A DNA stretch of 64,000 nucleotides from Allobosea sp. BH3 (GTDB lineage Bacteria > Pseudomonadota > Alphaproteobacteria > Rhizobiales > Beijerinckiaceae), in the NCBI RefSeq assembly GCF_025499465.1, contig NZ_JAIMCA010000007.1, forward strand, positions 1 to 64,000, written 5' to 3'. Below are positions 1 to 64,000 of the stretch, one piece after another (the stretch's first letter is position 1; every line of letters begins with the position of its first letter). Below the pieces are notes generated by a model. It was not told the DNA's origin. It saw only the letters and a program-made list of their open reading frames with translations, and did not search any database. Position numbers and translations under genes: made by a program.

Positions 1-1
1 G

Positions 2-349
<348 letters not shown>

Positions 350-363
350 CGCGTTTTCGTGAG

Positions 364-393
364 GGCGAGGGCCCTTCTGGGCTTTCGCCTTTT
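364..393 (+). terminator. Stem-loop with T-run after tuf
   Basis: An 11-bp stem (364-374 with 379-389, two G-U pairs) closes a TTCT loop and is followed by TTTT. It lies 15 bp after the tuf stop and 24 bp before rpsJ. It has the form of an intrinsic terminator or attenuator between the str and S10 transcripts. Whether it stops most transcription cannot be told from sequence. Confidence 0.55.
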
Positions 394-416
394 CACGTCA
401 CGGAGAGAACAAGACC

Positions 417-725
<309 letters not shown>

Positions 726-792
726 TCCATTTACGGGTCCTCTGTTTCCGGCATCCCCGGATGGACATGACCCCAAAGGAAGGTATGCACCG

Positions 793-1521
793 ATGCGTTC
801 CGGTGTGATTGCACAGAAAGTCGGGATGACCCGCATCTTCACCGATGCCGGCGAGCATATCCCGGTCACCGTGCTGAAGCTCGACAACTGCCAGGTTGTC
901 GCGCATCGCACGAAAGAGAAGAACGGCTATGTGGCCGTGCAGCTGGGCTCCGGCACGGCGAAGGTGAAGAACGTCTCGAAGGCGGAGCGCGGTCATTTCG
1001 CGGTTGCCAAGGTCGAGCCGAAGCGCAAGGTGGTCGAGTTCCGCGTCAGCGATGACGCGCTGATCCCTGTTGGCGCCGAGCTGACCGCGGACCACTTCGT
1101 CGTCGGCCAGTTCGTCGACGTCTCCGGCACCACCACCGGCAAGGGCTTCGCCGGCGGCATGAAGCGCTGGAACTTCGGCGGTCTGCGCGCCACGCACGGC
1201 GTTTCGGTCTCGCACCGCTCGATCGGTTCGACCGGCGGCCGTCAGGATCCGGGCAAGACCTTCAAGAACAAGAAGATGCCGGGCCATCTCGGCGCCGAGC
1301 GCGTCACCACGCAGAACCTGCGCGTCGTCCAGACGGATGCCGACCGTGGCCTGATCCTCGTCGAGGGCGCCGTTCCCGGCGTCGCCGGCGGCTGGATCCA
1401 TGTCCGCGACGCCGTCAAGCGCGCCCTGCCCAAGGATGCGCCGCTGCCGGGCAAGTTCAAGGTCACCGGCGAGAGCAAGGCGGAAGAGGCTCCTGCGGCC
1501 CAGGCTGAGGAGAACGCGTGA
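793..1521 (+). CDS. rplC: 50S ribosomal protein L3
   Basis: L3 is a primary 23S rRNA-binding protein whose long loop reaches toward the peptidyl transferase centre. The 242-residue product carries the loop motif [20 protein letters not shown], the region where the PrmB-methylated Gln lies in E. coli. It is longer than the ~209-residue E. coli protein because of an Ala/Glu-rich tail (ending [12 protein letters not shown]), a common alphaproteobacterial extension. An AAGGAAGG ribosome-binding site precedes the ATG. Its TGA overlaps the rplD ATG by one base. Confidence 0.97.
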
Positions 1522-2141
1522 TGAAACTCGATATCACCACTCTCGAGGGCAAGTCGGCCGGTTCGGTCGAGCTGTCGGATACCGTGTTCGGCCTTGAGCC
1601 GCGCGCCGACCTGCTCGCCCGCATGGTCCGCTATCAGCTCGCCAAGCGCCGCGCCGGGACCCACAAGTCCAAGGGCCGCTCGGAGATCGATCGCACCCGC
1701 AAGAAGATCTACAAGCAGAAGGGCACCGGCGGTGCTCGCCACGGTGCGGCTTCCGCTCCGCAGTTCCGCGGCGGCGGCAAGGCCTTCGGTCCGGTCGTGC
1801 GTGACCACGCTCACGAGCTGCCCAAGAAGGTCCGTGCTCTGGCGCTGCGCCATGCGCTCTCGGCCAAGGCGAAGGACGCCGGCATCATCATCATCGATGA
1901 CGCCACGCTGTCCGAGCCGAAGACCAAGGTGCTGCTCGGGCATTTCGGCAAGCTCGACCTGTCGAGCGCGCTGATCATCGGCGGCGCCGAGATCGATACG
2001 AACTTCGGCCTGGCCGCCCGCTCGATCCCGAACGTCGACGTGCTGCCGGTCCAGGGCATCAACGTCTACGACATCCTGCGTCGCGACAAGCTCGTCCTGA
2101 CGCGCGCGGCCGTCGATGCGCTGGAGGCGCGCTTCAAATGA
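1521..2141 (+). CDS. rplD: 50S ribosomal protein L4
   Basis: L4 binds 23S rRNA domain I and its loop lines the exit tunnel constriction. I place the start at the ATG at 1521, which overlaps the rplC stop as TGATG; an in-frame GTG lies one codon upstream. The 206-residue protein has the tunnel-loop sequence [20 protein letters not shown] near residues 60-80. Its stop overlaps the rplW start by four bases (ATGA), so L4 and L23 are probably translationally coupled. In gammaproteobacteria L4 represses its own operon; nothing here shows that. Confidence 0.96.
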
Positions 2142-2446
2142 GCCAGTCCAAGAACATGGACCCGCGCCACTACGACGTGATCGTGGCGCCCGTCATCACC
2201 GAGAAGGCGACGATGCTCTCCGAGCACAACAAGGTCGTCTTCAAGGTTGCCCGCACCGCGACCAAGCCGCAGATCAAGGCGGCGATCGAGAAGCTCTTCG
2301 AAGTCAAGGTCAAGAGCGTCAACACGATCGTCACCGAAGGCAAGGTCAAGGTCTTCCGTGGCCGCCTCGGCCAGCGCTCGGACGTCAAGAAGGCCGTTGT
2401 GACCCTCGAAGAGGGCCACTCGATCGACGTGACCACGGGCCTCTGA
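2138..2446 (+). CDS. rplW: 50S ribosomal protein L23
   Basis: L23 sits at the exit tunnel opening and is the docking site for trigger factor and SRP. The 102-residue protein has the N-terminal signature [11 protein letters not shown]; the Glu there corresponds to the trigger-factor contact known in E. coli (Glu18). It overlaps rplD by four bases and is followed 16 bp later by rplB, with a GGAAGG Shine-Dalgarno in the gap. Length and composition are ordinary for the family. Confidence 0.96.
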
Positions 2447-2462
2447 GGGAAGGATCGCCATC

Positions 2463-3305
2463 ATGGCTCTGAAGAATTTCAAGCCGATCACGCCGAGCCT
2501 TCGCCAGCTCGTGATCGTCGACCGCAGCGAGCTCTACAAGGGCAAGCCGGTCAAGGTGCTGACCGAGGGCAAGAGCTCCTCGGGCGGCCGCAACAACCTC
2601 GGCCGTATCACCGTCCGCTTCCGCGGCGGCGGTCACAAGCGCACGCTGCGCCTGATCGACTTCAAGCGTCGCGGCAAGGCCGGCATCCCGGCCACCGTCG
2701 AGCGGCTCGAGTACGATCCGAACCGGTCCGCCTTCATCGCCCTGATCAAGTATCAGGACGGCGAGCAGTCCTACATCCTGGCGCCTCAGCGCCTGGCTGT
2801 CGGCGACACGGTCGTCGCCGGTGACGCGGTCGACGTGAAGCCCGGTAACGCAGCCCCGATGGGCTCGCTGCCGATCGGCACGATCGTCCACAATGTCGAG
2901 CTCAAGATCGGCAAGGGCGGCGCCGTGGCCCGTTCGGCCGGCAACTACGCCCAGATCGTTGGTCGCGACCAGGGCTACGTCATCGTCCGCCTGAACTCGG
3001 GCGAGCAGCGCCTGATCTCGGGCCAGTGCTACGCCACGGTCGGCGCCGTCTCGAACCCGGATCACATGAACCGGAACGACGGCAAGGCCGGTCGCTCGCG
3101 CTGGCTCGGCCGTCGCCCGCATAACCGCGGCGTCTCGATGAACCCGGTTGACCATCCGCATGGCGGCGGCGAAGGCCGCACCTCGGGTGGCCGTCATCCG
3201 GTCACGCCCTGGGGTCTGCCGACCAAGGGCAAGAAGACCCGCTCGAACAAGCGGACCGATACGTTCATCGTGTCGAGCCGTCACGCCCGCAAGAAGAAGA
3301 ACTGA
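2463..3305 (+). CDS. rplB: 50S ribosomal protein L2
   Basis: L2 is a universally conserved 23S rRNA-binding protein needed for subunit association and peptidyl transferase activity. The 280-residue product includes the C-terminal hallmark [18 protein letters not shown] and ends in a Lys/Arg-rich tail. Start ATG follows GGAAGGATCGCC. It lies in the standard order L23-L2-S19, with an 8-bp gap to rpsS. Nothing departs from the family. Confidence 0.97.
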
Positions 3306-3313
3306 GGTCCGTC

Positions 3314-3592
3314 ATGGCGCGTTCGCTTTGGAAAGGTCCGTTCGTCGACGGATACCTCCTGAAGAAGGCCGAGGTCGCCAGGACCTCGGGCCGAAATGAA
3401 GTCATCAAGATCTGGAGCCGCCGCTCCACGATCCTGCCGCAGTTCGTCGGTCTGACGTTCGGCGTCTACAACGGCGCGAAGCATGTGCCGGTGAACGTGT
3501 CCGAGGAAATGGTGGGTCACAAGTTCGGCGAGTTCTCGCCGACCCGCACCTTCCACGGCCACGCTGCCGACAAGAAGGCGAAGAGGAAGTAA
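3314..3592 (+). CDS. rpsS: 30S ribosomal protein S19
   Basis: S19 forms a complex with S13 in the 30S head near the A-site tRNA. The 92-residue protein opens with [16 protein letters not shown] and contains [19 protein letters not shown], both diagnostic. It begins 8 bp after rplB and ends 3 bp before rplV, so the genes are probably co-translated. Full family length. Confidence 0.97.
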
Positions 3593-3595
3593 GCC

Positions 3596-3979
3596 ATGGG
3601 TAAAGCATCAGCCCCCCGTGCGCTGCCCGAGAACGAAGCGGTTGCGGTCGCCCGCAACCTGCGTGTCTCGCCGCAGAAGCTGAACCTCGTCGCTCAGCTG
3701 ATCCGCGGCAAGAAGGTCTCGACGGCGCTCGCCGATCTCGAGTTCTCTCGCAAGCGCATCGCGAACGACGTTCGCAAGTGTCTGCAGAGCGCGATCGCCA
3801 ACGCCGAGAACAATCATGACCTCGACGTCGACGATCTCGTCGTCGCCCAGGCCTTCGTCGGCAAGGCGCTTGTCATGAAGCGCTTCCACGCCCGCGCCCG
3901 CGGCCGTGGCGCCCGTATCCTGAAGCCGTTCGCGAACATCACGATCATCGTGCGCGAGCAGGCGACGGCAGAGGCCTGA
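3596..3979 (+). CDS. rplV: 50S ribosomal protein L22
   Basis: L22 spans the large subunit and its beta-hairpin lines the exit tunnel opposite L4. The 127-residue protein has the hairpin signature [14 protein letters not shown] near residues 90-103, where macrolide-resistance and SecM-bypass changes map in other bacteria. No unusual residues were noticed. It is packed between rpsS (3 bp) and rpsC (10 bp), with GGAGAG before the next start. Confidence 0.96.
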
Positions 3980-3989
3980 GGAGAGAACG

Positions 3990-4721
3990 ATGGGTCAGAA
4001 AATCAATCCGATCGGCCTTCGCCTCGGCATCAATCGGACCTGGGATTCGCGCTGGTTCGCGAACAAGGGCGAGTACGGCAAGCTGCTGCATGAGGACATG
4101 GCCATCCGCGCCGCCCTTATGAAGCTGCTGAAGCAGGCCGCGGTCTCGAAGATCATCATTGAGCGCCCGCACAAGAAGTGCCGCGTCACCATCCACTCGG
4201 CGCGTCCGGGCGTGGTGATCGGCAAGAAGGGCGCCGACATCGAGAAGCTCCGCAAGGTGGTCTCGAACCTCACCAAGGCCGACGTCACGATCAACATCGT
4301 CGAGGTGCGCAAGCCCGAGATCGACGCCACGCTGGTCGCCGATTCGATCGCGCAGCAGCTTGAGCGCCGTGTCGCCTTCCGTCGCGCCATGAAGCGCGCC
4401 GTGCAGTCGGCCATGCGTCTGGGCGCCGAGGGCATCCGCATCAACTGCTCGGGCCGCCTCGGCGGCGCCGAAATCGCTCGCCTCGAGTGGTATCGCGAGG
4501 GCCGGGTGCCGCTGCATACGCTGCGCGCCGATGTCGACTACGGTGTCGGCACCGCCTTCACGACCTACGGGACGTGCGGCATCAAGGTCTGGATCTTCAA
4601 GGGCGAGATCCTCGAACATGACCCGATGGCCCAGGACAAGCGCCTCTCCGACGAGGGCGGCCGCTCCGGCGGTCGTGACCGCGATCATCGTGATCGCGAT
4701 CGTCGCGAGCAGGCTGCGTAA
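3990..4721 (+). CDS. rpsC: 30S ribosomal protein S3
   Basis: S3 lies at the mRNA entry channel of the 30S subunit. The 243-residue product has the type-II KH domain with the [15 protein letters not shown] loop (near residues 71-85) and the C-terminal S3 domain ([19 protein letters not shown]). It ends in an Arg/Asp-rich tail ([15 protein letters not shown]) typical of rhizobial S3. It starts with [13 protein letters not shown] after a GGAGAG site. Ordinary spacing to rplP (18 bp). Confidence 0.97.
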
Positions 4722-4739
4722 GGCTGATCGAGAAGAGCC

Positions 4740-5153
4740 ATGCTGCAACCAAAACGCACCAAGTTCCGCAAGCAGTTCAAGGGACGCATTTCCGGCGTCG
4801 CCAAGGGCGGCACGGATCTCAACTTCGGCCAGTTTGGCCTGAAGGCCCAGGAGCCCGAGCGGGTCACCGCGCGCCAGATCGAGGCGGCTCGCCGCGCGAT
4901 CACCCGCGCCATGAAGCGCGTCGGCCGTGTCTGGATCCGCATCTTCCCGGATGTGCCGGTTTCCAAGAAGCCGACCGAAGTCCGCATGGGTAAGGGCAAG
5001 GGTTCGCCGGAGTTCTGGGCCGCCAAGGTCAAGCCCGGCAGGATCATGTTCGAGCTGGACGGCGTGTCTGAGGAGATCGCCCGCGAGGCGCTGCGTCTCG
5101 GCGCTGCCAAGCTGCCGATCAAGACCCGCTTCATCCAGCGCATCGCCGAGTGA
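4740..5153 (+). CDS. rplP: 50S ribosomal protein L16
   Basis: L16 organises the A-site side of the 50S subunit and contacts tRNA. The 137-residue protein begins [16 protein letters not shown] and contains the [12 protein letters not shown] segment, both standard. The Arg in the hydroxylated loop ([16 protein letters not shown]) is present. The stop TGA is followed directly by GGGAGG, the ribosome-binding site for rpmC. Confidence 0.96.
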
Positions 5154-5164
5154 GGGAGGTCGAG

Positions 5165-5377
5165 ATGAAAAGCACACAGCGTCAATCCGACCTGAAGGCC
5201 ATGAGCACGGACCAGCTCCATGACGAGCTGCTCAAGCTCAAGAAGGAGCAGTTCAACCTGCGCTTTCAGAAGGCCACCGGCCAGCTCGAGAACACCGCGC
5301 GGGTGACCGAGCTCCGCAAGGATATCGCCCGCATCAAGACGCTGCAGCGGTCGAAGGCCGTTGCGGCCAGCGCGTAA
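5165..5377 (+). CDS. rpmC: 50S ribosomal protein L29
   Basis: L29 is a small helical protein next to L23 at the tunnel exit. An upstream in-frame GTG at 5150 exists, but I choose the ATG at 5165 because GGAGG sits 5 bp before it and the 70-residue product (starting [13 protein letters not shown]) matches family length. The core motif [19 protein letters not shown] and ARIKT are present. It is 10 bp before rpsQ. Confidence 0.95.
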
Positions 5378-5387
5378 GGAGAAAAAA

Positions 5388-5630
5388 ATGCCTAAGCGCG
5401 TGCTGCAGGGCGTCGTCGTCAGCGACAAGCAGAACAAAACTGTTGTGGTGAAGGTCGAGCGGCGTTATACGCACCCGCTCCTCAAGAAGACGGTTCGCCG
5501 TACGAAGAACTACCACGCTCATGACGAGGTGGGTTCGTTCAAGGTCGGTGACACGGTCTGGATCGAGGAGTCCAAGCCGATTTCCAAGCTGAAAAGCTGG
5601 GTTGTGCTCGAAAACGCCCCCAAGGCGTGA
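5388..5630 (+). CDS. rpsQ: 30S ribosomal protein S17
   Basis: S17 is a primary 16S rRNA-binding OB-fold protein. The start is the ATG at 5388, 6 bp after AAGGAG; the frame is open further upstream but that part overlaps rpmC. The 80-residue product has [20 protein letters not shown] and the [20 protein letters not shown] segment. It is followed by an unusually long 276-bp spacer before rplN. Confidence 0.95.
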
Positions 5631-5768
5631 TTCGAGACGGCTTTGCCCGGCCCTGGTTCAGGGGCGGGCAGGGCGAGGCACCGGATTGATCCGATGCCCA
5701 ACCAAGCGGATCGCCTCTCCTTGCGTCCAAAGGACGCGGGGGCGAGCCGAAGGAAGCCGGACGTGTTT

Positions 5769-5797
5769 TCCGCAAAGGTGGTTCCCACTTTTGCGGA
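5769..5797. repeat. Dispersed palindrome, family B, copy 1 (rpsQ-rplN spacer)
   Basis: A 13-bp near-perfect stem (TCCGCAAAGGTGG with CCACTTTTGCGGA) around a short loop, followed by TCATG. It lies in the 276-bp rpsQ-rplN spacer, which is otherwise non-coding and has no other clear signal. The core (A-rich, GTGG, CCAC, T-rich) matches a second element at 8954-8999, so the two are members of one dispersed family. Confidence 0.75.
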
Positions 5798-5906
5798 TCA
5801 TGTTTTGTTTGAGGCCAGGGGGCGATCGACCCCCGTCAGTCGTAGTCCCGGCCAGCGCTGAGGCCGTCCGGGAAACCGCCTGATACCATTTGGAAGGATC
5901 AAGGCC

Positions 5907-6275
5907 ATGATCCAGGTGCAGACGAATCTCGACGTCGCCGACAATTCCGGCGCCCGTCGCGTGATGTGCATCAAGGTTCTCGGCGGGTCGAAGCGGAAGT
6001 ACGCCGGTGTCGGCGACATCATCGTCGTTTCGATCAAGGAAGCCATCCCGCGCGGCCGCGTGAAGAAGGGCGACGTCATGAAGGCGGTCGTCGTGCGCAC
6101 CGCCAAGGACGTCAAGCGCCCCGACGGTTCCGTGATCCGCTTCGACCGCAATGCGGCCGTGCTGATCAACAACCAGAAGGAGCCTGTCGGCACCCGTATC
6201 TTCGGACCGGTTCCGCGCGAGCTGCGCGCCAAGAACCACATGAAGATCATCTCGCTGGCGCCGGAGGTGCTGTGA
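5907..6275 (+). CDS. rplN: 50S ribosomal protein L14
   Basis: L14 binds 23S rRNA at the subunit interface and contacts 16S helix 14. The 122-residue protein has the start [20 protein letters not shown] and the [20 protein letters not shown]-terminal part. A GGAAGG site precedes the ATG. Its TGA overlaps the rplX ATG by one base. Because of the long upstream spacer its expression may depend on read-through past a palindrome. Confidence 0.97.
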
Positions 6276-6592
6276 TGGCTGCGAAAATCAAGAAGGGCGA
6301 CAAGGTCGTCGTGCTTGCCGGCCGCGACAAGGGCAAGTCGGGTGAAGTGCTCCAGGTGCTGCCGAAGGACGGGCGCGCGGTAGTGCGCGGCGTCAACCTC
6401 GTGAAGCGCCATACGAAGCAGTCCCCGCAGTCCGAGGGCGGCATCATCAGCAAGGAAGCGACGATCAACCTGTCGAACATTGCCGTCGCCGATCCGAAGG
6501 ACGGCAAGGCGACGCGCGTCGGCTTCAAGGTTCTCGATGACGGCCGCAAGGTTCGTTTCGCCAAGCGTTCGGGGGATCTGATCGATGGCTGA
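6275..6592 (+). CDS. rplX: 50S ribosomal protein L24
   Basis: L24 initiates 50S assembly through a KOW domain. The start is the ATG at 6275 that overlaps the rplN stop (TGATG). The 105-residue protein has the KOW core [20 protein letters not shown] and [18 protein letters not shown]. It overlaps the start of rplE by eight bases, one of the longest overlaps in the operon. Confidence 0.96.
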
Positions 6593-7151
6593 GGCTCAGA
6601 CGAGCGCGCTTTCGCCGCGCATGAAGAAGCATTACGAGGACGTCGTTCGTCCCGCGATGATCGAAGAATTCGGCTACAAGAACGTCATGGAAGTGCCGAC
6701 GATCGAGAAGATCGTCATCAACATGGGCGTTGGCGAGGCGACGGCTGACCGCAAGAAGGTCGATACCGCCGCGGGCGATCTCGCCCTGATCGCTGGCCAG
6801 AAGCCGGTCATCACCAAGTCCCGCCTCGCCATCGCCGGCTTCAAGCTGCGCGAGAACATGGCGGTGGGCTGCAAGGTCACGCTGCGCAAGACGCGGATGT
6901 ACGAGTTCGTTGACCGGCTCGTCACCATCGCGCTTCCGCGGGTGCGCGACTTCCGGGGCCTGAACCCGAAGTCGTTCGACGGGCGCGGCAACTTCGCGCT
7001 CGGGATCAAGGAGCACATCGTGTTCCCCGAGATCAACTACGACAAGGTCGACCAGGTCCTGGGTATGGACGTGATCGTCTGCACGACTGCGAAGTCGGAT
7101 GACGAGGCACGCGCCCTGCTCAAGCACTTCAACTTCCCGTTCCGGCAGTGA
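6585..7151 (+). CDS. rplE: 50S ribosomal protein L5
   Basis: L5 is part of the central protuberance, binding 5S rRNA and forming bridge B1b. The 188-residue product has the family signatures [11 protein letters not shown] and [20 protein letters not shown]. The first eight bases overlap the rplX end in another frame, so translation is probably coupled. A 36-bp gap with a CAGGAGAG site leads to rpsN. Confidence 0.97.
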
Positions 7152-7187
7152 ACCTAAGCGTTCATACGCGGAAACCAGGAGAGATCG

Positions 7188-7493
7188 ATGGCTAAGAAAA
7201 GCTCCGTCGAGACCAACGAGCGCCGCAGGAAGCTGGTGAAGAAGTTCGCCGGCCGCCGGGCTCGTCTGCTCGCAATCGCCAATGACGAAAACCAGCCCAT
7301 GGACGAGCGCTTTCTCGCCCGCCTCAAGCTGGCTGAACTGCCGCGCAACTCGGCCAAGAACCGCATCCGCAATCGTTGCGAGGTGACGGGCCGTCCGCGT
7401 GCGTTCTATCGCAAGATGAAGATGTCGCGCGTCGCGCTCCGCGAACTCGGCAACAAGGGGCTCGTTCCGGGCCTCGTGAAGTCGAGCTGGTAA
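7188..7493 (+). CDS. rpsN: 30S ribosomal protein S14 (zinc-free long form)
   Basis: S14 lies in the 30S head with S3 and S10. The 101-residue length and the C-terminal [20 protein letters not shown] show the long form; the second CxxC pair of the zinc-binding short form is missing, so it should not need zinc. It is preceded by a GGAGAG site and followed 14 bp later by rpsH. Confidence 0.96.
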
Positions 7494-7507
7494 GGGAGGA
7501 CAGGACA

Positions 7508-7906
7508 ATGGCAATCATTGATCCGCTCGGCGATCTGCTGACCCGCATCCGCAATGCGCAGATGCGTCGCAAGTCGCGCGTTTCCACCCCCGGCTCGAAG
7601 CTGCGCGCTCGCGTGCTCGACGTGCTCCAGTCCGAGGGTTACATCCGCGGTTACTCGACGACCGAGTTCGGCAACGGCCGGACCGAGTTCGATATCGAGC
7701 TGAAGTATCACGAGGGCCTGCCGGTCATCCGGTCGATCTCGCGTGTTTCGAAGCCCGGTCGCCGCGTCTATTCGTCGGTCGATACGATGCCGCGCGTGGC
7801 CGATGGCCTCGGCGTGACGATCGTCTCGACGCCGAAGGGCGTGATGGCCGATCATGTGGCTCGCGAGCAAAACGTGGGCGGCGAAGTGCTCTGCCGGGTC
7901 TTCTGA
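7508..7906 (+). CDS. rpsH: 30S ribosomal protein S8
   Basis: S8 is a 16S rRNA-binding protein and, in E. coli, the repressor of the spc operon. The start is the ATG at 7508 after GGGAGG; the frame is open further upstream through rpsN but that is a shadow. The 132-residue product begins [18 protein letters not shown] and ends in [10 protein letters not shown], as usual for the family. Confidence 0.96.
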
Positions 7907-7939
7907 CCCGACAGGCGCCGCTCATTCAGGAGAAATCCA

Positions 7940-8473
7940 ATGTCTCGTATCGGAAAGAAGCCGGTTCCGGTTCCCGCTGGCGTCACCGCCTCGGTCACCG
8001 GCCAGCTGGTCAAGATCAAGGGCTCGAAGGGCGAGCTCTCCTTCGTGGTGCCCGAGGACGTCTCGGTCGCCATGGAAGACGGCTCGATCGCGGTGCAGCC
8101 GCGCTCGCAGTCGAAGCGCGCCCGCTCGCTCTGGGGCACTTCGCGCGCCCGCATCAACAATCTCGTGATCGGCACCACCGCCGGCTTCGAGAAGAAGCTC
8201 GAGATCAACGGCGTCGGCTACAAGGCCGCGGTCGCTGGCAAGGTGCTGAAGCTGTCGCTCGGCTACAGCCATGACATCGACTATGAAATCCCGGCTGGCG
8301 TCTCGATCACGACGCCGAAGCCGACGGAGATCGTCGTCGTCGGCATCGACAAGCAGATCGTCGGTCAGACCGCTGCTGAGATCCGCGATTATCGCGGCCC
8401 CGAGCCCTACAAGGGCAAGGGCGTCAAGTACGCCGGCGAGTTCATCTTCCGCAAGGAAGGCAAGAAGAAGTAA
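7940..8473 (+). CDS. rplF: 50S ribosomal protein L6
   Basis: L6 is a two-domain protein near the GTPase-associated region. The 177-residue product starts [15 protein letters not shown] and has the duplicated fold with [24 protein letters not shown] split over the second half and the terminal [21 protein letters not shown] region. CAGGAGA precedes the ATG. It is followed 11 bp later by rplR. Confidence 0.96.
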
Positions 8474-8484
8474 GGACGCCAGCC

Positions 8485-8847
8485 ATGAGCAAGCAGAACG
8501 ATGTGACTGCGCGCCGCAAGGCTCGCGTCCGCCGCGCGATCAAGGCGGTCGCCAACGGCCGCCCGCGCCTCTCGGTGCATCGCACCGGCAAGCAGATCTA
8601 CGCCCAGGTCATCGACGATCTGAAGGGGGTCACCCTCGCTTCGGCCTCGTCGCTCGACAAGGACCTGCGCGAGCAGATCAAGTCCGGCGCCAATGTCGAT
8701 GCCGCCGGCACGATCGGCAAGATCGTCGCCGAGCGCGCGGTCAAGGCCGGCGTGAAGGAAGTGGTCTTCGACCGTGGTCCGTATATGTACCACGGCCGCG
8801 TCAAGGCCCTGGCCGAGGCCGCCCGCGAGGCTGGCCTCAGCTTCTGA
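8485..8847 (+). CDS. rplR: 50S ribosomal protein L18
   Basis: L18 binds 5S rRNA with L5. The 120-residue protein has the [20 protein letters not shown]-terminal part and the [21 protein letters not shown]-terminal signature. The next gene, rpsE, follows only after a 241-bp spacer, where other bacteria usually have a few bases. Confidence 0.96.
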
Positions 8848-8953
8848 GGATATCGGATATCGCCCGGCAGGCGCGCGAGCACCTGCCGGGCGGCATCCGT
8901 TTCTCGATCATCGCGCGTCCGAAGGACGAGGTCACGATGATCGATGCGTTAAG

Positions 8954-8999
8954 GCATCGGGTTCTTCCGAAAAGTGGCTCCCACTTTTCGGCCCGATGC
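8954..8999. repeat. Dispersed palindrome, family B, copy 2 (rplR-rpsE spacer)
   Basis: A nested palindrome: an inner perfect 11-bp stem (8967-8977 with 8981-8991, loop CTC) inside an outer 8-bp stem GCATCGGG/CCCGATGC (8954-8961 with 8992-8999). The inner core resembles copy 1 at 5769-5797. It lies in the 241-bp rplR-rpsE spacer (8848-9088), which otherwise shows no coding or regulatory signal. Confidence 0.8.
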
Positions 9000-9088
9000 A
9001 CAGCTTCCCCGCGCAATGAGGCACGGGGGCAGGCTCGAGCGAGCGGCGGGACTTCGATCCTCGTCCGCGCAAGTAAGAGGACAGACAC

Positions 9089-9652
9089 ATGGCTAGAGAG
9101 CCGCGTGAGCGTCGGGATAGCGAAGACCGCGATTCCGAATTCGTGGACAAGCTCGTCCACATCAACCGCGTCGCCAAGGTGGTGAAGGGTGGTCGTCGCT
9201 TCGGCTTCGCCGCGCTCGTCGTCGTCGGCGACCAGAAGGGCCGCGTCGGCTTCGGCCACGGCAAGGCCCGTGAAGTTCCCGAGGCGATCCGCAAGGCCAC
9301 CGAAGCCGCCAAGCGCGGCCTGGTCCGCATCCCGCTTCGCGAGGGTCGCACCCTCCATCACGACGTGCAGGGCCGCCATGGCGCCGGCAAGGTCGTGCTG
9401 CGTGCGGCTCCGGCCGGTACCGGCATCATCGCCGGTGGCCCGATGCGCGCCGTCTTCGAGGCGGTCGGCATGCAGGACGTCGTGTCCAAGTCGCTCGGCT
9501 CCTCGAACCCCTACAACCTCGTGCGCGCCACTTTCGACGCGCTGAAGAACGAGGACAGCCCGCGCTCGGTCGCGGCTCGTCGCTCGCTCAAGGTTTCGGC
9601 CCTGCAGACCCGTCGCCGCGATGCCGGCACGGATGCGGCCGCGGAAGCGTGA
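9089..9652 (+). CDS. rpsE: 30S ribosomal protein S5
   Basis: S5 lies at the mRNA entry site and affects decoding accuracy. The 187-residue product has the double-stranded-RNA-binding domain ([20 protein letters not shown]) and the fidelity-related [18 protein letters not shown] segment. It starts after AAGAGGACAGACAC and has an Arg-rich C-terminus. It is 10 bp upstream of rpmD, with GAGGAGGG between. Confidence 0.97.
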
Positions 9653-9662
9653 GGAGGGATTC

Positions 9663-9857
9663 ATGGCAAAGGCTGAGAAGACCCTCGTCGTCGAGCAGAT
9701 CGGCTCCCCGATCCGCCGCGATGCCACCCAGCGCCAGACCCTGATCGGTCTCGGGCTGAACAAGATCCGCCGCCGCTCGACCCTCCAGGACACCCCCGCG
9801 GTGCGTGGCATGGTCGAGAAGGTCAAGCACCTCGTGCGCGTCATCGACGCGAAGTGA
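9663..9857 (+). CDS. rpmD: 50S ribosomal protein L30
   Basis: L30 is a small 23S-binding protein present in bacteria but absent from many plastids. The ATG at 9663 is preceded by GAGGAGGGATTC, and the 64-residue product ([20 protein letters not shown]) is of family length; upstream in-frame starts lie inside rpsE. Core motif [20 protein letters not shown] is present. rplO follows 12 bp later. Confidence 0.95.
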
Positions 9858-9869
9858 GGAGGGCGTCAC

Positions 9870-10346
9870 ATGAAACTCAACGACATTCGTGACAACGAAG
9901 GCGCGAGCAAGTCGCGCATCCGCGTCGGCCGGGGCATCGGTTCCGGCAAGGGCAAGACCGGCGGGCGTGGCGTCAAGGGCCAGAAGGCTCGCGCCGGCGT
10001 GGCGGTCAAGGGCTTCGAAGGCGGCCAGATGCCGCTCTATCGTCGCCTGCCGAAGCGCGGTTTCCACAACCTCTTCGCCAAGGATCTGAACGAGGTGAAC
10101 CTCGGCCGCATCCAGCAGGCGGTTGAGGCCGGCAAGCTCGACGCCAAGGGTACCGTGACCATCGAGGCGCTCGTCGCCGCCGGTGTCATCACCCGCCAGG
10201 CGAAGGACGGCGTCAAGATTCTCGGCGTGGGCGAGCTCAAGAGCAAGCTCGCTTTCGAGGTTGCCGGCGCGTCCAAGTCGGCTGTCGCTGCGATCGAGAA
10301 GGCCGGCGGTTCGGTCAAGATCCTGGCTGCCGCTTCACAGGCGTGA
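9870..10346 (+). CDS. rplO: 50S ribosomal protein L15
   Basis: L15 is a late-assembly 23S-binding protein. The 158-residue product shows the Gly-rich N-terminal tail ([17 protein letters not shown]) and the [15 protein letters not shown] signature. GAGGAGGG precedes its start. A 144-bp gap with a hairpin separates it from secY. Confidence 0.96.
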
Positions 10347-10370
10347 TCCTAACGCCTACATGACGTTTGC

Positions 10371-10405
10371 GAACGGCGGCCGGGCCTGCGCCCAGGCCGC
10401 CGTTC
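10371..10405. terminator. GC-rich hairpin between rplO and secY
   Basis: A perfect 11-bp inverted repeat (GAACGGCGGCC at 10371-10381 with its complement at 10395-10405), loop 13 nt. The following bases (GACTGTTTGAC) are not a clean T-run, so this is more likely an attenuator, processing or mRNA-stability structure than a full terminator, since secY needs read-through. Confidence 0.45.
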
Positions 10406-10490
10406 GACTGTTTGACCCGGGCATGACGGGGCGCGAAGAGCGCGCCGGCCGTCGTGCCGAGGACTGATCTGAGACCCAAGGACCGGACGC

Positions 10491-11828
10491 ATGGCATCGG
10501 CGGCTGAACAGCTTGCGGCAAACCTCAATTTCGGGGCTTTCGCCAAGGCGGACGAACTGAAGAAGCGGATCTGGTTCACGCTGGGTGCGCTTGTCGTCTA
10601 CCGGCTCGGCACCTACATCCCGCTGCCCGGCATGAACCCCGACGCGGTGGCCGATCTCTTCCGGCAGACCCAGTCCGGCGTGCTCGGCATGTTCAACATG
10701 TTTTCGGGCGGTGCCGTCGGCCGCCTCGCCATCTTCGCACTGGCGATCATGCCGTACATCTCGGCCTCGATCATCGTGCAGCTGCTCTCCAGCGTCGTGC
10801 CGAGCTTCGAGGCGCTGAAGAAGGAAGGCGAGCAGGGCCGCAAGACCCTCAACCAGTACACCCGCTACCTGACCCTCGTGCTGGCCGTGTTCCAGGCCTA
10901 TGCGATCGGCGTGGGTCTTCAAGGTTCCGGTAACCTCGTGCTCGAGCCCGGGCCCTTCTTCCTCGTTTCGACCACGATCACGCTCGTCGGCGGCACGATG
11001 TTCCTGCTGTGGCTGGGCGAGCAGATCACCAGCCGCGGCATCGGCAACGGCACCTCGATGATCATCTTCGCGGGCATCATCGCCGAATTCCCGTCGCAGC
11101 TCGCCCAGACCCTCGAGCTCGGCCGTCAGGGCGCGATCTCGACCGGGCTCCTGCTCGGCATCCTGGTGATGGCCGTTTGCGTCATCGCCTTCTGCGTGTT
11201 CATGGAGCGCGCGCAGCGCCGCCTGCTGATCAACTATCCGAAGCGCCAGGTCGGCAACCGGATGTATGAGGGACAGACCTCGTTCCTGCCGCTGAAGCTC
11301 AACACCGCGGGCGTGATCCCGCCGATCTTCGCGTCCTCGCTGCTGCTGCTGCCCACGACCGTCGCGAGCTTCTCGCAGGCTTCGGGCGCCACTGGCATCC
11401 TGTCGACCATCGCGACCTATCTCGCCCATGGCCGGCCGCTGTTCATGATCCTCTACGCGGCGCTGATCATCTTCTTCTGCTTCTTCTACACCGCGATCGT
11501 GTTCAACCCGGTCGAGACGGCGGACAATCTCAAGAAGCATGGCGGCTTCATGCCCGGCATTCGCCCGGGCGAGCGCACGGCCGAGCATATCGACCGCATC
11601 CTGACCCGCATCACCGTTCTCGGCGCCGGCTATCTGACGATCGTCTGCCTTATCCCCGAGTTCATGATCACCTATGCTCAGATCCCGATCATCCTGCTGG
11701 GCGGCACGTCGCTGCTCATCGTGGTGACGACGACCATGGATACCGTGGCACAGATCCACGGACATCTGCTGGCCCATCAGTACGAGGGGCTGGTCAAGAA
11801 GGCTAAATTGCGGGGAGCGCGACGGTAA
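10491..11828 (+). CDS. secY: Preprotein translocase subunit SecY
   Basis: SecY forms the protein-conducting channel of the Sec translocon in the inner membrane. The 445-residue product has the expected ten hydrophobic segments, starting with [17 protein letters not shown], and the cytoplasmic loop motif [20 protein letters not shown]. The C-terminal loop contains [20 protein letters not shown]. It lies between rplO and adk, the usual position. Only one base separates its stop from the adk start. Confidence 0.97.
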
Positions 11829-11829
11829 G

Positions 11830-12423
11830 ATGCGATTGATCTTCTTGGGGCCGCCCGGGGCGGGGAAGGGCACTCAAGCCGCGCGCATTGTCGCGAAGCA
11901 CGGCATTCCGCAACTCTCCACCGGCGACATGCTGCGCGCAGCGGTCGCTGCGGGCACGCCGATCGGCCAGAAGGCCAAGGCGGTGATGGACGCAGGCGGG
12001 CTGGTCTCCGATGAGATCGTGATCGGCATCGTCGCCGACCGCATCGAGGAGCCGGACGCGAAGAAGGGCTTCATCCTGGACGGCTTCCCGCGTACCCTGG
12101 CACAGGCCGAGGCGCTCGACGGGATGCTCGACGGCAAGGGGCTGAAGCTCGACGCCGTGCTGGAGCTCAAGGTCGACCAGACCAAGCTCGTCGACCGCAT
12201 CGTCAAGCGCGCCGAGGAAGCGAAGGCGGCGGGCCAGCCGGTCCGGAAGGACGATGACCCGGAGGTCTTCAAGACCCGGCTCGAAGCCTATAACCGGGAT
12301 ACGGCGGTCGTTGCTCCGTACTACGCCAAGCGCGGCCAACTCACCGCCATCGACGGTATGCAGCCGATCGATACGGTGACGTCGGCGATCGAGAGCGCTC
12401 TCTCGGAGACGGCGCGGGGCTGA
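11830..12423 (+). CDS. adk: Adenylate kinase (short form)
   Basis: Adenylate kinase converts AMP and ATP to two ADP in the cytosol. The 197-residue product has the P-loop [10 protein letters not shown] at residues 7-16, the AMP-binding STGDMLRA and [13 protein letters not shown] segments. It is the short form: the region expected to hold the large LID is reduced to [21 protein letters not shown], as in other alphaproteobacteria. It starts one base after the secY stop. A 250-bp spacer separates it from rpsM. Confidence 0.96.
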
Positions 12424-12468
12424 TCGCGGGCCGATCCGCTGTTGGCATGTTTCTTGGTTGATGGCGGC

Positions 12469-12497
12469 TTGACTCGAGCTGCCCGACCGGCTAACGA
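12469..12497 (+). promoter_or_regulatory. Possible internal promoter upstream of rpsM
   Basis: In the 250-bp adk-rpsM gap there is TTGACT (12469-12474), a 17-bp spacer, and a weak -10-like TAACGA (12492-12497). It would let the alpha operon be transcribed separately from spc. The -35 is good and the -10 poor; no other signal was seen in the gap. Confidence 0.35.
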
Positions 12498-12673
12498 CCC
12501 GCCATCCGGTTTCATGAGAGCGATGCCGTTGCCTTCGCGAGAGGGGACGACGTCGCGTTACTGCATGGAAGCGGCAAGATAAACGTTCCGCATGGGCCGG
12601 CCTCCACCGGACGCGGGATACCAATCAACCGCTGGACGCCATCGGGCGAGCCGGCAGACATGGAGATGAGATC

Positions 12674-13042
12674 ATGGCTCGTATCGCGGGCGTCAACATT
12701 CCCACCGGCAAGCGCGTCGTCATCGGCCTGCAGTACATCCACGGCATCGGCTCGGCCAAGGCCCAGGAGATCTGCGAGAAGGTCGGCATCGCCGCCGAGC
12801 GCCGCGTGAACCAGCTGACCGACGCCGAGGTTCTCCAGATCCGCGAGACCATCGACCGCGACTACCTCGTCGAGGGCGACCTGCGTCGCGAGGTCTCGAT
12901 GAACATCAAGCGCCTGATGGACCTCGGCTGCTATCGCGGCCTGCGTCATCGCCGCTCGCTGCCGGTCCGCGGCCAGCGCACGCACACCAACGCCCGCACC
13001 CGTAAGGGCAAGGCGAAGCCGATCGCCGGCAAGAAGAAGTGA
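12674..13042 (+). CDS. rpsM: 30S ribosomal protein S13
   Basis: S13 is a 30S head protein that contacts the P-site tRNA and forms inter-subunit bridges. The 122-residue protein starts [20 protein letters not shown] and ends with the basic tail [14 protein letters not shown]; the [19 protein letters not shown] core is intact. rpmJ (L36) is not present between secY and rpsM. The next gene, rpsK, follows after 115 bp. Confidence 0.97.
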
Positions 13043-13157
13043 TTTCAGTGGGCCGGTAATCCGGCCCGCTGTATTTGCGCCGGCTGACCCTTACAGGGCG
13101 GCCGGCATCCCCAGCGCCTGGAATGACGGGCGCGCCTGAAGGATGAAAGACAGAACC

Positions 13158-13547
13158 ATGGCCAAGGAAGCCACCCGCGTCCGCCGTCGCGAACGCAAGA
13201 ACATCGTCTCCGGCGTCGCCCATGTGAACGCCTCGTTCAACAACACCATGATCACCATCACCGACGCGCAGGGCAACACGATCTCGTGGTCCTCGGCCGG
13301 CACGATGGGCTTCAAGGGCTCGCGCAAGTCGACCCCGTACGCCGCGCAGGTCGCCGCCGAGGATGCCGCCCGCAAGGCTGCCGAGCACGGCATGCGCACC
13401 CTCGAGGTCGAGGTGACGGGTCCGGGTTCGGGTCGCGAGTCGGCGCTGCGCGCGCTGCAGGCCGCGGGCTTCACCGTGACCTCGATCCGCGACGTCACGC
13501 CGATCCCGCACAATGGCTGCCGTCCGCGCAAGCGCCGTCGCGTCTGA
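13158..13547 (+). CDS. rpsK: 30S ribosomal protein S11
   Basis: S11 lies on the 30S platform near the mRNA exit. I place the start at ATG 13158 ([15 protein letters not shown]); an in-frame ATG at 13143 would add five residues not usual for the family. The 129-residue product has [19 protein letters not shown] and ends [18 protein letters not shown], diagnostic for S11. The Asn in HNGC that is part of the family's isoAsp motif is conserved. Confidence 0.96.
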
Positions 13548-13639
13548 CGCCTCAAGCCTTATGCGAGGCGCCCGCAGGGGCGGGCGCCTGTCCGGGGCGG
13601 CGGTCGCCGCCAGATGAATTCAGCACCAGGAGTGCGGTC

Positions 13640-14656
13640 GTGATCAGCAAGAACTGGCAGGATCTTTCCAAGCCGAACAAGCTCGAAGTGAAGGTCGGAG
13701 ACGACCCGAAGCGTCAGGCCACCGTGATCGCGCGTCCGCTCGAGCGCGGCTTCGGCATGACGCTCGGCAACGCTCTGCGCCGCGTGCTGCTGTCGTCGCT
13801 GCAGGGCGCAGCCGTCACCGCCGTCCAGATCGACGGCGTGCTGCACGAGTTCTCCTCGATTCCGGGCGTCCGTGAGGACGTCACCGACATCGTCCTCAAC
13901 ATCAAGGCCATCGCGGTCAAGATGCAGGGCGAAGGCCCGAAGCGCATGACGCTGCGCAAGTCCGGCCCGGGCACCGTCACCGCCGGCGACATCAACACCA
14001 TCGGCGACGTCTCGATCCTCAATCCCGAGCTCGTGCTCTGCACGCTCGACGAGGGCGCCGAGATCCGGATGGAGTTCACAGTCAACACCGGCAAGGGCTA
14101 TGTCCCGGCCGAGCAGAACCGTCCGGAAGATGCGCCGATCGGCCTGATCCCGGTCGACAGCCTGTATTCGCCGGTCAAGAAGGTCTCCTACCGCGTCGAG
14201 AACACCCGCGAGGGCCAGAACCTCGACAAGGATTCGCTGACGCTGGCGATCGAGACCAACGGCTCGGTGACGCCCGAGGACGCGCTGGCGCTCGCCGCCC
14301 GCATCCTGCAGGACCAGCTCGCGGTGTTCATCACCTTCGAGGAGCCGCGCAAGGAAGAGGCCGTCTCGACCGCGCCGCAGCTGCCCTTCAACCCGGCGCT
14401 GCTCAAGAAGGTCGACGAGCTGGAGCTTTCGGTCCGCTCGGCGAACTGCCTGAAGAACGACAACATCGTCTATATCGGCGACCTCATCCAGAAGTCCGAG
14501 GGCGAGATGCTGCGCACCCCGAACTTCGGCCGCAAGTCGCTGAACGAGATCAAGGAAGTGCTCGCCACCATGGGCCTGCATCTGGGCATGGACGTCCAGG
14601 GCTGGCCGCCGGAGAACATCGAAGAGCTCGCAAAGCGCTTCGAGGAGCACTACTGA
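13640..14656 (+). CDS. rpoA: RNA polymerase alpha subunit
   Basis: Alpha nucleates RNA polymerase assembly and binds UP elements and activators. The start is GTG at 13640, preceded by AGGAG; the frame is open upstream but that part overlaps rpsK. The 338-residue product has the N-terminal dimerisation domain ([20 protein letters not shown]) and the C-terminal domain (residues ~260-338, [20 protein letters not shown]). A GTG start giving [17 protein letters not shown] is the usual form in related bacteria. rplQ follows after 111 bp. Confidence 0.97.
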
Positions 14657-14664
14657 AATTAGAC

Positions 14665-14690
14665 GGCGCAGGCTTTGCCTGCGCCTTTGG
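14665..14690 (+). terminator. Hairpin between rpoA and rplQ
   Basis: A perfect 9-bp stem (GGCGCAGGC with GCCTGCGCC, loop TTT) begins 8 bp after the rpoA stop and is followed by TTTGG. The T-run is too short for an efficient terminator. It may attenuate transcription or stabilise the rpoA 3' end. Confidence 0.45.
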
Positions 14691-14767
14691 CCCGGCTCAT
14701 CCGAGCCGGAGCATAAAGGACGGCCGTTCCGTGGCACGGCGGCCGTAAGCAACGAAGGAGCCAAACA

Positions 14768-15184
14768 ATGCGTCACGGTTTTCGCGGTCGTCGTTTCAAC
14801 CGCTCGGCTGAGCATCGCAAGGCGATGTTCGCCAACATGGCCCAGGCCCTGATCAAGCACGAGCAGATCACCACCACCCTGCCCAAGGCGAAGGACCTGC
14901 GTCCGGTCGTCGAGAAGCTGATCACGCTCGGCAAGCGCGGCGACCTGCACGCCCGCCGCCAGGCGATCTCGCAGATCAAGGATGTCGAGCTGGTCGGCAA
15001 GCTCTTCGCGGTCCTCGGCCCGCGCTACAAGGAGCGCAACGGCGGCTATCTGCGCATCATGAAGGCGGGCTTCCGCTTCGGCGACAACGCCCCGATGGCG
15101 ATCATCGAGTTCGTCGACCGCGACGTCGAGGCCAAGGGCAAGGATTCCGGCCCGGTCTTCACGGCGGAAGACGAGGCGGCCTGA
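14768..15184 (+). CDS. rplQ: 50S ribosomal protein L17
   Basis: L17 is a 50S protein near the tunnel exit. The 138-residue product has the family start [20 protein letters not shown] and the [20 protein letters not shown] segment. An acidic C-terminal extension (TAEDEAA) is common in alphaproteobacteria. It is the last gene of the ribosomal block and is followed by a strong terminator. Confidence 0.97.
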
Positions 15185-15210
15185 TCGGCCTCTGTTCGTT
15201 TCGATTTCGG

Positions 15211-15242
15211 AAAGGGCGGTCTTCGGGCCGCCCTTTTCTTTT
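15211..15242 (+). terminator. Terminator of the ribosomal superoperon
   Basis: A 9-bp GC-rich stem AAAGGGCGG/CCGCCCTTT with a 7-nt loop (TCTTCGG or close) is followed by TCTTTT. It starts 26 bp after the rplQ stop and has all features of an intrinsic terminator. Confidence 0.85.
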
Positions 15243-15370
15243 GGCGACTTGGCTCTTGCCGCGGAGCGGCGCTTGCACGACATGTCGCTCAGGAACACAA
15301 GCGCTTCTAGGCGGTAGAAGCTGGAACGGCGCGGCCCGGCTTTCGGGCGCAGCCGATCGTCACGACGAGG

Positions 15371-16813
15371 ATGAGCATGAGTCATCGCTTTGCAGGAACC
15401 CGGACGGTGCTGGCAGCCGGCATGCTCGCATGTGCCCTTACAGCGAGCGCTGCGCCCGGCACGGCTTTCGCCCAGGCCCGGCAGGTGCCGGAGACGCGCG
15501 AGCAAATCACGCTCTCCTTCGCGCCGCTGGTGAAACGGACGGCGGCCGCTGTCGTCAACGTCTATGGCGCGCGCGTCGAGCGGCGGCCGCAGAACCCCTT
15601 CATGGACGATCCCTTCTTCCGCCGCTTCTTCGGCGATGGCGGCTTTGGGGTGCCGCGCGAGCGGGTGCAGCGTTCGCTCGGCTCGGGCGTGGTGGTGGAT
15701 GCGGGCGCCGGGCTCGTGGTGACCAACAACCACGTCATCGAGAACATGAGCGAGGTGAAGGTCGCCTTCGCCGATAAGCGCGAGGTCGAGGCCACGATCC
15801 TGCTGCGTGACCCGCGGACCGATCTCGCCGTGCTCAAGCTCGCCGACGCCAAAAATCTCACCGCCATGGAGCTTGCGGACACGGACGAGCTGCAGGTTGG
15901 CGACATCGTGCTCGCCATGGGCAACCCCTTCGGCGTTGGCCAGACCGTGACGCAGGGCATTGTCTCGGCGCTCGCCCGCACGCAGATCGGCGTGGGTGAC
16001 GCGCAGTCCTTCATCCAGACCGACGCGGCGATCAATCCCGGCAATTCCGGCGGCGCTCTGGTGGACATGAAGGGCCGCGTCGTGGGCATCAACACGGCGA
16101 TCTATTCGCGCTCGGGCGGCAGCGTCGGCATCGGCTTCGCCATCCCTGCCGCGATGGTGCGCCTTGTCGTCGAGAGCGCCAAAGCCGGCGTCAAGACGGT
16201 GCGGCGTCCCTGGCTCGGCGCGCGCCTGCAGGCGCTGACCGCCGATGTCGCGGATGGGCTCGGCCTCGACCGCCCGGCCGGCTCGGTCGTCGCCAGTATC
16301 GTCGAGAAGGGGCCGGCCGATCAGGCGGGCCTGCGCCGCTCCGACGTGATCCTTTCCGTTGATGGCGTCGCTGCCGACGACCCGGAATCCTTCGGCTATC
16401 GCTTCGCCACCCGGCCGATCGGCGGCACCACGACAATGACCGTGCTGCGCGGCGGCAAGAAGGTGGATCTCCAGATCAAGCTCGTCGCAGCGCCCGAGAC
16501 GCGCCCGCGCGACACCGTGAAGCTGACAAGCCGCTCTCCGCTTGCGGGGCTGACGGTTGCGAACCTCTCGCCGGCGCTGGCCGAGGAACTCTCGGTCGAG
16601 ACCGGCAACGAGGGTGTCGTCGTCGCCGAGATCGAGGAGGGCAGCACCGCCGCCAATATCGGCTTCCAGAAGGGCGACCTGATCATGGCCCTGAACGGCG
16701 AGCGGATGGCGAATTCCCGCGATGTCGAGACCGCGTTGCGCGAGCGCAAGCGCGCCTGGGAGGTGACGATCTCCCGCAAGGGCCAGACGATCACCTCGGT
16801 CTTCCCCGGGTGA
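15371..16813 (+). CDS. HtrA/DegP-family periplasmic serine protease with two PDZ domains
   Basis: A periplasmic quality-control protease. The 480-residue product has a signal peptide (residues 1-~35, cut near AFAQA), a trypsin-like domain with the triad visible as His121 (TNNHVIE), Asp151 (DPRTDLAVL) and Ser226 (NPGNSGGAL), then two PDZ domains (about 268-360 and 380-475). This is the DegP/DegQ/DegS group; the Q-rich insertion of true DegP is short here, so I do not assign a symbol. The start has a second in-frame ATG two codons on. It overlaps rarA by four bases (GTGA), so the two are probably co-expressed. Confidence 0.93.
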   Translation: MSMSHRFAGTRTVLAAGMLACALTASAAPGTAFAQARQVPETREQITLSFAPLVKRTAAAVVNVYGARVERRPQNPFMDDPFFRRFFGDGGFGVPRERVQRSLGSGVVVDAGAGLVVTNNHVIENMSEVKVAFADKREVEATILLRDPRTDLAVLKLADAKNLTAMELADTDELQVGDIVLAMGNPFGVGQTVTQGIVSALARTQIGVGDAQSFIQTDAAINPGNSGGALVDMKGRVVGINTAIYSRSGGSVGIGFAIPAAMVRLVVESAKAGVKTVRRPWLGARLQALTADVADGLGLDRPAGSVVASIVEKGPADQAGLRRSDVILSVDGVAADDPESFGYRFATRPIGGTTTMTVLRGGKKVDLQIKLVAAPETRPRDTVKLTSRSPLAGLTVANLSPALAEELSVETGNEGVVVAEIEEGSTAANIGFQKGDLIMALNGERMANSRDVETALRERKRAWEVTISRKGQTITSVFPG

Positions 16814-18120
16814 GCGACCTGTTCTCTGCCTCGGGGCTGGACAAGTCCGGCCCGCGGCCGCTTGCCGACCGGCTGCGGCCGAAGACCTTCGGCGAGGTGG
16901 CGGGCCAGGAGCATCTGACGGGGCCGGAGGGTGCGCTGACGCGGCTCGTCGCCTCCGGCACGGTCGGCAGCCTGATCTTCTGGGGGCCGCCCGGCACCGG
17001 CAAGACGACGGTGGCCCGGCTGCTGGCGGGGATGGTCGATCTCGGCTTCGAGCAGATCAGCGCGATCTTTTCGGGTGTCGCCGATCTCAAGAAGGTCTTC
17101 GAGGCGGCCCGCGCCCGCCGGCTCGGCGGCAAGGGCACCCTGCTCTTCGTCGACGAGATCCACCGCTTCAACCGCGCCCAGCTCGATGCCTTCCTGCCCG
17201 TGATGGAAGATGGCACGATCACGCTGATCGGGGCGACGACGGAAAATCCGTCCTTCGCTCTCAATGCGGCGCTTCTCTCGCGCGCCCGCGTCCTGACCTT
17301 CAAGGCGCTGGACGAGGGCGCGCTGCTTTTCCTGCTCGGCCGGGCGGAACTGCTGGAGAACCGGGAACTGCCCCTGACGGCTGAGGCGAGGGCGGCGCTC
17401 GCGCGTTTCGCCGATGGCGACGGGCGCGCCGTGCTGACATTGGCCGAGGAGATTTGGCGCGCCGCCAAGCCAGATGAGATCTTCGACGAGGCGGGCCTCG
17501 CCGAGGTGATCCAGCGCCGCGCGCCGATCTACGACAAGGCGCAGGACGGCCACTACAACCTGATCTCGGCCCTGCACAAGACGATCCGCGGCTCCGACCC
17601 CGACGCGGCGCTCTATTATTTCGCGCGCATGCTCGATGCCGGCGAGGACCCGCGCTTCCTGGCCCGGCGGCTGGTCCGGATGGCGGTCGAGGATATCGGG
17701 CTGGCCGATCCGCAGGCGCTCCTCCATGCCCGCGCCGCGGCCGAGACCTATGAGCAGCTCGGCTCGCCGGAAGGCGAGCTCGCGCTCGCCAATTGCGTGA
17801 TCTACCTCGCCACGGCGCCGAAATCGAACGCGGCCTACATGGCCTACAAGGCTGCGGTGCGCACGGCGAAGGATGGCGGCTCGCTGATGCCGCCGAAGAC
17901 CATCCTCAACGCGCCGACGAAGCTGATGCGTGAGGAGGGGTATGGCGCCGACTACGCCTATGACCACGACGCGCCCGACGCCTTCTCCGGCCAGAACTAC
18001 TGGCCCGACGCGCTCGGCCGGAAGCGCTTCTACGACCCGCCCGAGCGCGGCTTCGAGCGCGAGATCAGGAAGCGGCTGGAGTACTGGGAGAAGCTCCGGC
18101 GGGAGCGCGGGGAGGGGTAG
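16810..18120 (+). CDS. rarA: Replication-associated recombination protein RarA (AAA+ ATPase)
   Basis: RarA (MgsA) is a clamp-loader-like AAA+ ATPase that acts at stalled forks and single-stranded DNA ends. The 436-residue protein has Walker A GPPGTGKTT (residues 59-67), Walker B LLFVDEIHRFN (about 111-121), the sensor segment GATTENPSFALNAAL, and the C-terminal tetramerisation region ending in the MPPKTILNAPTKLM and YAYDHDAPDAFSGQNYWPD segments. The GTG start overlaps the protease stop. No truncation is seen. Confidence 0.95.
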   Translation: MSDLFSASGLDKSGPRPLADRLRPKTFGEVAGQEHLTGPEGALTRLVASGTVGSLIFWGPPGTGKTTVARLLAGMVDLGFEQISAIFSGVADLKKVFEAARARRLGGKGTLLFVDEIHRFNRAQLDAFLPVMEDGTITLIGATTENPSFALNAALLSRARVLTFKALDEGALLFLLGRAELLENRELPLTAEARAALARFADGDGRAVLTLAEEIWRAAKPDEIFDEAGLAEVIQRRAPIYDKAQDGHYNLISALHKTIRGSDPDAALYYFARMLDAGEDPRFLARRLVRMAVEDIGLADPQALLHARAAAETYEQLGSPEGELALANCVIYLATAPKSNAAYMAYKAAVRTAKDGGSLMPPKTILNAPTKLMREEGYGADYAYDHDAPDAFSGQNYWPDALGRKRFYDPPERGFEREIRKRLEYWEKLRRERGEG

Positions 18121-18126
18121 CGACCC

Positions 18127-18465
18127 TCAGCCCCGGCAGTAGAACGGCAGGAAGGTGCTGGCCATGCCGCGGTTCATCGCCATGACGACCAGCGTGTTCG
18201 CCAGTTCGAGTTCCTCCTTGCTGCGGGCGCAGACATCGGCGCGGGCCTGGCAGTTCGAGGCGAGGAAGGCATCGTGGCTCGCCAGGAACTCCTGCCCGAG
18301 GCCCGCCCTGCCTTGCTTTGCGACGGCCTGGTTGAAGGCCGCCTTGTAGCGCTCGCATTTCTCCGTAGGCCAGTCGCGCCCAGCCTGCGCTTTTCCTGAC
18401 GATTGAGCTTGGGCCGCGGTTGCGGCGGCGAAGAGGGCGAGCGCGAGGGCGAGCAGGGCGGGCAT
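18127..18465 (-). CDS. Small secreted hypothetical protein with four cysteines
   Basis: A 112-residue protein of unknown function. Residues 1-20 are a clear signal peptide (MPALLALALALFAAATAAQA). The mature part has four Cys (EKCERY, SNCQARADVC, PFYC) that could form two disulfides in the periplasm. It is convergent with rarA, 6 bp away. The codon pattern matches its neighbours. I do not recognise the family. Confidence 0.75.
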   Translation of the reverse strand: MPALLALALALFAAATAAQAQSSGKAQAGRDWPTEKCERYKAAFNQAVAKQGRAGLGQEFLASHDAFLASNCQARADVCARSKEELELANTLVVMAMNRGMASTFLPFYCRG

Positions 18466-18667
18466 CGAATCTTTCCGGAGAGGCGGGCGCGCGACGCATC
18501 AAGCCTGCAATTGCGGCGAATTCAGTCATCGGCCGAAAATTCATGCGTCCTGCCGCTGCTTTCGAGGCAGGGCGTCGATTGAGCCTCTTCGGCTCCGACT
18601 GGATCATTGGATACAGTGATGCAGCCGGGCCTACGCCACGCCGGGGGCTGCGATACCGGAGAGGTTC

Positions 18668-19393
18668 ATGGGCTTCGGACGGACGACGGTTTCGCCGGCC
18701 ACGGCGCAGGAGGAGGCCTATCGCGCCATCCTCGGCGCCATCCGCACCGGCCGCTACCCGCCCGGCGAGAGGCTGATTCCGGAGACGATCGCCCGCGAAC
18801 TGGCGATGAGCCGCATGCCCGTGCGCGAGGCCTTCCAGCGCCTCGCCAATGAGGGGCTGGTGATGCTGCGCCCCAATCGCGGCTGCGTCGTCTCGGGGCT
18901 GACCATCGAGGAGATCTTCGAGGTCTTCGAGATGCGCTCGGTGCTGGAGGGGCTGGCGGTGCGGCTCGCCATGCCGAATGTCGATGCCGGCGTCATCGCG
19001 GAGCTGGAGGATTTCCTCGGCCGGATGGAGCGCAGCGGGCAGGCGGGCGGGCGCGACTGGCTCAGCCTGCACCAGGCCTTCCACGAATATATCTGCCGCT
19101 TGAGCGGCCGGCCGAAGCTGCTGCGCCAAATCTCGGCGCTCCATATCGCGGTCGAGCCCTATATGCGGATCTGGCTGCACCATGTCGACCAGCCGGAAAC
19201 CGCGACCCGCGCCCAGCACGTCGTCGTCGAGGCGCTGAAGACCGGCGACGCGGCCGCGGCCGAGCAGGCGATGCGCGACCACGTCATGCGCACGGCGCCG
19301 CATCTCGCCGCTTTTCTCAGCAGCGGCAAGGCCGGAGCGGTGCTCGCCACGCGCGCCGACCGCAGCGCCTTCGCCGCCATGCCGACCGGATGA
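18668..19393 (+). CDS. GntR-family transcriptional regulator, FCD subgroup
   Basis: A DNA-binding regulator that probably senses a small carboxylate. Residues ~12-80 form the winged helix-turn-helix (PPGERLIPETIARELAMSRM, PVREAFQRLANEGLV); residues ~90-225 form the all-helical FCD ligand domain (EMRSVLEGLAVRLA, HQAFHEYI, AMRDHVMRTAPHLA). The His residues of the FCD metal/ligand site are visible. It lies 47 bp before a binding-protein gene, so it may control uptake of an oligopeptide-like or other substrate, but the rest of a transporter is not here. Confidence 0.88.
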   Translation: MGFGRTTVSPATAQEEAYRAILGAIRTGRYPPGERLIPETIARELAMSRMPVREAFQRLANEGLVMLRPNRGCVVSGLTIEEIFEVFEMRSVLEGLAVRLAMPNVDAGVIAELEDFLGRMERSGQAGGRDWLSLHQAFHEYICRLSGRPKLLRQISALHIAVEPYMRIWLHHVDQPETATRAQHVVVEALKTGDAAAAEQAMRDHVMRTAPHLAAFLSSGKAGAVLATRADRSAFAAMPTG

Positions 19394-19440
19394 GGCCGCC
19401 GGCCCGAAACATTTCACAGCGACAAGCACAGGGGAATGAC

Positions 19441-21021
19441 ATGGACAGACGCCAGTTTCTGAAAGCCTCCACCGCGGCCGCCCTGCTGCCGGTGCCGCAC
19501 ATCGCCCGCGCGCAGGATGCGAAGGTGCTGCGCTTCGTGCCCTATTCGGACGTCGCGATCATCGACCCGATCTGGACCACCGGCTATTCGACCCGCACTC
19601 ATGCCCTGCTGGTCTGGGATACGCTCTATGGGCTCGACGAGACCCTCCAGCCCCAGCCGCAGATGGTCGAGGGCCATGTCGTCGAGGATGACGGCAAGCG
19701 CTGGACGCTGACGCTCAGGCCCGGCCTCGTCTTCCATGATGGCAGCAAGGTCCTGGCGCGCGACGCCGTTGCCTCGATCAAGCGCTGGGGCGCCCGCGAT
19801 GCCTTCGGCCAGTCGTTGATGGCGGCGACCGAAGAGCTTTCGGCGCCCGACGATCGCACCATCGTCTTCCGTCTGAAGGCGCCGTTCCCGAACCTGCCGA
19901 TGGCGCTGGCGCGGCCGAGCGCGCTCGTCGCGGCGATCATGCCGGAGCGGCTGGCGGCGACCGATCCGTTCAAGCAGATTCCCGAGGCGATCGGCTCCGG
20001 CCCGTTCCGGTATGTGAAGGAGGAGCGCGTTCCCGGCGCCCGCCACGTCTATGCGCGCCATGAAGGCTATGTGCCGCGCTCCGGCACGCCGAGCTTCACC
20101 GCCGGGCCGCGCACGCCCTATCTCGACCGGGTCGAGTTCCAGGTCATGCCGGACCCGGCGACCGCGATCAGCGCGCTGCAGACCGGGGCCGTCGACTGGG
20201 TCGAGCAGCCGCTGATCGATCTGTTGCCGGTGCTGCGCAAGGACCCGAACATTGTCGTCGAGGTCAAGGACCCGACCGGCATGGCGGGTCAGCTTCGTCT
20301 CAACCATCTGCAGGCGCCCTTCAACAACCCCGCGATCCGCCGCGTCATCCTGAAGGCGCTCGATCAGCAGGCCTGCATGGATGCGGTCTGCGGCGGTGAT
20401 CCCGAGGTCAGGCGCACAGCCATGGGCTTCTTTCCGACAGGCTCGGCCATGGCATCGGAAGCAGGCATCGCACCGCTCAAGGCGCCGAAGGACTATGATG
20501 CGCTGAAACGGGAGCTCGTGGCGGCCGGCTACAAGGGCGAGAAGATCGTCTTCCTCTCGGGGCAGGACGTGCCGCGCATCTCGCAGGTTGCGGAAGTCGC
20601 TGCCGACATGCTGCGCAAGCTCGGCGCCAATCTCGACTTCGTCGCGGCGGACTGGGGCACGGTGCTCCAGCGCATCACCAGCCGCCAGCCGGTCGAGGCG
20701 GGCGGCTGGAGCTGCTACGTCACCTATTGGTCCGGCATGGACCTCGGCTCGCCCGCTACGAGCTCGCCCCTGCGCGGCAATGGCGAGCGGGCCGGTCCCG
20801 GCTGGCCGACCAGCCCCGAGATCGAGGCGCTGCGGGCGAAATGGCTCACGACCGCCGATCTCGCCGGCCAGAAGGCGATCGCGGAGCAGATCCAGGTGCA
20901 GGCGATGCAGGACGTGCCCTATGTGCCGGCGGGGCAGTACTTCCAGCCGGTGGCCTATCGCAAGGGGCTGACGGGCATGCTGGCCGGCGTGCCGGTCTTC
21001 AGCAATCTCAAGAAGGGCTGA
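19441..21021 (+). CDS. ABC transporter substrate-binding protein, family 5 (peptide/nickel type), Tat signal
   Basis: A periplasmic solute-binding protein of the DppA/OppA class. I start at ATG 19441 because the N-terminus MDRRQFLKASTAAALLPVPH is a twin-arginine signal and GGGGAA lies just upstream; the frame is open further back to 19390. The 526-residue product has the family's typical segments (TLTLRPGLVFHDGSKVLARD, GSGPFRYVKEERVPGARH). No permease or ATPase genes are next to it, so the transporter is incomplete here or encoded elsewhere. Substrate unknown. Confidence 0.88.
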   Translation: MDRRQFLKASTAAALLPVPHIARAQDAKVLRFVPYSDVAIIDPIWTTGYSTRTHALLVWDTLYGLDETLQPQPQMVEGHVVEDDGKRWTLTLRPGLVFHDGSKVLARDAVASIKRWGARDAFGQSLMAATEELSAPDDRTIVFRLKAPFPNLPMALARPSALVAAIMPERLAATDPFKQIPEAIGSGPFRYVKEERVPGARHVYARHEGYVPRSGTPSFTAGPRTPYLDRVEFQVMPDPATAISALQTGAVDWVEQPLIDLLPVLRKDPNIVVEVKDPTGMAGQLRLNHLQAPFNNPAIRRVILKALDQQACMDAVCGGDPEVRRTAMGFFPTGSAMASEAGIAPLKAPKDYDALKRELVAAGYKGEKIVFLSGQDVPRISQVAEVAADMLRKLGANLDFVAADWGTVLQRITSRQPVEAGGWSCYVTYWSGMDLGSPATSSPLRGNGERAGPGWPTSPEIEALRAKWLTTADLAGQKAIAEQIQVQAMQDVPYVPAGQYFQPVAYRKGLTGMLAGVPVFSNLKKG

Positions 21022-21039
21022 CAGGTCGGAACCAGGGGT

Positions 21040-21129
21040 CATGGTCGGGCTTGTCCCGACCATCCACGTCTTCCTTCGTGAATCGCAGTGTTCAAGACGT
21101 GGATGCTCGCCGCAAGGGCGCGCATGACG
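21040..21129 (+). repeat. Palindromic intergenic repeat, family A, copy 1
   Basis: A ~90-bp composite palindrome. It starts with hairpin ATGGTCGGGC/TCCCGACCAT, then the inverted pair CCACGTC...GACGTGG, then a second hairpin GCTCGCC...GGCGCGC with TGACG at the end. The same layout occurs at 34041-34130, 48421-48511 and inverted at 59069-59160. It lies between the binding-protein gene and crcB and has no coding sense. Confidence 0.85.
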
Positions 21130-21189
21130 AGTTGGAACGGCCGCCATAATTCGTTTGTGCGCGGTCCTTGCGCTGGCTATTGCTGGCGC

Positions 21190-21573
21190 ATGACATCCAC
21201 CGCACTCGTTTTTCTGGGCGCCGGCATCGGCGGCGTGCTTCGGCACGGCGTCAATCTCGCGGCGCTGCGCTGGCCGCTTGCCAGCTTTCCCTATGGTACG
21301 CTCGCGATCAACATCCTGGGCTCCGGCCTGATGGGGCTGGTCGCCGGCTGGTTCGCCTTCCGCGCCGGGGAGGGGACGCCGCACGGGCTGCGACTCTTCC
21401 TCGCCACCGGCATCCTCGGCGGCTTCACCACCTTCTCGGCCTTCTCGCTCGATGCGGTGCTGCTCTGGCAGCGCGGAGAGACGGCGGCAGCGGCGACTTA
21501 CGTCGTCGGTTCCGTGCTGCTCTCGCTGGCCGCGCTGGTTGCCGGCCTTGCTTTGGTGAGGGCGCTGTCGTGA
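21190..21573 (+). CDS. crcB: Fluoride channel CrcB/Fluc
   Basis: CrcB is a small dual-topology fluoride channel that keeps cytosolic fluoride low. I start at ATG 21190 (MTSTALVFLGAGIGGVLRHG); upstream in-frame codons run through a repeat and are spurious. The 127-residue protein has four hydrophobic segments and the family motifs GTLAINILGSGLMG (with the pore Asn) and GGFTTFSAFSLD (the TTFS Phe/Ser region). It overlaps the next gene by four bases (GTGA). No fluoride riboswitch was seen upstream; a family A repeat occupies that gap. Confidence 0.93.
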   Translation: MTSTALVFLGAGIGGVLRHGVNLAALRWPLASFPYGTLAINILGSGLMGLVAGWFAFRAGEGTPHGLRLFLATGILGGFTTFSAFSLDAVLLWQRGETAAAATYVVGSVLLSLAALVAGLALVRALS

Positions 21574-22931
21574 AGGCGCCGGGCAAGGGAATGGGCGGCA
21601 AGGGCACTGGCGGGAAAGGCCCCGGCGGGAAGGGCGGGAAGGCTCCGGCCGGCCGATCCGCCGGCGGGCGCCCCGGCTTCAAGGCCGGCGCGGCGCGTAA
21701 CAAGGCTCCAGGCGGCGGCGGCTTCGACGAGGCGCGCGGCCCCGGCGCGCCCAGAGCCAAGCGCCCTAGCCACGACCAGCGCCGCCAGGAGAAGGCGGTC
21801 ATGCGCTCGCGGCCCGAGGCCGCCGAGGCTCCGCGCAGGCCTGCGACGCGCAAGCCCGCAGCGCGAACGGCCGGCGCCGCTCCCGCGGCTCCGACCCGCG
21901 CCGAAATCAAGGCCGAGACGGCGCAGGTGCTCGCGACCGGCGTGCAGCAGCTCGTGGTGACGCCGGACGAGAACGAGATGCGGATCGACCGCTTCCTCGA
22001 GGCGCGCTTTCCGCAGCTTTCCTTCAGCCATATCCAGCGCATCGTCCGGAAGGGCGAGTTGCGCGTCGACGGCAAGCGCGCCGACAGCAAGGACCGGCTC
22101 GAAGCCGGACAGACCGTCCGCATCCCGCCGCTGAAGCTCGAACAGCAGTCGGAGCGCCCGCGCTCGGCCAAGGCCGATGCCGATACCATCGGTTTCCTGC
22201 GCTCGATCACGCTCTATGAGGACGACGATGTCATGGTCCTCAACAAGCCGGCGGGGCTTGCCGTGCAAGGCGGCTCCGGCACCACCCGGCATGTCGACAA
22301 GATGCTGGAGGCGCTGACCGGCAAGGACGGACAGAAGCCGCGCCTTGTCCACCGGCTCGACAAGGACACGGCCGGTTGCCTCGTCATCGCCAAGTCGCGC
22401 TTCGCAGCAGCGACGCTGGCCAAGACCTTCCGTTCGCGCTCGGCCCGCAAGGTCTATTGGGCGCTGGTGTTCCATGTGCCGCGGGTGAAGCAGGGCCGGA
22501 TCTCGACTTATCTGGCGCGCGAGGAGGCCTATGACGGCGACCAGCGCATGGCGGTGGCCGAACATGGCGACGAGGGGGCAATGCACGCCGTCACCTACTA
22601 CGCCGTGGTCGAGACCGCTGCGCAGAAGCTCGCCTGGCTCTCGCTGAAGCCCGTGACCGGGCGCACGCACCAGCTGCGCGCCCACGCCGCCCATATCGGC
22701 CATCCGATCATCGGGGACCCGAAATATTTCGACATCGAGAACTGGGAGCTGCCCGGCGGCATCCAGAATAAGCTGCATCTGCTGGCGCGGCGGATCGTCA
22801 TTCCGCACCCGCGCGGCAAGGGCACGATCGATGTGAGCGCGCCGCTGCCGCCGCATATGCGCCAGAGCTGGAACCTGTTGGGCTTCGAAGACCAGCACTA
22901 CGACCCCATCGTCGACGCGCCGGACGAGTGA
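21570..22931 (+). CDS. RluC/RluD-type pseudouridine synthase with long basic N-terminal tail
   Basis: A rRNA pseudouridine synthase. The GTG start at 21570 overlaps crcB. The 453-residue product has a ~115-residue Gly/Lys/Ala/Arg-rich low-complexity tail, an S4 RNA-binding domain (MRIDRFLEARFPQLSFSHIQ to about residue 190), and the catalytic domain with HRLDKDTAG, where the Asp is the nucleophile, and the TGRTHQLRAHAAHIGHPIIG segment. The family usually has HRLDKDTSG; Ala replaces Ser here. It is probably RluC (23S positions 955/2504/2580), but exact target is inference. Confidence 0.9.
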   Translation: MKAPGKGMGGKGTGGKGPGGKGGKAPAGRSAGGRPGFKAGAARNKAPGGGGFDEARGPGAPRAKRPSHDQRRQEKAVMRSRPEAAEAPRRPATRKPAARTAGAAPAAPTRAEIKAETAQVLATGVQQLVVTPDENEMRIDRFLEARFPQLSFSHIQRIVRKGELRVDGKRADSKDRLEAGQTVRIPPLKLEQQSERPRSAKADADTIGFLRSITLYEDDDVMVLNKPAGLAVQGGSGTTRHVDKMLEALTGKDGQKPRLVHRLDKDTAGCLVIAKSRFAAATLAKTFRSRSARKVYWALVFHVPRVKQGRISTYLAREEAYDGDQRMAVAEHGDEGAMHAVTYYAVVETAAQKLAWLSLKPVTGRTHQLRAHAAHIGHPIIGDPKYFDIENWELPGGIQNKLHLLARRIVIPHPRGKGTIDVSAPLPPHMRQSWNLLGFEDQHYDPIVDAPDE

Positions 22932-22962
22932 AGGGGCGGTCCGCCCCTGACCGAACGGAAGA

Positions 22963-23004
22963 GAACAGTTGCGGAACATATTTGCTTATGTTCTAACTAT
23001 GTTC
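22963..23004 (+). promoter_or_regulatory. Two LexA-type boxes over a promoter
   Basis: GAACAGTTGCGGAAC (22963-22977, i.e. GAAC-N7-GAAC, the complement of GTTC-N7-GTTC) and GTTCTAACTATGTTC (22990-23004, GTTC-N7-GTTC) lie 13 bp apart in opposite orientation. They share the inner palindrome GAACATA/TATGTTC. A promoter TTGCGG (22969-22974), 17-bp spacer, TCTAAC (22992-22997) lies across both, so LexA binding would block it. GTTC-N7-GTTC is the known LexA site of alphaproteobacteria. Confidence 0.7.
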
Positions 23005-23025
23005 TCTTACGGAAGGGGGCCGACC

Positions 23026-23523
23026 ATGCGTTCGATTTTCATCGTTTCCGCCTTTGTTCTCAGTTGTACAGCGGCGCAGGCTCAGACGGCCGCGCCGTCT
23101 GCCGTCAACGCTTCGACCGTGGCTTCATCCGCCTCGGACGAGCCCGTGCCACGGGCCGAGAGGGCCAAAGCCCGGCAGGATTGCCTCTCTGAGAACGTCG
23201 CGCTCTCGGGCGACGATCTGCGAGCCGCGATGCGACTTTGCCTGCAGGCAAAGTTCCCGGGTGTCAGGCTCTATGCGCAGGACGGCGTCACACGCGATGG
23301 CAAGCCCACCGCAGTCGCAGCACGCGCGGCCTGCAAGGACGAAGTCGACGGGCGCAAGCTCGAGGGTTCGCAGCGTGTCGCGGCGCTGACCGCCTGCTTC
23401 AACGCCAGGCGGCCCGATCTTGCGCAGCGCGCGGAATGCCGCAAGGAGGCGCGGGGCAAGGGGCTGGACGGCGCCGACCTGCGCAAGGCGGTGGAGAGCT
23501 GTGCGCGCGAGGCCAAGGGCTGA
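23026..23523 (+). CDS. Secreted PsiF-repeat-like protein
   Basis: A small exported protein of unknown function. I start at ATG 23026, after AAGGGGG, because residues 1-20 then form a signal peptide (MRSIFIVSAFVLSCTAAQAQ); an in-frame ATG at 22969 would sit inside the LexA boxes. The 165-residue product has three degenerate repeats of the form Cys-x(9-12)-L-x-G-x-x-(L/R)-x(4-6)-Cys (QDCLSENVALSGDDLRAAM; AACKDEVDGRKLEGSQRVA; AECRKEARGKGLDGADLRKA). This resembles the phosphate-starvation protein PsiF, two repeats in E. coli. The LexA-type boxes suggest SOS control. Confidence 0.75.
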   Translation: MRSIFIVSAFVLSCTAAQAQTAAPSAVNASTVASSASDEPVPRAERAKARQDCLSENVALSGDDLRAAMRLCLQAKFPGVRLYAQDGVTRDGKPTAVAARAACKDEVDGRKLEGSQRVAALTACFNARRPDLAQRAECRKEARGKGLDGADLRKAVESCAREAKG

Positions 23524-23611
23524 GCGGCCAGCTCTGCCGGTTGGCTGGGTGGAATGACGGCATGACGCGCAAGCAATGGATCATTCCCAGGATCCGCGCT
23601 AAAGCGCCGCC

Positions 23612-24283
23612 ATGGACCTCATCATCTTCGATCTCGACGGCACGCTGATCAATTCTGAGGCGATCCTTCTCGCCGCGCAGGTCGAGACGTTCACGCGTTG
23701 CGGCCGGGTGCATCCGGGCCGCGAGGCCGGGCTCGGCATCGTCGGGCTGACGCTCGACATCGCCATGGCGCGGCTCGCCGGGCTCGAGGAGCCCGACGAT
23801 ATGCTGACGCAGACCTATCGCGATGTGTTCAACGCCATGCGCCTGCAGGCGGACCCGTCGCTTGAAGAGCCGCTCTTTCCGGGCGTCGCCGAGACGCTCG
23901 CGGCGCTGAAGCTTCATAGCGGGCTGAAGCTGGGCATCGCCACGGGCAAGTCACGCAAGGGCTTGGACTTCGTCGTCGAGCAGCATGGCTGGCAGGGGCT
24001 GTTCGACACGGTGCAATCGGCCGACGACGCGCCCTCCAAGCCGCATCCCGGCATGATCCTGCGGGCGATGGCCGAAACCGGCGCCGCTCCCGAGCGGACG
24101 GCGATGGTGGGCGACAGCTCCTTCGACATCGAGATGGCGGTTGCCGCTGGCGTGACGCCGGTGGCGGTGTCCTGGGGCTTCCAGCCGGTGGCGAGCCTGG
24201 TCTCGCTCGGCGCGCGCCATGTGCTCGGTGAATTCGGCGAGCTGCCGGGCGTGCTGGGGCTCCGGCAGCCGGCGGTGGCCTGA
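23612..24283 (+). CDS. HAD-superfamily phosphatase (subfamily IA, Gph-like)
   Basis: A cytosolic phosphatase with the HAD fold. The four motifs are visible: I FDLDGT (Asp7 nucleophile, Asp9), II IATGKS, III SKPHP (Lys), IV VGDSSFDIEMA (Asp pair). The 223-residue length and the cap between motif I and II fit phosphoglycolate phosphatase-like proteins, but the substrate is not predictable. It begins 88 bp after the previous gene and lies next to an MFS gene on the other strand. Confidence 0.88.
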   Translation: MDLIIFDLDGTLINSEAILLAAQVETFTRCGRVHPGREAGLGIVGLTLDIAMARLAGLEEPDDMLTQTYRDVFNAMRLQADPSLEEPLFPGVAETLAALKLHSGLKLGIATGKSRKGLDFVVEQHGWQGLFDTVQSADDAPSKPHPGMILRAMAETGAAPERTAMVGDSSFDIEMAVAAGVTPVAVSWGFQPVASLVSLGARHVLGEFGELPGVLGLRQPAVA

Positions 24284-24332
24284 CCGCTCTGGCAGTTTCC
24301 GGCGGGCGCCGAACGCTTGGGCGGCCGGGGCT

Positions 24333-25562
24333 TCACGCTGCCTCGGGGAGTTCGCGCAGGCGTGGCACGCTGGAAGCCGTGATCACCAGGAGCTGGAGCA
24401 GGAAGCCGGCGGTCGCCACAGCGAGGCAGGCCGGCGCGCCATAGCGGGCAGCGACAAGGGCGCCGATGGCAGCTCCGATCGGACGGGAGCCGAAGGTCGC
24501 GGTCATGATCAGGGCCGAGACGCGGCCGAGCATGGCGTTCGGCGTCACCGCCTGGCGCAGCGTCATGGTCGTGATCGACCAGAGTATCGGGCCTGCTCCG
24601 AACAGGAAGAAGCTCAAACCGGCGAGCAGGACGGTGGGGAACCACAACGTCAGCAGCATCACGGTCGCGGCGGCAAAGCCGGTGAGCGGCCCGATGACGA
24701 TCATCGTGCCGAATGGCAGCCTTCGCGCCAGTGCGGGCGCGACCCAGGCGCCGGCGATCATGCCGGCGCCGTAGATGCCGAGCGTGACGCCGACATTGCC
24801 GGGCGTCAGGCCAAGATTCTGCACGGCATAGGCGACATAGATAGCCTGCAGCACGAACCATGACGTGTTGAAGAACACGGCGGTGACGAGGATCGGCCGC
24901 AGCAGCGCGTGGCCGCCGATGAAGGCCGCTCCCTCCTTGAGATCGTGCAGCAGGTCGCGTCGAGGCCGCGCCTGCGTCTCTTCCTTGGGCAGTCCGGCCA
25001 GCAGGAGCACGGCGAGGATCGAGAGCGCTGTCGCCAGCGCATAGGCGCCCGGTGCGCCAGTCCAGCCGACGAGCGCGCCGCCGAGTGCCGGGCCTCCGGC
25101 ATAAGCCGCGCTGCGGGCGAGCTCCAGCCAGCGGTTCGCCGCGCCGAGCTGGGCGCGCGGTACGAGCGCGGGGACCAGCGCCGGCGCGGCGACGCTGTAG
25201 ACTACCGTGCCGATGGCGCCGAGGAAGCCGAGGATCGCCAGTCCGACGAGGCTGAGTTGCCCGAACCCGATCATCAGCATGATCGCCAGCAGGGCGAGCG
25301 CGCGCAACGCCTCGGAGCCGACCATCAGCCCGCGTCGCGAGGCTCTGTCGACGGCGAGCCCCGCCGGAATCGAAAGCAGGAGGAAGGGCAGCGTCTGCGC
25401 CGTCTGGAGCCAGCCCGTCTCGGCCGGACCGGCCGCAAGCAGCAGAACGGCGGCCAAGGGCGCCGCCGCCAGCGCGATCTGCTCGGAAAATTGGGCGGCC
25501 AAGTTCGACCAGTTCAGGCGCTGAAAAGCGGCAGGTAGTTTGGTGTCGTGGGGCGCGGTCAT
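24333..25562 (-). CDS. MFS transporter, EntS-like exporter group
   Basis: A 409-residue inner-membrane transporter with about twelve hydrophobic segments. It has the major-facilitator loop motif VDRASRRGLMVGSEALRAL after TM2, and C-terminal segments such as LPFGTMIVIGPLTGFAA. I start at the ATG at 25562 (MTAPHDTKLPAAFQ); the open frame upstream includes a repeat and is not coding. The N-terminal pattern (QLNWSNLAAQFSEQIA-like) resembles the MFS_3/enterobactin-exporter group. The substrate is unknown. It is convergent with the HAD gene. Confidence 0.85.
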   Translation of the reverse strand: MTAPHDTKLPAAFQRLNWSNLAAQFSEQIALAAAPLAAVLLLAAGPAETGWLQTAQTLPFLLLSIPAGLAVDRASRRGLMVGSEALRALALLAIMLMIGFGQLSLVGLAILGFLGAIGTVVYSVAAPALVPALVPRAQLGAANRWLELARSAAYAGGPALGGALVGWTGAPGAYALATALSILAVLLLAGLPKEETQARPRRDLLHDLKEGAAFIGGHALLRPILVTAVFFNTSWFVLQAIYVAYAVQNLGLTPGNVGVTLGIYGAGMIAGAWVAPALARRLPFGTMIVIGPLTGFAAATVMLLTLWFPTVLLAGLSFFLFGAGPILWSITTMTLRQAVTPNAMLGRVSALIMTATFGSRPIGAAIGALVAARYGAPACLAVATAGFLLQLLVITASSVPRLRELPEAA

Positions 25563-25927
25563 GCGGGCCTCGGATCGGGATTTGGATGCCGCGATCAAGC
25601 GCTGCGCGGGCACTGCCTTCCACCCGTTTCCTGTGCCGAGCCGGTCGGCATTGCGAGGAGCGTCAACAACGAAGCAATCTTGGGAGGTTCGGCTGCCCCT
25701 CTCCATCCAGCCCCCCGGATTGCTTCGCTGCGCTCGCAATGACGGGTTGCGATACGGCCGATCCCGCGATCCGCAGTAACATCCTCGCAACCACGTCGGA
25801 TCAGTTATGTTTAACCTGAATATCCGTTCAGATTTCCGCGTTAACCACCTGCTGTCAGGCCGCGGCTCATGGTGCTCCCACAACAGGGACAGGCCGGCGC
25901 AAAACAAAGCCGGGCAGGAGTTCAAAG
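25563..25927. other. 365-bp intergenic region between divergent genes
   Basis: This space separates the MFS gene (minus) from a hypothetical gene (plus), so it should hold both promoters. I see a palindromic repeat at 25649-25741 and no other gene. The stretch 25808-25850 is less GC-rich and has two GTTAAC/TTTAAC-like sequences, but no convincing -35/-10 pair. Confidence 0.6.
25649..25741. repeat. Palindromic intergenic repeat, family C
   Basis: Outer inverted repeat CATTGCGAG (25649-25657) with CTCGCAATG (25733-25741), inner GAAGCAATC (25671-25679) with GATTGCTTC (25718-25726). This pattern (CATTGCGAGG ... GAAGCAATC ... GATTGCTTC ... CTCGCAATG) is a common dispersed palindrome in alphaproteobacterial genomes as far as I recall. 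One copy is seen in the window. Confidence 0.8.
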
Positions 25928-26377
25928 ATGATGGATCATGAGCTTCGTGAATTCGTCGACCGCGTGATGGACCGTCGCGTGATCGATGAGGAAGACGTCA
26001 AGATGCTTCAGCGCGACATCCTGGCTGATATCGTGATGACCCGCGATATCGTCGATGTTCTGATCGCTCTTGACCGGGCGGTGCCGCAAAGCTCGAAGGC
26101 TTATGCGGATTACCTCGTGGCGATCGTGGTCAACTTCGCCGTCTGGGAGAACCGCCCGACCGGCGTGATCGACCGAGAGAAGGCGCATTGGCTGGTGACG
26201 ACGCTCTCCGTGGGCGAGGGGCCGACCGAGATCGCTCAGCGCATCGCCTCCGAGATCGTCCGCGAGGCCGAGCATTGCGACGAGGCGCTGCTCGCCTTCG
26301 CCTTTGCCAAGGGTTCCGCCAAGGGCCTGTCGGGCTCGACGCCGGGGCGCGCCCAGCGCTTCCTGCTCGCGAGCTGA
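25928..26377 (+). CDS. Conserved-looking hypothetical protein
   Basis: A 149-residue cytosolic protein, start ATG 25928 8 bp after AGGAG (a second ATG follows directly). It is predicted mostly helical, with an acidic start (DHELREFVDRVMDRRVIDEEDVKMLQRDIL) broken here into segments and a middle part rich in aliphatic residues (YADYLVAIVVNFAVWENRPTG). There is no signal peptide or membrane segment. I do not recognise a family. It is followed by an intergenic repeat and then the carboxylase gene. Confidence 0.8.
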   Translation: MMDHELREFVDRVMDRRVIDEEDVKMLQRDILADIVMTRDIVDVLIALDRAVPQSSKAYADYLVAIVVNFAVWENRPTGVIDREKAHWLVTTLSVGEGPTEIAQRIASEIVREAEHCDEALLAFAFAKGSAKGLSGSTPGRAQRFLLAS

Positions 26378-26387
26378 TCCGCTCCGA

Positions 26388-26480
26388 CCGTCGTTCTCGG
26401 CTTAACCCGAGAACCTCTTACAGGACCAGCATGGCAGCCTTCTTCGGCCCGAGATGCTCGGGTCAAGCCCGAGCCTGACG
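26388..26480. repeat. Palindromic intergenic repeat, family E, copy 1
   Basis: CCGTCGTTCTCGG...CCGAGAA hairpin at the left and GCTCGGGTCAAGCCCGAGC hairpin followed by CTGACG at the right. The right half (GGGTCAAGCCCGAG, then TGACG) recurs at 59727-59754, so these are related elements. Non-coding, between the hypothetical gene and the carboxylase gene. Confidence 0.65.
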
Positions 26481-26594
26481 AGGTTGCGCACAACGGTCTT
26501 GCGCCTAGCCGACTTTCGCATCGGTGGACGGCGGTTGCGGCGTCCCATACACCCCGGCTATTCCAGTTGCGACTGAAGCCGGGAGTGGCCGCGC

Positions 26595-28595
<2,001 letters not shown>

Positions 28596-28618
28596 GACTT
28601 CAGGGCAGGGGGCTCGTC

Positions 28619-29239
28619 ATGCTGAAGATCTGGGGGCGGCTGAGCTCCATCAACGTCCAGAAGGTCGTCTGGGCGGCGGGCGAGGTCGGGCAGGCCTTCG
28701 AGCGCATCGAGGTCGGCGGGCCCTTCGGCGGGCTCGATACGCCGGAATACCTCGCGATGAATCCGAACGGCCAGATTCCGGTGCTGCAGGACGGTTCCTT
28801 CACCCTCTGGGAGTCGAACACGATCGTGCGCTACCTCGCGGAGCGCCATGGTGCGGCGTCCATCTGGGAGTCGGATGTGGCCCGACGAGCCGAGGCCGAG
28901 CGCTGGATGGACTGGATGCTGTCCGAGCTGCAGCCTGCGCTGGCGCCCGTGCTCTGGGGCGTGGTGCGCAAGGTGCCGGGCTATACCGAGCCGAGCGTCA
29001 TCGAAAACGGGATGAAGCAGGCCGAGAAGCTGATGGCGATCCTCGAGGCGCAACTCGCGGGCAAGCCGTTCCTGTCGGGCGAGCGTTTCGGCGTCGCGGA
29101 CATCACTGTGGGCTGCGGCGCGCACCGCTGGTTCAACATGCCGGTCGTGCGGACGGAGCGCCCGGCCGTGCAGCGCTGGTACGAGTCGCTCTTCGCGCGG
29201 CCGGCGGCCCAGGCGGCGCTGCCGTTGCCGATCGCGTGA
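28619..29239 (+). CDS. Glutathione S-transferase family protein
   Basis: A 206-residue cytosolic thiol transferase-like protein. The thioredoxin-like N-domain (residues 1-~80) has NVQKVVWAAGEVGQAFER and the glutathione-binding segments GQIPVLQDGSFTLWESNTIV (the ES pair); the helical C-domain follows. It lies 23 bp after pccA with its own GGGGG site, so it may be in the same transcript. Substrate unknown. Confidence 0.88.
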   Translation: MLKIWGRLSSINVQKVVWAAGEVGQAFERIEVGGPFGGLDTPEYLAMNPNGQIPVLQDGSFTLWESNTIVRYLAERHGAASIWESDVARRAEAERWMDWMLSELQPALAPVLWGVVRKVPGYTEPSVIENGMKQAEKLMAILEAQLAGKPFLSGERFGVADITVGCGAHRWFNMPVVRTERPAVQRWYESLFARPAAQAALPLPIA

Positions 29240-29289
29240 GTTTCCACCGCGGCGCTTGATCCGGACCGCGGCCCTGTCATGATGCCCGG

Positions 29290-29796
29290 ATGAACGCTCT
29301 TTCTGCGGCTCTGCTTCTGTTTTCGCTTGCTGCGGCGACCTCTGCCGCTGCGCAGAGTTCGCCAACTCTGCGCAGCGATCTATCGGCATTGTCGAGTTGC
29401 CTGAGCAGCAGCGAAGCGTCGCCCTCGGCCTGCGTCGGCACCGTGGCGGTTGCCTGCGTGCGCGCAGCCAGCAGCGATCCACGCGGGGCCGAGGCCGGTT
29501 GCGCGCGTCGTGAGGAAGCTGCCTGGCGCGAGCGGCTGACGCTCGCCTTGCAGGTGGCCGGACGAACGCTCGATACCAGCCAGCGCAGCCGCCTCGCCGC
29601 CGTGCAACTCGCCTGGGAAAGCTACGTCGCTCAGAAATGCGCGTTCTATGGCTCGGTGCAGCGCGAAGGCCTGCAGGCAGGACGCCAAGCCGGCTGCGAG
29701 CTGCGGGAGGTCGCTGGCCGGGCGATCGAAGTCACCAGGGCGCTGCCGCAACCGGAACGCCGCCGCCCGCAATCCCCGCCGCAGATCATCCGCTGA
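29290..29796 (+). CDS. Secreted LprI-like (DUF1311) protein
   Basis: A 168-residue exported protein. Residues 1-~22 are a signal peptide (MNALSAALLLFSLAAATSAA). The mature part has several Cys (SSCLSSSEASPSACVG, VACVRA, AGCARR) and the W-x-x-Y-x(4)-C pattern (AWESYVAQKCAFYG) with a final C-E-L (GCELREVAGRAIEV) that marks the LprI/DUF1311 group; the M. tuberculosis LprI is a lysozyme inhibitor. Function here is inference. A Pro/Arg-rich tail ends the protein. Confidence 0.72.
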   Translation: MNALSAALLLFSLAAATSAAAQSSPTLRSDLSALSSCLSSSEASPSACVGTVAVACVRAASSDPRGAEAGCARREEAAWRERLTLALQVAGRTLDTSQRSRLAAVQLAWESYVAQKCAFYGSVQREGLQAGRQAGCELREVAGRAIEVTRALPQPERRRPQSPPQIIR

Positions 29797-29841
29797 ATCA
29801 AGCATCCCTGCTGCAGCCCGCCCTTCGAACGCGAGCCAACG

Positions 29842-30630
29842 ATGTTCTTCGTCCTGTCCAAGCTCGTCTGGCTGGTGCTTTCGCCGGTCAACCTCGCCAT
29901 CGTCGCGGCCGTCATCGCGGCGCTGCTGGCCTTCACGCGCTTTGCCCGCGCGGCGCGCTGGATCGGGCTCGTCGCCGTCGCATCGCTTGCCCTGATGGCC
30001 TTCAGCCCGCTGCCGCGGGCCGTGATCCGGCCACTGGAGGATCGCTTCCCGCAGCAGGATGCGAGCAAGGGGCCGGTCGCCGGCATCGTCGTGCTCGGCG
30101 GCGCGATCGGGATGAGCCGCGGCGATGTCGTGCTCAACTCCTCGGCGGTGCGCATGACCAAGGCGGTCGAGCTGGCGCGGCTGCACCCGCAGGCGAAAGT
30201 GGTCTTCACCGGTGGCTCGGCCAATCTGGTCGCAGAGGTCGAGACGACGGAGGCCGACGGCGCCAGGCTGCTGTTCGAGTCGGTCGGGCTCGATCCCGCG
30301 CGGCTCGTCATGGAGGACAAGTCCCGCAACACCCGCGAGAACGCGACCTTCACCCGCCGGCTCGTCGATCCCAAGCCCGGCGAGCGCTGGCTGCTGGTGA
30401 CCTCGGCCTGGCATATGCCGCGCTCGATGGGCGTGTTCCGGCAGGCGGGTTTCGCGGTCGAGGCCTTCCCGGTGGATTACTGGTCCAAGGGCAAGCCGAG
30501 CGACTTCACGCGGCCCTACAGCCGTGCGCACCGGGCGCTGGAGACCGCGGACAACGGCTTCAAGGAATGGGTCGGGCTGCTGGCCTACTGGCTGGCGGGC
30601 TATACCGATGCGCTGTTGCCGGGGCCGTAA
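29842..30630 (+). CDS. YdcF/ElyC-like membrane protein (DUF218)
   Basis: A 262-residue inner-membrane protein. Two N-terminal hydrophobic segments (residues ~3-28 and ~38-55) are followed by a DUF218 domain (GIVVLGGAIG, KVVFTGGSANLVAEVETTEA, TRENATFTRRL, LLVTSAWHMPRSMGVFRQAG). The ElyC/SanA/YdcF group is linked to envelope biogenesis in enterobacteria. Its substrate is not known. It ends two bases before a convergent gene. Confidence 0.85.
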   Translation: MFFVLSKLVWLVLSPVNLAIVAAVIAALLAFTRFARAARWIGLVAVASLALMAFSPLPRAVIRPLEDRFPQQDASKGPVAGIVVLGGAIGMSRGDVVLNSSAVRMTKAVELARLHPQAKVVFTGGSANLVAEVETTEADGARLLFESVGLDPARLVMEDKSRNTRENATFTRRLVDPKPGERWLLVTSAWHMPRSMGVFRQAGFAVEAFPVDYWSKGKPSDFTRPYSRAHRALETADNGFKEWVGLLAYWLAGYTDALLPGP

Positions 30631-30632
30631 GT

Positions 30633-30926
30633 TCAGGCGCTGCCGGGCAGCGAGAGCCTGTAGACACCCCGGAAATCATCCGGGTCGACCGGGCGGCCCT
30701 TGCGGGTGATGAGCAGCCGGCCTTCCTTCATCAGCTTCACGGCGGCGCGGCGCACGGGCTGCATCAGCGGCCCCCAATCGTCAGGATGGTCGCTGCCGAG
30801 TGCGCGGGCGACGTCCATCGGCGAGATCGTGCGGCCGGGTCGCTCCGCCAGCAGGCCGAAGATCGCCTGCTCGATCGCCTCGGGCGGGCGGCCCTCGGGG
30901 TTTTGGCTTTCGGATTCTTCGCTCAT
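30633..30926 (-). CDS. DUF3253-like winged-helix protein
   Basis: A 97-residue cytosolic protein. The core IEQAIFGLLAERPGRTISPM and DVARALGSDHPDDWGPLMQP, then VRRAAVKLMKEGRLLITRKG and VDPDDFRGVYRL, look like a small winged helix of the DUF3253 family. The start codon overlaps the stop of the upstream membrane gene by four bases (ATGA), so the two form an operon. Function unknown; DNA binding is possible. Confidence 0.78.
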   Translation of the reverse strand: MSEESESQNPEGRPPEAIEQAIFGLLAERPGRTISPMDVARALGSDHPDDWGPLMQPVRRAAVKLMKEGRLLITRKGRPVDPDDFRGVYRLSLPGSA

Positions 30927-31630
30927 GGCCGGCTCGGATAGCTGAAGACACGCGCCGCGTCCGAGGCGAACTGGCGGCGATACATCGCGACCAGCACCGA
31001 GAAGGTGAAGGCGAGGAAGCTGAGCGGCCCGAGGAACCAGCCGAGATAGGCCAATGCGAAGAAGAAGGCGCGCTGGCCGCGGTTGAAGTGCCGGCCGGCG
31101 GCGATGTTCATCTCGACCGTCTCGTGCACGGCATGGGCGACCGCCGTCTCGTCCTTGCTGCGCGCCGAGGGCAGGGCGCCGAGCAGGATCACGCAGTAGT
31201 TGAACAGCCGGTAGCTCCAGGCGAATTTGAAGAAGGCGTAGCCGAAGATGATGGCGAGGCCGATCACCTTCATCTCCCATTCGGCGCGCTGCGTCGGGGG
31301 CACAAAGGGCAGGTCGGAAAAGATCGCGACGACGCGCTCGGTGGATTGCAGCAGGGCAAGCGTGCCGCCGATGGCGATCAGCGAGGTCGAGGCGAAGAAG
31401 GCCGTGCCGTTCTGCAGCCCGTTCATCACCTGTGTGTCGACGATGCGGTTGTCGCGCGCCATCGCCTCGCCGATCCAGCGGGCGCGGCGCAGGTTCATCC
31501 GCATGTTCAGCGTCCGCGCCGCATGCGGCCCGAGCTCGACGGCGTAGTGGTAGCCGATCCAGGCGAAGGCGAAGAAGGCGAAGGCGATCAGGTCGAGATT
31601 GCTGAATCCGAGCATGCTCCGCTCTGCCAT
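30923..31630 (-). CDS. DUF599 family membrane protein
   Basis: A ~235-residue inner-membrane protein with four or more hydrophobic segments (LIAFAFFAFAWIGYHYAV, AFFASTSLIAIGGTLALLQS, IGLAIIFGYAFFKFAWSY, FFFALAYLGWFLGPLSFLAF). The NLDLIAFAFFAFAWIGYHY opening and ARWIGEAMARDNRIVDTQVM loop are typical of DUF599. I start at ATG 31630; an alternative is ATG 31615, and the frame is open up to 31774. Function unknown. It overlaps the DUF3253-like gene. Confidence 0.8.
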   Translation of the reverse strand: MAERSMLGFSNLDLIAFAFFAFAWIGYHYAVELGPHAARTLNMRMNLRRARWIGEAMARDNRIVDTQVMNGLQNGTAFFASTSLIAIGGTLALLQSTERVVAIFSDLPFVPPTQRAEWEMKVIGLAIIFGYAFFKFAWSYRLFNYCVILLGALPSARSKDETAVAHAVHETVEMNIAAGRHFNRGQRAFFFALAYLGWFLGPLSFLAFTFSVLVAMYRRQFASDAARVFSYPSRP

Positions 31631-31757
31631 TTCGCCTGTGGTCAAGGCAAGCAGCTTGCGTCGGGGCCGGGCTGCCGGCAAGACGCTTGCGGGATGAACT
31701 GCGCGACTGGATTCCGGGCCGTGCCACAACCCGTCTTGGAAGGTTTGAGGCCCCGCC

Positions 31758-31931
31758 TTGTCGCAGATCATCATCGTGCTGCTGGTCGCAGCCTTCGTCT
31801 TCCGCCGGCCGCTCGGCCGGCTGTTGCGCCATCAGCTCCCCAGCCGGGCGAAGCGCCAGCAGGTGCTGGGCACAGTCATCGCCGCCTTCGCGCTGGTGAT
31901 CGTCGTCAGGCTGATCGCGCAGTTCTGGTAG
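31758..31931 (+). CDS. Possible 57-residue membrane protein with TTG start
   Basis: Frame 31758-31931 reads LSQIIIVLLVAAFVFRR, a basic middle, and GTVIAAFALVIVVRLIAQFW before TAG. That gives two hydrophobic segments separated by an Arg-rich loop, a plausible small membrane protein. The only start is TTG, 7 bp after GAGG; an in-frame TGA lies just upstream. It is divergent from the DUF599 gene. Its GC-rich third positions agree with coding. No family recognised. Confidence 0.5.
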   Translation: MSQIIIVLLVAAFVFRRPLGRLLRHQLPSRAKRQQVLGTVIAAFALVIVVRLIAQFW

Positions 31932-32037
31932 TTTTGCCGTTCTGAAATGGGCGGGGGCGGCGGGAGCGCGGCTTGCGCTCTGCTTATCTTTCAGGCATTT
32001 TGGTCGTCTGGCTCCAACTCAAGAAAGGGAGGGCTGA

Positions 32038-32088
32038 ATGGTAATCGTCACCACCGCTGTCACTCCCATGCGACCGCCTCCACGCTAG
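32038..32088 (+). CDS. Leader peptide MVIVTTAVTPMRPPPR upstream of ABC exporter
   Basis: A 16-codon ORF with a strong Shine-Dalgarno (AAAGGGAGGG, 4 bp before ATG) ends in TAG. The peptide has three consecutive Pro codons near its end (PMRPPPR). Poly-Pro slows ribosomes and needs EF-P. It lies 138 bp before an ABC exporter gene and is followed by pairing RNA segments (see the attenuator entry). A regulatory leader is inferred; the peptide itself probably has no other role. Confidence 0.7.
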   Translation: MVIVTTAVTPMRPPPR

Positions 32089-32123
32089 GCCGGTTTCGCA
32101 CGAGGCCCGCCTCCGGGCGGTCT
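32072..32123 (+). promoter_or_regulatory. Candidate attenuator with alternative pairings
   Basis: GACCGCC at 32072-32078, in the leader's Arg-Pro codons, can pair with GGCGGTC at 32116-32122. The same 3' segment can instead form a hairpin with CCGCC at 32107-32111 around a UCCG (UNCG-type) tetraloop at 32112-32115. GCCTC at 32076-32080 can also pair GAGGC at 32102-32106. A ribosome on the Pro codons would free the second hairpin. Which state favours the exporter cannot be told from sequence. Confidence 0.5.
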
Positions 32124-32226
32124 CCTGAGCCTTTTCCAAACCAAGTTCTTTTATCCCCGGAGCCGGCGCGCATCGTCGTCTCCGCCTGATCCGGAGTCGG
32201 CCGCCGCCTCGGCGCCGAATGACGCC

Positions 32227-34020
32227 ATGTCTCACGATACTCAAACCGGGCGGCGGGAGCCGTTCCGGGCCGTTCTCGGCTTCACTTTCAGTCACTGGGC
32301 ACGCCAGCGGGGGCAGGTCGCCTGGATTTCGGGCGTCACCGTCGCCGGTACGCTCGCCGAGCTGTTCACGCCGGTCTATGCCGGCCGCTTGGTCGATGCG
32401 GTCGCGAGTGGCGGCGGCGGTATCGATGCGGCGCTGTGGGCGCTCGGTGCGATGATGGTGCTCGCCACGATCACCGTGTTCGGGCGGCATTTCGCCTATA
32501 TCGGCCTCACACACATGACGCTGCGCACGATGAGCGATGTGGCGCAGGAGGCTTTCGCGCGGCTGCAGCGGTTTTCGACCGACTGGCACGCCAACAACTT
32601 CGCCGGCTCGACGGTTCGCAAGATCACGCGCGGCATGTGGGCGCTCGACCTGTTGAGCGATACGGTCCTGATCGCGCTTCTGCCCTCGCTTGTCATCCTG
32701 CTCGGGATGACGGCGCTGCTAGCCTGGCACTGGCCGGTGATGGGGCTGGTCGTCGCCGTTGGCGCGCTCGCCTATATCGCGCTGACGCTCGTGCTCTCGC
32801 TGCGCTTCGTCGCGCCGTCGGCGCGGCTGGGCAACGCCTGGGACACCCGCCTCGGCGGTGCTCTGGCGGATGCCGTCACCTGCAACCCGGTGGTGAAGGC
32901 TTATGGCGCCGAGGCGCGCGAGGACCTGCGGCTGGCGACCGTCGTGTCGAAGTGGAGCCTCAGGACGCGGCGCGCCTGGCTGCGCGGAACCTGGTCGGGC
33001 ACCAGCCAGCTCCTGATCCTGCTCCTGCTGCGCGCGGCGGTGATCGGTCTGGTGATCTGGCTCTGGGCGAACGGGCAGGCTTCGCCCGGCGATGTCGCCT
33101 TCGTGCTGACGGCCTATGCGGTGGTGCATGGCTATCTGCGCGATGTCGGCCAGCACATCCATAACCTGCAGCGCTCGGTCAACGACATGGAGGAACTCGT
33201 CTGGATGCACGATCTTCCCTATGGCGTGCCGGATCGGACGGGCGCGGTCGCCATGGGCGTGACGGTGGGCGAGATCGCCTTCGCGAACGTGACCTTCCAT
33301 TACGGCGGTCATCACGATCCGCTCTACCGCGACTTCTCGCTCACCATCCGTGGCGGCGAGAAGGTGGGTCTCGTCGGGCGCTCCGGCTCCGGCAAGACGA
33401 CCTTCGTCAAGCTGGTGCAGCGGCTCTACGACGTCACGGCTGGCCGAATCGCGATCGATGGGCAGGACATCGCCCATGTCACCCAGGACAGCCTGCGCCA
33501 GCAGATCGCGATCGTGCAGCAGGAGCCGGTGCTGTTCCACCGCTCGCTGGCCGAGAACATCGCCTATGGCCGGCCGGGGGCGAGCCAGGCGCAGGTCGAG
33601 CAGGCAGCGAAGCTCGCCAATGCGCATGACTTCATCATGCGGCTGCCGAAGGGCTACGCCACGCTCGTCGGCGAGCGCGGCATCAAGCTCTCGGGCGGCG
33701 AGCGCCAGCGTGTCGCGCTGGCCCGCGCCTTCCTGGCCGATGCGCCGATCCTGATCCTCGACGAGGCGACGTCCAGCCTCGACTCGGAATCGGAGGCGCT
33801 GATCCAGCAGGCGATCGAACGCCTGATGGAGGGCCGCACCACGATCGTGATCGCGCATCGTCTCTCGACGGTGCGGGCGATGGACCGGATCCTGGTCTTC
33901 GATCGCGGTCGGGTGGTCGAGGAGGGGCCGCACGAAGCCCTGCTGGCCCGCGAGAGCGGCGCTTATCGCGCGCTGTTCGAGAAGCAGGTCAGCGAGCTCG
34001 CGAAAGGGCTGGCGGCGTGA
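32227..34020 (+). CDS. ABC exporter, fused membrane and ATPase half-transporter
   Basis: A 597-residue half-transporter of the MsbA/multidrug exporter class, acting as a dimer in the inner membrane. Six hydrophobic segments fill residues ~1-320; the ATPase follows with Walker A GRSGSGKTTF, Q-loop QQEPVLFHRS, signature LSGGERQRVALARA, Walker B ILILDEATSSLDS and H-loop AHRLST. There is no good Shine-Dalgarno at the ATG at 32227. The leader upstream suggests induction by a translation inhibitor, but this is inference. Substrate unknown. Confidence 0.92.
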   Translation: MSHDTQTGRREPFRAVLGFTFSHWARQRGQVAWISGVTVAGTLAELFTPVYAGRLVDAVASGGGGIDAALWALGAMMVLATITVFGRHFAYIGLTHMTLRTMSDVAQEAFARLQRFSTDWHANNFAGSTVRKITRGMWALDLLSDTVLIALLPSLVILLGMTALLAWHWPVMGLVVAVGALAYIALTLVLSLRFVAPSARLGNAWDTRLGGALADAVTCNPVVKAYGAEAREDLRLATVVSKWSLRTRRAWLRGTWSGTSQLLILLLLRAAVIGLVIWLWANGQASPGDVAFVLTAYAVVHGYLRDVGQHIHNLQRSVNDMEELVWMHDLPYGVPDRTGAVAMGVTVGEIAFANVTFHYGGHHDPLYRDFSLTIRGGEKVGLVGRSGSGKTTFVKLVQRLYDVTAGRIAIDGQDIAHVTQDSLRQQIAIVQQEPVLFHRSLAENIAYGRPGASQAQVEQAAKLANAHDFIMRLPKGYATLVGERGIKLSGGERQRVALARAFLADAPILILDEATSSLDSESEALIQQAIERLMEGRTTIVIAHRLSTVRAMDRILVFDRGRVVEEGPHEALLARESGAYRALFEKQVSELAKGLAA

Positions 34021-34040
34021 CCGCAACTGGCCTGCATCGT

Positions 34041-34130
34041 CATGGTCGGGCTTGTCCCGACCATCCACGTCCTTGCTGGTCAAGGGCGGTGTTCAAGACG
34101 TGGATGCTCGCCACAAGGGCGAGCATGACG
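34041..34130 (+). repeat. Palindromic intergenic repeat, family A, copy 2
   Basis: The best-preserved copy: hairpin CATGGTCGGGC/TCCCGACCAT, inverted pair CCACGTC/GACGTGG, second hairpin GCTCGCC/GGGCGAGC, ending ATGACG. It lies between the convergent exporter and gamma-glutamylcyclotransferase-like genes, 20 bp after one stop and 8 bp before the other, where it could act as a bidirectional transcript end. Confidence 0.88.
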
Positions 34131-34138
34131 GCGTGGAG

Positions 34139-34657
34139 CTATTTCGGCGCCAGTGCCCGCGGCCTCACGCCCTTGACCGGGCCGGGCGGCAGGGGCGCGC
34201 TCGCATCCTGATTCAACGGCTTGAGATCGAGGCTCGGCTTCATCAGAAAGCGATTCAAGCCGGCTATGTAAGTCTCCGGCAGGCCGAAATGTTTCGCCCC
34301 GGCGATGACCGTCTCCATATAGCCGGGACGCGGCCTTCCGGGCTCGGCCGTGCGGCCGATATAGATCAGCGCCCGCTTGGCGCCGACGGGCACGATGACC
34401 GGCTGGTTGATCTTGACGTAGAGCCCGCTGGCGAGCTCCTCGAACTTGTCGAGGATACGGATATCGCCGAGCGAACAGTCCCAGAGCACGCCATGGACAT
34501 CCTCGCGCGGGTCGCGGATCGCGGAGGCGTAGCCGTCGCGGGTGACGATGAAGCGGTGGCGTGGCAGCCGGGCAGGGCCAAGCGCGCGCGCTTTCGGGCA
34601 GCGCTCGGCCATGCCGGCCGGGTCCATGTTGAGGCCATAGGCGAAATAGAGGGGCAT
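34139..34657 (-). CDS. Gamma-glutamylcyclotransferase-like (GGCT/AIG2) protein
   Basis: A 172-residue cytosolic protein. The family signature YFAYGLNMDP is at residues 4-13 (normally YGSN), followed by RHRFIVTRDGYASAIRDPRE and the VHGVLWDCSLGDIRILDKFE part with the expected Glu. The G-x-x-N loop has Leu where Ser is common. It may act on gamma-glutamyl compounds; substrate unknown. It is convergent with the ABC exporter gene and upstream of an AT-rich islet. Confidence 0.8.
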   Translation of the reverse strand: MPLYFAYGLNMDPAGMAERCPKARALGPARLPRHRFIVTRDGYASAIRDPREDVHGVLWDCSLGDIRILDKFEELASGLYVKINQPVIVPVGAKRALIYIGRTAEPGRPRPGYMETVIAGAKHFGLPETYIAGLNRFLMKPSLDLKPLNQDASAPLPPGPVKGVRPRALAPK

Positions 34658-34709
34658 CGAAAGAACACTTCTGTGCGAACAGAAAAACTGTAAGCAGCCG
34701 AGTTGTACA

Positions 34710-34970
34710 CTATGCAGGGAACGAACAATTCACGCAAAAATTCCCCTCTGCGCCCGGCGGGGTAGTAAATTCAACCTTTAATCCCGACGGCGATGTCGCT
34801 CTGCAACTGCGTTGGCTGAGGTTCATGAACGCGTCTGGCCACGCTGATCTTATCCTTACCTTGACAGTGGACGGAAGCAGTTCGGCAGCGATAAGCCCGT
34901 TTAGCGCCACATAGTCGCGAACTTGGGCGGCAGACGCTTTTGGCGGCGTCGACGGAGAAAGGTACGCCAT
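34710..34970 (-). CDS. Doubtful ORF in AT-richer islet
   Basis: An 86-residue frame (start MAYLSPSTPPKASAAQVRDY). TGAGGTGAG lies 12 bp before the ATG, too far for a good site. The sequence has no recognised domain, and its base use is intermediate between the normal genes and the AT-rich gene at 35059-35577. I list it only because it is the longest frame in an otherwise empty 401-bp gap (34658-35058); it may not be a gene. Confidence 0.28.
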   Translation of the reverse strand: MAYLSPSTPPKASAAQVRDYVALNGLIAAELLPSTVKVRIRSAWPDAFMNLSQRSCRATSPSGLKVEFTTPPGAEGNFCVNCSFPA

Positions 34971-35058
34971 TTCTTTATCAACTCACCTCAGGTCCGAATG
35001 CCCGAATCGACATCGCCACGTTTCAGCGAAATCTCTGCTATCACAAGCTGATCAAGTT

Positions 35059-35577
35059 TCAAGGGCTGCTCGGAATGATATGACTTAGCGAATCGTCGAG
35101 TTCTCTACGTAAGCGTTTCGTTTGCCAAGCTTTGTAATACGAGAATCCAATTGCCCAAACGGAGAAAACGAGAAAGGGAGTTATCGTGATGAAGCTGAGT
35201 GTCATTTCCATAAATGTTGCTTTTCTATCGTTGTAAATTGATGATTCAATAAGAAGATATAGAGCTAACAATGACATCAACAGCGCTATTGGTCGAAATA
35301 TATAATAGCTTACGTATTCAAGTAGTGCTCCCCATGAATCGACTGAATTTTTTAGTGTTTGAGATCTTTCATATACTTTCAAGGCTCTATTTTGATTATC
35401 TTCTGTGTTGAACTGCATCCCGATAATATTTGTTGCTGATATGTGTATATTGCTCGCTATGTCTCTTTCTTTTTTTATAGAGTAGTCAAATAGACTTAAG
35501 ATAACTGCAAATGTTAGATTTGTCCCGACTGAAAGTTGGAGCAGGCTTTGGAACCATCCATATGCTGGGTCTGCCAT
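35059..35577 (-). CDS. AT-rich membrane protein, likely acquired
   Basis: A 172-residue protein with about three hydrophobic segments (near residues 18-32, 100-120, 128-150: NLTFAVILSLFDYS, RPIALLMSLLALYLLIESS, ITITPFLVFSVWAIGFSY) and a Lys/Arg/Asn-rich cytoplasmic middle. I start at the ATG at 35577, 5-6 bp after GGAGG; an upstream ATG at 35607 is possible. The codons are AT-rich (AAT, TTT, AGA, ATA), clearly unlike all neighbours, a sign of transfer. No family recognised. Confidence 0.7.
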   Translation of the reverse strand: MADPAYGWFQSLLQLSVGTNLTFAVILSLFDYSIKKERDIASNIHISATNIIGMQFNTEDNQNRALKVYERSQTLKNSVDSWGALLEYVSYYIFRPIALLMSLLALYLLIESSIYNDRKATFMEMTLSFITITPFLVFSVWAIGFSYYKAWQTKRLRRELDDSLSHIIPSSP

Positions 35578-35643
35578 CGGGGCCTCCGCATCGCTCGTGA
35601 TTCTCATGCTCTTTATAGCAGACGTTACGGAAGTTTTCTTGAC

Positions 35644-36816
35644 TTACTTCGTCTTGTTGAACAGCTCCCGGCCGATCAGCATGCGACGGATCTCGCTGGT
35701 GCCGGCGCCGATCTCGTAGAGCTTGGCGTCGCGCAGCAGGCGGCCTGTCGGATAGTCGTTGATGTAGCCGTTGCCGCCCAGCAGCTGGATGGCGTCGAGC
35801 GCGACCTGCGTCGCCTTCTCGGCGGCGATCAGGATGGCGCCTGCGGCGTCCTCACGCGTCGTCTCGCCCCGGTCGCAGGCCTTGGCGACGGCGTAGACGT
35901 AGGAGCGGCAGGAGTTCATCGCGACATACATGTCGGCGACCTTGCCCTGGACGAGCTGGAACTCGCCGATGCTCTGGCCGAACTGCTTGCGCTCGTGGAC
36001 ATAGGGCAGGACGATGTCCATCGCCGCCTGCATGATGCCGAGCGGGCCCGCCGCCAGCACGGCGCGCTCGTAGTCGAGCCCGCTCATCAGCACGTTGACG
36101 CCGCGGCCGACCGTGCCGAGCACGTTGTCCTCCGGCACCTCGCAATCCTGGAAGACGAGTTCGCAGGTGTCCGAGCCGCGCATGCCGAGCTTGTCGAGCT
36201 TCTGGTGGGTCGAGAAGCCCTTCATGCCCTTCTCGATCAGGAAGGCGGTGATGCCGCGCGGGCCGGCCTCGGGATCGGTCTTGGCGTAGACCACCAGCGT
36301 TTCGGCGATGGGGCCGTTGGTGATCCACATCTTGTTGCCGTTGAGGATGTAGCGGTCGCCCTTCTTCTCGGCCCTGGTCTTCATCGAGACGACATCGGAG
36401 CCTGAGCCCGGTTCGGACATGGCCAGCGCGCCAACATGCGCGCCGGAGATGAGCTTCGGCAGGTATTTGCGCTTCTGCGCCTCGTTGCCGTTGCGGCTGA
36501 TCTGGTTGACGCAGAGGTTGGAATGGGCGCCGTAGGAGAGGCCGACCGAGGCCGAGGCGCGGGACACCTCCTCGACCGCGATGCAATGCTCGAGGTAGCC
36601 GAGGCCCGCGCCGCCATACTCCTCCTCGACGGTGATGCCATGCAGGCCGAGCTCGCCCATCTGCGGCCAGAGATCTCGCGGGAACTGGTTCGTCCGGTCG
36701 ATTTCCTCGGCGCGCGGCGCGATCTTCTCCTGCGCGAAGGCATGGACGGTGTCGCGGATGGCGTCAGCGGTCTCGCCGAGGTCAAAATTGAAGGGGCGGG
36801 GCGCGTTGGCGAGCAT
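35644..36816 (-). CDS. ivd: Isovaleryl-CoA dehydrogenase
   Basis: A FAD acyl-CoA dehydrogenase of leucine catabolism, converting isovaleryl-CoA to 3-methylcrotonyl-CoA. The 390-residue protein has the N-terminal helical domain, the FAD-binding [20 protein letters not shown] and [15 protein letters not shown] strands, and the C-terminal [20 protein letters not shown] and [20 protein letters not shown] segments. Glu250 in [10 protein letters not shown] aligns with the catalytic Glu of isovaleryl-CoA dehydrogenases, which differs in position from other acyl-CoA dehydrogenases. Downstream enzyme genes mccB and mccA lie 9 and 20 kb away. Confidence 0.9.
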
Positions 36817-36938
36817 GGTGGACCTCCCGTTCCGGCTGGCGATCAGGCCGCCTTTGCAGCGGTTATAGACCGAAACGGGGGCGAGTCAGCCCGTGCGAAA
36901 TTGGCTGAGTGCGCCTTGGCGGCGCTGCCCGGCCGCTC

Positions 36939-37931
36939 TCAGTCGCCTATCACGCCGCGCTTGCGCAGCAGGATCAGGGTGAACAGCGCCGCGCCCATGC
37001 AGGTCAGCGCCACGGCGGGTGCGCCGAAGTCCGATTCGACCCAGGGCAGGCCCTTCACATTGATGCCGAACAGGCCGGTGATGAAGGTCGCGGGCAGGAA
37101 CAGCGCTGTCAGCAGCGAGAGCACATAGAGCTGCCGGTTGGTGCGGCTGGCCGAACGGGCGGCGATCTCGTCCTGCAGCAGCCGCGCTCGATCCTGCACC
37201 GACTGGACATCGTGGTGCAGGGCGTCGGTGCGCTGGAGCAGGCGCAGCGCAGCAGCCTTCACCGCATCCGGCGCATTGCGGCCGGACTGCGTCTCGGCGA
37301 AGCGCCGGAACAGCACATGCAGGCCGCTGAGCTGGCGATGCAGCCGGACCGCCGTGCGGCGGATCGCGCCGACCCGTTGGGGGCCATCATGGAGCCTGTC
37401 CAGCAGGATCTGATCCTCGACGCTGTCGGTTTCGTCGAGCAGGCGGACCACCGCGTCGGTGATGTCGTCGATGATGTATTCGATGATCTGCTCGAGCAGA
37501 GCGCTGGGGTTGTTCACGGCTTCGCCGCGATTGAGCGCCTCGGCGGTCATGCGGGTGGCGTGCAGGGCGTCGCGCCGGCCGGTCAGGAGGAAGTCCTCGC
37601 CGATGATCCAGCGCAGCGCCCCGACATCCTCGGATTTGGCGGCGATGTCCCGGATCAGGTCGTGCGAGACGCCCCAGGCGAGGTCGGCGGAATGGTCCAG
37701 CCGCTGATGCGTCTCATGCGAGACGAGGGTTTCGCATGCCGCCTCCGGCAGGCCCTGTTCCGTGATCCAGCTTTGCGCCCGCGTGTGCACGAGGTCGACA
37801 TGCAGCCAGACGAAGCCCTCGGCCGGATGAAGATCGGGCAGGGTGTCGCGGGGGATCAGGCTCGGCCGGCCGTCGGCGTCGAAGCGGTAGGCCCAGACGA
37901 AACCGGCCTGGGATTGGAGGTCACCGGGCAT
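36939..37931 (-). CDS. ZntB-type divalent cation transporter (CorA superfamily)
   Basis: A 330-residue membrane transporter. A long helical cytoplasmic domain (coiled, residues ~20-265) is followed by two C-terminal hydrophobic segments (YVLSLLTALFLPATFITG and ALTCMGAALFTLILL). The pore signature is GLFGINVKGLPW: GIN in place of the GMN of CorA places it in the ZntB group, linked to zinc. Start ATG 37931; a start within that is not needed. Confidence 0.88.
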   Translation of the reverse strand: MPGDLQSQAGFVWAYRFDADGRPSLIPRDTLPDLHPAEGFVWLHVDLVHTRAQSWITEQGLPEAACETLVSHETHQRLDHSADLAWGVSHDLIRDIAAKSEDVGALRWIIGEDFLLTGRRDALHATRMTAEALNRGEAVNNPSALLEQIIEYIIDDITDAVVRLLDETDSVEDQILLDRLHDGPQRVGAIRRTAVRLHRQLSGLHVLFRRFAETQSGRNAPDAVKAAALRLLQRTDALHHDVQSVQDRARLLQDEIAARSASRTNRQLYVLSLLTALFLPATFITGLFGINVKGLPWVESDFGAPAVALTCMGAALFTLILLRKRGVIGD

Positions 37932-38017
37932 GTCGCTCTTTCACAGCAGCTGGCCAGTCGGGGCTGCGGGGACAGGGCGACGGGATTATGACAGGCGCGT
38001 GACGACGCGTTCCGCGC

Positions 38018-38968
38018 TCAGTTGCTGCGAACCGAGCCCGTGATGTCGATATCCCGGCCGTCTGCGGTGCGGGCGGCCGGGATGCGGCCGGGCGGGACGA
38101 AGCGCAGCGTCGTGCCGCCCGCTGCCTGCGGTGCGCGCCTGCCGGCCGGGGTGGGGATGGCCTTGCGCTCGGCGATCTTCGGCTCGCCGCCGTGCCATTT
38201 GCGCAGGCCGATGTCGAAGCGGCCCTGGCGCCAGGCGTCAAATTCGCGCTCGCTTCCGAAGAAGGCGTTGCGGTCGACATCGCCGGTGATGCCCGGCACG
38301 CGGCCCGTGGTGGTGAACTGCCAGAACTCCCAACGGTCGCGGGCATAGCGCTTGGCCAGTGGGGCTGCGGTCGAGCGCAGCCAGTAGGGATGGTCGTTGA
38401 AGGCGCCCTCCAGCACATCCTCGTGGAAGTTGATGTCGGTGTAGATGATCGGCTTCTTGCCGGTGTGCTCGCGCAGGCCCTTCAGCATCACCGCGATCTT
38501 CTCCAGCGCGTCCTCGCGGGAGATCTTGCGGGTGCATTGCGAGTCGTTTTGCCATTCGACGTCCAGCACGGGCGGCAGCGCATCGGGATCGCGCGGGATG
38601 TGCTTCTTGAACCAGCGCACCTGCTCCTTGGCTGAGCGGCACCACCAGACGAAATGATAGGCGCTGCGCGGGATGCCGTGGCGCTTCGCCTCGGCCCAGT
38701 TGCGCCTGAAGCTTGGGTCGATGTGGTCGCCCCCCTCGGTCGCCTTGATGAAGGCGAAGCGCGTGCCGGCCTCCTTGACCCTCTGCCAGTCGATCTCGCC
38801 CTGCCAGCGGGAGACGTCGATGCCCTGGATCACCTTGCGCCGCGCATCGCGGACGCCGTGATGGGGGGAGCTGTCGCCCTTCTTCGGATAGAGCGCGAGC
38901 GCCGGCATTGCTGTGCAGACGATCAATGCCGAGGCGAAAACAGCCCGGAAAAGAAATCGCCAGGACAT
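38018..38968 (-). CDS. Secreted GH25 muramidase (lysozyme), copy A
   Basis: A 316-residue peptidoglycan hydrolase with a signal peptide (residues 1-~26, ending MPALA). The GH25 fold is shown by IQGIDVSRWQGEIDW, FAFIKATEGGDHIDP, the acidic LDVEW (catalytic DxE) and YWLRSTAA...WQFTTTGRVPGI. The protein has a C-terminal basic/Pro-rich tail. A paralogue is at 42082-43065, with the two genes on either side of a binding-protein/cyclase pair. A possible CtrA-like site lies 55 bp upstream. Confidence 0.9.
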   Translation of the reverse strand: MSWRFLFRAVFASALIVCTAMPALALYPKKGDSSPHHGVRDARRKVIQGIDVSRWQGEIDWQRVKEAGTRFAFIKATEGGDHIDPSFRRNWAEAKRHGIPRSAYHFVWWCRSAKEQVRWFKKHIPRDPDALPPVLDVEWQNDSQCTRKISREDALEKIAVMLKGLREHTGKKPIIYTDINFHEDVLEGAFNDHPYWLRSTAAPLAKRYARDRWEFWQFTTTGRVPGITGDVDRNAFFGSEREFDAWRQGRFDIGLRKWHGGEPKIAERKAIPTPAGRRAPQAAGGTTLRFVPPGRIPAARTADGRDIDITGSVRSN

Positions 38969-39022
38969 GTCGCGCTCGCTCCGTCTCGTTGCATCTGAAC
39001 GTCCCGGATGGAGCCTCGTCGG

Positions 39023-39037
39023 TTAAGAGCCGGTTAG
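39023..39037 (-). promoter_or_regulatory. Possible CtrA-type site upstream of GH25 copy A
   Basis: TTAA-N7-TTAG at 39023-39037 (TTAAGAGCCGGTTAG), near the CtrA consensus TTAA-N7-TTAA, lies 55 bp before the GH25 start. CtrA regulates cell-cycle and cell-wall genes in alphaproteobacteria. One mismatch and no promoter seen, so weak. Confidence 0.3.
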
Positions 39038-39202
39038 GATTCGCGCGAATGCGAGGGAGTTGCTTCAGTTTTGGTTAACCCGGCGGGCGACGCTACGATT
39101 GCGCGTGCCGAGCGATGGTTAACAACTTTCGCGTTCCCCAACGTACCGCTATGATCCCGCCCGCTCGCTGGCATCGACGGCCAGCGCTACGGGGTGGGAG
39201 CC

Positions 39203-40249
39203 ATGTCGGTCTTGGGTCGTGAGGACCTCGCGCCGGAGAGTTCGGGCGCGCGTCGAAGCCGCGTCTGCATGCGCCGGCGCGACGTCGTCGTGGCCCTGGC
39301 TTCTGTTCTCGTCTCGGCGGGGCGGGCGAGGGCGCAGCCGGCCGGCATGCCGGTGATCGGCTATCTCGGTTCCGAGAGCCCGGAGCGCTACGCCAGCCGC
39401 CTCGCGGCCTTCGCGGAAGGGCTGGCCGATACCGGCTTCGTCGAAGGGCGCAACGTCTCCATCCTGTTCGCGTGGGCGGACGGACGGTATCCGCAATTGC
39501 CGGCGCTGGCGGCACAGCTCGCCCAGCGCGACGTATCGGTGATCGTGGCTCCCGGGGGCGCCGAGGTCGCGCTCGCGGCGAAGGCGGCGACGCGTGAGAT
39601 TCCGACGGTGTTCGAACTCGGTGGCGATCCGGTCGCGCTCGGCCTCGTTGCCAGTCTGTCGCGGCCCGGCGGCAACATGACCGGGGTGTCCAGCCTCAGC
39701 GTCGAGGTTTCGCGCAAGCGCCTGGAGTTCCTGAGCGAAATATTCCCCGCGACCAAGCTCTTCGCGGTCGCCGCCAACCCCACCAGCCCGACCGTTGCCT
39801 CGCAATTGAAGAACCTCCACGCTGCGGCCGATGCGCTCGGCCTGCAGTTGCGGATTCTCAACGCGAGCAGCGCCGAGGAATTCGACGGGCTCTTCACGGC
39901 GACGCGAGAGATGGGGGCCGGCGGGCTGGTCTTCACCTCCGATCCCTTTTTCGCCTATCGCAGCCGGCAGCTTGCCGAACTCGCCGCCCGGCATGGGGTT
40001 GCGGCGGTCACGCAGGCGCGGGACTTTCCGGTGGCAGGCGGGCTGATGAGCTATGGCGGCGATTTTCAGCAATCTCACCGGCACACCGGCATTTATGCAG
40101 GGCGTATCCTGAAGGGCGAGAAGCCGGCGGATCTGCCGGTCCAGCGGGTGACGAAAGTCGAGCTTTTCATCAACCTCAAGGCGGCCCAGGCGCTCGGTGT
40201 GAGCGTTCCTCCCTCGTTGCTGAGCAGCGCTGACACGGTGATCGAATAG
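39203..40249 (+). CDS. Orphan periplasmic binding protein (ABC_sub_bind/TrpX-like)
   Basis: A ~348-residue solute-binding protein of the family that includes TrpX (domain ABC_sub_bind). Start ATG 39203, 4 bp after GGGAG; ATG 39269 (MRRRDVVVALASVLVSAGRA) is an alternative that begins directly at the Tat-like signal peptide. The mature part opens PVIGYLGSESPERYASRLAA and has AGGLVFTSDPFFAYRSRQLA. No permease or ATPase genes are near. The next gene, 43 bp on, is a membrane cyclase, so the protein may be a sensor input rather than part of a transporter. Confidence 0.82.
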   Translation: MSVLGREDLAPESSGARRSRVCMRRRDVVVALASVLVSAGRARAQPAGMPVIGYLGSESPERYASRLAAFAEGLADTGFVEGRNVSILFAWADGRYPQLPALAAQLAQRDVSVIVAPGGAEVALAAKAATREIPTVFELGGDPVALGLVASLSRPGGNMTGVSSLSVEVSRKRLEFLSEIFPATKLFAVAANPTSPTVASQLKNLHAAADALGLQLRILNASSAEEFDGLFTATREMGAGGLVFTSDPFFAYRSRQLAELAARHGVAAVTQARDFPVAGGLMSYGGDFQQSHRHTGIYAGRILKGEKPADLPVQRVTKVELFINLKAAQALGVSVPPSLLSSADTVIE

Positions 40250-40292
40250 CGCGGCGGCCGGTAAGGCGAGCGGGGAGGCTGGACGAGCCCAG

Positions 40293-42032
40293 ATGGCGAC
40301 CGAAGCACCGGCCGGTTCCCGGACCTCGCTGTTCACGAAGTACTTCCTCGCGCTGTTCGCGGCGGTGGTGCTGCCGCTCGTCATCGCAGGCGGCAGCGAG
40401 GCCTGGTTCGGCTATCGCGACCAGCGGGCGCGGCTGAACGAAATCCTCGACTCGGAGGCGCGGCTCGCGGCGGTCAAGATCCAGGACTTCCTCGAAGCCA
40501 TCCGGGACCAGCTCGGCTGGATGGTGCAGCTGCCATGGTCGAACACGGTCGACGAACGCCGCCGGCTCGATGCGCTGCGGCTGCTGCGCCAGCTGCCTCC
40601 GGTCCAGAGCCTGCGCCTGGTCGATGGAGCGGGCAAGGAGCGCCTGTTCGTTTCGCGCATCGGGCTCAACCGCATCGACGGCGGCGCCGATCATTCCCGC
40701 GATTCGGCTGTCATGGGCGCGGTCGCCTGGCGTGCCTGGTTCGGACCCGTGACGTTCCAGGACGGTTCGGAGCCGTTCATGACGATCGCTGTCGCGGGCA
40801 ATCGTTCCGCTGTCGGCCTGGCGATCGCCGAGGTCAACCTCAAGCTGATCTGGGAGGTGATCTCCGCGATCCGCGTCGGGCATACGGGCGAGGCCTTCGT
40901 GCTCGATCGGCCGGGACGGCTGATCGCCCATCCGGACATCAGCCTTGTCCTGCGGGCCGACGAAGAGGCGACGCTGCCGCTGCGGGGATTGCGGGCCGCG
41001 CTCGAGGCTCGGCCGGGCGAGGCCGTCCTCGGGCTCGACAGGGACGGCAAGACGGTGATGGCGGCCATGGCGCCGATTTCCAGCGCAGGCTGGAGCGTGA
41101 TCGTCAAGCTGCCGGTGAACGAGGCGTTCCGACCGATCAATGCCGCGCTGTGGCGGATGGGAATTCTGCTGGTCGGCGGCGCCATCCTCGCCGCGCTGCT
41201 CGCCTACTGGCTGACGCAGCGCGTCGTCGGGCCGATCCGGCTGCTTGAGGACGGGGCGGCGCGTATCGGAGCCGGGCAGTTCGACCATCGCATCGAGCTG
41301 ACCACCGGCGACGAGCTCGAGCATCTGGCGGAGCGCTTCAACACGATGGCGGGCGAGCTCGCGGTTTCGCATGAGCGCTCGGAGCGGATCAGCCGGCTCA
41401 AGCGCTTCCTGGCACCGCAGGTCGCGGAGCTTGTCGAGCTCAGCGGCGACGAGAGCGTGCTCGACGGGCGGCGCGTCGAGGTCGTGGTGGTGTTCTGCGA
41501 TCTTCGCGGTTTCACCGCCTTTGCCGCGCGTGCCGAGCCCGAGACGGTCATCAGCGTGCTGGGCGCGTATTACGATGCGATCGAGCGGGTCGTGGACGCG
41601 CATGGCGCGACGCTGACGAGCTTCTCAGGCGACGGGGTGATGGTGCTGGTGAACGCGCCGGTCGCCTGTCCCGACCCGGCGCTGCGGGCCGTCGCGATGG
41701 CGCGTGACATGCGGGCAGGGGTTCGCGCACTGATGAACAGCTGGCGCGAGGACGGGCATGAACTCGGCCTCGGTATCGGGCTGGCGATGGGGCCGGCGAC
41801 GGTGGGGCGCATCGGTTCGGAAGGCCGCCTCGACTACACCGCGATCGGCCATGTCGTGAACCTGGCCTCGCGCCTGTGCGCCAGTGCCACGGATGGCGAG
41901 ATCCTGCTCGATCCCGTTGCTGCGGACGCGGTCGGAGCCGCGGTGCCGCTTGTCGAGCTGGAGGCGCGCTCGTTCAAGGGAATCGAGCCGCGCGTCCAGG
42001 TCTTTGCGATGGCTCCAGACGCTTCGGGCTGA
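40293..42032 (+). CDS. Membrane adenylate/guanylate cyclase with Cache and HAMP domains
   Basis: A 579-residue class III nucleotide cyclase. One TM near residue 20, a periplasmic Cache-like sensor (~45-285), a second TM (~293-312), HAMP (~312-365), then the catalytic domain (~385-575). Metal-site Asp residues lie in VVVFCDLRGFTAFA and TSFSGDGVMVL; the transition-state pair in GRLDYTAIGHVVNLASRL is present. Substrate residues in ARSFKGIEPRVQVF look standard but ATP/GTP choice was not resolved. It follows the orphan binding protein and precedes a second GH25 gene. Confidence 0.88.
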   Translation: MATEAPAGSRTSLFTKYFLALFAAVVLPLVIAGGSEAWFGYRDQRARLNEILDSEARLAAVKIQDFLEAIRDQLGWMVQLPWSNTVDERRRLDALRLLRQLPPVQSLRLVDGAGKERLFVSRIGLNRIDGGADHSRDSAVMGAVAWRAWFGPVTFQDGSEPFMTIAVAGNRSAVGLAIAEVNLKLIWEVISAIRVGHTGEAFVLDRPGRLIAHPDISLVLRADEEATLPLRGLRAALEARPGEAVLGLDRDGKTVMAAMAPISSAGWSVIVKLPVNEAFRPINAALWRMGILLVGGAILAALLAYWLTQRVVGPIRLLEDGAARIGAGQFDHRIELTTGDELEHLAERFNTMAGELAVSHERSERISRLKRFLAPQVAELVELSGDESVLDGRRVEVVVVFCDLRGFTAFAARAEPETVISVLGAYYDAIERVVDAHGATLTSFSGDGVMVLVNAPVACPDPALRAVAMARDMRAGVRALMNSWREDGHELGLGIGLAMGPATVGRIGSEGRLDYTAIGHVVNLASRLCASATDGEILLDPVAADAVGAAVPLVELEARSFKGIEPRVQVFAMAPDASG

Positions 42033-42081
42033 AGGCGGTCGGAAGCTGCGCGGTCTGTTCTTATCCGGCGACGCCTGAAAG

Positions 42082-43065
42082 TCAGCCGCCGCCGCGCCGC
42101 GCCTCGCCGGAGAGGTGCAGCGAGGAAGGCACCGGCCTGTTCGCGCCTGGGATCGTCGCGACGGGAACGTCCTCGGGCATCGGCTCCGGCGTTGGGTCGC
42201 GCAGCGGTGCCAGGGGATCGGGCGTCGGTGCCGCAGGGCTTGCCGGGCTCGGGCTCTGCTGCTTCGTCTTGTCCCAGCGGCGCGTGCCGATGTCGTATTC
42301 GCCCCGCATCCAGGCGACGAACTGGCTTTCGTTGCCGAAGAAGGCGTTGCGGTCGACATCGCCGCGGATTCCGGGCACGCGGCCCGTGGTGGTGAACTGC
42401 CAGAAGGCCCAGGGGCGGTTGGCGTAGCGCGTCTCGGGGAGGGCGGCGGTCGAGCGGATCCAATAGGGATAGTCGTTGAACTGCCCCTCCAGCACCTCGC
42501 GATGGAAGGTTATGTCGGTGTAGATCACCGGCTTCTTGCCGGTGAGCTGCTCGAGCTCGGTCAGCATGAGCTGGATCTTCTCGCGCGCGAGCTGGGCGTC
42601 GATCTTTCGCGCGCAGGTGCGGGAATGGCCGTTCCATTCGACATCGAGCACCGGCGGCAGCGCGTCGGGATCGGCCGGAATCTGCTGCTTGAACCAGACT
42701 GCCTGCTCATGGGCCGGCCGGCACCAGTAGACGAAGTGGTAGGCGCCGCGTGGAACGCCGGCGCGTCGGGCGCCTTCCCAGTTGCGCTGGAAGGCGGGGT
42801 CGACATGGTCGCCGCCCTCCGTCGCCTTCATGTAGACGAAGCGGGTGCCGGCGGCCTTGACCGAGGTCCAGTCGATCTCGCCCTGCCAGCGCGAGATGTC
42901 GATGCCATGGATCGGGTAGCTATGCGCTGCCGCGACGCCGGCATGCGGGCGCGCGTCACCCTTCGACGGGTAGTTGTCGATCACGCTGCAGCCGCCCAGC
43001 GTGACGACGGCGGCGGCAGCCAGCAGTTGCGGGATGCGGAAACGGATCATGCGGCGGGCGTTCAT
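42082..43065 (-). CDS. GH25 muramidase lipoprotein, copy B
   Basis: A 327-residue lipoprotein: signal peptide with lipobox LGGC (Cys26), then a GH25 domain with IHGIDISRWQGEIDW, FVYMKATEGGDHVDP and LDVEWNGHS (DxE). About two thirds of the residues match copy A by eye (38018-38968) and the order of motifs is the same. A Pro/Ala-rich tail ends the protein (residues ~265-327). It ends 49 bp from the cyclase stop, convergent. Copy A is exported freely and copy B is lipid-anchored, so they may act at different sites. Confidence 0.9.
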   Translation of the reverse strand: MNARRMIRFRIPQLLAAAAVVTLGGCSVIDNYPSKGDARPHAGVAAAHSYPIHGIDISRWQGEIDWTSVKAAGTRFVYMKATEGGDHVDPAFQRNWEGARRAGVPRGAYHFVYWCRPAHEQAVWFKQQIPADPDALPPVLDVEWNGHSRTCARKIDAQLAREKIQLMLTELEQLTGKKPVIYTDITFHREVLEGQFNDYPYWIRSTAALPETRYANRPWAFWQFTTTGRVPGIRGDVDRNAFFGNESQFVAWMRGEYDIGTRRWDKTKQQSPSPASPAAPTPDPLAPLRDPTPEPMPEDVPVATIPGANRPVPSSLHLSGEARRGGG

Positions 43066-43157
43066 CTCGCGGAGAATTGCGGAGAATGCTTGACGACCGG
43101 TTTACGTTACCAAAGTTCTGCCGGCTGTCAGCCCTGAATGTGGCGGGCCGGAAACAC

Positions 43158-43184
43158 GAAAGGCGACCCGACGGGTCGCCTTTC
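43158..43184 (-). terminator. Terminator for tRNA-Leu
   Basis: GAAAGGCGACCCG (43158-43170) pairs with CGGGTCGCCTTTC (43172-43184), a perfect palindrome. On the tRNA strand the stem ends in CCTTTC followed by GTGTTTCC. It lies 20 bp after the tRNA 3' end. Confidence 0.65.
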
Positions 43185-43204
43185 GCTGGACTTTCGTCCG
43201 AATT

Positions 43205-43289
43205 TGGTGCGGTCGAGAGGACTCGAACCTCCACGGGTCTCCCCGCTACCACCTCAAGGTAGTGCGTCTACCAGTTCCGCCACGACCGC
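43205..43289 (-). tRNA. tRNA-Leu (anticodon GAG)
   Basis: Read on the minus strand: acceptor GCGGTCG (43289-43283) pairs with CGACCGC, followed by discriminator A and an encoded CCA (43207-43205). The anticodon stem CTACC/GGTAG holds the 7-nt loop TTGAGGT, anticodon GAG, reading CTC/CTT. The long variable arm (GCGGGGAGACCCGT region) is typical of leucine tRNA. Length 85 nt. Confidence 0.95.
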
Positions 43290-43330
43290 AGCTCGGTTCC
43301 GGTTGCGTGGGGCACATCCGGGAGCGGCGC

Positions 43331-43359
43331 CGATCTAGCAAATCGAATCCGCCGCTACA
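43331..43359 (-). promoter_or_regulatory. Promoter candidate for tRNA-Leu
   Basis: On the minus strand TTGTAG (43359-43354), 17-bp spacer, TAGATC (43336-43331). The -10 ends 41 bp before the mature tRNA 5' end, a usual distance for a tRNA precursor. Confidence 0.5.
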
Positions 43360-43413
43360 AGTGCATCCGTGCGGAAAAAGCGACCGGGGCCGCTTTTCTG
43401 TGAAAATCGCCGC

Positions 43414-43683
43414 TCAGGCGGCCTCTGCGACGGTCTGCAGAGTGTAGATGGTCGGCCGCACCAGCATCTGCGTGACCTCGACGGAGATGCGCGCGCCGCT
43501 GACGACAACGATTCCCTTGGCGAAGGGGTGGTTGTTGGCGAGAATCTGGACCTCGTCCATCTCGCCGGTGTTCAGCTCGATGATGGCGCCGCGGCCGAGG
43601 CGCAGGAGCTTGTAGATCGGCATCTGGGTCTGGCCCAGCACCACGGTGAGCTCGACGGGAACGAGTTCGAGATCGGCCTTCAA
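43414..43683 (-). CDS. Orphan FliN/FliM-like SpoA-domain protein, TTG start
   Basis: An 89-residue protein that is almost only a SpoA domain: LELVPVELTVVLGQTQMPIY, KLLRLGRGAIIELNTGEMDE, VQILANNHPFAKGIVVVSGA, RISVEV. This matches FliN, the flagellar C-ring switch protein. No other flagellar or secretion gene is near. The start is TTG at 43683, well placed 6 bp after GGAGG (CGGAGGCAAGAG). It could be a FliN paralogue. The usual GxRIT is GARIS here. Confidence 0.72.
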   Translation of the reverse strand: MKADLELVPVELTVVLGQTQMPIYKLLRLGRGAIIELNTGEMDEVQILANNHPFAKGIVVVSGARISVEVTQMLVRPTIYTLQTVAEAA

Positions 43684-43815
43684 CTCTTGCCTCCGGACGC
43701 CTATTTCAAAATTCGACCAGTGAAACTTGCCTGCAGGCCATTCCGGGCGCAGGAGAGCGCGCGGTCGGCCGGTTCACGCCGGCAAGGCAGAGCTTGGATG
43801 GAACATGGTTAATCC

Positions 43816-44520
43816 ATGGTGAATATGCGCGGGGAACTGGAGGTCTCCTTCCTGGCGGAGGAGGGCGCGGAGCCCGTCGAATGGGTCGTGACGGACGGGC
43901 TCACGGGCTATGACGAGGCGGTGGCCGAGATGGAAGCGCGCGCGGCGCTGATCGCGGACGGCCGGGCGCGCGAGCGCGTCTGGCTGGTCGAGCATCCGCC
44001 GCTCTACACCGCCGGCACCTCCGCCCGCGACGAGGATTTGATCGCGCCGGAGCGATTCCCCGTCTTCCGCTCGGGGCGGGGCGGGCAGTTCACCTATCAC
44101 GGCCCCGGCCAGCGCGTGGCCTATGTCATGCTCGACCTGAAGCGGCGCCAGCCGGATCTGCGCCGCTTCGTCGCCGCGCTGGAAAGCTGGCTGATCGGCG
44201 CGCTCGACGATTTCAACATCCGGGGTGAGCGGCGCGAGGACCGAGTCGGCGTCTGGGTGCGGCGGCCGGAGAAGGGCGCGGGCACCGAGGACAAGATCGC
44301 CGCCATCGGCATCCGTGTGCGGCGCTGGGTTTCGTTCCATGGCATCTCGCTCAATGTCGAGCCGGAGCTTTCGCATTTCGACGGCATCGTGCCCTGCGGA
44401 GTGAGCCAGCATGGCGTGACCTCGCTCGTCGATCTCGGCTTGCCGGTGACGATGCCGGAGGTCGATTCGGTGCTGCGCGAGGCCTTTGAGCGCGTCTTCG
44501 GGCCGACCGTCTCCGCCTGA
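43816..44520 (+). CDS. lipB: Lipoyl(octanoyl) transferase
   Basis: LipB moves octanoyl from acyl-carrier protein to the lipoyl domain of E2 subunits and GcvH, the first step of lipoate synthesis. The 234-residue protein has the substrate-binding [20 protein letters not shown], the catalytic Lys160 in [12 protein letters not shown] and the catalytic Cys194 in [10 protein letters not shown]. The start ATG is at 43816. It is followed by a small lipoprotein gene. Confidence 0.92.
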
Positions 44521-44587
44521 TTTACCCTCCGTTAGCCATGCCGGGCCCATGCTCCTGCCGGGTTTGGGGCAGCGAAGGGGACGACAT

Positions 44588-44788
44588 ATGCGGCTTCTAG
44601 TTCTTGCAGGCAGCCTCGCGACATTGCTCGCGGCCTGCAACACCACCGATGAGAGGATCGCCGGCGCTGCCGCGGGTGCCGGAGCCGGCGCCCTCGTCGG
44701 TGGCCCGATCGGCGCCGTCGCAGGCGGTGCGATCGGCGCGGTCGCGGCCCCGTCGGTCACGGGTTCGATCAGGAAGATGCAGGAATAG
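44588..44788 (+). CDS. Small lipoprotein with glycine-zipper helix
   Basis: A 66-residue protein. The signal peptide ends in the lipobox LLAAC (Cys17), so it should be lipid-anchored. The mature part is a Gly/Ala-rich repeat ([33 protein letters not shown]), the glycine-zipper pattern of small envelope proteins. A good AAGGGG site lies before the ATG. Function unknown. Confidence 0.75.
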
Positions 44789-44798
44789 CTTTCCCCGT

Positions 44799-44848
44799 CG
44801 GCGCGGATTTGCCCGGCCGCGTCCGGGCGTCCGCGCCGGTTGGCGTTT
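44799..44848 (+). terminator. Long hairpin after small lipoprotein gene
   Basis: An outer stem GGCGCGGA (44800-44807) pairs with CCGCGCC (44831-44837) and an inner GCCCGG (44811-44816) with CCGGGC (44823-44828). TTTTC follows at 44846. It begins 12 bp after the stop. Likely a terminator, but the T-run is about 8 bp from the stem. Confidence 0.45.
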
Positions 44849-44901
44849 TCGATAGGGCGCGCCATAACCGCTGGCCAAGAATATCGCCAGGGAGCGCGCC
44901 C

Positions 44902-46509
44902 GTGCCCGTCATCGAGAGCAAGGTCGATCTGAACTCGGCCGAGACGCGCGCCAATGCGCAGGCCTGGGGTGTGCTCCGCGACGAATTGCAGGAGCGGCGC
45001 GCCACCGCGGCGCTGGGCGGCAATGCGAAATCCCGTGAGCGCCATACCTCCCGCGGAAAGCTGCTGCCGAGGGAGCGCGTGCTGCGCCTGACCGACCCGG
45101 GCTCGCCCTTCCTCGAGATCGGCTCGCTCGCCGCCTTCGGCATGTATGAGGGCGATGTCCATGGCGCCGGCATGATCGCCGGGATCGGGCGCGTGAGTGG
45201 CAGAGAGTGCATGATCGTCTGCAACGATGCGACGATCAAAGGCGGCACCTATTACCCGATGACGGTGAAGAAGCATCTGCGGGCGCAGGAGATCGCGCGC
45301 GAGAATCGGCTGCCCTGCATCTACCTCGTCGATTCGGGCGGCGCGAACCTGCCGTACCAGACCGACGTCTTCCCGGACCGCGAGCATTTCGGCCGCATCT
45401 TCTACAATCAGGCGACACTCTCGGCCGAGGGCATCCCGCAGGTCGCGGTGGTGATGGGCTCCTGCACGGCCGGCGGCGCCTATGTGCCCGCGATGTCGGA
45501 CGAGACGATCATCGTACGGAAGCAGGGCACGATCTTTCTGGGCGGCCCGCCGCTGGTCAAGGCGGCGACGGGCGAGGTGGTCTCGGCCGAGGATCTTGGC
45601 GGCGCCGATGTCCATGCGCGGCTTTCCGGCGTGGCCGATCATTATGCCGGCGACGACGCTCATGCGCTGGCGATCGCGCGGCGGATCGCCGGCAACCTCA
45701 ACAGCGTGAAGCGGCCGGATATCGACATCGCTGAACCGGTCGAGCCGCTCTACGATCCGGCCGAACTGGAAGCGGTCGTCCCGACCGATCTCAAGAAGCA
45801 ATACGACATCCGCGAGGTGATCGCGCGGCTGGTCGACGGCTCCGAGTTCGACGAGTTCAAGAAGCTCTACGGCACGACGCTTATCACCGGCTTCGCGCGC
45901 ATCCACGGCATCCCGGTCGGCATCATCGCCAATAACGGCATCCTGTTCTCGGAAAGCGCGCTCAAGGGCGCGCATTTCATCGAGCTGTGCTGCCAGCGGC
46001 GCATTCCGCTGCTCTTCCTGCAGAACATCACCGGCTTCATGGTCGGGCGCGATTTCGAGACGCGCGGCATCGCCAAGGACGGCGCGAAGCTGGTCACGGC
46101 CGTGGCTTCGGCGCGGGTGCCGAAGGTCACGGTGCTGGTCGGCGGCTCCTTCGGCGCCGGCAATTACGGCATGTGCGGGCGGGCCTATTCGCCGCGCTTC
46201 CTGTTCACCTGGCCGAATTCGCGCATCTCGGTGATGGGCGGCGAGCAGGCGGCGAGCGTCCTCGCCACAGTCCGCCGTGACAATATCGAGGCCGAGGGCA
46301 AGAGCTGGTCCACGGACGACGAGGAAGCCTTCAAGGCGCCGATCCGCAGCAAGTACGAGGAGGAGGGCTCGCCCTACCACGCCACGGCGCGGCTCTGGGA
46401 CGACGGCATCATCCTGCCCTCCGAGACGCGCCGGGTGCTGGCGCTGGCCTTCTCCGCGACGCTTAATGCGGAGATTCCTGAGACGCGGTTCGGCGTGTTC
46501 CGGATGTGA
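44902..46509 (+). CDS. mccB: Methylcrotonyl-CoA carboxylase, beta (carboxyltransferase) subunit
   Basis: This subunit transfers carboxyl from biotin to 3-methylcrotonyl-CoA in leucine breakdown. The GTG start at 44902 follows GGGAG. The 535-residue protein has both carboxyltransferase halves: the N-half with [20 protein letters not shown] and [20 protein letters not shown], the C-half with [20 protein letters not shown] and [20 protein letters not shown]. Length and motifs favour the methylcrotonyl rather than propionyl subunit. Its alpha partner mccA is at 55802. Confidence 0.92.
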
Positions 46510-46670
46510 GGGGTGGGTGGTTGCGGACTGGTCTGCCTCCGGCCCGGAGCTGACCTCCCGGTTGTTCGCTTTTGGACTTCTGTTGACGCCAAGGCTTCCT
46601 AACCTCAGCCCAACGGCCCGACTTTCCGCTTAGCTGACACTTGCATGTTCGAATGGCCGACGCCGCCGCA

Positions 46671-47573
46671 TCACATGCGTAAATCTGGTACCTCGCCGAC
46701 TTTCTCGACGGCCACGTGGACCGTCATGCCAAGATAGTCGTTCGCCTCGCCAAACCAGGAGCCTGCGAGGGGAATGGCCTGTCCGGGATGTCGCGCAACG
46801 GCGACTGGGATCAGATCGAAGCCCGCGCTGATCTGATTGGTTGGATCGTAATCCAGCCATCCGGCGCCGGGCAGAAAAACCTGAAGCCACGCATGGGTCG
46901 CTCCCGCCCCGCATACGCCAACAGCTCCCCCATCGACAGCGCCATCATAAAGGTAGCCGGAGACGAAGCGTGAAGCGAAGCCGAGCCGTCGCAAGGCTTC
47001 GATCATTAACCAAGCGTAGTCCCGACATGTCCCGGCTCTTAGGCGAAGCGTCTCGCCGGGCGTCTGGGTGCCTTCCTCATCCCTGGCCTGATAGCGGAAG
47101 CTGTCCCGGAAGATGCGTAGCATGCGTCGGAGCACGTCTACTGCTCGGTCCTGATCGCCGGCAACGAAGCTCTTCGACCAGGAGGCCAGGCTGCCGTCCG
47201 GATCCTCCGCATGAGGACGCAGGTAGCCTGCGAGGTCGGTCCACTCGTCAGGAGTGTACTGGACTGGAATTTCTTCGGCCCGCGTGTCCAGAGGAAACGC
47301 TTCGACGCCGCTCACCCCGAAATAAATGCCGCTGACTTCAAATGTAAATGTCAGCTCGCTGCCCGGTTCACTGAACTCGATTACCGTCACGCAGTTGGAG
47401 CGGGAGTCGCTGATCCAATGTATTTTCGACGAAATGCTGGTCTTTGCCGACCAGCTGAGGAGGCGTGCGCTCGCTCCTCGTCGCGGCAAGAACATGGCTC
47501 GATGCGTGCCGAAGGTCACCGGCTTGGCATATCGATAGGACGTGACGTGCCTGATCTTGCCGACTAGCGCCAT
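46671..47573 (-). CDS. Transglutaminase-like protein (cysteine peptidase fold)
   Basis: A 300-residue protein. The N-terminal part is a beta domain typical of bacterial transglutaminase-like proteins (HVTSYRYAKPVTFGTHRAM), and the catalytic core has Cys183 (AGTCRDYAWLM), His227 (GATHAWLQVFL) and Asp243 (DPTN). I start at ATG 47573, preceded by AGGGGGAAGCC; the frame is open further up. No signal peptide. Such genes often sit beside other envelope or alpha-E/ATP-grasp genes, which are not here. Confidence 0.85.
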   Translation of the reverse strand: MALVGKIRHVTSYRYAKPVTFGTHRAMFLPRRGASARLLSWSAKTSISSKIHWISDSRSNCVTVIEFSEPGSELTFTFEVSGIYFGVSGVEAFPLDTRAEEIPVQYTPDEWTDLAGYLRPHAEDPDGSLASWSKSFVAGDQDRAVDVLRRMLRIFRDSFRYQARDEEGTQTPGETLRLRAGTCRDYAWLMIEALRRLGFASRFVSGYLYDGAVDGGAVGVCGAGATHAWLQVFLPGAGWLDYDPTNQISAGFDLIPVAVARHPGQAIPLAGSWFGEANDYLGMTVHVAVEKVGEVPDLRM

Positions 47574-47862
47574 GGCTTCCCCCTTTTGGGTAGCAGGATT
47601 GTCGCTTCTCCAAGACCTTTCGCCGCGGACAGCAGTGATCGCCAATCTGCTGCGCAGAACCGGGGCAGACAATTGTCCCTAGAGGCAAGCTGATCTTTTG
47701 CAACTGCGTGGGCTTTGACCTCTCGCACGGCCGCGCACGACGCCCGGTTCCCTTTTATCCCAGCGCTGCGACCGGCGTCCGCTCAGCTACACCTTGAGAG
47801 AGGGCGGCCTTTTGGGAGGTTGGCCAGGTCAGCTCCCGACCCATTGCGAACGTCAGCCGGTC

Positions 47863-48336
47863 TTATCGAAGTTCGATCTTCGTCACCTCGTAGACCGCCC
47901 GCCCGCCGCGCTTGTCGCCCGGCGCAACGAGGCGCCAGCCGCCATCGAGCCGCTTGCCGTCGACCTCGGTGACGAGGATCAGGGGCATGTTGCCGAAGTC
48001 GGGATGGATTTCGCCGATCGAGAAGGCGACCTGGTAGCCGTCCTTCGCGCTGACGAGAAACGTCTTCTTCAGCTGGTCGGCGGGTTTCAGTCCGTCGAGC
48101 GCCTTGTTCGCCTGCAGCACATCCCAGAACAGCACGCCTTTGTAGCGGCGTGTCGCCGGGCCTTTCGAGCTCTCGAAGGTGACGCTGCGCTCGGCGACGG
48201 GGAGGGCGGCAAGGGATTGCGGCGTGAGCCGGATCGAATCCGTGCCGATGCCGGCGATCTCGATGGCGGGTTCCTGCGCATGCAGGGCAGAAACAGAGGT
48301 CAGCAGGGCGAGCAGAATTAGAAGGGAGCGCAGCAC
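47863..48336 (-). CDS. Small secreted molybdopterin-binding-domain-like protein
   Basis: A 157-residue exported protein. The signal peptide (residues 1-~20) is clear. The rest resembles the short oxidoreductase molybdopterin-binding fold seen in many alphaproteobacteria: LAALPVAERSVTFESSKGP, GVLFWDVLQANKALDG, LKPADQ, LILVTEVDGKRLDGGWRLVA and GGRAVYEVTKIELR. The Cys that binds Mo in YedY/SUOX is absent. Function unknown. Confidence 0.6.
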   Translation of the reverse strand: MLRSLLILLALLTSVSALHAQEPAIEIAGIGTDSIRLTPQSLAALPVAERSVTFESSKGPATRRYKGVLFWDVLQANKALDGLKPADQLKKTFLVSAKDGYQVAFSIGEIHPDFGNMPLILVTEVDGKRLDGGWRLVAPGDKRGGRAVYEVTKIELR

Positions 48337-48420
48337 GGCGGATGATCTCCGTTATATCCGGATGCATATTACGCCTATCGGGGGTGGGCTGGACAAGCCG
48401 TCTCGACTGATTTGCCGTCG

Positions 48421-48511
48421 GCGTGGTCGGGCCTGTCCCGGCCATCCACGTCTTCTTTCGTGACGAGCGGTGTTCGAGATGTGGATGATCGCCACGATGG
48501 CGAGCATGACG
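48421..48511 (+). repeat. Palindromic intergenic repeat, family A, copy 3
   Basis: The third copy: GTGGTCGGGC/TCCCGGCCAT hairpin, CCACGTC ... GATGTGG, GATCGCC ... GGCGAGCATGACG. It is more diverged than copy 2, with substitutions in both stems. It lies about 85 bp upstream of the small molybdopterin-domain-like gene. Confidence 0.8.
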
Positions 48512-48564
48512 ATCAGGCTCCCGCACATGCGCCTTCACCCGCCCACGTCGCCGCGTTCGGTAGA

Positions 48565-48683
48565 GATGAGGGGCAGCGGAGCGCCGCGAGGCGCGGTGGG
48601 TTAGTCAGCCGCTTCCATTGAGCCAGGAAGCGGCGCGGATGGATTGAGCCACCATCCGCACGCCCCGTGGCGCTCCGCTCATC
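48565..48683. ncRNA. Branched structure with two hairpins sharing the loop ATTGAGCCA
   Basis: An outer stem GCGGAGCGCC (48576-48585) pairs with GGCGCTCCGC (48669-48678), extended by GATGA/TCATC. Inside are two adjacent perfect hairpins: GCCGCTTCC-ATTGAGCCA-GGAAGCGGC (48608-48634) and GCGGATGG-ATTGAGCCA-CCATCCGC (48635-48659). The stems differ in sequence but the nine-base loops are identical. This may be a structured RNA, a protein-binding site or a mobile palindrome; the strand is unknown. Confidence 0.45.
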
Positions 48684-49122
48684 GGCGATTTCGGACTCCG
48701 GGCCGCGCTTATACAGCTTGATGGCTTGAGACCTGCGGGCTTGGACGCCAGTTTCCCTCATCGGGTCGTCGCGTCGTTGCCTGTCTGTCCGTCACCGGCC
48801 AAGCCTTCCAGCGAGCTCCTCGCACAGGGGCCGTAGTACCCCCAGGGCGGTGCCCCGAAGCCTCCCGGGAGTGGATCGTAACTCCACCCGCAGGCGCCGC
48901 CCCCAACCTCGCCTCTGGCATACCTCCGGACGGCCGCCCCTCGGGGATGAGGTGGTGGGGAGGATAAGGGGAGGAGGAATGGCCGGGGATAAGTTTGCGG
49001 CTATGTCGGCTCCCGCCCCTTATCGGAACTTCGATGTGCTGCCCTGCCGAAGGAGCGAGCCATACCGCCGCCTGCTGCAAAATTCGTCCATGCCAAGAAG
49101 TGCGGCTAAGGGGTAGAATTCC

Positions 49123-49395
49123 CTATTTCTGCTGGTCCCGAATGCGGTCGAGTTCCTTCGTGATGGGATTGTCAGGGCTCCGCTGACGAGAGGCGGATTG
49201 AATCTTGCCGGGCTCGCTGATTTGCGTCTCGGCAATGACGCGCTCCCGATCGTCGCTGCCGCGAATGCGGTACTGCGGCTCGCCGTCGGCACGCGTTGGC
49301 AGGAGCGCGGTGACTTCGTAGGTTCCAGCGGCGTCCCGATCGTGAAAGCCGAACGCCAGGCTGACCCTGTCCCGAATCCTGTAGCGATGCGTCAT
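49123..49395 (-). CDS. Small conserved-looking hypothetical protein
   Basis: A 90-residue cytosolic protein starting MTHRYRIRDRVSLAFGFHDR. It has the segments AAGTYEVTALLPTRADGEPQ and YRIRGSDDRERVIAETQISE, a compact beta-rich layout with a charged end. I have seen similar small proteins in related genomes but know no function. It heads a group of three small genes on the minus strand with the two next entries. Start at 49395; the frame is open slightly further up. Confidence 0.72.
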   Translation of the reverse strand: MTHRYRIRDRVSLAFGFHDRDAAGTYEVTALLPTRADGEPQYRIRGSDDRERVIAETQISEPGKIQSASRQRSPDNPITKELDRIRDQQK

Positions 49396-49576
49396 CGGTC
49401 GTTCCTCGCTGCTGATTACCGCCGGAGCCATGACCGGGCTCGACGATTTCGCTTCTTTGACACGCGCGGCAGAGCTCAGGGGGCGTCGTCGCGCTATCGT
49501 CCGTCTGCATTCCTTGCCGTGCTCGCGACGGCAACGGCATCAGCGGCAAGGCGATTGCCGCAGGGCACCTGCGCGT

Positions 49577-49837
49577 CTAGGCGGCCCTGTCGAGCTTGGG
49601 CAACGGACGCCCGACGACTGTCATGCATCGATCTGACCAGTTGGTCACGGCCAGTTCGACCGCCGATCCGCCATCGCAATGAAGGAGAACCTTATAGGCA
49701 AACTCGCTTGGATCGGTGTCCGTCGTGTCGACGATCAGGTGCCCGACCCAATGATGCTCATGATGCGCGCCGAATTCGTATTCGATGGGCAAAGTTCGCC
49801 CACTACGTAGAGTGATCGAGCCAATTCCGGTGAGCAT
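49577..49837 (-). CDS. Small protein, paralogue 1 of a tandem pair
   Basis: An 86-residue protein, start MLTGIGSITLRSGRTLPIEY, with a GCGGAGAC ribosome-binding region upstream. The pattern G-x-G-x-(L)-x-LR-(D/S)-G-x-x-L-x-I-x-Y is shared with the next entry, as are the DGSAVELAV...NWSDRCMTVVG end segments. No catalytic motif or signal peptide is visible. Family unknown. Confidence 0.7.
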   Translation of the reverse strand: MLTGIGSITLRSGRTLPIEYEFGAHHEHHWVGHLIVDTTDTDPSEFAYKVLLHCDGGSAVELAVTNWSDRCMTVVGRPLPKLDRAA

Positions 49838-49927
49838 GGCGTGTCTCCGCTGGAGCGTTAAAAGCCTCCGGCATTCCGTGGGACCGAACGCCAATCGCGC
49901 GTCGTTGTGGCGACGGTCGGCAGATTC

Positions 49928-50236
49928 CTATGTGGCGAGAGCCAACGGGCGGTTTCTGCGGCGCTGAAATCGGTTCTTTGACCACGAATTGAGCTGATCG
50001 GGGCTCGTAACGAACCTGACATGACGATCGGAGTGGCTGATGACGTGCGCCACAAGCGCACTCCCATCGCCCAAGCCAATCTCTATAGGCTTATGAAAGA
50101 TGTCCTGATCGAGTGATCGGATATTGCCGATGAGAATGCCGCGGCAGCCGTGAGCGGCTTCGGAACGGAAAAGGCAGTATCCGATGCGGAGGTCCGTACC
50201 GTCGCGCAGGATCAACCTGCCGTGGCCGGATTTCAT
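49928..50236 (-). CDS. Small protein, paralogue 2 of a tandem pair
   Basis: A 102-residue protein, start MKSGHGRLILRDGTDLRIGY. It aligns by eye with the 49577-49837 product over its first ~85 residues (GxGxLxLRDGTxLxIxY; DGSALVAHVISHSDRHVRFV), and has an extra basic tail. The two are 90 bp apart in the same orientation, so a tandem duplication. Function unknown. Confidence 0.7.
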   Translation of the reverse strand: MKSGHGRLILRDGTDLRIGYCLFRSEAAHGCRGILIGNIRSLDQDIFHKPIEIGLGDGSALVAHVISHSDRHVRFVTSPDQLNSWSKNRFQRRRNRPLALAT

Positions 50237-50384
50237 GATGATCTCGATTTTGATTGCCGGCCGAACCGTTCGGTCGGGAGGAGAGCGCGCAAAGGCAGCG
50301 CTCGCAACACAAGGCGCTCAATTCGGGCGAATAGCAAGCAGCAGCCGCGCGTGTTGCTCGCTGTAGCTGCTTCTCCCTCGAGTA

Positions 50385-51470
50385 TCACCCCAGCGTGAAC
50401 GCCTCATGCACGGCGCTCTGCACGCCACCGCCCATGACGGGGCCGCCACCGGCGACGTGGATCGCGTCGCCGACCAGGGCTGCGCCGAGGCCGTGGCGGG
50501 GTGTCAGCATCGGGGCGTATTGCTCCCATTTGTCGGTCGCCGGGTCATAGGCCTCCATCTGGCCGAAGACGCGGTTGGTGCCTTCCCCGCCCATCACGAA
50601 GACCTTGCCGCGATAGAGCACCGCGCCATGGCCCGAGCGGCCGGTCGGAGCCGGCGTGCGCATCGTCCATTTATCCGTGGCCGGGTCGTAGGAGTGATGC
50701 AGGTTCGAATTGGTGTGGAAGGAATCGACGCGGCCGCCGATGACATGGATCAGGTTGCCGATGGCCAGCGTGCCGGTGTGGTCCCGCGCCGTGGGCAGCG
50801 GGGTGCGCTCGCTCCAGCGGTCGGCCTTCGGGTCATAGACGAGGTGCCAGTCGATTGAGCGCTTGCTCTCGGTGGTCTCGCCGATCGCGCCGCCGATGAC
50901 ATAGAGCAGGCCGCCGAGGCCGACCACGGCGGTGGAGCCGGCGGGGCGGGGCAGCGGGGCGATCTCCGCCCAGCGATCCGTCTTGGGATCGTAGGTGAAG
51001 CAGCGCGGATGCGGCTTGCGGTTCTGCTCCAGGAAGCCGCCGATGGCGTAGAGCTTGCCGTCGAGGAAGGCGACGCCGACATGGTTGGCGCCCTGAGGCA
51101 GGGGGGCGCCATCGATCCATTTGTCGGCCTTTGGATCGTAGACATGGTGATAGGCCCGGTCGGTGCGCTGCTCGCCATAGCCGCCGACGATGTGCATCCT
51201 GTCCTCGAAGGCCGTTGCCCAGGCCATCTCGGAGCGCGGCAGCGGCAGCGGCGCCTTCGCGCTCCAGCGGCCGGGCGAGGCGGCCTTGGGCGCCGGCGAA
51301 TCGAAGACGTTCTGCGTGGCGGCGAGTTCGGGCTTCTCGATGCGGCCCGGCTGGTTGAGCCGTTCATATTGCGGGCCATGATGCTCGTGGCCCTGCTGCT
51401 GTGCGAGCGCGGGCGTGGCGAGCGCGGCGGCGCCGGCTGCGAGCAGATGACGACGATTCAGGTTGCTCAT
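50385..51470 (-). CDS. Secreted kelch-repeat protein
   Basis: A 361-residue exported protein. The N-terminus NLNRRHLLAAGAAALATPAL is a twin-arginine-like signal. The mature part has about five kelch repeats, each with a GG pair and a YDPxxDxW (MHIVGGYGEQRTDRAYHHVY, YVIGGAIGETTESKRSIDWH, HVIGGRVDSFHTNSNLHHSY), so a six-bladed propeller is likely incomplete or five-bladed. Usual partners bind sugars or proteins; target unknown. The frame is open upstream but the start at 51470 fits the signal. Confidence 0.85.
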   Translation of the reverse strand: MSNLNRRHLLAAGAAALATPALAQQQGHEHHGPQYERLNQPGRIEKPELAATQNVFDSPAPKAASPGRWSAKAPLPLPRSEMAWATAFEDRMHIVGGYGEQRTDRAYHHVYDPKADKWIDGAPLPQGANHVGVAFLDGKLYAIGGFLEQNRKPHPRCFTYDPKTDRWAEIAPLPRPAGSTAVVGLGGLLYVIGGAIGETTESKRSIDWHLVYDPKADRWSERTPLPTARDHTGTLAIGNLIHVIGGRVDSFHTNSNLHHSYDPATDKWTMRTPAPTGRSGHGAVLYRGKVFVMGGEGTNRVFGQMEAYDPATDKWEQYAPMLTPRHGLGAALVGDAIHVAGGGPVMGGGVQSAVHEAFTLG

Positions 51471-51906
51471 GGCGCTCTCCTCCCGACCGTGACGATAGGG
51501 GAACGCAGCCGGGCTGCAAGCGCGCGAAGCGCTCGCGACTCCACTGTGTTCCCGCGCGCTGCTGCGCATGCCGGTCAAGCCGCCATCTCAAACGATTCAC
51601 GCCCGGGCCCATATGGGGAAACGCATCCGCGCGCATGACAAGGTCGCGATCTTCACCGCAGCCGGGCCGGGTGCCAGCTGCGCCGTCGCCACGGCGGTTC
51701 AGAAGGACGAACTGCGCCTTGCCAGCCGCGCCGCGGTTTGAAGGGGCCTGCGTCTGTCCTGCCCGGCCGAGACGGCCTGGTCCGTGGGAGCCGGGATTTC
51801 GCTGATCGCACAGCCACCGCGTCAGGGGCCCGAACCAACTCAAGGAGGCGCTGCCGCCTCCTTGGGAATGTTTCGGTCCAGCCCGGCCTGAAGGCGCGCT
51901 GCAGGT
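51471..51906. other. 436-bp gap without a supported gene
   Basis: No coding frame with protein-like sequence was found. The main signal is a perfect 10-bp stem at 51841-51864. The region holds the kelch gene promoter, which I could not place. Confidence 0.5.
51841..51864 (-). terminator. Stem-loop downstream of the fusion lysis gene
   Basis: CAAGGAGGCG (51841-51850) pairs perfectly with CGCCTCCTTG (51855-51864), loop CTGC. On the minus strand it lies 43 nt after the lysis gene stop, followed by AGTTGG rather than a T-run, so a weak or Rho-assisted end. Confidence 0.4.
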
Positions 51907-53922
51907 CTATGCTGCGGCGCGCGTTTCCGATGTCCGGATCATGTCCCGCGCAGCCCCGGCGATAATCTCGGTGCGGTTGGTCCAGCCCTTGCCGAAGGCA
52001 TCCCAATCTTCGAGGTTCTTGTAGTAATCGATGCGCCGGCGCGCCATCTCGTCGATGATGTCACGCGGCTTCATCAGGGCGACGCAGCGCAATGTTGCCG
52101 GGCCGATGGCGCCATCCGGGTCGGCGCCGACGATCTTCTGCAGCATCTTCGCGGCGGTTGCCGGGCCGGCGTTCACGCCGAAATCGAAGACGATCAGGTC
52201 CACGCCCTTCGGCAGATCGTCGCCGCGCAGCGGGTTCCAGTAGCGATTGCGGTAGATCGCATTGGCCTCGTCCTTCGTCAGCGCCTTCAGGATCTCGATG
52301 GTGACCTCGCTGTCGTCGCCCTGCGCCTTCCGCCACGACTTCAGCGTGGCGAGCGTGATGCCGAACTGGGTGGGGCCGCCATTGTCGCGGGAGTCGTTGG
52401 AGAATCCACCCTCGCGGCCGAAGACAAGGTCGAGGCAGTTGTCGAAATTGGAAGGCGCCATCCCGCTCTGCGGCGGCTTCGGGTCCGAAGCGCTGCCGTT
52501 GGGAGCAGTCCTCCCCCCCGGCGCGGGCGGCACCGACCCCTGGGAAACGTGCTCCGCCTCGCGGGCGATGGCAGCGACGTCCTTGGCACGCGATCCTTGC
52601 GACGAGCCGAGCCAGAAGCTGACGACGGTGGCGAAGGCGGTGGTGAGGGCTCCGAAGCTGATATTGACGAGCTGGTAGATCTGGTTGTTCGGGCTTGGAA
52701 GCTGAGGCGTGAACATCAGGGCGACGAAATAGCCGAGCAGGAAGAGGAAGCCGAACAGCACGAGCCCCGAGACCAGTAGCGGCCCCCATTGCATCAGGCT
52801 GCCCTGCGAGGCCCAGATCGTGGCCTGGTCACGCGCGTCCCGGACGTCGGCGAGCTGCGCTTCGAGTTCCTTGAGCTGCGATTCCCGCTGCAGGCGCTCG
52901 CTCTCGGCCTGGACGCGCGCCGCCTCGAGCCGGGCCTGCTCGCGCTGCTCTTCCTGCTGGACCACGAGTTCGGCGAGCCGGACCTGAAGCTGTTGCTTGG
53001 CGACCGGGTCTGCCTCGATGACCGCCTTGGCCTTGTCCGGCTCGCTGGTGCCTGCGGTCTCGGTCACGGCCTTGACGACCCGTTCGGCGACGGCTGCGGC
53101 TTTCTCGCCGACCAGCGCCTTGAGGATTTCCGGGAGCACCCAGGCGGCGATGGAAACGAGCGGGTTCACGAGCGTGGTACCGATCTTGAAGGCGGCCGAG
53201 GCCGCCGCCATGGCCACGCCGGCGAGGTTGATGCCGAGTGCGCTCGCGGTCTGTGGCCCGACCTCGCCGTCGACCACGAGCCCCGCCGACTTCTGGAAGG
53301 CGGCGACCGCCTGCGCGAGCGCGGCATCGAACACGCCGCGCGGCGACGTCACCGCGACGGATTTCGCCTGCAGCGCGTCCTGGATGCGCTCGATCACGCC
53401 GCGTTCCATGTTCGCCTGGTTCTGCGCATAGATCAGGGGCGGCGGCGCGACCGGGACATCGTGCGCGGCGTCGTAGTCGATGCCGTCGATCAGCACGCCG
53501 GTGTCCCAGCGACGGCCTGTGACCTTGCCGCGTGCGACGCCTCGGGCGCGGTCCATCGCCTCGACCGTGCCGCCCTGGCCGTCCGACACGGCGATATGGC
53601 CCATCTCGTCTGGCCCTTCGGGCGGATAACGCAGCAGGAAGGCGCCCTTGATGCCGGCCGCCTGCGCGACAGGGATCATGTGGCCCACCGTCCGCGCGTC
53701 GCGCTTCCAGTAGCCGGTATAGGCGTCTGCGGTGGCAGGCGAGGCGGCGTTGTTCCGGCAGCCATAGAGCTTCTCGGCTTCCTGATAGACGAGCCAGGAG
53801 GCGAATTCGGCGCAATCCCACGGGCCTCGGTAGCCGGCCTCATCCTTGGGGACGACGGCATGCTCGTATCGTTCGCCGATATGCTGTTCGGCGCGCGCGA
53901 ACAGGCTGCTGCCGGTCGGCAT
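51907..53922 (-). CDS. Fusion of Cys/His peptidase-like, PG-binding, holin-type and GH108 muramidase domains
   Basis: A 671-residue polypeptide that joins parts usually made separately in phage lysis. Residues ~30-150: peptidase or amidase-like domain with Cys37 (DCAEFASWLVY) and His109 (MGHIAV). ~177-230: peptidoglycan-binding domain (AVAAFQKSAGLVVDGEVGPQ). ~318-368: coiled coil, Glu/Gln/Arg-rich. ~379-403 and ~420-438: two membrane segments, with NISFGALTTAFATVVSFWLG and GSSQGSRAKD as in the GTA/3TM holin family. ~490-660: GH108 muramidase, Glu504 in GREGGFSND, plus its PG-binding part (RYWNPLRGDDLPKGVDLIVF). Start 53922 has GGGGGGA upstream. No phage genes flank it. Confidence 0.85.
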   Translation of the reverse strand: MPTGSSLFARAEQHIGERYEHAVVPKDEAGYRGPWDCAEFASWLVYQEAEKLYGCRNNAASPATADAYTGYWKRDARTVGHMIPVAQAAGIKGAFLLRYPPEGPDEMGHIAVSDGQGGTVEAMDRARGVARGKVTGRRWDTGVLIDGIDYDAAHDVPVAPPPLIYAQNQANMERGVIERIQDALQAKSVAVTSPRGVFDAALAQAVAAFQKSAGLVVDGEVGPQTASALGINLAGVAMAAASAAFKIGTTLVNPLVSIAAWVLPEILKALVGEKAAAVAERVVKAVTETAGTSEPDKAKAVIEADPVAKQQLQVRLAELVVQQEEQREQARLEAARVQAESERLQRESQLKELEAQLADVRDARDQATIWASQGSLMQWGPLLVSGLVLFGFLFLLGYFVALMFTPQLPSPNNQIYQLVNISFGALTTAFATVVSFWLGSSQGSRAKDVAAIAREAEHVSQGSVPPAPGGRTAPNGSASDPKPPQSGMAPSNFDNCLDLVFGREGGFSNDSRDNGGPTQFGITLATLKSWRKAQGDDSEVTIEILKALTKDEANAIYRNRYWNPLRGDDLPKGVDLIVFDFGVNAGPATAAKMLQKIVGADPDGAIGPATLRCVALMKPRDIIDEMARRRIDYYKNLEDWDAFGKGWTNRTEIIAGAARDMIRTSETRAAA

Positions 53923-54201
53923 GGCTTCGTCCCCCCAAGAACGTTATGCACTCATAGGTTGCATATCCTGTTGCGCTACGTCAATCGCGAGCGTTCGCTT
54001 TGCCTCCGAGCTTGCACGCCGTACCGCCGGCGGCTCGGGGAGGGCGGGGGCGTGCCCGGCCGGAGAAGCGGCCGATCAGCGCGCGCGTCCAGCGCAGGGG
54101 CATGACCGCCCGGCATGCGCAGCCCCTTCCACGTGCTCCATAGGCTGCTATGGTCGGGTGCATTCAATCGGTTTAGCCGGCAGAAACTTACGAGGAACGC
54201 C

Positions 54202-54963
54202 ATGCCTGCGCACAACAAGGTCGCCATCATCACCGGAGCCGGATCGGGCGTCGGACGGGCTGTCGCCATCGCCTTCCTGAAGGATGGCTATCGCACCGTG
54301 CTGGCCGGGCGCCGCGCCGATGCGCTGGAGGAGACGATCACGCTCTCCGGCGTCGACAAGGCCCGCGCGCTCGCCGTTTCCACCGACGTCACCGACAAGG
54401 CCTCGGTCGCGGCGCTGTTCGCCAAGACGAAGCAGGCTTTCGGCCGGCTCGACGTGCTGTTCAACAATGCCGGCGTCAACGCGCCCGGCGGCATCCTGCT
54501 GGAGGACCTCTCGCTGGAGGACTGGCAGAAGGTCGTCGACACGAACCTGACCGGCCCGTTCCTCTGCACGCAGGAAGCCTTCAAGCTGATGAAAGCGCAG
54601 GAGCCGCAGGGCGGGCGCATCATCAACAACGGCTCGATCTCGGCCCATGCGCCGCGCCCGAACTCGATCGCCTACACCGCGACCAAGCACGCCATCACCG
54701 GCCTGACCAAGACCGCGGCGCTCGACGGGCGCAAATACGACATCGCCGTCGGCCAGGTCGACATCGGCAATGCGCTGACCGAGATGGCCCGCAAGATGAC
54801 GACCGGCGTGCCGCAGGCCGACGGTACGAACAAGATCGAGGCGGTGATGGATGTCGATAACGTCGCGACCACGGTGCTGCACATGGCCTCGCTGCCGCCG
54901 GAGGCGAACGTGCTGTTCGTGACGGTGATGGCCACCAAGGCGCCCTTCGTCGGGCGCGGGTGA
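54202..54963 (+). CDS. Short-chain dehydrogenase/reductase (SDR), 1
   Basis: A 253-residue NAD(P)-dependent oxidoreductase. [10 protein letters not shown] (cofactor loop near residue 12), NNAGVNAPG, and the catalytic [20 protein letters not shown] with Tyr and Lys are visible. I start at ATG 54202 ([16 protein letters not shown]); the frame is open upstream but that extension is not protein-like. Substrate unknown. It is separated by a palindromic repeat from the next gene. Confidence 0.9.
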
Positions 54964-54994
54964 CCAACAGACTGTTGGCTGCAACATCCCCGCC

Positions 54995-55099
54995 GTCATC
55001 CCGGACGTAGCGAAGCGGAGATCCGGGATCCATCATAGGGCTCGGTGCTCTACGATGGATCCCAGATCTGCGCGGCTGACGCCGCTTGTCCGGGATGAC
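54995..55099. repeat. Palindromic intergenic repeat, family D
   Basis: Outer inverted repeat GTCATCCCGGAC (54995-55006) with GTCCGGGATGAC (55088-55099), with inner GATCCGGGATCCATC/GATGGATCCCAGATC. The unit resembles a common CGTCATCCCGGAC...GTCCGGGATGACG palindrome of rhizobial genomes. It lies between the SDR and the CDF-like gene. Confidence 0.8.
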
Positions 55100-55107
55100 G
55101 CGCGGAG

Positions 55108-55773
55108 ATGGGAATGAGTCAGGACAGCGAGACCGCGATCGCCACAGAACCCGCGGTCGCCCGGGCCTATACCCGCACCATCTGGGGCATCGCGCTCGGC
55201 ATCCTGATCCAGGCGGCGGCGACCGTCGCCTGGGCGCTCGCCATCGGCAATGTCCAGCTCCTCAAGGACGGTGTCGACTGGGTCTATGACGTCGTGCTCT
55301 ACGGCATCGCCGCGCTGGTCTTCGGCCGCGATGGCCGGGCGGAGCGGCTGGCGGCGATGGCGATCGGTGCCGTGCTGGCGGTCGCCGGGCTGCACACGCT
55401 CTACGACCTCTGGGACAAGATCGTGAATCCGCGGCCGATCGAGGTCTGGACGCTCGGTTTCGCGGCGGCCAGCGCCATCGTCATCGCGCTCATCGTCATC
55501 GCAGTGCTCTGGCGCTTCCGGCATGAGGAGAACCCGGTCATCAAGGCGACCTGGCTGTCCAGCCGCAACGACGCGATCTCGACGACAGGCTTCGCGCTGG
55601 TCGGCCTTGCCGCCCGCGTCGCGCCGGTGCGCTGGCCGGAATATCTGTTCGACATCTTCGTGGCCGGGCTCTGCTTCCAGGCGACATGGGCGATCTGGCG
55701 TTCGCTGCGGCGGGAAGCGACCCAGCCGGGTTTGCGCAACAACCCGCAGACAGGGGCAGCGGGCGGGCTATAA
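55108..55773 (+). CDS. Cation-efflux (CDF)-like membrane protein without C-terminal domain
   Basis: A 221-residue inner-membrane protein with about five to six hydrophobic segments. It resembles the membrane domain of cation diffusion facilitators: LKDGVDWVYDVVLYGIAALV and a second pair AISTTGFALVGLAARVAP, with the first Asp-x-x-x-Asp like CDF TM2 and SRNDAISTT like TM5. The cytoplasmic C-terminal domain is missing. It lies 28 bp before mccA. Transport activity is inference. Confidence 0.65.
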   Translation: MGMSQDSETAIATEPAVARAYTRTIWGIALGILIQAAATVAWALAIGNVQLLKDGVDWVYDVVLYGIAALVFGRDGRAERLAAMAIGAVLAVAGLHTLYDLWDKIVNPRPIEVWTLGFAAASAIVIALIVIAVLWRFRHEENPVIKATWLSSRNDAISTTGFALVGLAARVAPVRWPEYLFDIFVAGLCFQATWAIWRSLRREATQPGLRNNPQTGAAGGL

Positions 55774-55801
55774 AGGCGGCAAGCCGTTCGAGGACGCTTC
55801 C

Positions 55802-57787
55802 ATGACGATCGCCGCCAAGCTGCCCTCCATTCTGATCGCCAATCGCGGCGAGATCGCCTGCCGCGTCATCCGCACCGCCAAGCGGCTCGGCCTGCGCACC
55901 ATCGCGGTCTATTCGGACGCCGATGCCGAGGCGCTCTTCGTGCAGATGGCCGACGAGGCCTACCATATCGGCCCGGCGCCGGCGCGGGAGAGCTATCTCG
56001 ACGCCGCCCAGATCCTGGCCGTCGCGCGGGAGGCCGGGGCCGCCTGCATCCATCCAGGCTATGGCTTCCTCTCCGAGAACGCCGATTTCGCCGAGGCCTG
56101 TGCCAAGGCCGGCATCGTCTTCGTTGGCCCGCCCGCTTCCGCCATTCGGGCGATGGGGTTGAAGGACGCCGCCAAGGCACTGGTCGAGAAGGCAAACGTG
56201 CCGGTCGTGCCGGGCTATCATGGCGCGGAGCAGGATGCGGATTTCCTGGCGGGCGAGGCCGAGCGCATCGGCTATCCGGTGCTGATCAAGGCGGTCGCCG
56301 GCGGCGGTGGCAAGGGCATGAAGAAGGTCGACAGGCCCGAGGATTTCGTCGATGCGCTGACGAGCGCCCAGCGCGAGGCTTCGAGCGCCTTCGGCGATGC
56401 GCGCGTGCTGGTCGAGAAATACGTGCTCTCGCCGCGCCATGTCGAAATCCAGGTGTTCGGCGACAGCCATGGCAACGTCGTCCATCTCTACGAGCGCGAC
56501 TGCTCGCTGCAGCGCCGCCACCAGAAGGTGATCGAGGAAGCGCCGGCGCCGGGCATGACGCCTGAGGTTCGCGCCGCCATGGGCAAGGCCGCGACGGAAG
56601 CGGCGAGGGCGGTCGGCTATGTCGGGGCGGGCACGGTCGAGTTCATCGCCGATGGGCGCGAGGGGCTGCGCGCCGACCGCTTCTATTTCATGGAGATGAA
56701 CACGCGGCTCCAGGTGGAGCACCCGGTGACGGAGGCGATCACCGGGCTCGATCTCGTCGAGCTGCAGCTCAAGGTCGCGGCGGGTGAACCGCTCGGCTTC
56801 ACGCAGGACGACGTCAGGGCGAAGGGCCACGCCGTCGAGGCACGGCTCTATGCGGAGGACCCGGAGAAGGGCTTCCTGCCCTCGACCGGAAAGCTCTGGG
56901 CGCTGACCTTCCCTCATCGCGAAGGCATCCGCATCGATACCGGCGTCGAGGCCGGCGATACGGTGACGCCCTTCTACGATCCGATGATCGCCAAGGTGAT
57001 CGCCCATGGTGCGACACGCGACGAGGCGCTGGATCGTCTTGGCGATGCGCTGGGCGAAACTCTCGTCGCCGGGCCGCGGACCAATCTCGCCTTCCTCAAG
57101 AAACTGACCGAGGCGCGGGGCTTCCGGGAGGGGCCGTTCGACACCGGCTTCATCGAGCGCAACATCACGGCGCTGGGCGCCGAGCCGCAGCCGCTCGATG
57201 CGGCCGCGGTCGCGGCGGCTGCGCTGCAACTGGAAGAGGAGCGCCAGTCGGCCGGCATTCTCGAGTCCGCAGGCCGGGCCGAGAGCGAGACGCGCTCGCC
57301 CTGGATGGACCCCGATTCCTTCTCGCTGATGCCGCGCCAGCCGCTCGGCCTGCCGCTGCTCGTCGATGGCGAACGGGTCGAGGCGCGGATCGAATGGCAT
57401 GGCGCCGATGCGCACGTCACGCTGCCGGGCCACGAGATCGGTGAGGGCGAGCATGAGGTCGCGCTGGCCGAGGGCGAGGGCGGCATATGGTTCGCGCTGC
57501 ATCGCGGCCGGCAGACCGCCGTCTCGCTGTTTGACCCCTTCAGCGTCGATCTCGATGCCGCGGCGGGCTCGGGCGGCGTGATCAAGGCGCCGATGCACGG
57601 CAAGCTCGTCGCCCTCTTCGTCGCGCCCGGTGAGACCGTGACCAAGGGCCAGCGGCTCGCCATCGTCGAGGCGATGAAGATGGAGCATGTGCTGACCGCC
57701 CCGCGCGACGGCACGGTCAGCGAAGTCGCCGGCGAGCCCGGCATGCAGGTCGCCGAAGGCGCGAAGGTCGTGGTGCTGGGGGAGTAG
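55802..57787 (+). CDS. mccA: Methylcrotonyl-CoA carboxylase, biotin-containing alpha subunit
   Basis: Partner of mccB (44902) in leucine catabolism. The 661-residue protein has the biotin carboxylase domains (LPSILIANRGEIACRVIRTA, VAGGGGKGMKKV, FYFMEMNTRLQVEHPVTEAI), a middle linker and a C-terminal biotinyl domain with VEAMKMEH, biotinylated Lys626. It differs from pccA (26595) mainly after residue 440. The start ATG is 55802; the frame is open further up across the previous gene. Alone, it could also act with another acyl-CoA carboxyltransferase, but methylcrotonyl is the best fit. Confidence 0.88.
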   Translation: MTIAAKLPSILIANRGEIACRVIRTAKRLGLRTIAVYSDADAEALFVQMADEAYHIGPAPARESYLDAAQILAVAREAGAACIHPGYGFLSENADFAEACAKAGIVFVGPPASAIRAMGLKDAAKALVEKANVPVVPGYHGAEQDADFLAGEAERIGYPVLIKAVAGGGGKGMKKVDRPEDFVDALTSAQREASSAFGDARVLVEKYVLSPRHVEIQVFGDSHGNVVHLYERDCSLQRRHQKVIEEAPAPGMTPEVRAAMGKAATEAARAVGYVGAGTVEFIADGREGLRADRFYFMEMNTRLQVEHPVTEAITGLDLVELQLKVAAGEPLGFTQDDVRAKGHAVEARLYAEDPEKGFLPSTGKLWALTFPHREGIRIDTGVEAGDTVTPFYDPMIAKVIAHGATRDEALDRLGDALGETLVAGPRTNLAFLKKLTEARGFREGPFDTGFIERNITALGAEPQPLDAAAVAAAALQLEEERQSAGILESAGRAESETRSPWMDPDSFSLMPRQPLGLPLLVDGERVEARIEWHGADAHVTLPGHEIGEGEHEVALAEGEGGIWFALHRGRQTAVSLFDPFSVDLDAAAGSGGVIKAPMHGKLVALFVAPGETVTKGQRLAIVEAMKMEHVLTAPRDGTVSEVAGEPGMQVAEGAKVVVLGE

Positions 57788-57793
57788 CCGCGA

Positions 57794-58114
57794 TCAGGGC
57801 TTGAACGAGTAGCGCTGGCCCTGGCGGTTGACCAGGAAGTATTGGCTGCCATCCGACACGATGCTGTCGCAGCGCGAGCCGCCGGCGTCGAAGTTGATGC
57901 AGATCCTGCCGTTCTCGATCCGGTAATTGCCGAAATTGCCGTTGTTGTAGGTGTAGCGGCCGTCGGCGCCGTAAGAAAGATAGGCATTTCCGGAGGTTAC
58001 GGTCTTGCCGACTATCAGCTTCTGGAGCTCCGCCTTGGGCACTGGCTTTTCGGCGGCATGGGCGCTGAAGGAAACGAGAGCCGCGGCAGCGGCGGCAAGA
58101 AGCAGGGGACGCAT
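57794..58114 (-). CDS. Small secreted hypothetical protein
   Basis: A 106-residue protein with a signal peptide (residues 1-20, MRPLLLAAAAAALVSFSAHA). The mature part is beta-rich with Gly/Asn-Tyr pairs (YLSYGADGRYTYNNGNFGNY) and two Cys (RICINFDAGGSRCDSIV) that may be disulfide-linked. I do not recognise a family. It has its own promoter candidate and is convergent with mccA. Confidence 0.75.
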   Translation of the reverse strand: MRPLLLAAAAAALVSFSAHAAEKPVPKAELQKLIVGKTVTSGNAYLSYGADGRYTYNNGNFGNYRIENGRICINFDAGGSRCDSIVSDGSQYFLVNRQGQRYSFKP

Positions 58115-58151
58115 AGCGAGGTCAATTTCTCCTGACGTTTGGTCAGGCTCC

Positions 58152-58179
58152 ACCCTAATGCTGCTTCTGCGAACGTCAA
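58152..58179 (-). promoter_or_regulatory. Promoter of the small secreted gene
   Basis: On the minus strand TTGACG (58179-58174), 16-bp spacer, TAGGGT (58157-58152), about 37 bp before the ATG at 58114. A palindrome CCTGAC/GTCAGG (58131-58147, loop GTTTG) lies between promoter and start, where a repressor could bind. Confidence 0.45.
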
Positions 58180-58248
58180 TGTAGCTTTCGATGCGTCGGC
58201 AGAAGCTTGGCCGCTCCTGCTGCGCATTTGCATCAAAAGCGGGATGTC

Positions 58249-59016
58249 TCAGCCGCGCCCGATCACCGGGAATTGCTCGGCCTCGTAGATCTGCCCAGAG
58301 ACGGGGGCGCTGTCGTCCGAGAGCCAGAAGGCGGTGTGGGCCGCGATCTCCTCGGGCTGCATGATCCGGCCGGTCGGGGCGTGCCTCAGCGGCACATGGT
58401 TCTGCCAGCCCGGCTTCTGGCCTTCGCGCTGCTGCGTCGCATCCTCGTTGGCGGTCCAGGTCCAGCCGACATTGAGCTGGTTGGCGCGGATGCGCTCGGG
58501 GCCGAGCGTGTTGGCGAGATTGCGCGTCATCGTCATCAGCGCGCCCTTCGACATCGAATAGACGGTGAGGTTCGACAGGCCGCAATAGGCGTTGATCGAG
58601 CCGACCGTGACGATGGAGCCACCGGATTTCTGCGCACGGAAGGCGCGGATCGCCGCCTCGGCACAGAGCAGGGGTGCGCGGGTGTTGATCGCGAAGATAT
58701 GGTCGAAGAAAGCGGCTGTGGTCTCGCCGAGGATGCCGCGCGGATAGATGCCGGCATTGTTGACCAGCCCGTCGATGCGGCCGAAGCCTTCGACCGTCGC
58801 ATCGACGATGGCCTGCGCGGTTTCCGGTTCGGCGAGATCACCGGTCCTGCCTTTCGTCGCGAGGCCGAGATTGGTGACGGCGGCGTCGACCTCGGCCGGA
58901 TCGCGGCCATGGATCATCACCTTCGCGCCCTCGGCGACCAGCCGCTCGGCCATCGCCCTGCCGATGCCGGTCGAGGAGCCGGTGACGAGAACGACCTTGC
59001 CTGCCAATCCGCGCAT
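58249..59016 (-). CDS. Short-chain dehydrogenase/reductase (SDR), 2
   Basis: A 255-residue NAD(P)-dependent oxidoreductase. TGSSTGIGRA (cofactor loop), NNAGIYPRG and the catalytic NAYCGLSNLTVYSMSKGA with Tyr-x-x-x-Lys are visible; the end PVSGQIYEAEQFPVIGRG is typical. I start at ATG 59016, 7 bp after GGGAGGG; the frame continues into a repeat upstream. Substrate unknown. Confidence 0.9.
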   Translation of the reverse strand: MRGLAGKVVLVTGSSTGIGRAMAERLVAEGAKVMIHGRDPAEVDAAVTNLGLATKGRTGDLAEPETAQAIVDATVEGFGRIDGLVNNAGIYPRGILGETTAAFFDHIFAINTRAPLLCAEAAIRAFRAQKSGGSIVTVGSINAYCGLSNLTVYSMSKGALMTMTRNLANTLGPERIRANQLNVGWTWTANEDATQQREGQKPGWQNHVPLRHAPTGRIMQPEEIAAHTAFWLSDDSAPVSGQIYEAEQFPVIGRG

Positions 59017-59068
59017 GATGGGACCCTCCCTAGGAAGCGCTGAATTACTAGCGCGCTCGGCCAGCGCC

Positions 59069-59160
59069 GTCATGCTCGCCCTTTTGGCGAGCATCCACGT
59101 CTTGAACACGACCTATGGTCAGCGAAGACGTGGATGGTCGGGGCAAAGCCCGACCATGAC
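59069..59160 (-). repeat. Palindromic intergenic repeat, family A, copy 4 (inverted)
   Basis: The same layout as copies 1-3 on the other strand: CGTCATGCTCGCC/GGCGAGCAT hairpin, CCACGTC ... GACGTGG, GGTCGGGGC...GCCCGACC hairpin. It separates the divergent SDR and DUF1489 genes, so it lies in their promoter region. Confidence 0.85.
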
Positions 59161-59228
59161 GGGGGAGGCTTGTGGAGAACAGGGACCGCCTCTGGCTCTG
59201 CATGGCGCGGAGGATTAAGTTCCCGGCC

Positions 59229-59666
59229 ATGGCCTTGCACCTGCTGAAGCTCTGTGTCGGCGCGGAATCGATCACCGATCTCGAAGAGTGGATCGAGGAG
59301 AACATGCTGCTGCGCCGTCGCTCAGGCCGGCCGCAGGAACAGACGCATACGACCCGCATGGTGCCGAAGAAGATCGAGGAGATCCTCGACGGCGGCTCGC
59401 TCTACTGGGTGATCAAGGGCCAGGTCTCGGCGCGCCAGCGGCTGACCGACATCCGCCCCTTCACCGATGCGGACGGCATCGGCCGCTGCCATCTGGTGAT
59501 GGACCCGGCGGTGATCCCGGTCGAGCCGCGTCCGTTCCGGCCCTTCCAGGGCTGGCGCTACCTCCAGGCCAAGGACGCTCCGCGCGACCTCGCAGAGCAT
59601 GGCGGGGACGTCGGCGAGATGCCGGAGGAGATGCGACGGGAACTGGCGGGGCTGGGACTGCTCTAA
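59229..59666 (+). CDS. DUF1489 family protein
   Basis: A 145-residue cytosolic protein. The start MALHLLKLCVGAESITDLEE and the segments VPKKIEEILDGGSLYWVIKG, QRLTDIRPFTDADGIGRCHL and VIPVEPRPFRPFQGWRYL identify DUF1489, conserved in alphaproteobacteria with no known role. I start at 59229, family length; an upstream in-frame start at 59172 would add ~19 residues. Confidence 0.85.
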   Translation: MALHLLKLCVGAESITDLEEWIEENMLLRRRSGRPQEQTHTTRMVPKKIEEILDGGSLYWVIKGQVSARQRLTDIRPFTDADGIGRCHLVMDPAVIPVEPRPFRPFQGWRYLQAKDAPRDLAEHGGDVGEMPEEMRRELAGLGLL

Positions 59667-59676
59667 CTCGACGTCA

Positions 59677-59756
59677 CGGTCGGGCTCGACCCGACCGTCT
59701 CGGAAATCCGCGCCCGCCCGTAACGAGATTCTTGGGTCAAGCCCGAGAATGACGCC
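59677..59756. repeat. Palindromic intergenic repeat, family E, copy 2
   Basis: GTCGGGCTCGACCCGAC hairpin at the left, and ATTCTTGGGTCAAGCCCGAGAATGACG at the right. The right arm has GGGTCAAGCCCGAG as at 26388-26480, then TGACG. It fills the space between DUF1489 and the convergent panC gene. Confidence 0.65.
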
Positions 59757-59759
59757 CCC

Positions 59760-60608
59760 TCAAACCGCGATATTATCGATCAACCTCGTGGCGCCGATGC
59801 GGGCGGCCAGCAGCAGGCGGATCGGGCCGTCGGCGAGCGACGTTACCGGCGCCAGCGTCTCGGCATGGCGCGCTTCCAGATAGTCGAGCTCGAAGCCCGC
59901 GGTGATGATCGCGTTCTGGGCGTCCGCGACCGCCTTGAACAGGTCGTCGCGATTGCGCAGCTTTGCTGCCAGCTCTTGCATCACGCGATGGAGCACCGGG
60001 GCGAGCGCGCGATGCTCGGGCGAGAGGTAGCGGTTGCGGGAGGACATGGCGAGGCCGTCATCCTCCCGCAGCGTGGCGAGCGGAACGATGGTGATGCCGA
60101 GATCGAGATCGGCCGCCATGCGGGTCACGACCTTGAGCTGCTGGTAGTCCTTCTCGCCGAAGACGGCGTAGTCCGCACGCGACTGCGTGAAGAGTTTGCA
60201 GCAGATCGTGGCCACGCCCTCGAAATGCGTCGGGCGGAAGCGGTCCTCGAGCCCGACCGCGGCGGGGCCGAGCAGCAGCACGCGGGTGGCGAATCCGGCC
60301 GGATACATCGCCTCGACCGGCGGGAAGAAGACGGCGTCGGCCTTCGCGGCGACCAGCTTGGCGCAATCGTCGTCGAAGGTGCGCGGGTATTTCTTGAAGT
60401 CCTCATGCGGCGCGAACTGTGTCGGGTTGACGAAGATCGAGACGATGACGCGCTGCGCATGGCGCTGCGCCTCCGTGACCAGCGCGATATGCCCCTCGTG
60501 AAGCGCGCCCATGGTCGGCACCAGCGCGACCTTCTCGCCGGCGGCATGCCAGCCGGCGACGGCCTCGCGCATCGCGGCGACCGACTCGAATACCGTTATC
60601 CCGGCCAC
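59760..60608 (-). CDS. panC: Pantothenate synthetase
   Basis: PanC joins pantoate and beta-alanine using ATP. The 282-residue protein has PTMGALHEGHIALV (HIGH-like), VIVSIFVNPTQFAPHEDFKK, and the KMSKS-like MSSRNRYLS. I start at GTG 60608 (MAGITVFESVAAMREAV), 4-5 bp after AGGAAACGAGA; a longer frame to 60641 lacks a site. panB and panD are not in the window. Confidence 0.92.
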   Translation of the reverse strand: MAGITVFESVAAMREAVAGWHAAGEKVALVPTMGALHEGHIALVTEAQRHAQRVIVSIFVNPTQFAPHEDFKKYPRTFDDDCAKLVAAKADAVFFPPVEAMYPAGFATRVLLLGPAAVGLEDRFRPTHFEGVATICCKLFTQSRADYAVFGEKDYQQLKVVTRMAADLDLGITIVPLATLREDDGLAMSSRNRYLSPEHRALAPVLHRVMQELAAKLRNRDDLFKAVADAQNAIITAGFELDYLEARHAETLAPVTSLADGPIRLLLAARIGATRLIDNIAV

Positions 60609-60703
60609 TCTCGTTTCCTCCGTTTGGCGGACGGGTAGCAAATGCCGCCGCGATGGCCAATATCAGGACGCAAGTGAATGATTCAGCCGGACCGCAGGGA
60701 GCG

Positions 60704-61453
60704 ATGAGCGAGAAGAACGACCGGGCCGTGGGCAAGGCCGCCGCATCTGTGCCGGCCGGGCAATCGCAGCCGGGCGAGATCGACCGCTTTTTGGGCGCGG
60801 CGAAGCGGCTCGTGCCGCTGGCGACGGGGCAGGCAGGACGGCTCGTCTTCGCGCTCGACGCCACGATGAGCCGGCAGCCGACATGGGATCTCGCCTGCTC
60901 GCTGCAGGCGCGCATGTTCGAGGTGGCCGGGCAGACCGGCGGCTCGGGAGGAGGGCTCGCGGTCCAGCTCGTCTATTTCCGGGGCTTGGGCGAATGCCGG
61001 GCCTCCGGTTGGGTCGGCGAGCCGGAGCGGCTGACCGGGCTGATGCGGCGCATCGCCTGCGAGGGCGGGCAGACGCAGATCGCCCGGGTGCTCCGCCATG
61101 TCCGCGACGAGGCGAAGACGGTGCCGATCCGCGCCTTCGTCTTCGTCGGTGATGCGGCGGAGGAGGAGGTCGACGCGCTCAGCGCCCTGGCGGGCGAGCT
61201 CGGCTTGCGCGGCATCCGCGGCTTCGTCTTCCAGGAAGGACATGATGCGGCGGCGAGCGCCGCCTTCGCCACGATCGCTCGGCTGACCGGCGGGGCGCAT
61301 GCGCGCTTCGACGTCAATGCGCCGGCCTCGCTGCTGGAGTTGCTGCGCGGGGCGGCGGCCTATGCCGCCGGCGGGCGCGAGGCGATGCTGCGGCTGGCAG
61401 GGGCAAGCCCGGCGGTGAAGGGATTGATCGCCGCCATGGACGGAGGACGATAG
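60704..61453 (+). CDS. VWA-like domain protein
   Basis: A ~249-residue protein (longer, 266 residues, if ATG 60653 is used). The VWA fold is suggested by RLVFALDATMSRQPTWDLAC, where DATMS replaces the DxSxS metal-site, then GLAVQLVYFRGLGECRASGW and RAFVFVGDAAEEEVDALSAL. It has no signal peptide. Its stop overlaps the start of a J-domain gene by one base. A partner of the J protein is likely by overlap; function unknown. Confidence 0.75.
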   Translation: MSEKNDRAVGKAAASVPAGQSQPGEIDRFLGAAKRLVPLATGQAGRLVFALDATMSRQPTWDLACSLQARMFEVAGQTGGSGGGLAVQLVYFRGLGECRASGWVGEPERLTGLMRRIACEGGQTQIARVLRHVRDEAKTVPIRAFVFVGDAAEEEVDALSALAGELGLRGIRGFVFQEGHDAAASAAFATIARLTGGAHARFDVNAPASLLELLRGAAAYAAGGREAMLRLAGASPAVKGLIAAMDGGR

Positions 61454-62169
61454 TGGCCCTGCTCTACGGCGTTGCCGTGCTCATTCTGGTCTGGTGGCTG
61501 GCGAAGCTCTTCGCCGGTGCGAATCCGAAGGCGCTGGCCCGGCTGGCGAAGACGGTCGGCGGCGTCGCCTCGCTCGGCGTCGCCGGGCTCCTGATGGTGC
61601 GCGGGCGCCTCGACATGGCGATCTTCCTCGGCGGCATCGGCGCCTGGCTGCTCGGCTGGAGCGCGACCGGGCCGGGCGGCATCCGCTTCCCCTGGGCCGA
61701 CCGTTCGGGGCCGACGCCGGGAGCAAGCTCGAAAGTCGAGTCCACGCTGCTGGAGATGACGCTCGACCATGACAGCGGCGCCATGGTGGGCCGCGTCAAA
61801 GCCGGAGCCTATGCCGGGCGCGAGCTCGACGGCCTGAGCATCGCCGAGCTCGGCCTGCTCATGGGCGAATGCCTGGGGCGGGACCCGGACGGAGCCCGGC
61901 TGCTAGAGGCATATCTCGACCGCCGGTCGCCCGGCTGGCGTGAAGACGCTCAGCGTAATGGCGACGCGGGGCAGCGCGGCGCGCCGGGCACGGGCGCGAT
62001 GACGCAGCAGGAGGCCTACGAGATCCTGGGGCTTCAGCCGGGGGCGGGCGAGGACGCGGTCCGGGAAGCCCACCGAGCCCTGATGAAGCGGATCCATCCG
62101 GATGCCGGCGGCACCAGCGGTCTTGCCGCTCGCGTCAACCAGGCCAAGGACGTTCTTGTGAAGCGTTAG
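61453..62169 (+). CDS. Membrane J-domain (DnaJ-like) co-chaperone
   Basis: A 238-residue protein starting GTG. The first segment MALLYGVAVLILVWWLAKLF is a membrane helix and a second may lie at ~57-70 (MAIFLGGIGAWLLGW). The J domain is at the C-terminus (residues ~183-238), with EAYEILGLQPGAGEDAVREA and the HPD in RIHPDAGG. This is a membrane J protein (DjlA/TIM14-like layout), which would recruit DnaK to a membrane site. It overlaps the VWA gene. Confidence 0.85.
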   Translation: MALLYGVAVLILVWWLAKLFAGANPKALARLAKTVGGVASLGVAGLLMVRGRLDMAIFLGGIGAWLLGWSATGPGGIRFPWADRSGPTPGASSKVESTLLEMTLDHDSGAMVGRVKAGAYAGRELDGLSIAELGLLMGECLGRDPDGARLLEAYLDRRSPGWREDAQRNGDAGQRGAPGTGAMTQQEAYEILGLQPGAGEDAVREAHRALMKRIHPDAGGTSGLAARVNQAKDVLVKR

Positions 62170-62222
62170 CGAAGCGCCGGGGAACTGGCTCTGCGACATG
62201 GCGTGAACTCCTTCCCTGACGG

Positions 62223-63887
62223 TCAGCTACGGGTGGCGAAGCAGGAGAAGCCGCCGCGCTTCAGCTGGGCGCAGGCGTTCTGCGCGTCCTTCGAGTCGTC
62301 GAAGCCGGCGAAGCGGGCGCGGAAGAGGGTGGAGCCACCCTTCTCGACCTTCTCGGTGAAGGGCGAGGCGCTGGCGAGCGGACCGGTGGCCTTGGCGCGG
62401 GCGCGGGCCAGGATTTCCTTGGCCTTGCCCTCGTCGTCGGTGGCGCCGAGCTGGATCACCCATTTGCCGGAGGCGACGATGGCGGCCTGATGCGACATGG
62501 CCGGAGCCGGCTCGGGAGCCTGGGCCCTGGCGGGCGCGGCGGGAGCGTCGAGTTTCGCTTCGATGACCTTGGCTTCCGCGAGCTTCACGGGAGCCTCGGC
62601 CGGCTCTGCGGCCTTCGCGATGGAGGACGTGACGTCGACATTCGCCGGCGGGCGCAGGACCTTGGCATCTGCCGGCTGGGCGCCGATCGACCAGCGCATG
62701 GCGGAGGGTGTCGTGGTCGCGGCGACCGGACGCATGCCGGAGAGCGAAACCGGCTGGCCGGCATGGGCGACCGGGCGCGGCGGCGCGATTGGTGTCGTCG
62801 TCGGCATCGGAGCATAGGCGCGGGCGGCAGCCGGCGGCAGCGGCGGCGCTTCGGCCAAAGCCTCGGGGCGCGGCACAGGGATCGGCGCAGGCTCGACGGC
62901 GGCGACGGCCGCCGGGCGGGCGCGCTCTTCCTGACGGGGCCGCTCTTCGGGACGCGGGCGCTCCTCCTCGCGCTCCTGGCTGGCGACCATCACCGAGGAA
63001 CGGCCGCTGGTCGCGGCGCGCGGCAGGCTCGCCAGCACGAGATCGGTCATGATCTTGTCGCGCGAGGCGCCGGAACGGCCACCGAGCACGACGGAAACGA
63101 TCTGCCGGCCTTCGGACTTGGCCGAGGTCATCAGATTGAAGCCGGAGGCGCGGGTATAACCCGTCTTGATGCCGTCGACGCCCTCGACCTTGCCGAGCAG
63201 GCGGTTATGGCCGCGGATGGTGCGGCTGCCATACTGGAAGGTGCGCGTCGAGAAGAGCGCGAAATACCTCGGGAAACGCTCCTGGATGGCGCGGGCGAGG
63301 ATGGTGAGGTCGCGCGCCGTCGTCAGGTTGGGCGGCGAATGCGGCAGGCCGTGCGGGTTGTAGAATCGTGTCTGGCTCATGCCGAGCGAACGCGCCTTGC
63401 GCGTCATCTGGTCGGCGAAGGCCTCCTCGGAGCCGGCGATGTTTTCCGCCACGACGACCGAGACGTCATTGGCCGAAAGCGTGATCATGCTGCGGATCGC
63501 GTCATCAACCGCGATGGTCGAGCCGGCGCGGACGCCGAGCTTGGTCGGCGGCTGCGAGGCTGCGTAAGACGAGACACGCAGCTCGGAATCCATGGAGAAG
63601 CGGCCGCGCTCCATCTGCTCGAAGAGCATGTAGAGCGTCATGACCTTTGTCAGGGATGCCGGGATGCGTGGCGCATCCTCGTTCGCCGCATGCAAGGTGC
63701 GGCCGCTCTTCACGTCCACGACCATTGCGGCATAGGGCGGCGTATAGCCGCCGCCACCGGCATGCCGGCGGAGCTTGCGCGCCTCGGCAGGGGATGCAGC
63801 CATGGTGACCGCCACGGCGGCGACACCGATCAGCCCGATGGCGACGCGCAGACGCGGCCGCCAAAACCCAACGCAACCAGGAACCAT
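62223..63887 (-). CDS. D-alanyl-D-alanine carboxypeptidase with C-terminal SPOR domain
   Basis: A penicillin-binding protein of the DacA class that trims peptidoglycan peptides. The signal peptide ends near residue 36. The active-site motifs are Ser78-x-x-Lys81 (SLTK), Ser138-Ala-Asn140 and Lys241-Thr-Gly243. A long Pro/Ala/Glu-rich linker (residues ~315-470) leads to a SPOR domain (~475-550, GKWVIQLGATDDEGKAKEIL), which binds denuded glycan at the division site. I start at ATG 63887, preceded by GAGGCGG; a longer frame goes to 63938. 554 residues. Confidence 0.9.
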   Translation of the reverse strand: MVPGCVGFWRPRLRVAIGLIGVAAVAVTMAASPAEARKLRRHAGGGGYTPPYAAMVVDVKSGRTLHAANEDAPRIPASLTKVMTLYMLFEQMERGRFSMDSELRVSSYAASQPPTKLGVRAGSTIAVDDAIRSMITLSANDVSVVVAENIAGSEEAFADQMTRKARSLGMSQTRFYNPHGLPHSPPNLTTARDLTILARAIQERFPRYFALFSTRTFQYGSRTIRGHNRLLGKVEGVDGIKTGYTRASGFNLMTSAKSEGRQIVSVVLGGRSGASRDKIMTDLVLASLPRAATSGRSSVMVASQEREEERPRPEERPRQEERARPAAVAAVEPAPIPVPRPEALAEAPPLPPAAARAYAPMPTTTPIAPPRPVAHAGQPVSLSGMRPVAATTTPSAMRWSIGAQPADAKVLRPPANVDVTSSIAKAAEPAEAPVKLAEAKVIEAKLDAPAAPARAQAPEPAPAMSHQAAIVASGKWVIQLGATDDEGKAKEILARARAKATGPLASASPFTEKVEKGGSTLFRARFAGFDDSKDAQNACAQLKRGGFSCFATRS

Positions 63888-63980
63888 GAACCGCCTCGAA
63901 AACTCGACTTTGACCCTTCCGTGCCGCGGCCGGCTCATCGTGGCGCGCGAGACACAGTGAGGGAGGTTAGGAGGATGCGG

Positions 63981-63995
63981 TTACGGAGCCGTTAA
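63981..63995 (-). promoter_or_regulatory. Possible CtrA-type site upstream of the carboxypeptidase gene
   Basis: TTAC-N7-TTAA at 63981-63995 (TTACGGAGCCGTTAA), one base from the CtrA consensus, lies about 94 bp before the ATG. Cell-wall genes are often CtrA targets in alphaproteobacteria, but this rests on a short degenerate motif close to the window end. Confidence 0.28.
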
Positions 63996-64000
63996 AACTT

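Follow-up and report, generated by a model that had tools for sequence, protein, structure and literature searches.

A single ATG-initiated open frame on the minus strand of the window (the whole stretch of 64,000 nucleotides from Allobosea sp. BH3 that was analysed) encodes a 671-residue protein in which a membrane module of the phage family PHROG 1544 is placed between two predicted wall-cutting arms, an NlpC/P60-type peptidase and a GH108 muramidase (Table 1). We lean, with modest conviction, towards the view that this protein is a phage-derived holin-endolysin device encoded by one gene. Its coordinates (51907-53922), length and strand bear out an earlier description, made by a model from the letters alone (the sequence-only reading), of one polypeptide. 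One open frame with the PHROG 1544 module and lysin domains was found in three genera, and it constitutes a holin-endolysin fusion only if the module is a holin, as we infer.

Table 1. Features of the fused gene and of its insertion site (positions in the window)
Feature	Position	Strand	Basis or remark
Whole gene: NlpC/P60 - PG_binding_1 - PHROG 1544 module - GH108 - PG_binding_3	51907..53922	-	671 aa
Peptidase domain of NlpC/P60 fold (CHAP-like) at the N-terminus, residues 1-150, with Cys37 and His109	53473..53922	-	sub-threshold CHAP, Foldseek, C37/H109 in 43/43
PG_binding_1, residues 177-229	53236..53394	-	Pfam
PHROG 1544 module, holin-like (residues about 245-455), comprising a small helical part, a long helix, two TM helices and the LGSSxGSxxK motif	52558..53190	-	profile and model
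Long helix / coiled coil, residues 306-372	52807..53007	-	AlphaFold2 model
TM1, residues 376-408	52699..52797	-	model and hydrophobicity
TM2, residues about 414-440, followed by the conserved WLGSSQGSRxKD motif (437-448)	52603..52683	-	alignment, model, hydrophobicity
GH108 muramidase core, residues 498-586, Glu504	52165..52431	-	Pfam, Foldseek, alignment
PG_binding_3, residues 590-651	51970..52155	-	Pfam
Insert missing from congeners G006, G012, G018, G010 and G015	51738..54148	.	boundaries from G012 and G018
Left decayed copy of SDR 5' end (direct repeat)	51631..51707	+	74% over 77 bp, E 2e-9
Intact right-hand counterpart, within the SDR gene (54205-54963)	54208..54284	+	repeat comparison

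Profile searches and structural models have both been employed to characterize the two arms. Pfam recognised GH108 (PF05838) with E 3.6e-27 and 95.2 bits against a cut-off of 21.2, and PG_binding_1 (E 4e-13) and PG_binding_3 (E 3.7e-12) also scored over their cut-offs; the CHAP match at residues 31-112 reached just E 0.01 and 16.8 bits, under the cut-off of 26. The 671-residue protein was modelled by AlphaFold2 from 48 sequences (mean pLDDT 84.0, pTM 0.45). In Foldseek searches the N-terminal domain of the model matched NlpC/P60 peptidases (best 6b8c, TMt 0.80, E 7.6e-4), and the C-terminal domain matched Brucella SagA (7dnp, TMt 0.87, E 1.2e-11), the closest solved GH108 structure, and TtsA (6v40, E 4.6e-4). 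Cys37 and His109 are invariant in all 43 NlpC-bearing rows of the alignment and Glu504, within an EGG motif, in all 56 aligned GH108 domains, and all three catalytic residues checked are intact in the window's protein. By predicted fold and Cys-His pair the N-terminal domain is a member of the NlpC/P60-CHAP superfamily, and by family criteria (PF05838 over its cut-off together with the EGG glutamate) the C-terminal domain is a GH108 muramidase. The CHAP/NlpC-like domain with Cys37 and His109, the peptidoglycan (PG)-binding domain, the coiled coil, the two membrane segments and the GH108 domain with Glu504, all named in the sequence-only reading, were thereby recovered, with the coiled coil seen as the long helix of the model and a second PG-binding domain added. 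Elsewhere in the Allobosea sp. BH3 genome no second match to the protein was obtained at E 0.001, and therefore a second GH108 was not found there.

The membrane segments had also been credited with the sequence style of the GTA/3TM holin family, and this attribution had to be given up. PF11351 (GTA_holin_3TM) gave no match on the 671-residue protein at E up to 10 and none in the Allobosea sp. BH3 genome, and its best match on the relatives was just E 0.8; comparison of the module with four PF11351-bearing proteins by hhalign aligned 34 columns with a probability of 19% (pair E 0.0012). Membership of that family by profile was rejected on these results. The module is instead a match to PHROG 1544 (E 2.2e-14, 5-192 of 200 profile positions), a phage protein family annotated as 'unknown function' in PHROG, and the same profile matches 13/13 members of the alignment of fused and standalone modules. 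Its signature, drawn from 33 sequences, consists of D...AR ahead of TM1 and G.....YWLGSSxGSxxK at the end of TM2. Modelled alone, the module has a mean pLDDT of 88.7 and consists of a small helical part, a long helix and a hairpin. The viral model that matches its fold best bears the annotation 'Holin of 3TMs', and the match is weak (E 4.4e-3, prob 0.99, rmsd 11.8); PF16083 (LydA-type holin) reached E 0.0063, under its cut-off, on the fused protein of locus L146, and the best Z of 6.0 from VIA-align is uninformative for helices.

The function of the module was approached through its standalone relatives, mostly about 160-220 aa long, in 89 viral or phage loci, 88 of which yielded a module ORF (none came from L288). 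The nearest same-strand gene from a simple gene caller was taken as the neighbour. Upstream, 86 neighbours reduced to 73 non-identical proteins, all of which were scanned; downstream, 76 reduced to 62, and 56 were scanned, the omitted ones being L245, L270, L278, L280, L283 and L296. The upstream neighbour is a PG hydrolase in 43 of the 73 and belongs to one of six Pfam families (GH19 17, GH24 11, Muramidase 7, GH108 6, Amidase_2 1, M15/VanY 1, with every match taken as a separate protein and two M15-type matches counted as one), and the downstream neighbour is a PG hydrolase in 1/56 (M15). This is the lysis-cassette position expected of the holin class. The remaining 30/73 upstream proteins match no hydrolase model. 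Neighbours lie within 150 bp of the module gene in 53/73 upstream cases, mostly overlapping or abutting, and in 49/56 downstream cases; for the 20/73 upstream neighbours farther off, intervening genes may have been overlooked. As the viral contigs are related and the counts not independent, more weight attaches to the diversity of the enzymes than to their number; several of these families have a lysozyme-like fold in common. Because the standalone form sits beside PG hydrolase genes in phages, the PHROG 1544 module is probably a holin.

Individual loci add detail. In Oceanospirillum phage vB_OliS_GJ44 the module gene begins where the annotated amidase gene stops, and in a Vibrio phage the gene upstream of the module is annotated DUF5675. 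The upstream protein in viral contig L299 is Phage_holin_3_2, and so the module need not be the sole holin there. In contig L028 an NlpC-type gene resembling the N-terminal arm of the window's protein is followed directly by a 67-aa protein ending FYFGSSTGSEFK..., whose end looks by eye like that of the module; no PHROG 1544 match was obtained on this protein.

Two segments of the window's protein pass the hydrophobicity threshold, 376-408 and 418-436, and the loop between them is uncharged; relatives carry some loop charge, and the first protein of locus L149 has a long charged loop. No signal peptide was found, the first 60 residues being without a hydrophobic stretch. Two TM helices would leave both arms on one side of the membrane, and the uncharged loop and the lack of a signal peptide suggest the cytoplasmic side. 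A further segment, 234-275, is below the threshold here, its counterpart passes in several relatives (e.g. L029, L030, L144, L145, L147), and it appears in the models as short broken helices; were it membrane-spanning, the arms would lie on opposite sides. Both arms are thus probably cytoplasmic, with this weak third segment leaving room for the alternative. The sequence-only reading had pictured a device whose membrane anchor separates the two enzyme arms; the two arms around a holin-type module on a chromosome stand, and their separation by the membrane is not supported, since two TM helices would bring them to the same side.

On this topology, the protein would form a hairpin in the inner membrane, its two arms both cytoplasmic and hence harmless initially. 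Once sufficient copies have assembled, the module would open or weaken the membrane, as holins do for endolysins, and the arms, cytoplasmic up to that point, could then get to the wall while still tethered, where GH108 would cut glycan strands and NlpC/P60 stem peptides. The outcome might be lysis, or a local opening of the wall that releases cargo. The gene would have been gained as a single-gene insert and retained as a chromosomal function. By analogy, the flip-across idea put forward for a fused endolysin of Clostridium sporogenes (see below) fits the C-terminal arm here. To our knowledge there is no precedent for an N-terminal arm on a holin, nor a tested one for a holin with large arms at both ends.

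A rather unlikely alternative assigns the PHROG 1544 part the role of a mere anchor, with periplasmic arms that would remodel the wall in growth or in the assembly of an envelope machine. It draws on the absence of phage-structural genes nearby, on the fact that the SagA of the closest GH108 structure is a chromosomal GH108, and on the frequency of GH108 matches without a PHROG 1544 module, which are common among the 397 genomes of the order. Yet periplasmic arms are difficult to reconcile with a missing signal peptide and with two TM helices joined by an uncharged loop; the AR...TM...LGSSxGSxxK signature is conserved more strongly than a plain anchor requires, and the same module adjoins six hydrolase families in phages.

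That the holin-endolysin reading concerns a genuine protein is evident from two whole-length relatives, in Mesorhizobium sp. BR1-1-16 (L029) and Methylopila jiangsuensis (L030), with 47 and 48% identity in the alignment. Found in other genera, they rule out an assembly error or frameshift joining two genes, the objection raised against the fusion at the outset, and they are also the other proteins of the same domain order that had been looked for. The scan of genome contigs matched 182 stretches, and among the best 80 of 112 relatives, which were retained, the remaining 78 loci match chiefly residues 1-233, the NlpC-PG_binding_1 unit, which mostly stands alone as a protein of about 232 aa and is present in other fusions too. 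The whole profile is matched in 3/397 genomes of the order, namely those of Allobosea sp. BH3, the Mesorhizobium and the Methylopila, and the four-part protein was found in none of the 36 congeners examined. Other all-in-one GH108 forms were seen in the order: CHAP-GH108 with a membrane-type tail (L009, L015), a similar form without a CHAP match (L017), and, in a congener, a tailed VanY-GH108 protein (L019). From these forms, the joining of lysins to membrane parts seems to be a recurrent theme in the window's order.

The module itself is rare in the order (12/397 genomes) and was found in 40/385 genomes of the class and 19/398 of the phylum, in frames of mostly about 160-230 aa. At least 11 of these modules, in ten genomes, are fused to lysins. 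NlpC-PG_binding_1-module-GH108 occurs in the window's own genome (G000), G112 and G314; module-GH108 in G113, G241, G401, G423 and G786; module-Phage_lysozyme2 in G015; and both module-M15 and module-Phage_lysozyme2 in G057, which has two fused modules. For the class and phylum matches 16 loci were inspected, and further fusions are possible in longer frames outside this count, in G706 (315 aa), G980 (268 aa) and, within the order, G373 (658 aa, E 5.8e-4).

In a tree of 34 modules selected out of those found, all 11 fused modules fall on one side of a branch (95/77, 95% of 200 bootstrap trees), and 0/500 shuffles were as low; within it, the GH108 fusions (95/91) are separate from the other three fused modules (100/97). 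The eight fused GH108 domains form one group (94/97, not starred) in a tree of 56 GH108 domains, and the three NlpC arms form one group (97/90) in a tree of 55. The three four-part proteins do not come together in the tree of the eight module-GH108 stretches, and their togetherness is not rejected (p-AU 0.32). As fused modules, fused GH108 domains and NlpC arms each group together, the simplest reading of these trees is one fused lineage in which the C-terminal lysin was swapped and the N-terminal NlpC arm gained once. A broader proposition, which we put forward tentatively and regard as possible rather than probable, is that these fusions make up an undescribed lineage of chromosomal devices for lysis or secretion, each encoded by one gene. 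The constant part would be a PHROG 1544 holin module, permanently carrying wall-cutting enzymes that can be exchanged: at the C-terminus GH108, M15 or Phage_lysozyme2, and at the N-terminus, in one instance, NlpC/P60-PG_binding_1. Such a gene would pass from one genus to another as a single-gene insert, in some cases with direct repeats left behind, and would allow a prophage-free cell to lyse or breach its wall by means of one protein hitting membrane, glycan and peptide together.

The insertion site was examined by comparison with seven congeners. In five of them (those in Table 1) the site is empty and the kelch gene adjoins the SDR gene directly; in the other two, G009 and G002, kelch was not found beside SDR. 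By this comparison the insert is the fused gene alone, a single-gene insertion. The G241 fused gene is likewise flanked by direct repeats, of 98 bp and 86% identical, with no third match in that genome; its empty site could not be traced, synteny being lost in the three relatives compared. No comparable repeats were found at six other fused loci (L144, L146, L147, L151, L152, L316; L149 and L150 are outside this set). The empty site, the duplicated SDR 5' end and the G241 repeats resemble insertion scars, and the gene might on that account be a functionless phage or satellite leftover between recombination scars. We regard this as improbable: all 671 codons are open with the catalytic residues intact, GC3 is 0.868, within the neighbours' range of 0.845-0.925 (GC likewise lies inside their range), all domains are conserved in two other genera, and the left repeat has decayed to 74% whereas the gene stayed open.

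Pfam matches among the flanking proteins are to kelch, GH25, lipoyl ligase, carboxyl transferase, SDR (two), cation efflux, biotin carboxylase and D-Ala-D-Ala carboxypeptidase. No phage-structural family was recognised by Pfam among the eleven (ten plus kelch), two of which match no Pfam family at all, and a prophage context was rejected. The sequence-only reading had taken the lack of phage neighbours to suggest a cellular role; the lack is real, but the inference is too strong for a single-gene insertion absent from congeners. The GH25 lysozyme-type gene lies at 42082-43065, 9 kb from the fused gene, and neither a spanin nor a cargo was recognised among the scanned flanking proteins. SOS-type sites (GTTC-N7-GTTC, GAAC-N7-GAAC, GAAC-N7-GTTC) were absent within 300 bp upstream of the 10/11 fused genes searched, and a consensus scan of 51400-54300 gave no sigma-70 site and one plus-strand terminator-like site, fewer than in shuffles. 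The kelch gene is rare (10/199 genomes at E 1e-60). Relatives 53-56% identical to it lie near Bradyrhizobium NlpC-PG_binding_1 fusion genes; there was no kelch in the stretch of the G422 NlpC-PG_binding_1 fusion gene, and seven other kelch stretches gave no match to the window's protein. We attach no meaning to this association.

A constant carrier with variable C-terminal domains is a pattern like that of polymorphic toxins, and the constancy of the module beside its changing wall-cutting hydrolases could accordingly mark an antagonistic or defence effector. To this we give very little weight, as there is no signal peptide and no immunity protein was recognised among the scanned flanking proteins. 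The PADLOC match, on the coiled coil, amounts to merely E 0.0058 and 13.4 bits, and membership of a defence family was rejected on that score.

For a holin-endolysin device, GTA release, T10SS-like secretion and programmed lysis are all candidate roles. Holin and endolysin are normally separate genes, and the holin sets the timing. The pairs of GH108 and PF11351 in G049 and G042 are separate genes as well. In Rhodobacter capsulatus the putative lysozyme rcc00555 is a GH108 and the putative holin rcc00556 a member of the PF11351 family. It is conceivable, though distinctly unlikely in our estimate, that the fused gene is the lysis protein for release of the genome's own GTA, with holin and muramidase in one protein away from the GTA cluster as in Rhodobacter. 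The GTA_TIM marker is present in 7/9 genomes with a fused module, including all three with the four-part protein, and the Allobosea sp. BH3 genome has neither another match to the protein nor PF11351. The putative lysozyme rcc00555 and putative holin rcc00556 are reported for RcGTA release and lie outside the GTA cluster (PMC3423380), and this release is termed a classical holin-endolysin mechanism, whereas Caulobacter, described as without such genes, uses LypABC (2026; PMC13236601). Nevertheless, G241 and G401 have the fusion and no GTA_TIM match, the 7/9 count covers fused-module genomes alone (all but G786), and the four-part gene is missing from all 36 congeners examined.

With a natural protein that places a holin-type module between two enzymes, the idea that tethered lysins could be presented by a holin becomes accessible to test, which bears on the open question of how holins pass folded proteins without lysis. 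PHROG 1544, an unannotated phage family, gains a likely function, and for Hyphomicrobiales the lysis step in GTA release acquires a candidate protein.

Among known systems, PHROG 1544 itself corresponds to the module, which covers nearly the whole profile; most relatives stand alone, whereas the window's module has two enzyme arms. The C-terminal arm shares the GH108 fold with Brucella abortus SagA (7dnp), with 45% identity over 170 columns, and we know of no NlpC arm or PHROG 1544 module in the latter. As in RcGTA release, a lysozyme and a holin-type part are encoded on the chromosome, but the RcGTA genes are separate (PMC3423380) and here one fused gene is found. A type 10 secretion system consists of holin and PG hydrolase genes, usually with a spanin, and a secreted cargo. 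In that of Salmonella Typhi (PMC9527704) a holin and the GH108 enzyme TtsA are used without phage production; the combination of holin-type part and GH108 in a bacterium is alike, while TtsA belongs to a system of separate genes with known cargo, and here there is one gene with no cargo or spanin recognised adjacent. PMC9636201 and PMC13230199 cite a fused holin-endolysin from RL phage (Basit et al. 2021) and discuss it as an antibacterial product; in it a holin precedes an endolysin within a single protein, as the holin-type module precedes GH108 here, and it differs in having one enzyme instead of two arms.

A close parallel is the natural fusion of C. sporogenes (WP_163247266.1, TpeE-family holin), from which its authors argue that the endolysin crosses the membrane together with the holin end to which it is joined and may remain tethered (PMC9527704). 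Both proteins have a holin-type part translationally joined to a lysin, with the membrane part N-terminal of the enzyme. Unlike that fusion, described there with another holin family, in a Gram-positive and with one enzyme, the present one has a PHROG 1544 module, occurs in alphaproteobacteria and carries enzymes at both ends, and the four-part protein is found in three genera and as a single-gene insertion. Holin-endolysin fusion is therefore a known kind, with at least one natural case in print (PMC9527704); what appears to be new, as far as we have seen, is the holin family, the enzymes at both ends, the monophyletic lysin-swapping lineage and the single-gene insertion.

The kelch-repeat protein encoded beside the main gene begins with a Tat-like start, and few genomes of the order have it (10 of 199, E 1e-60). 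In Bradyrhizobium, a relative of it with 53-56% identity is encoded near a fusion gene carrying the NlpC-PGB1 unit, the N-terminal arm of the main product (loci L033, L034, L036-L039 and L314). Elsewhere in the window, the product of the GH25 lysozyme-type gene has a lipoprotein-like start.

The NlpC-PGB1 unit lies mid-protein in the 617-736 aa proteins of L031-L039, L041, L043 and L047. Those read (L031-L033, L043, L047) carry a hydrophobic tail and an N-terminal "...NNPGAQYP..." or "...CNPGAQYP..." stretch, for which no Pfam match was found. In L110 the gene bearing this unit stands in a run with caspase-family and CHAT-domain genes. The L075 protein combines a hydrophobic N-terminal part, an NlpC-like domain, PG_binding_1 and an Rv2525c-type glycoside-hydrolase-like domain.

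Features outside the main gene
Feature	Locus	Position	Strand	Remark
GH25 lysozyme-type gene	window	42082-43065	-	
Kelch-repeat protein gene	window	50385-51578	-	directly downstream of main gene
NlpC-PGB1-bearing gene	L110	5995-7395		Rhizobium ruizarguesonis plasmid pRlX4
858-aa protein	L075	6840-9416		Acidobacteriota
Direct repeat pair, 98 bp each	L145	7949-8046, 9537-9634		86%
Two tandem module fusions	L149	3641-4948, 4963-6186		

The L145 repeats precisely bracket the module-GH108 gene of genome G241, and no further matches to the repeat were found in that genome. In the tandem pair of L149, one module (PHROG 1544) fusion bears M15 and the other Phage_lysozyme2; genome G903 has seven module matches, spread over seven contigs. 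Fusions of GH108 to a tail, of the types CHAP-GH108-tail and VanY-GH108-tail, were seen as 436-571 aa proteins in L009, L015, L017 and L019, and the tails of L009 and L015 weakly match PHROG 29088.
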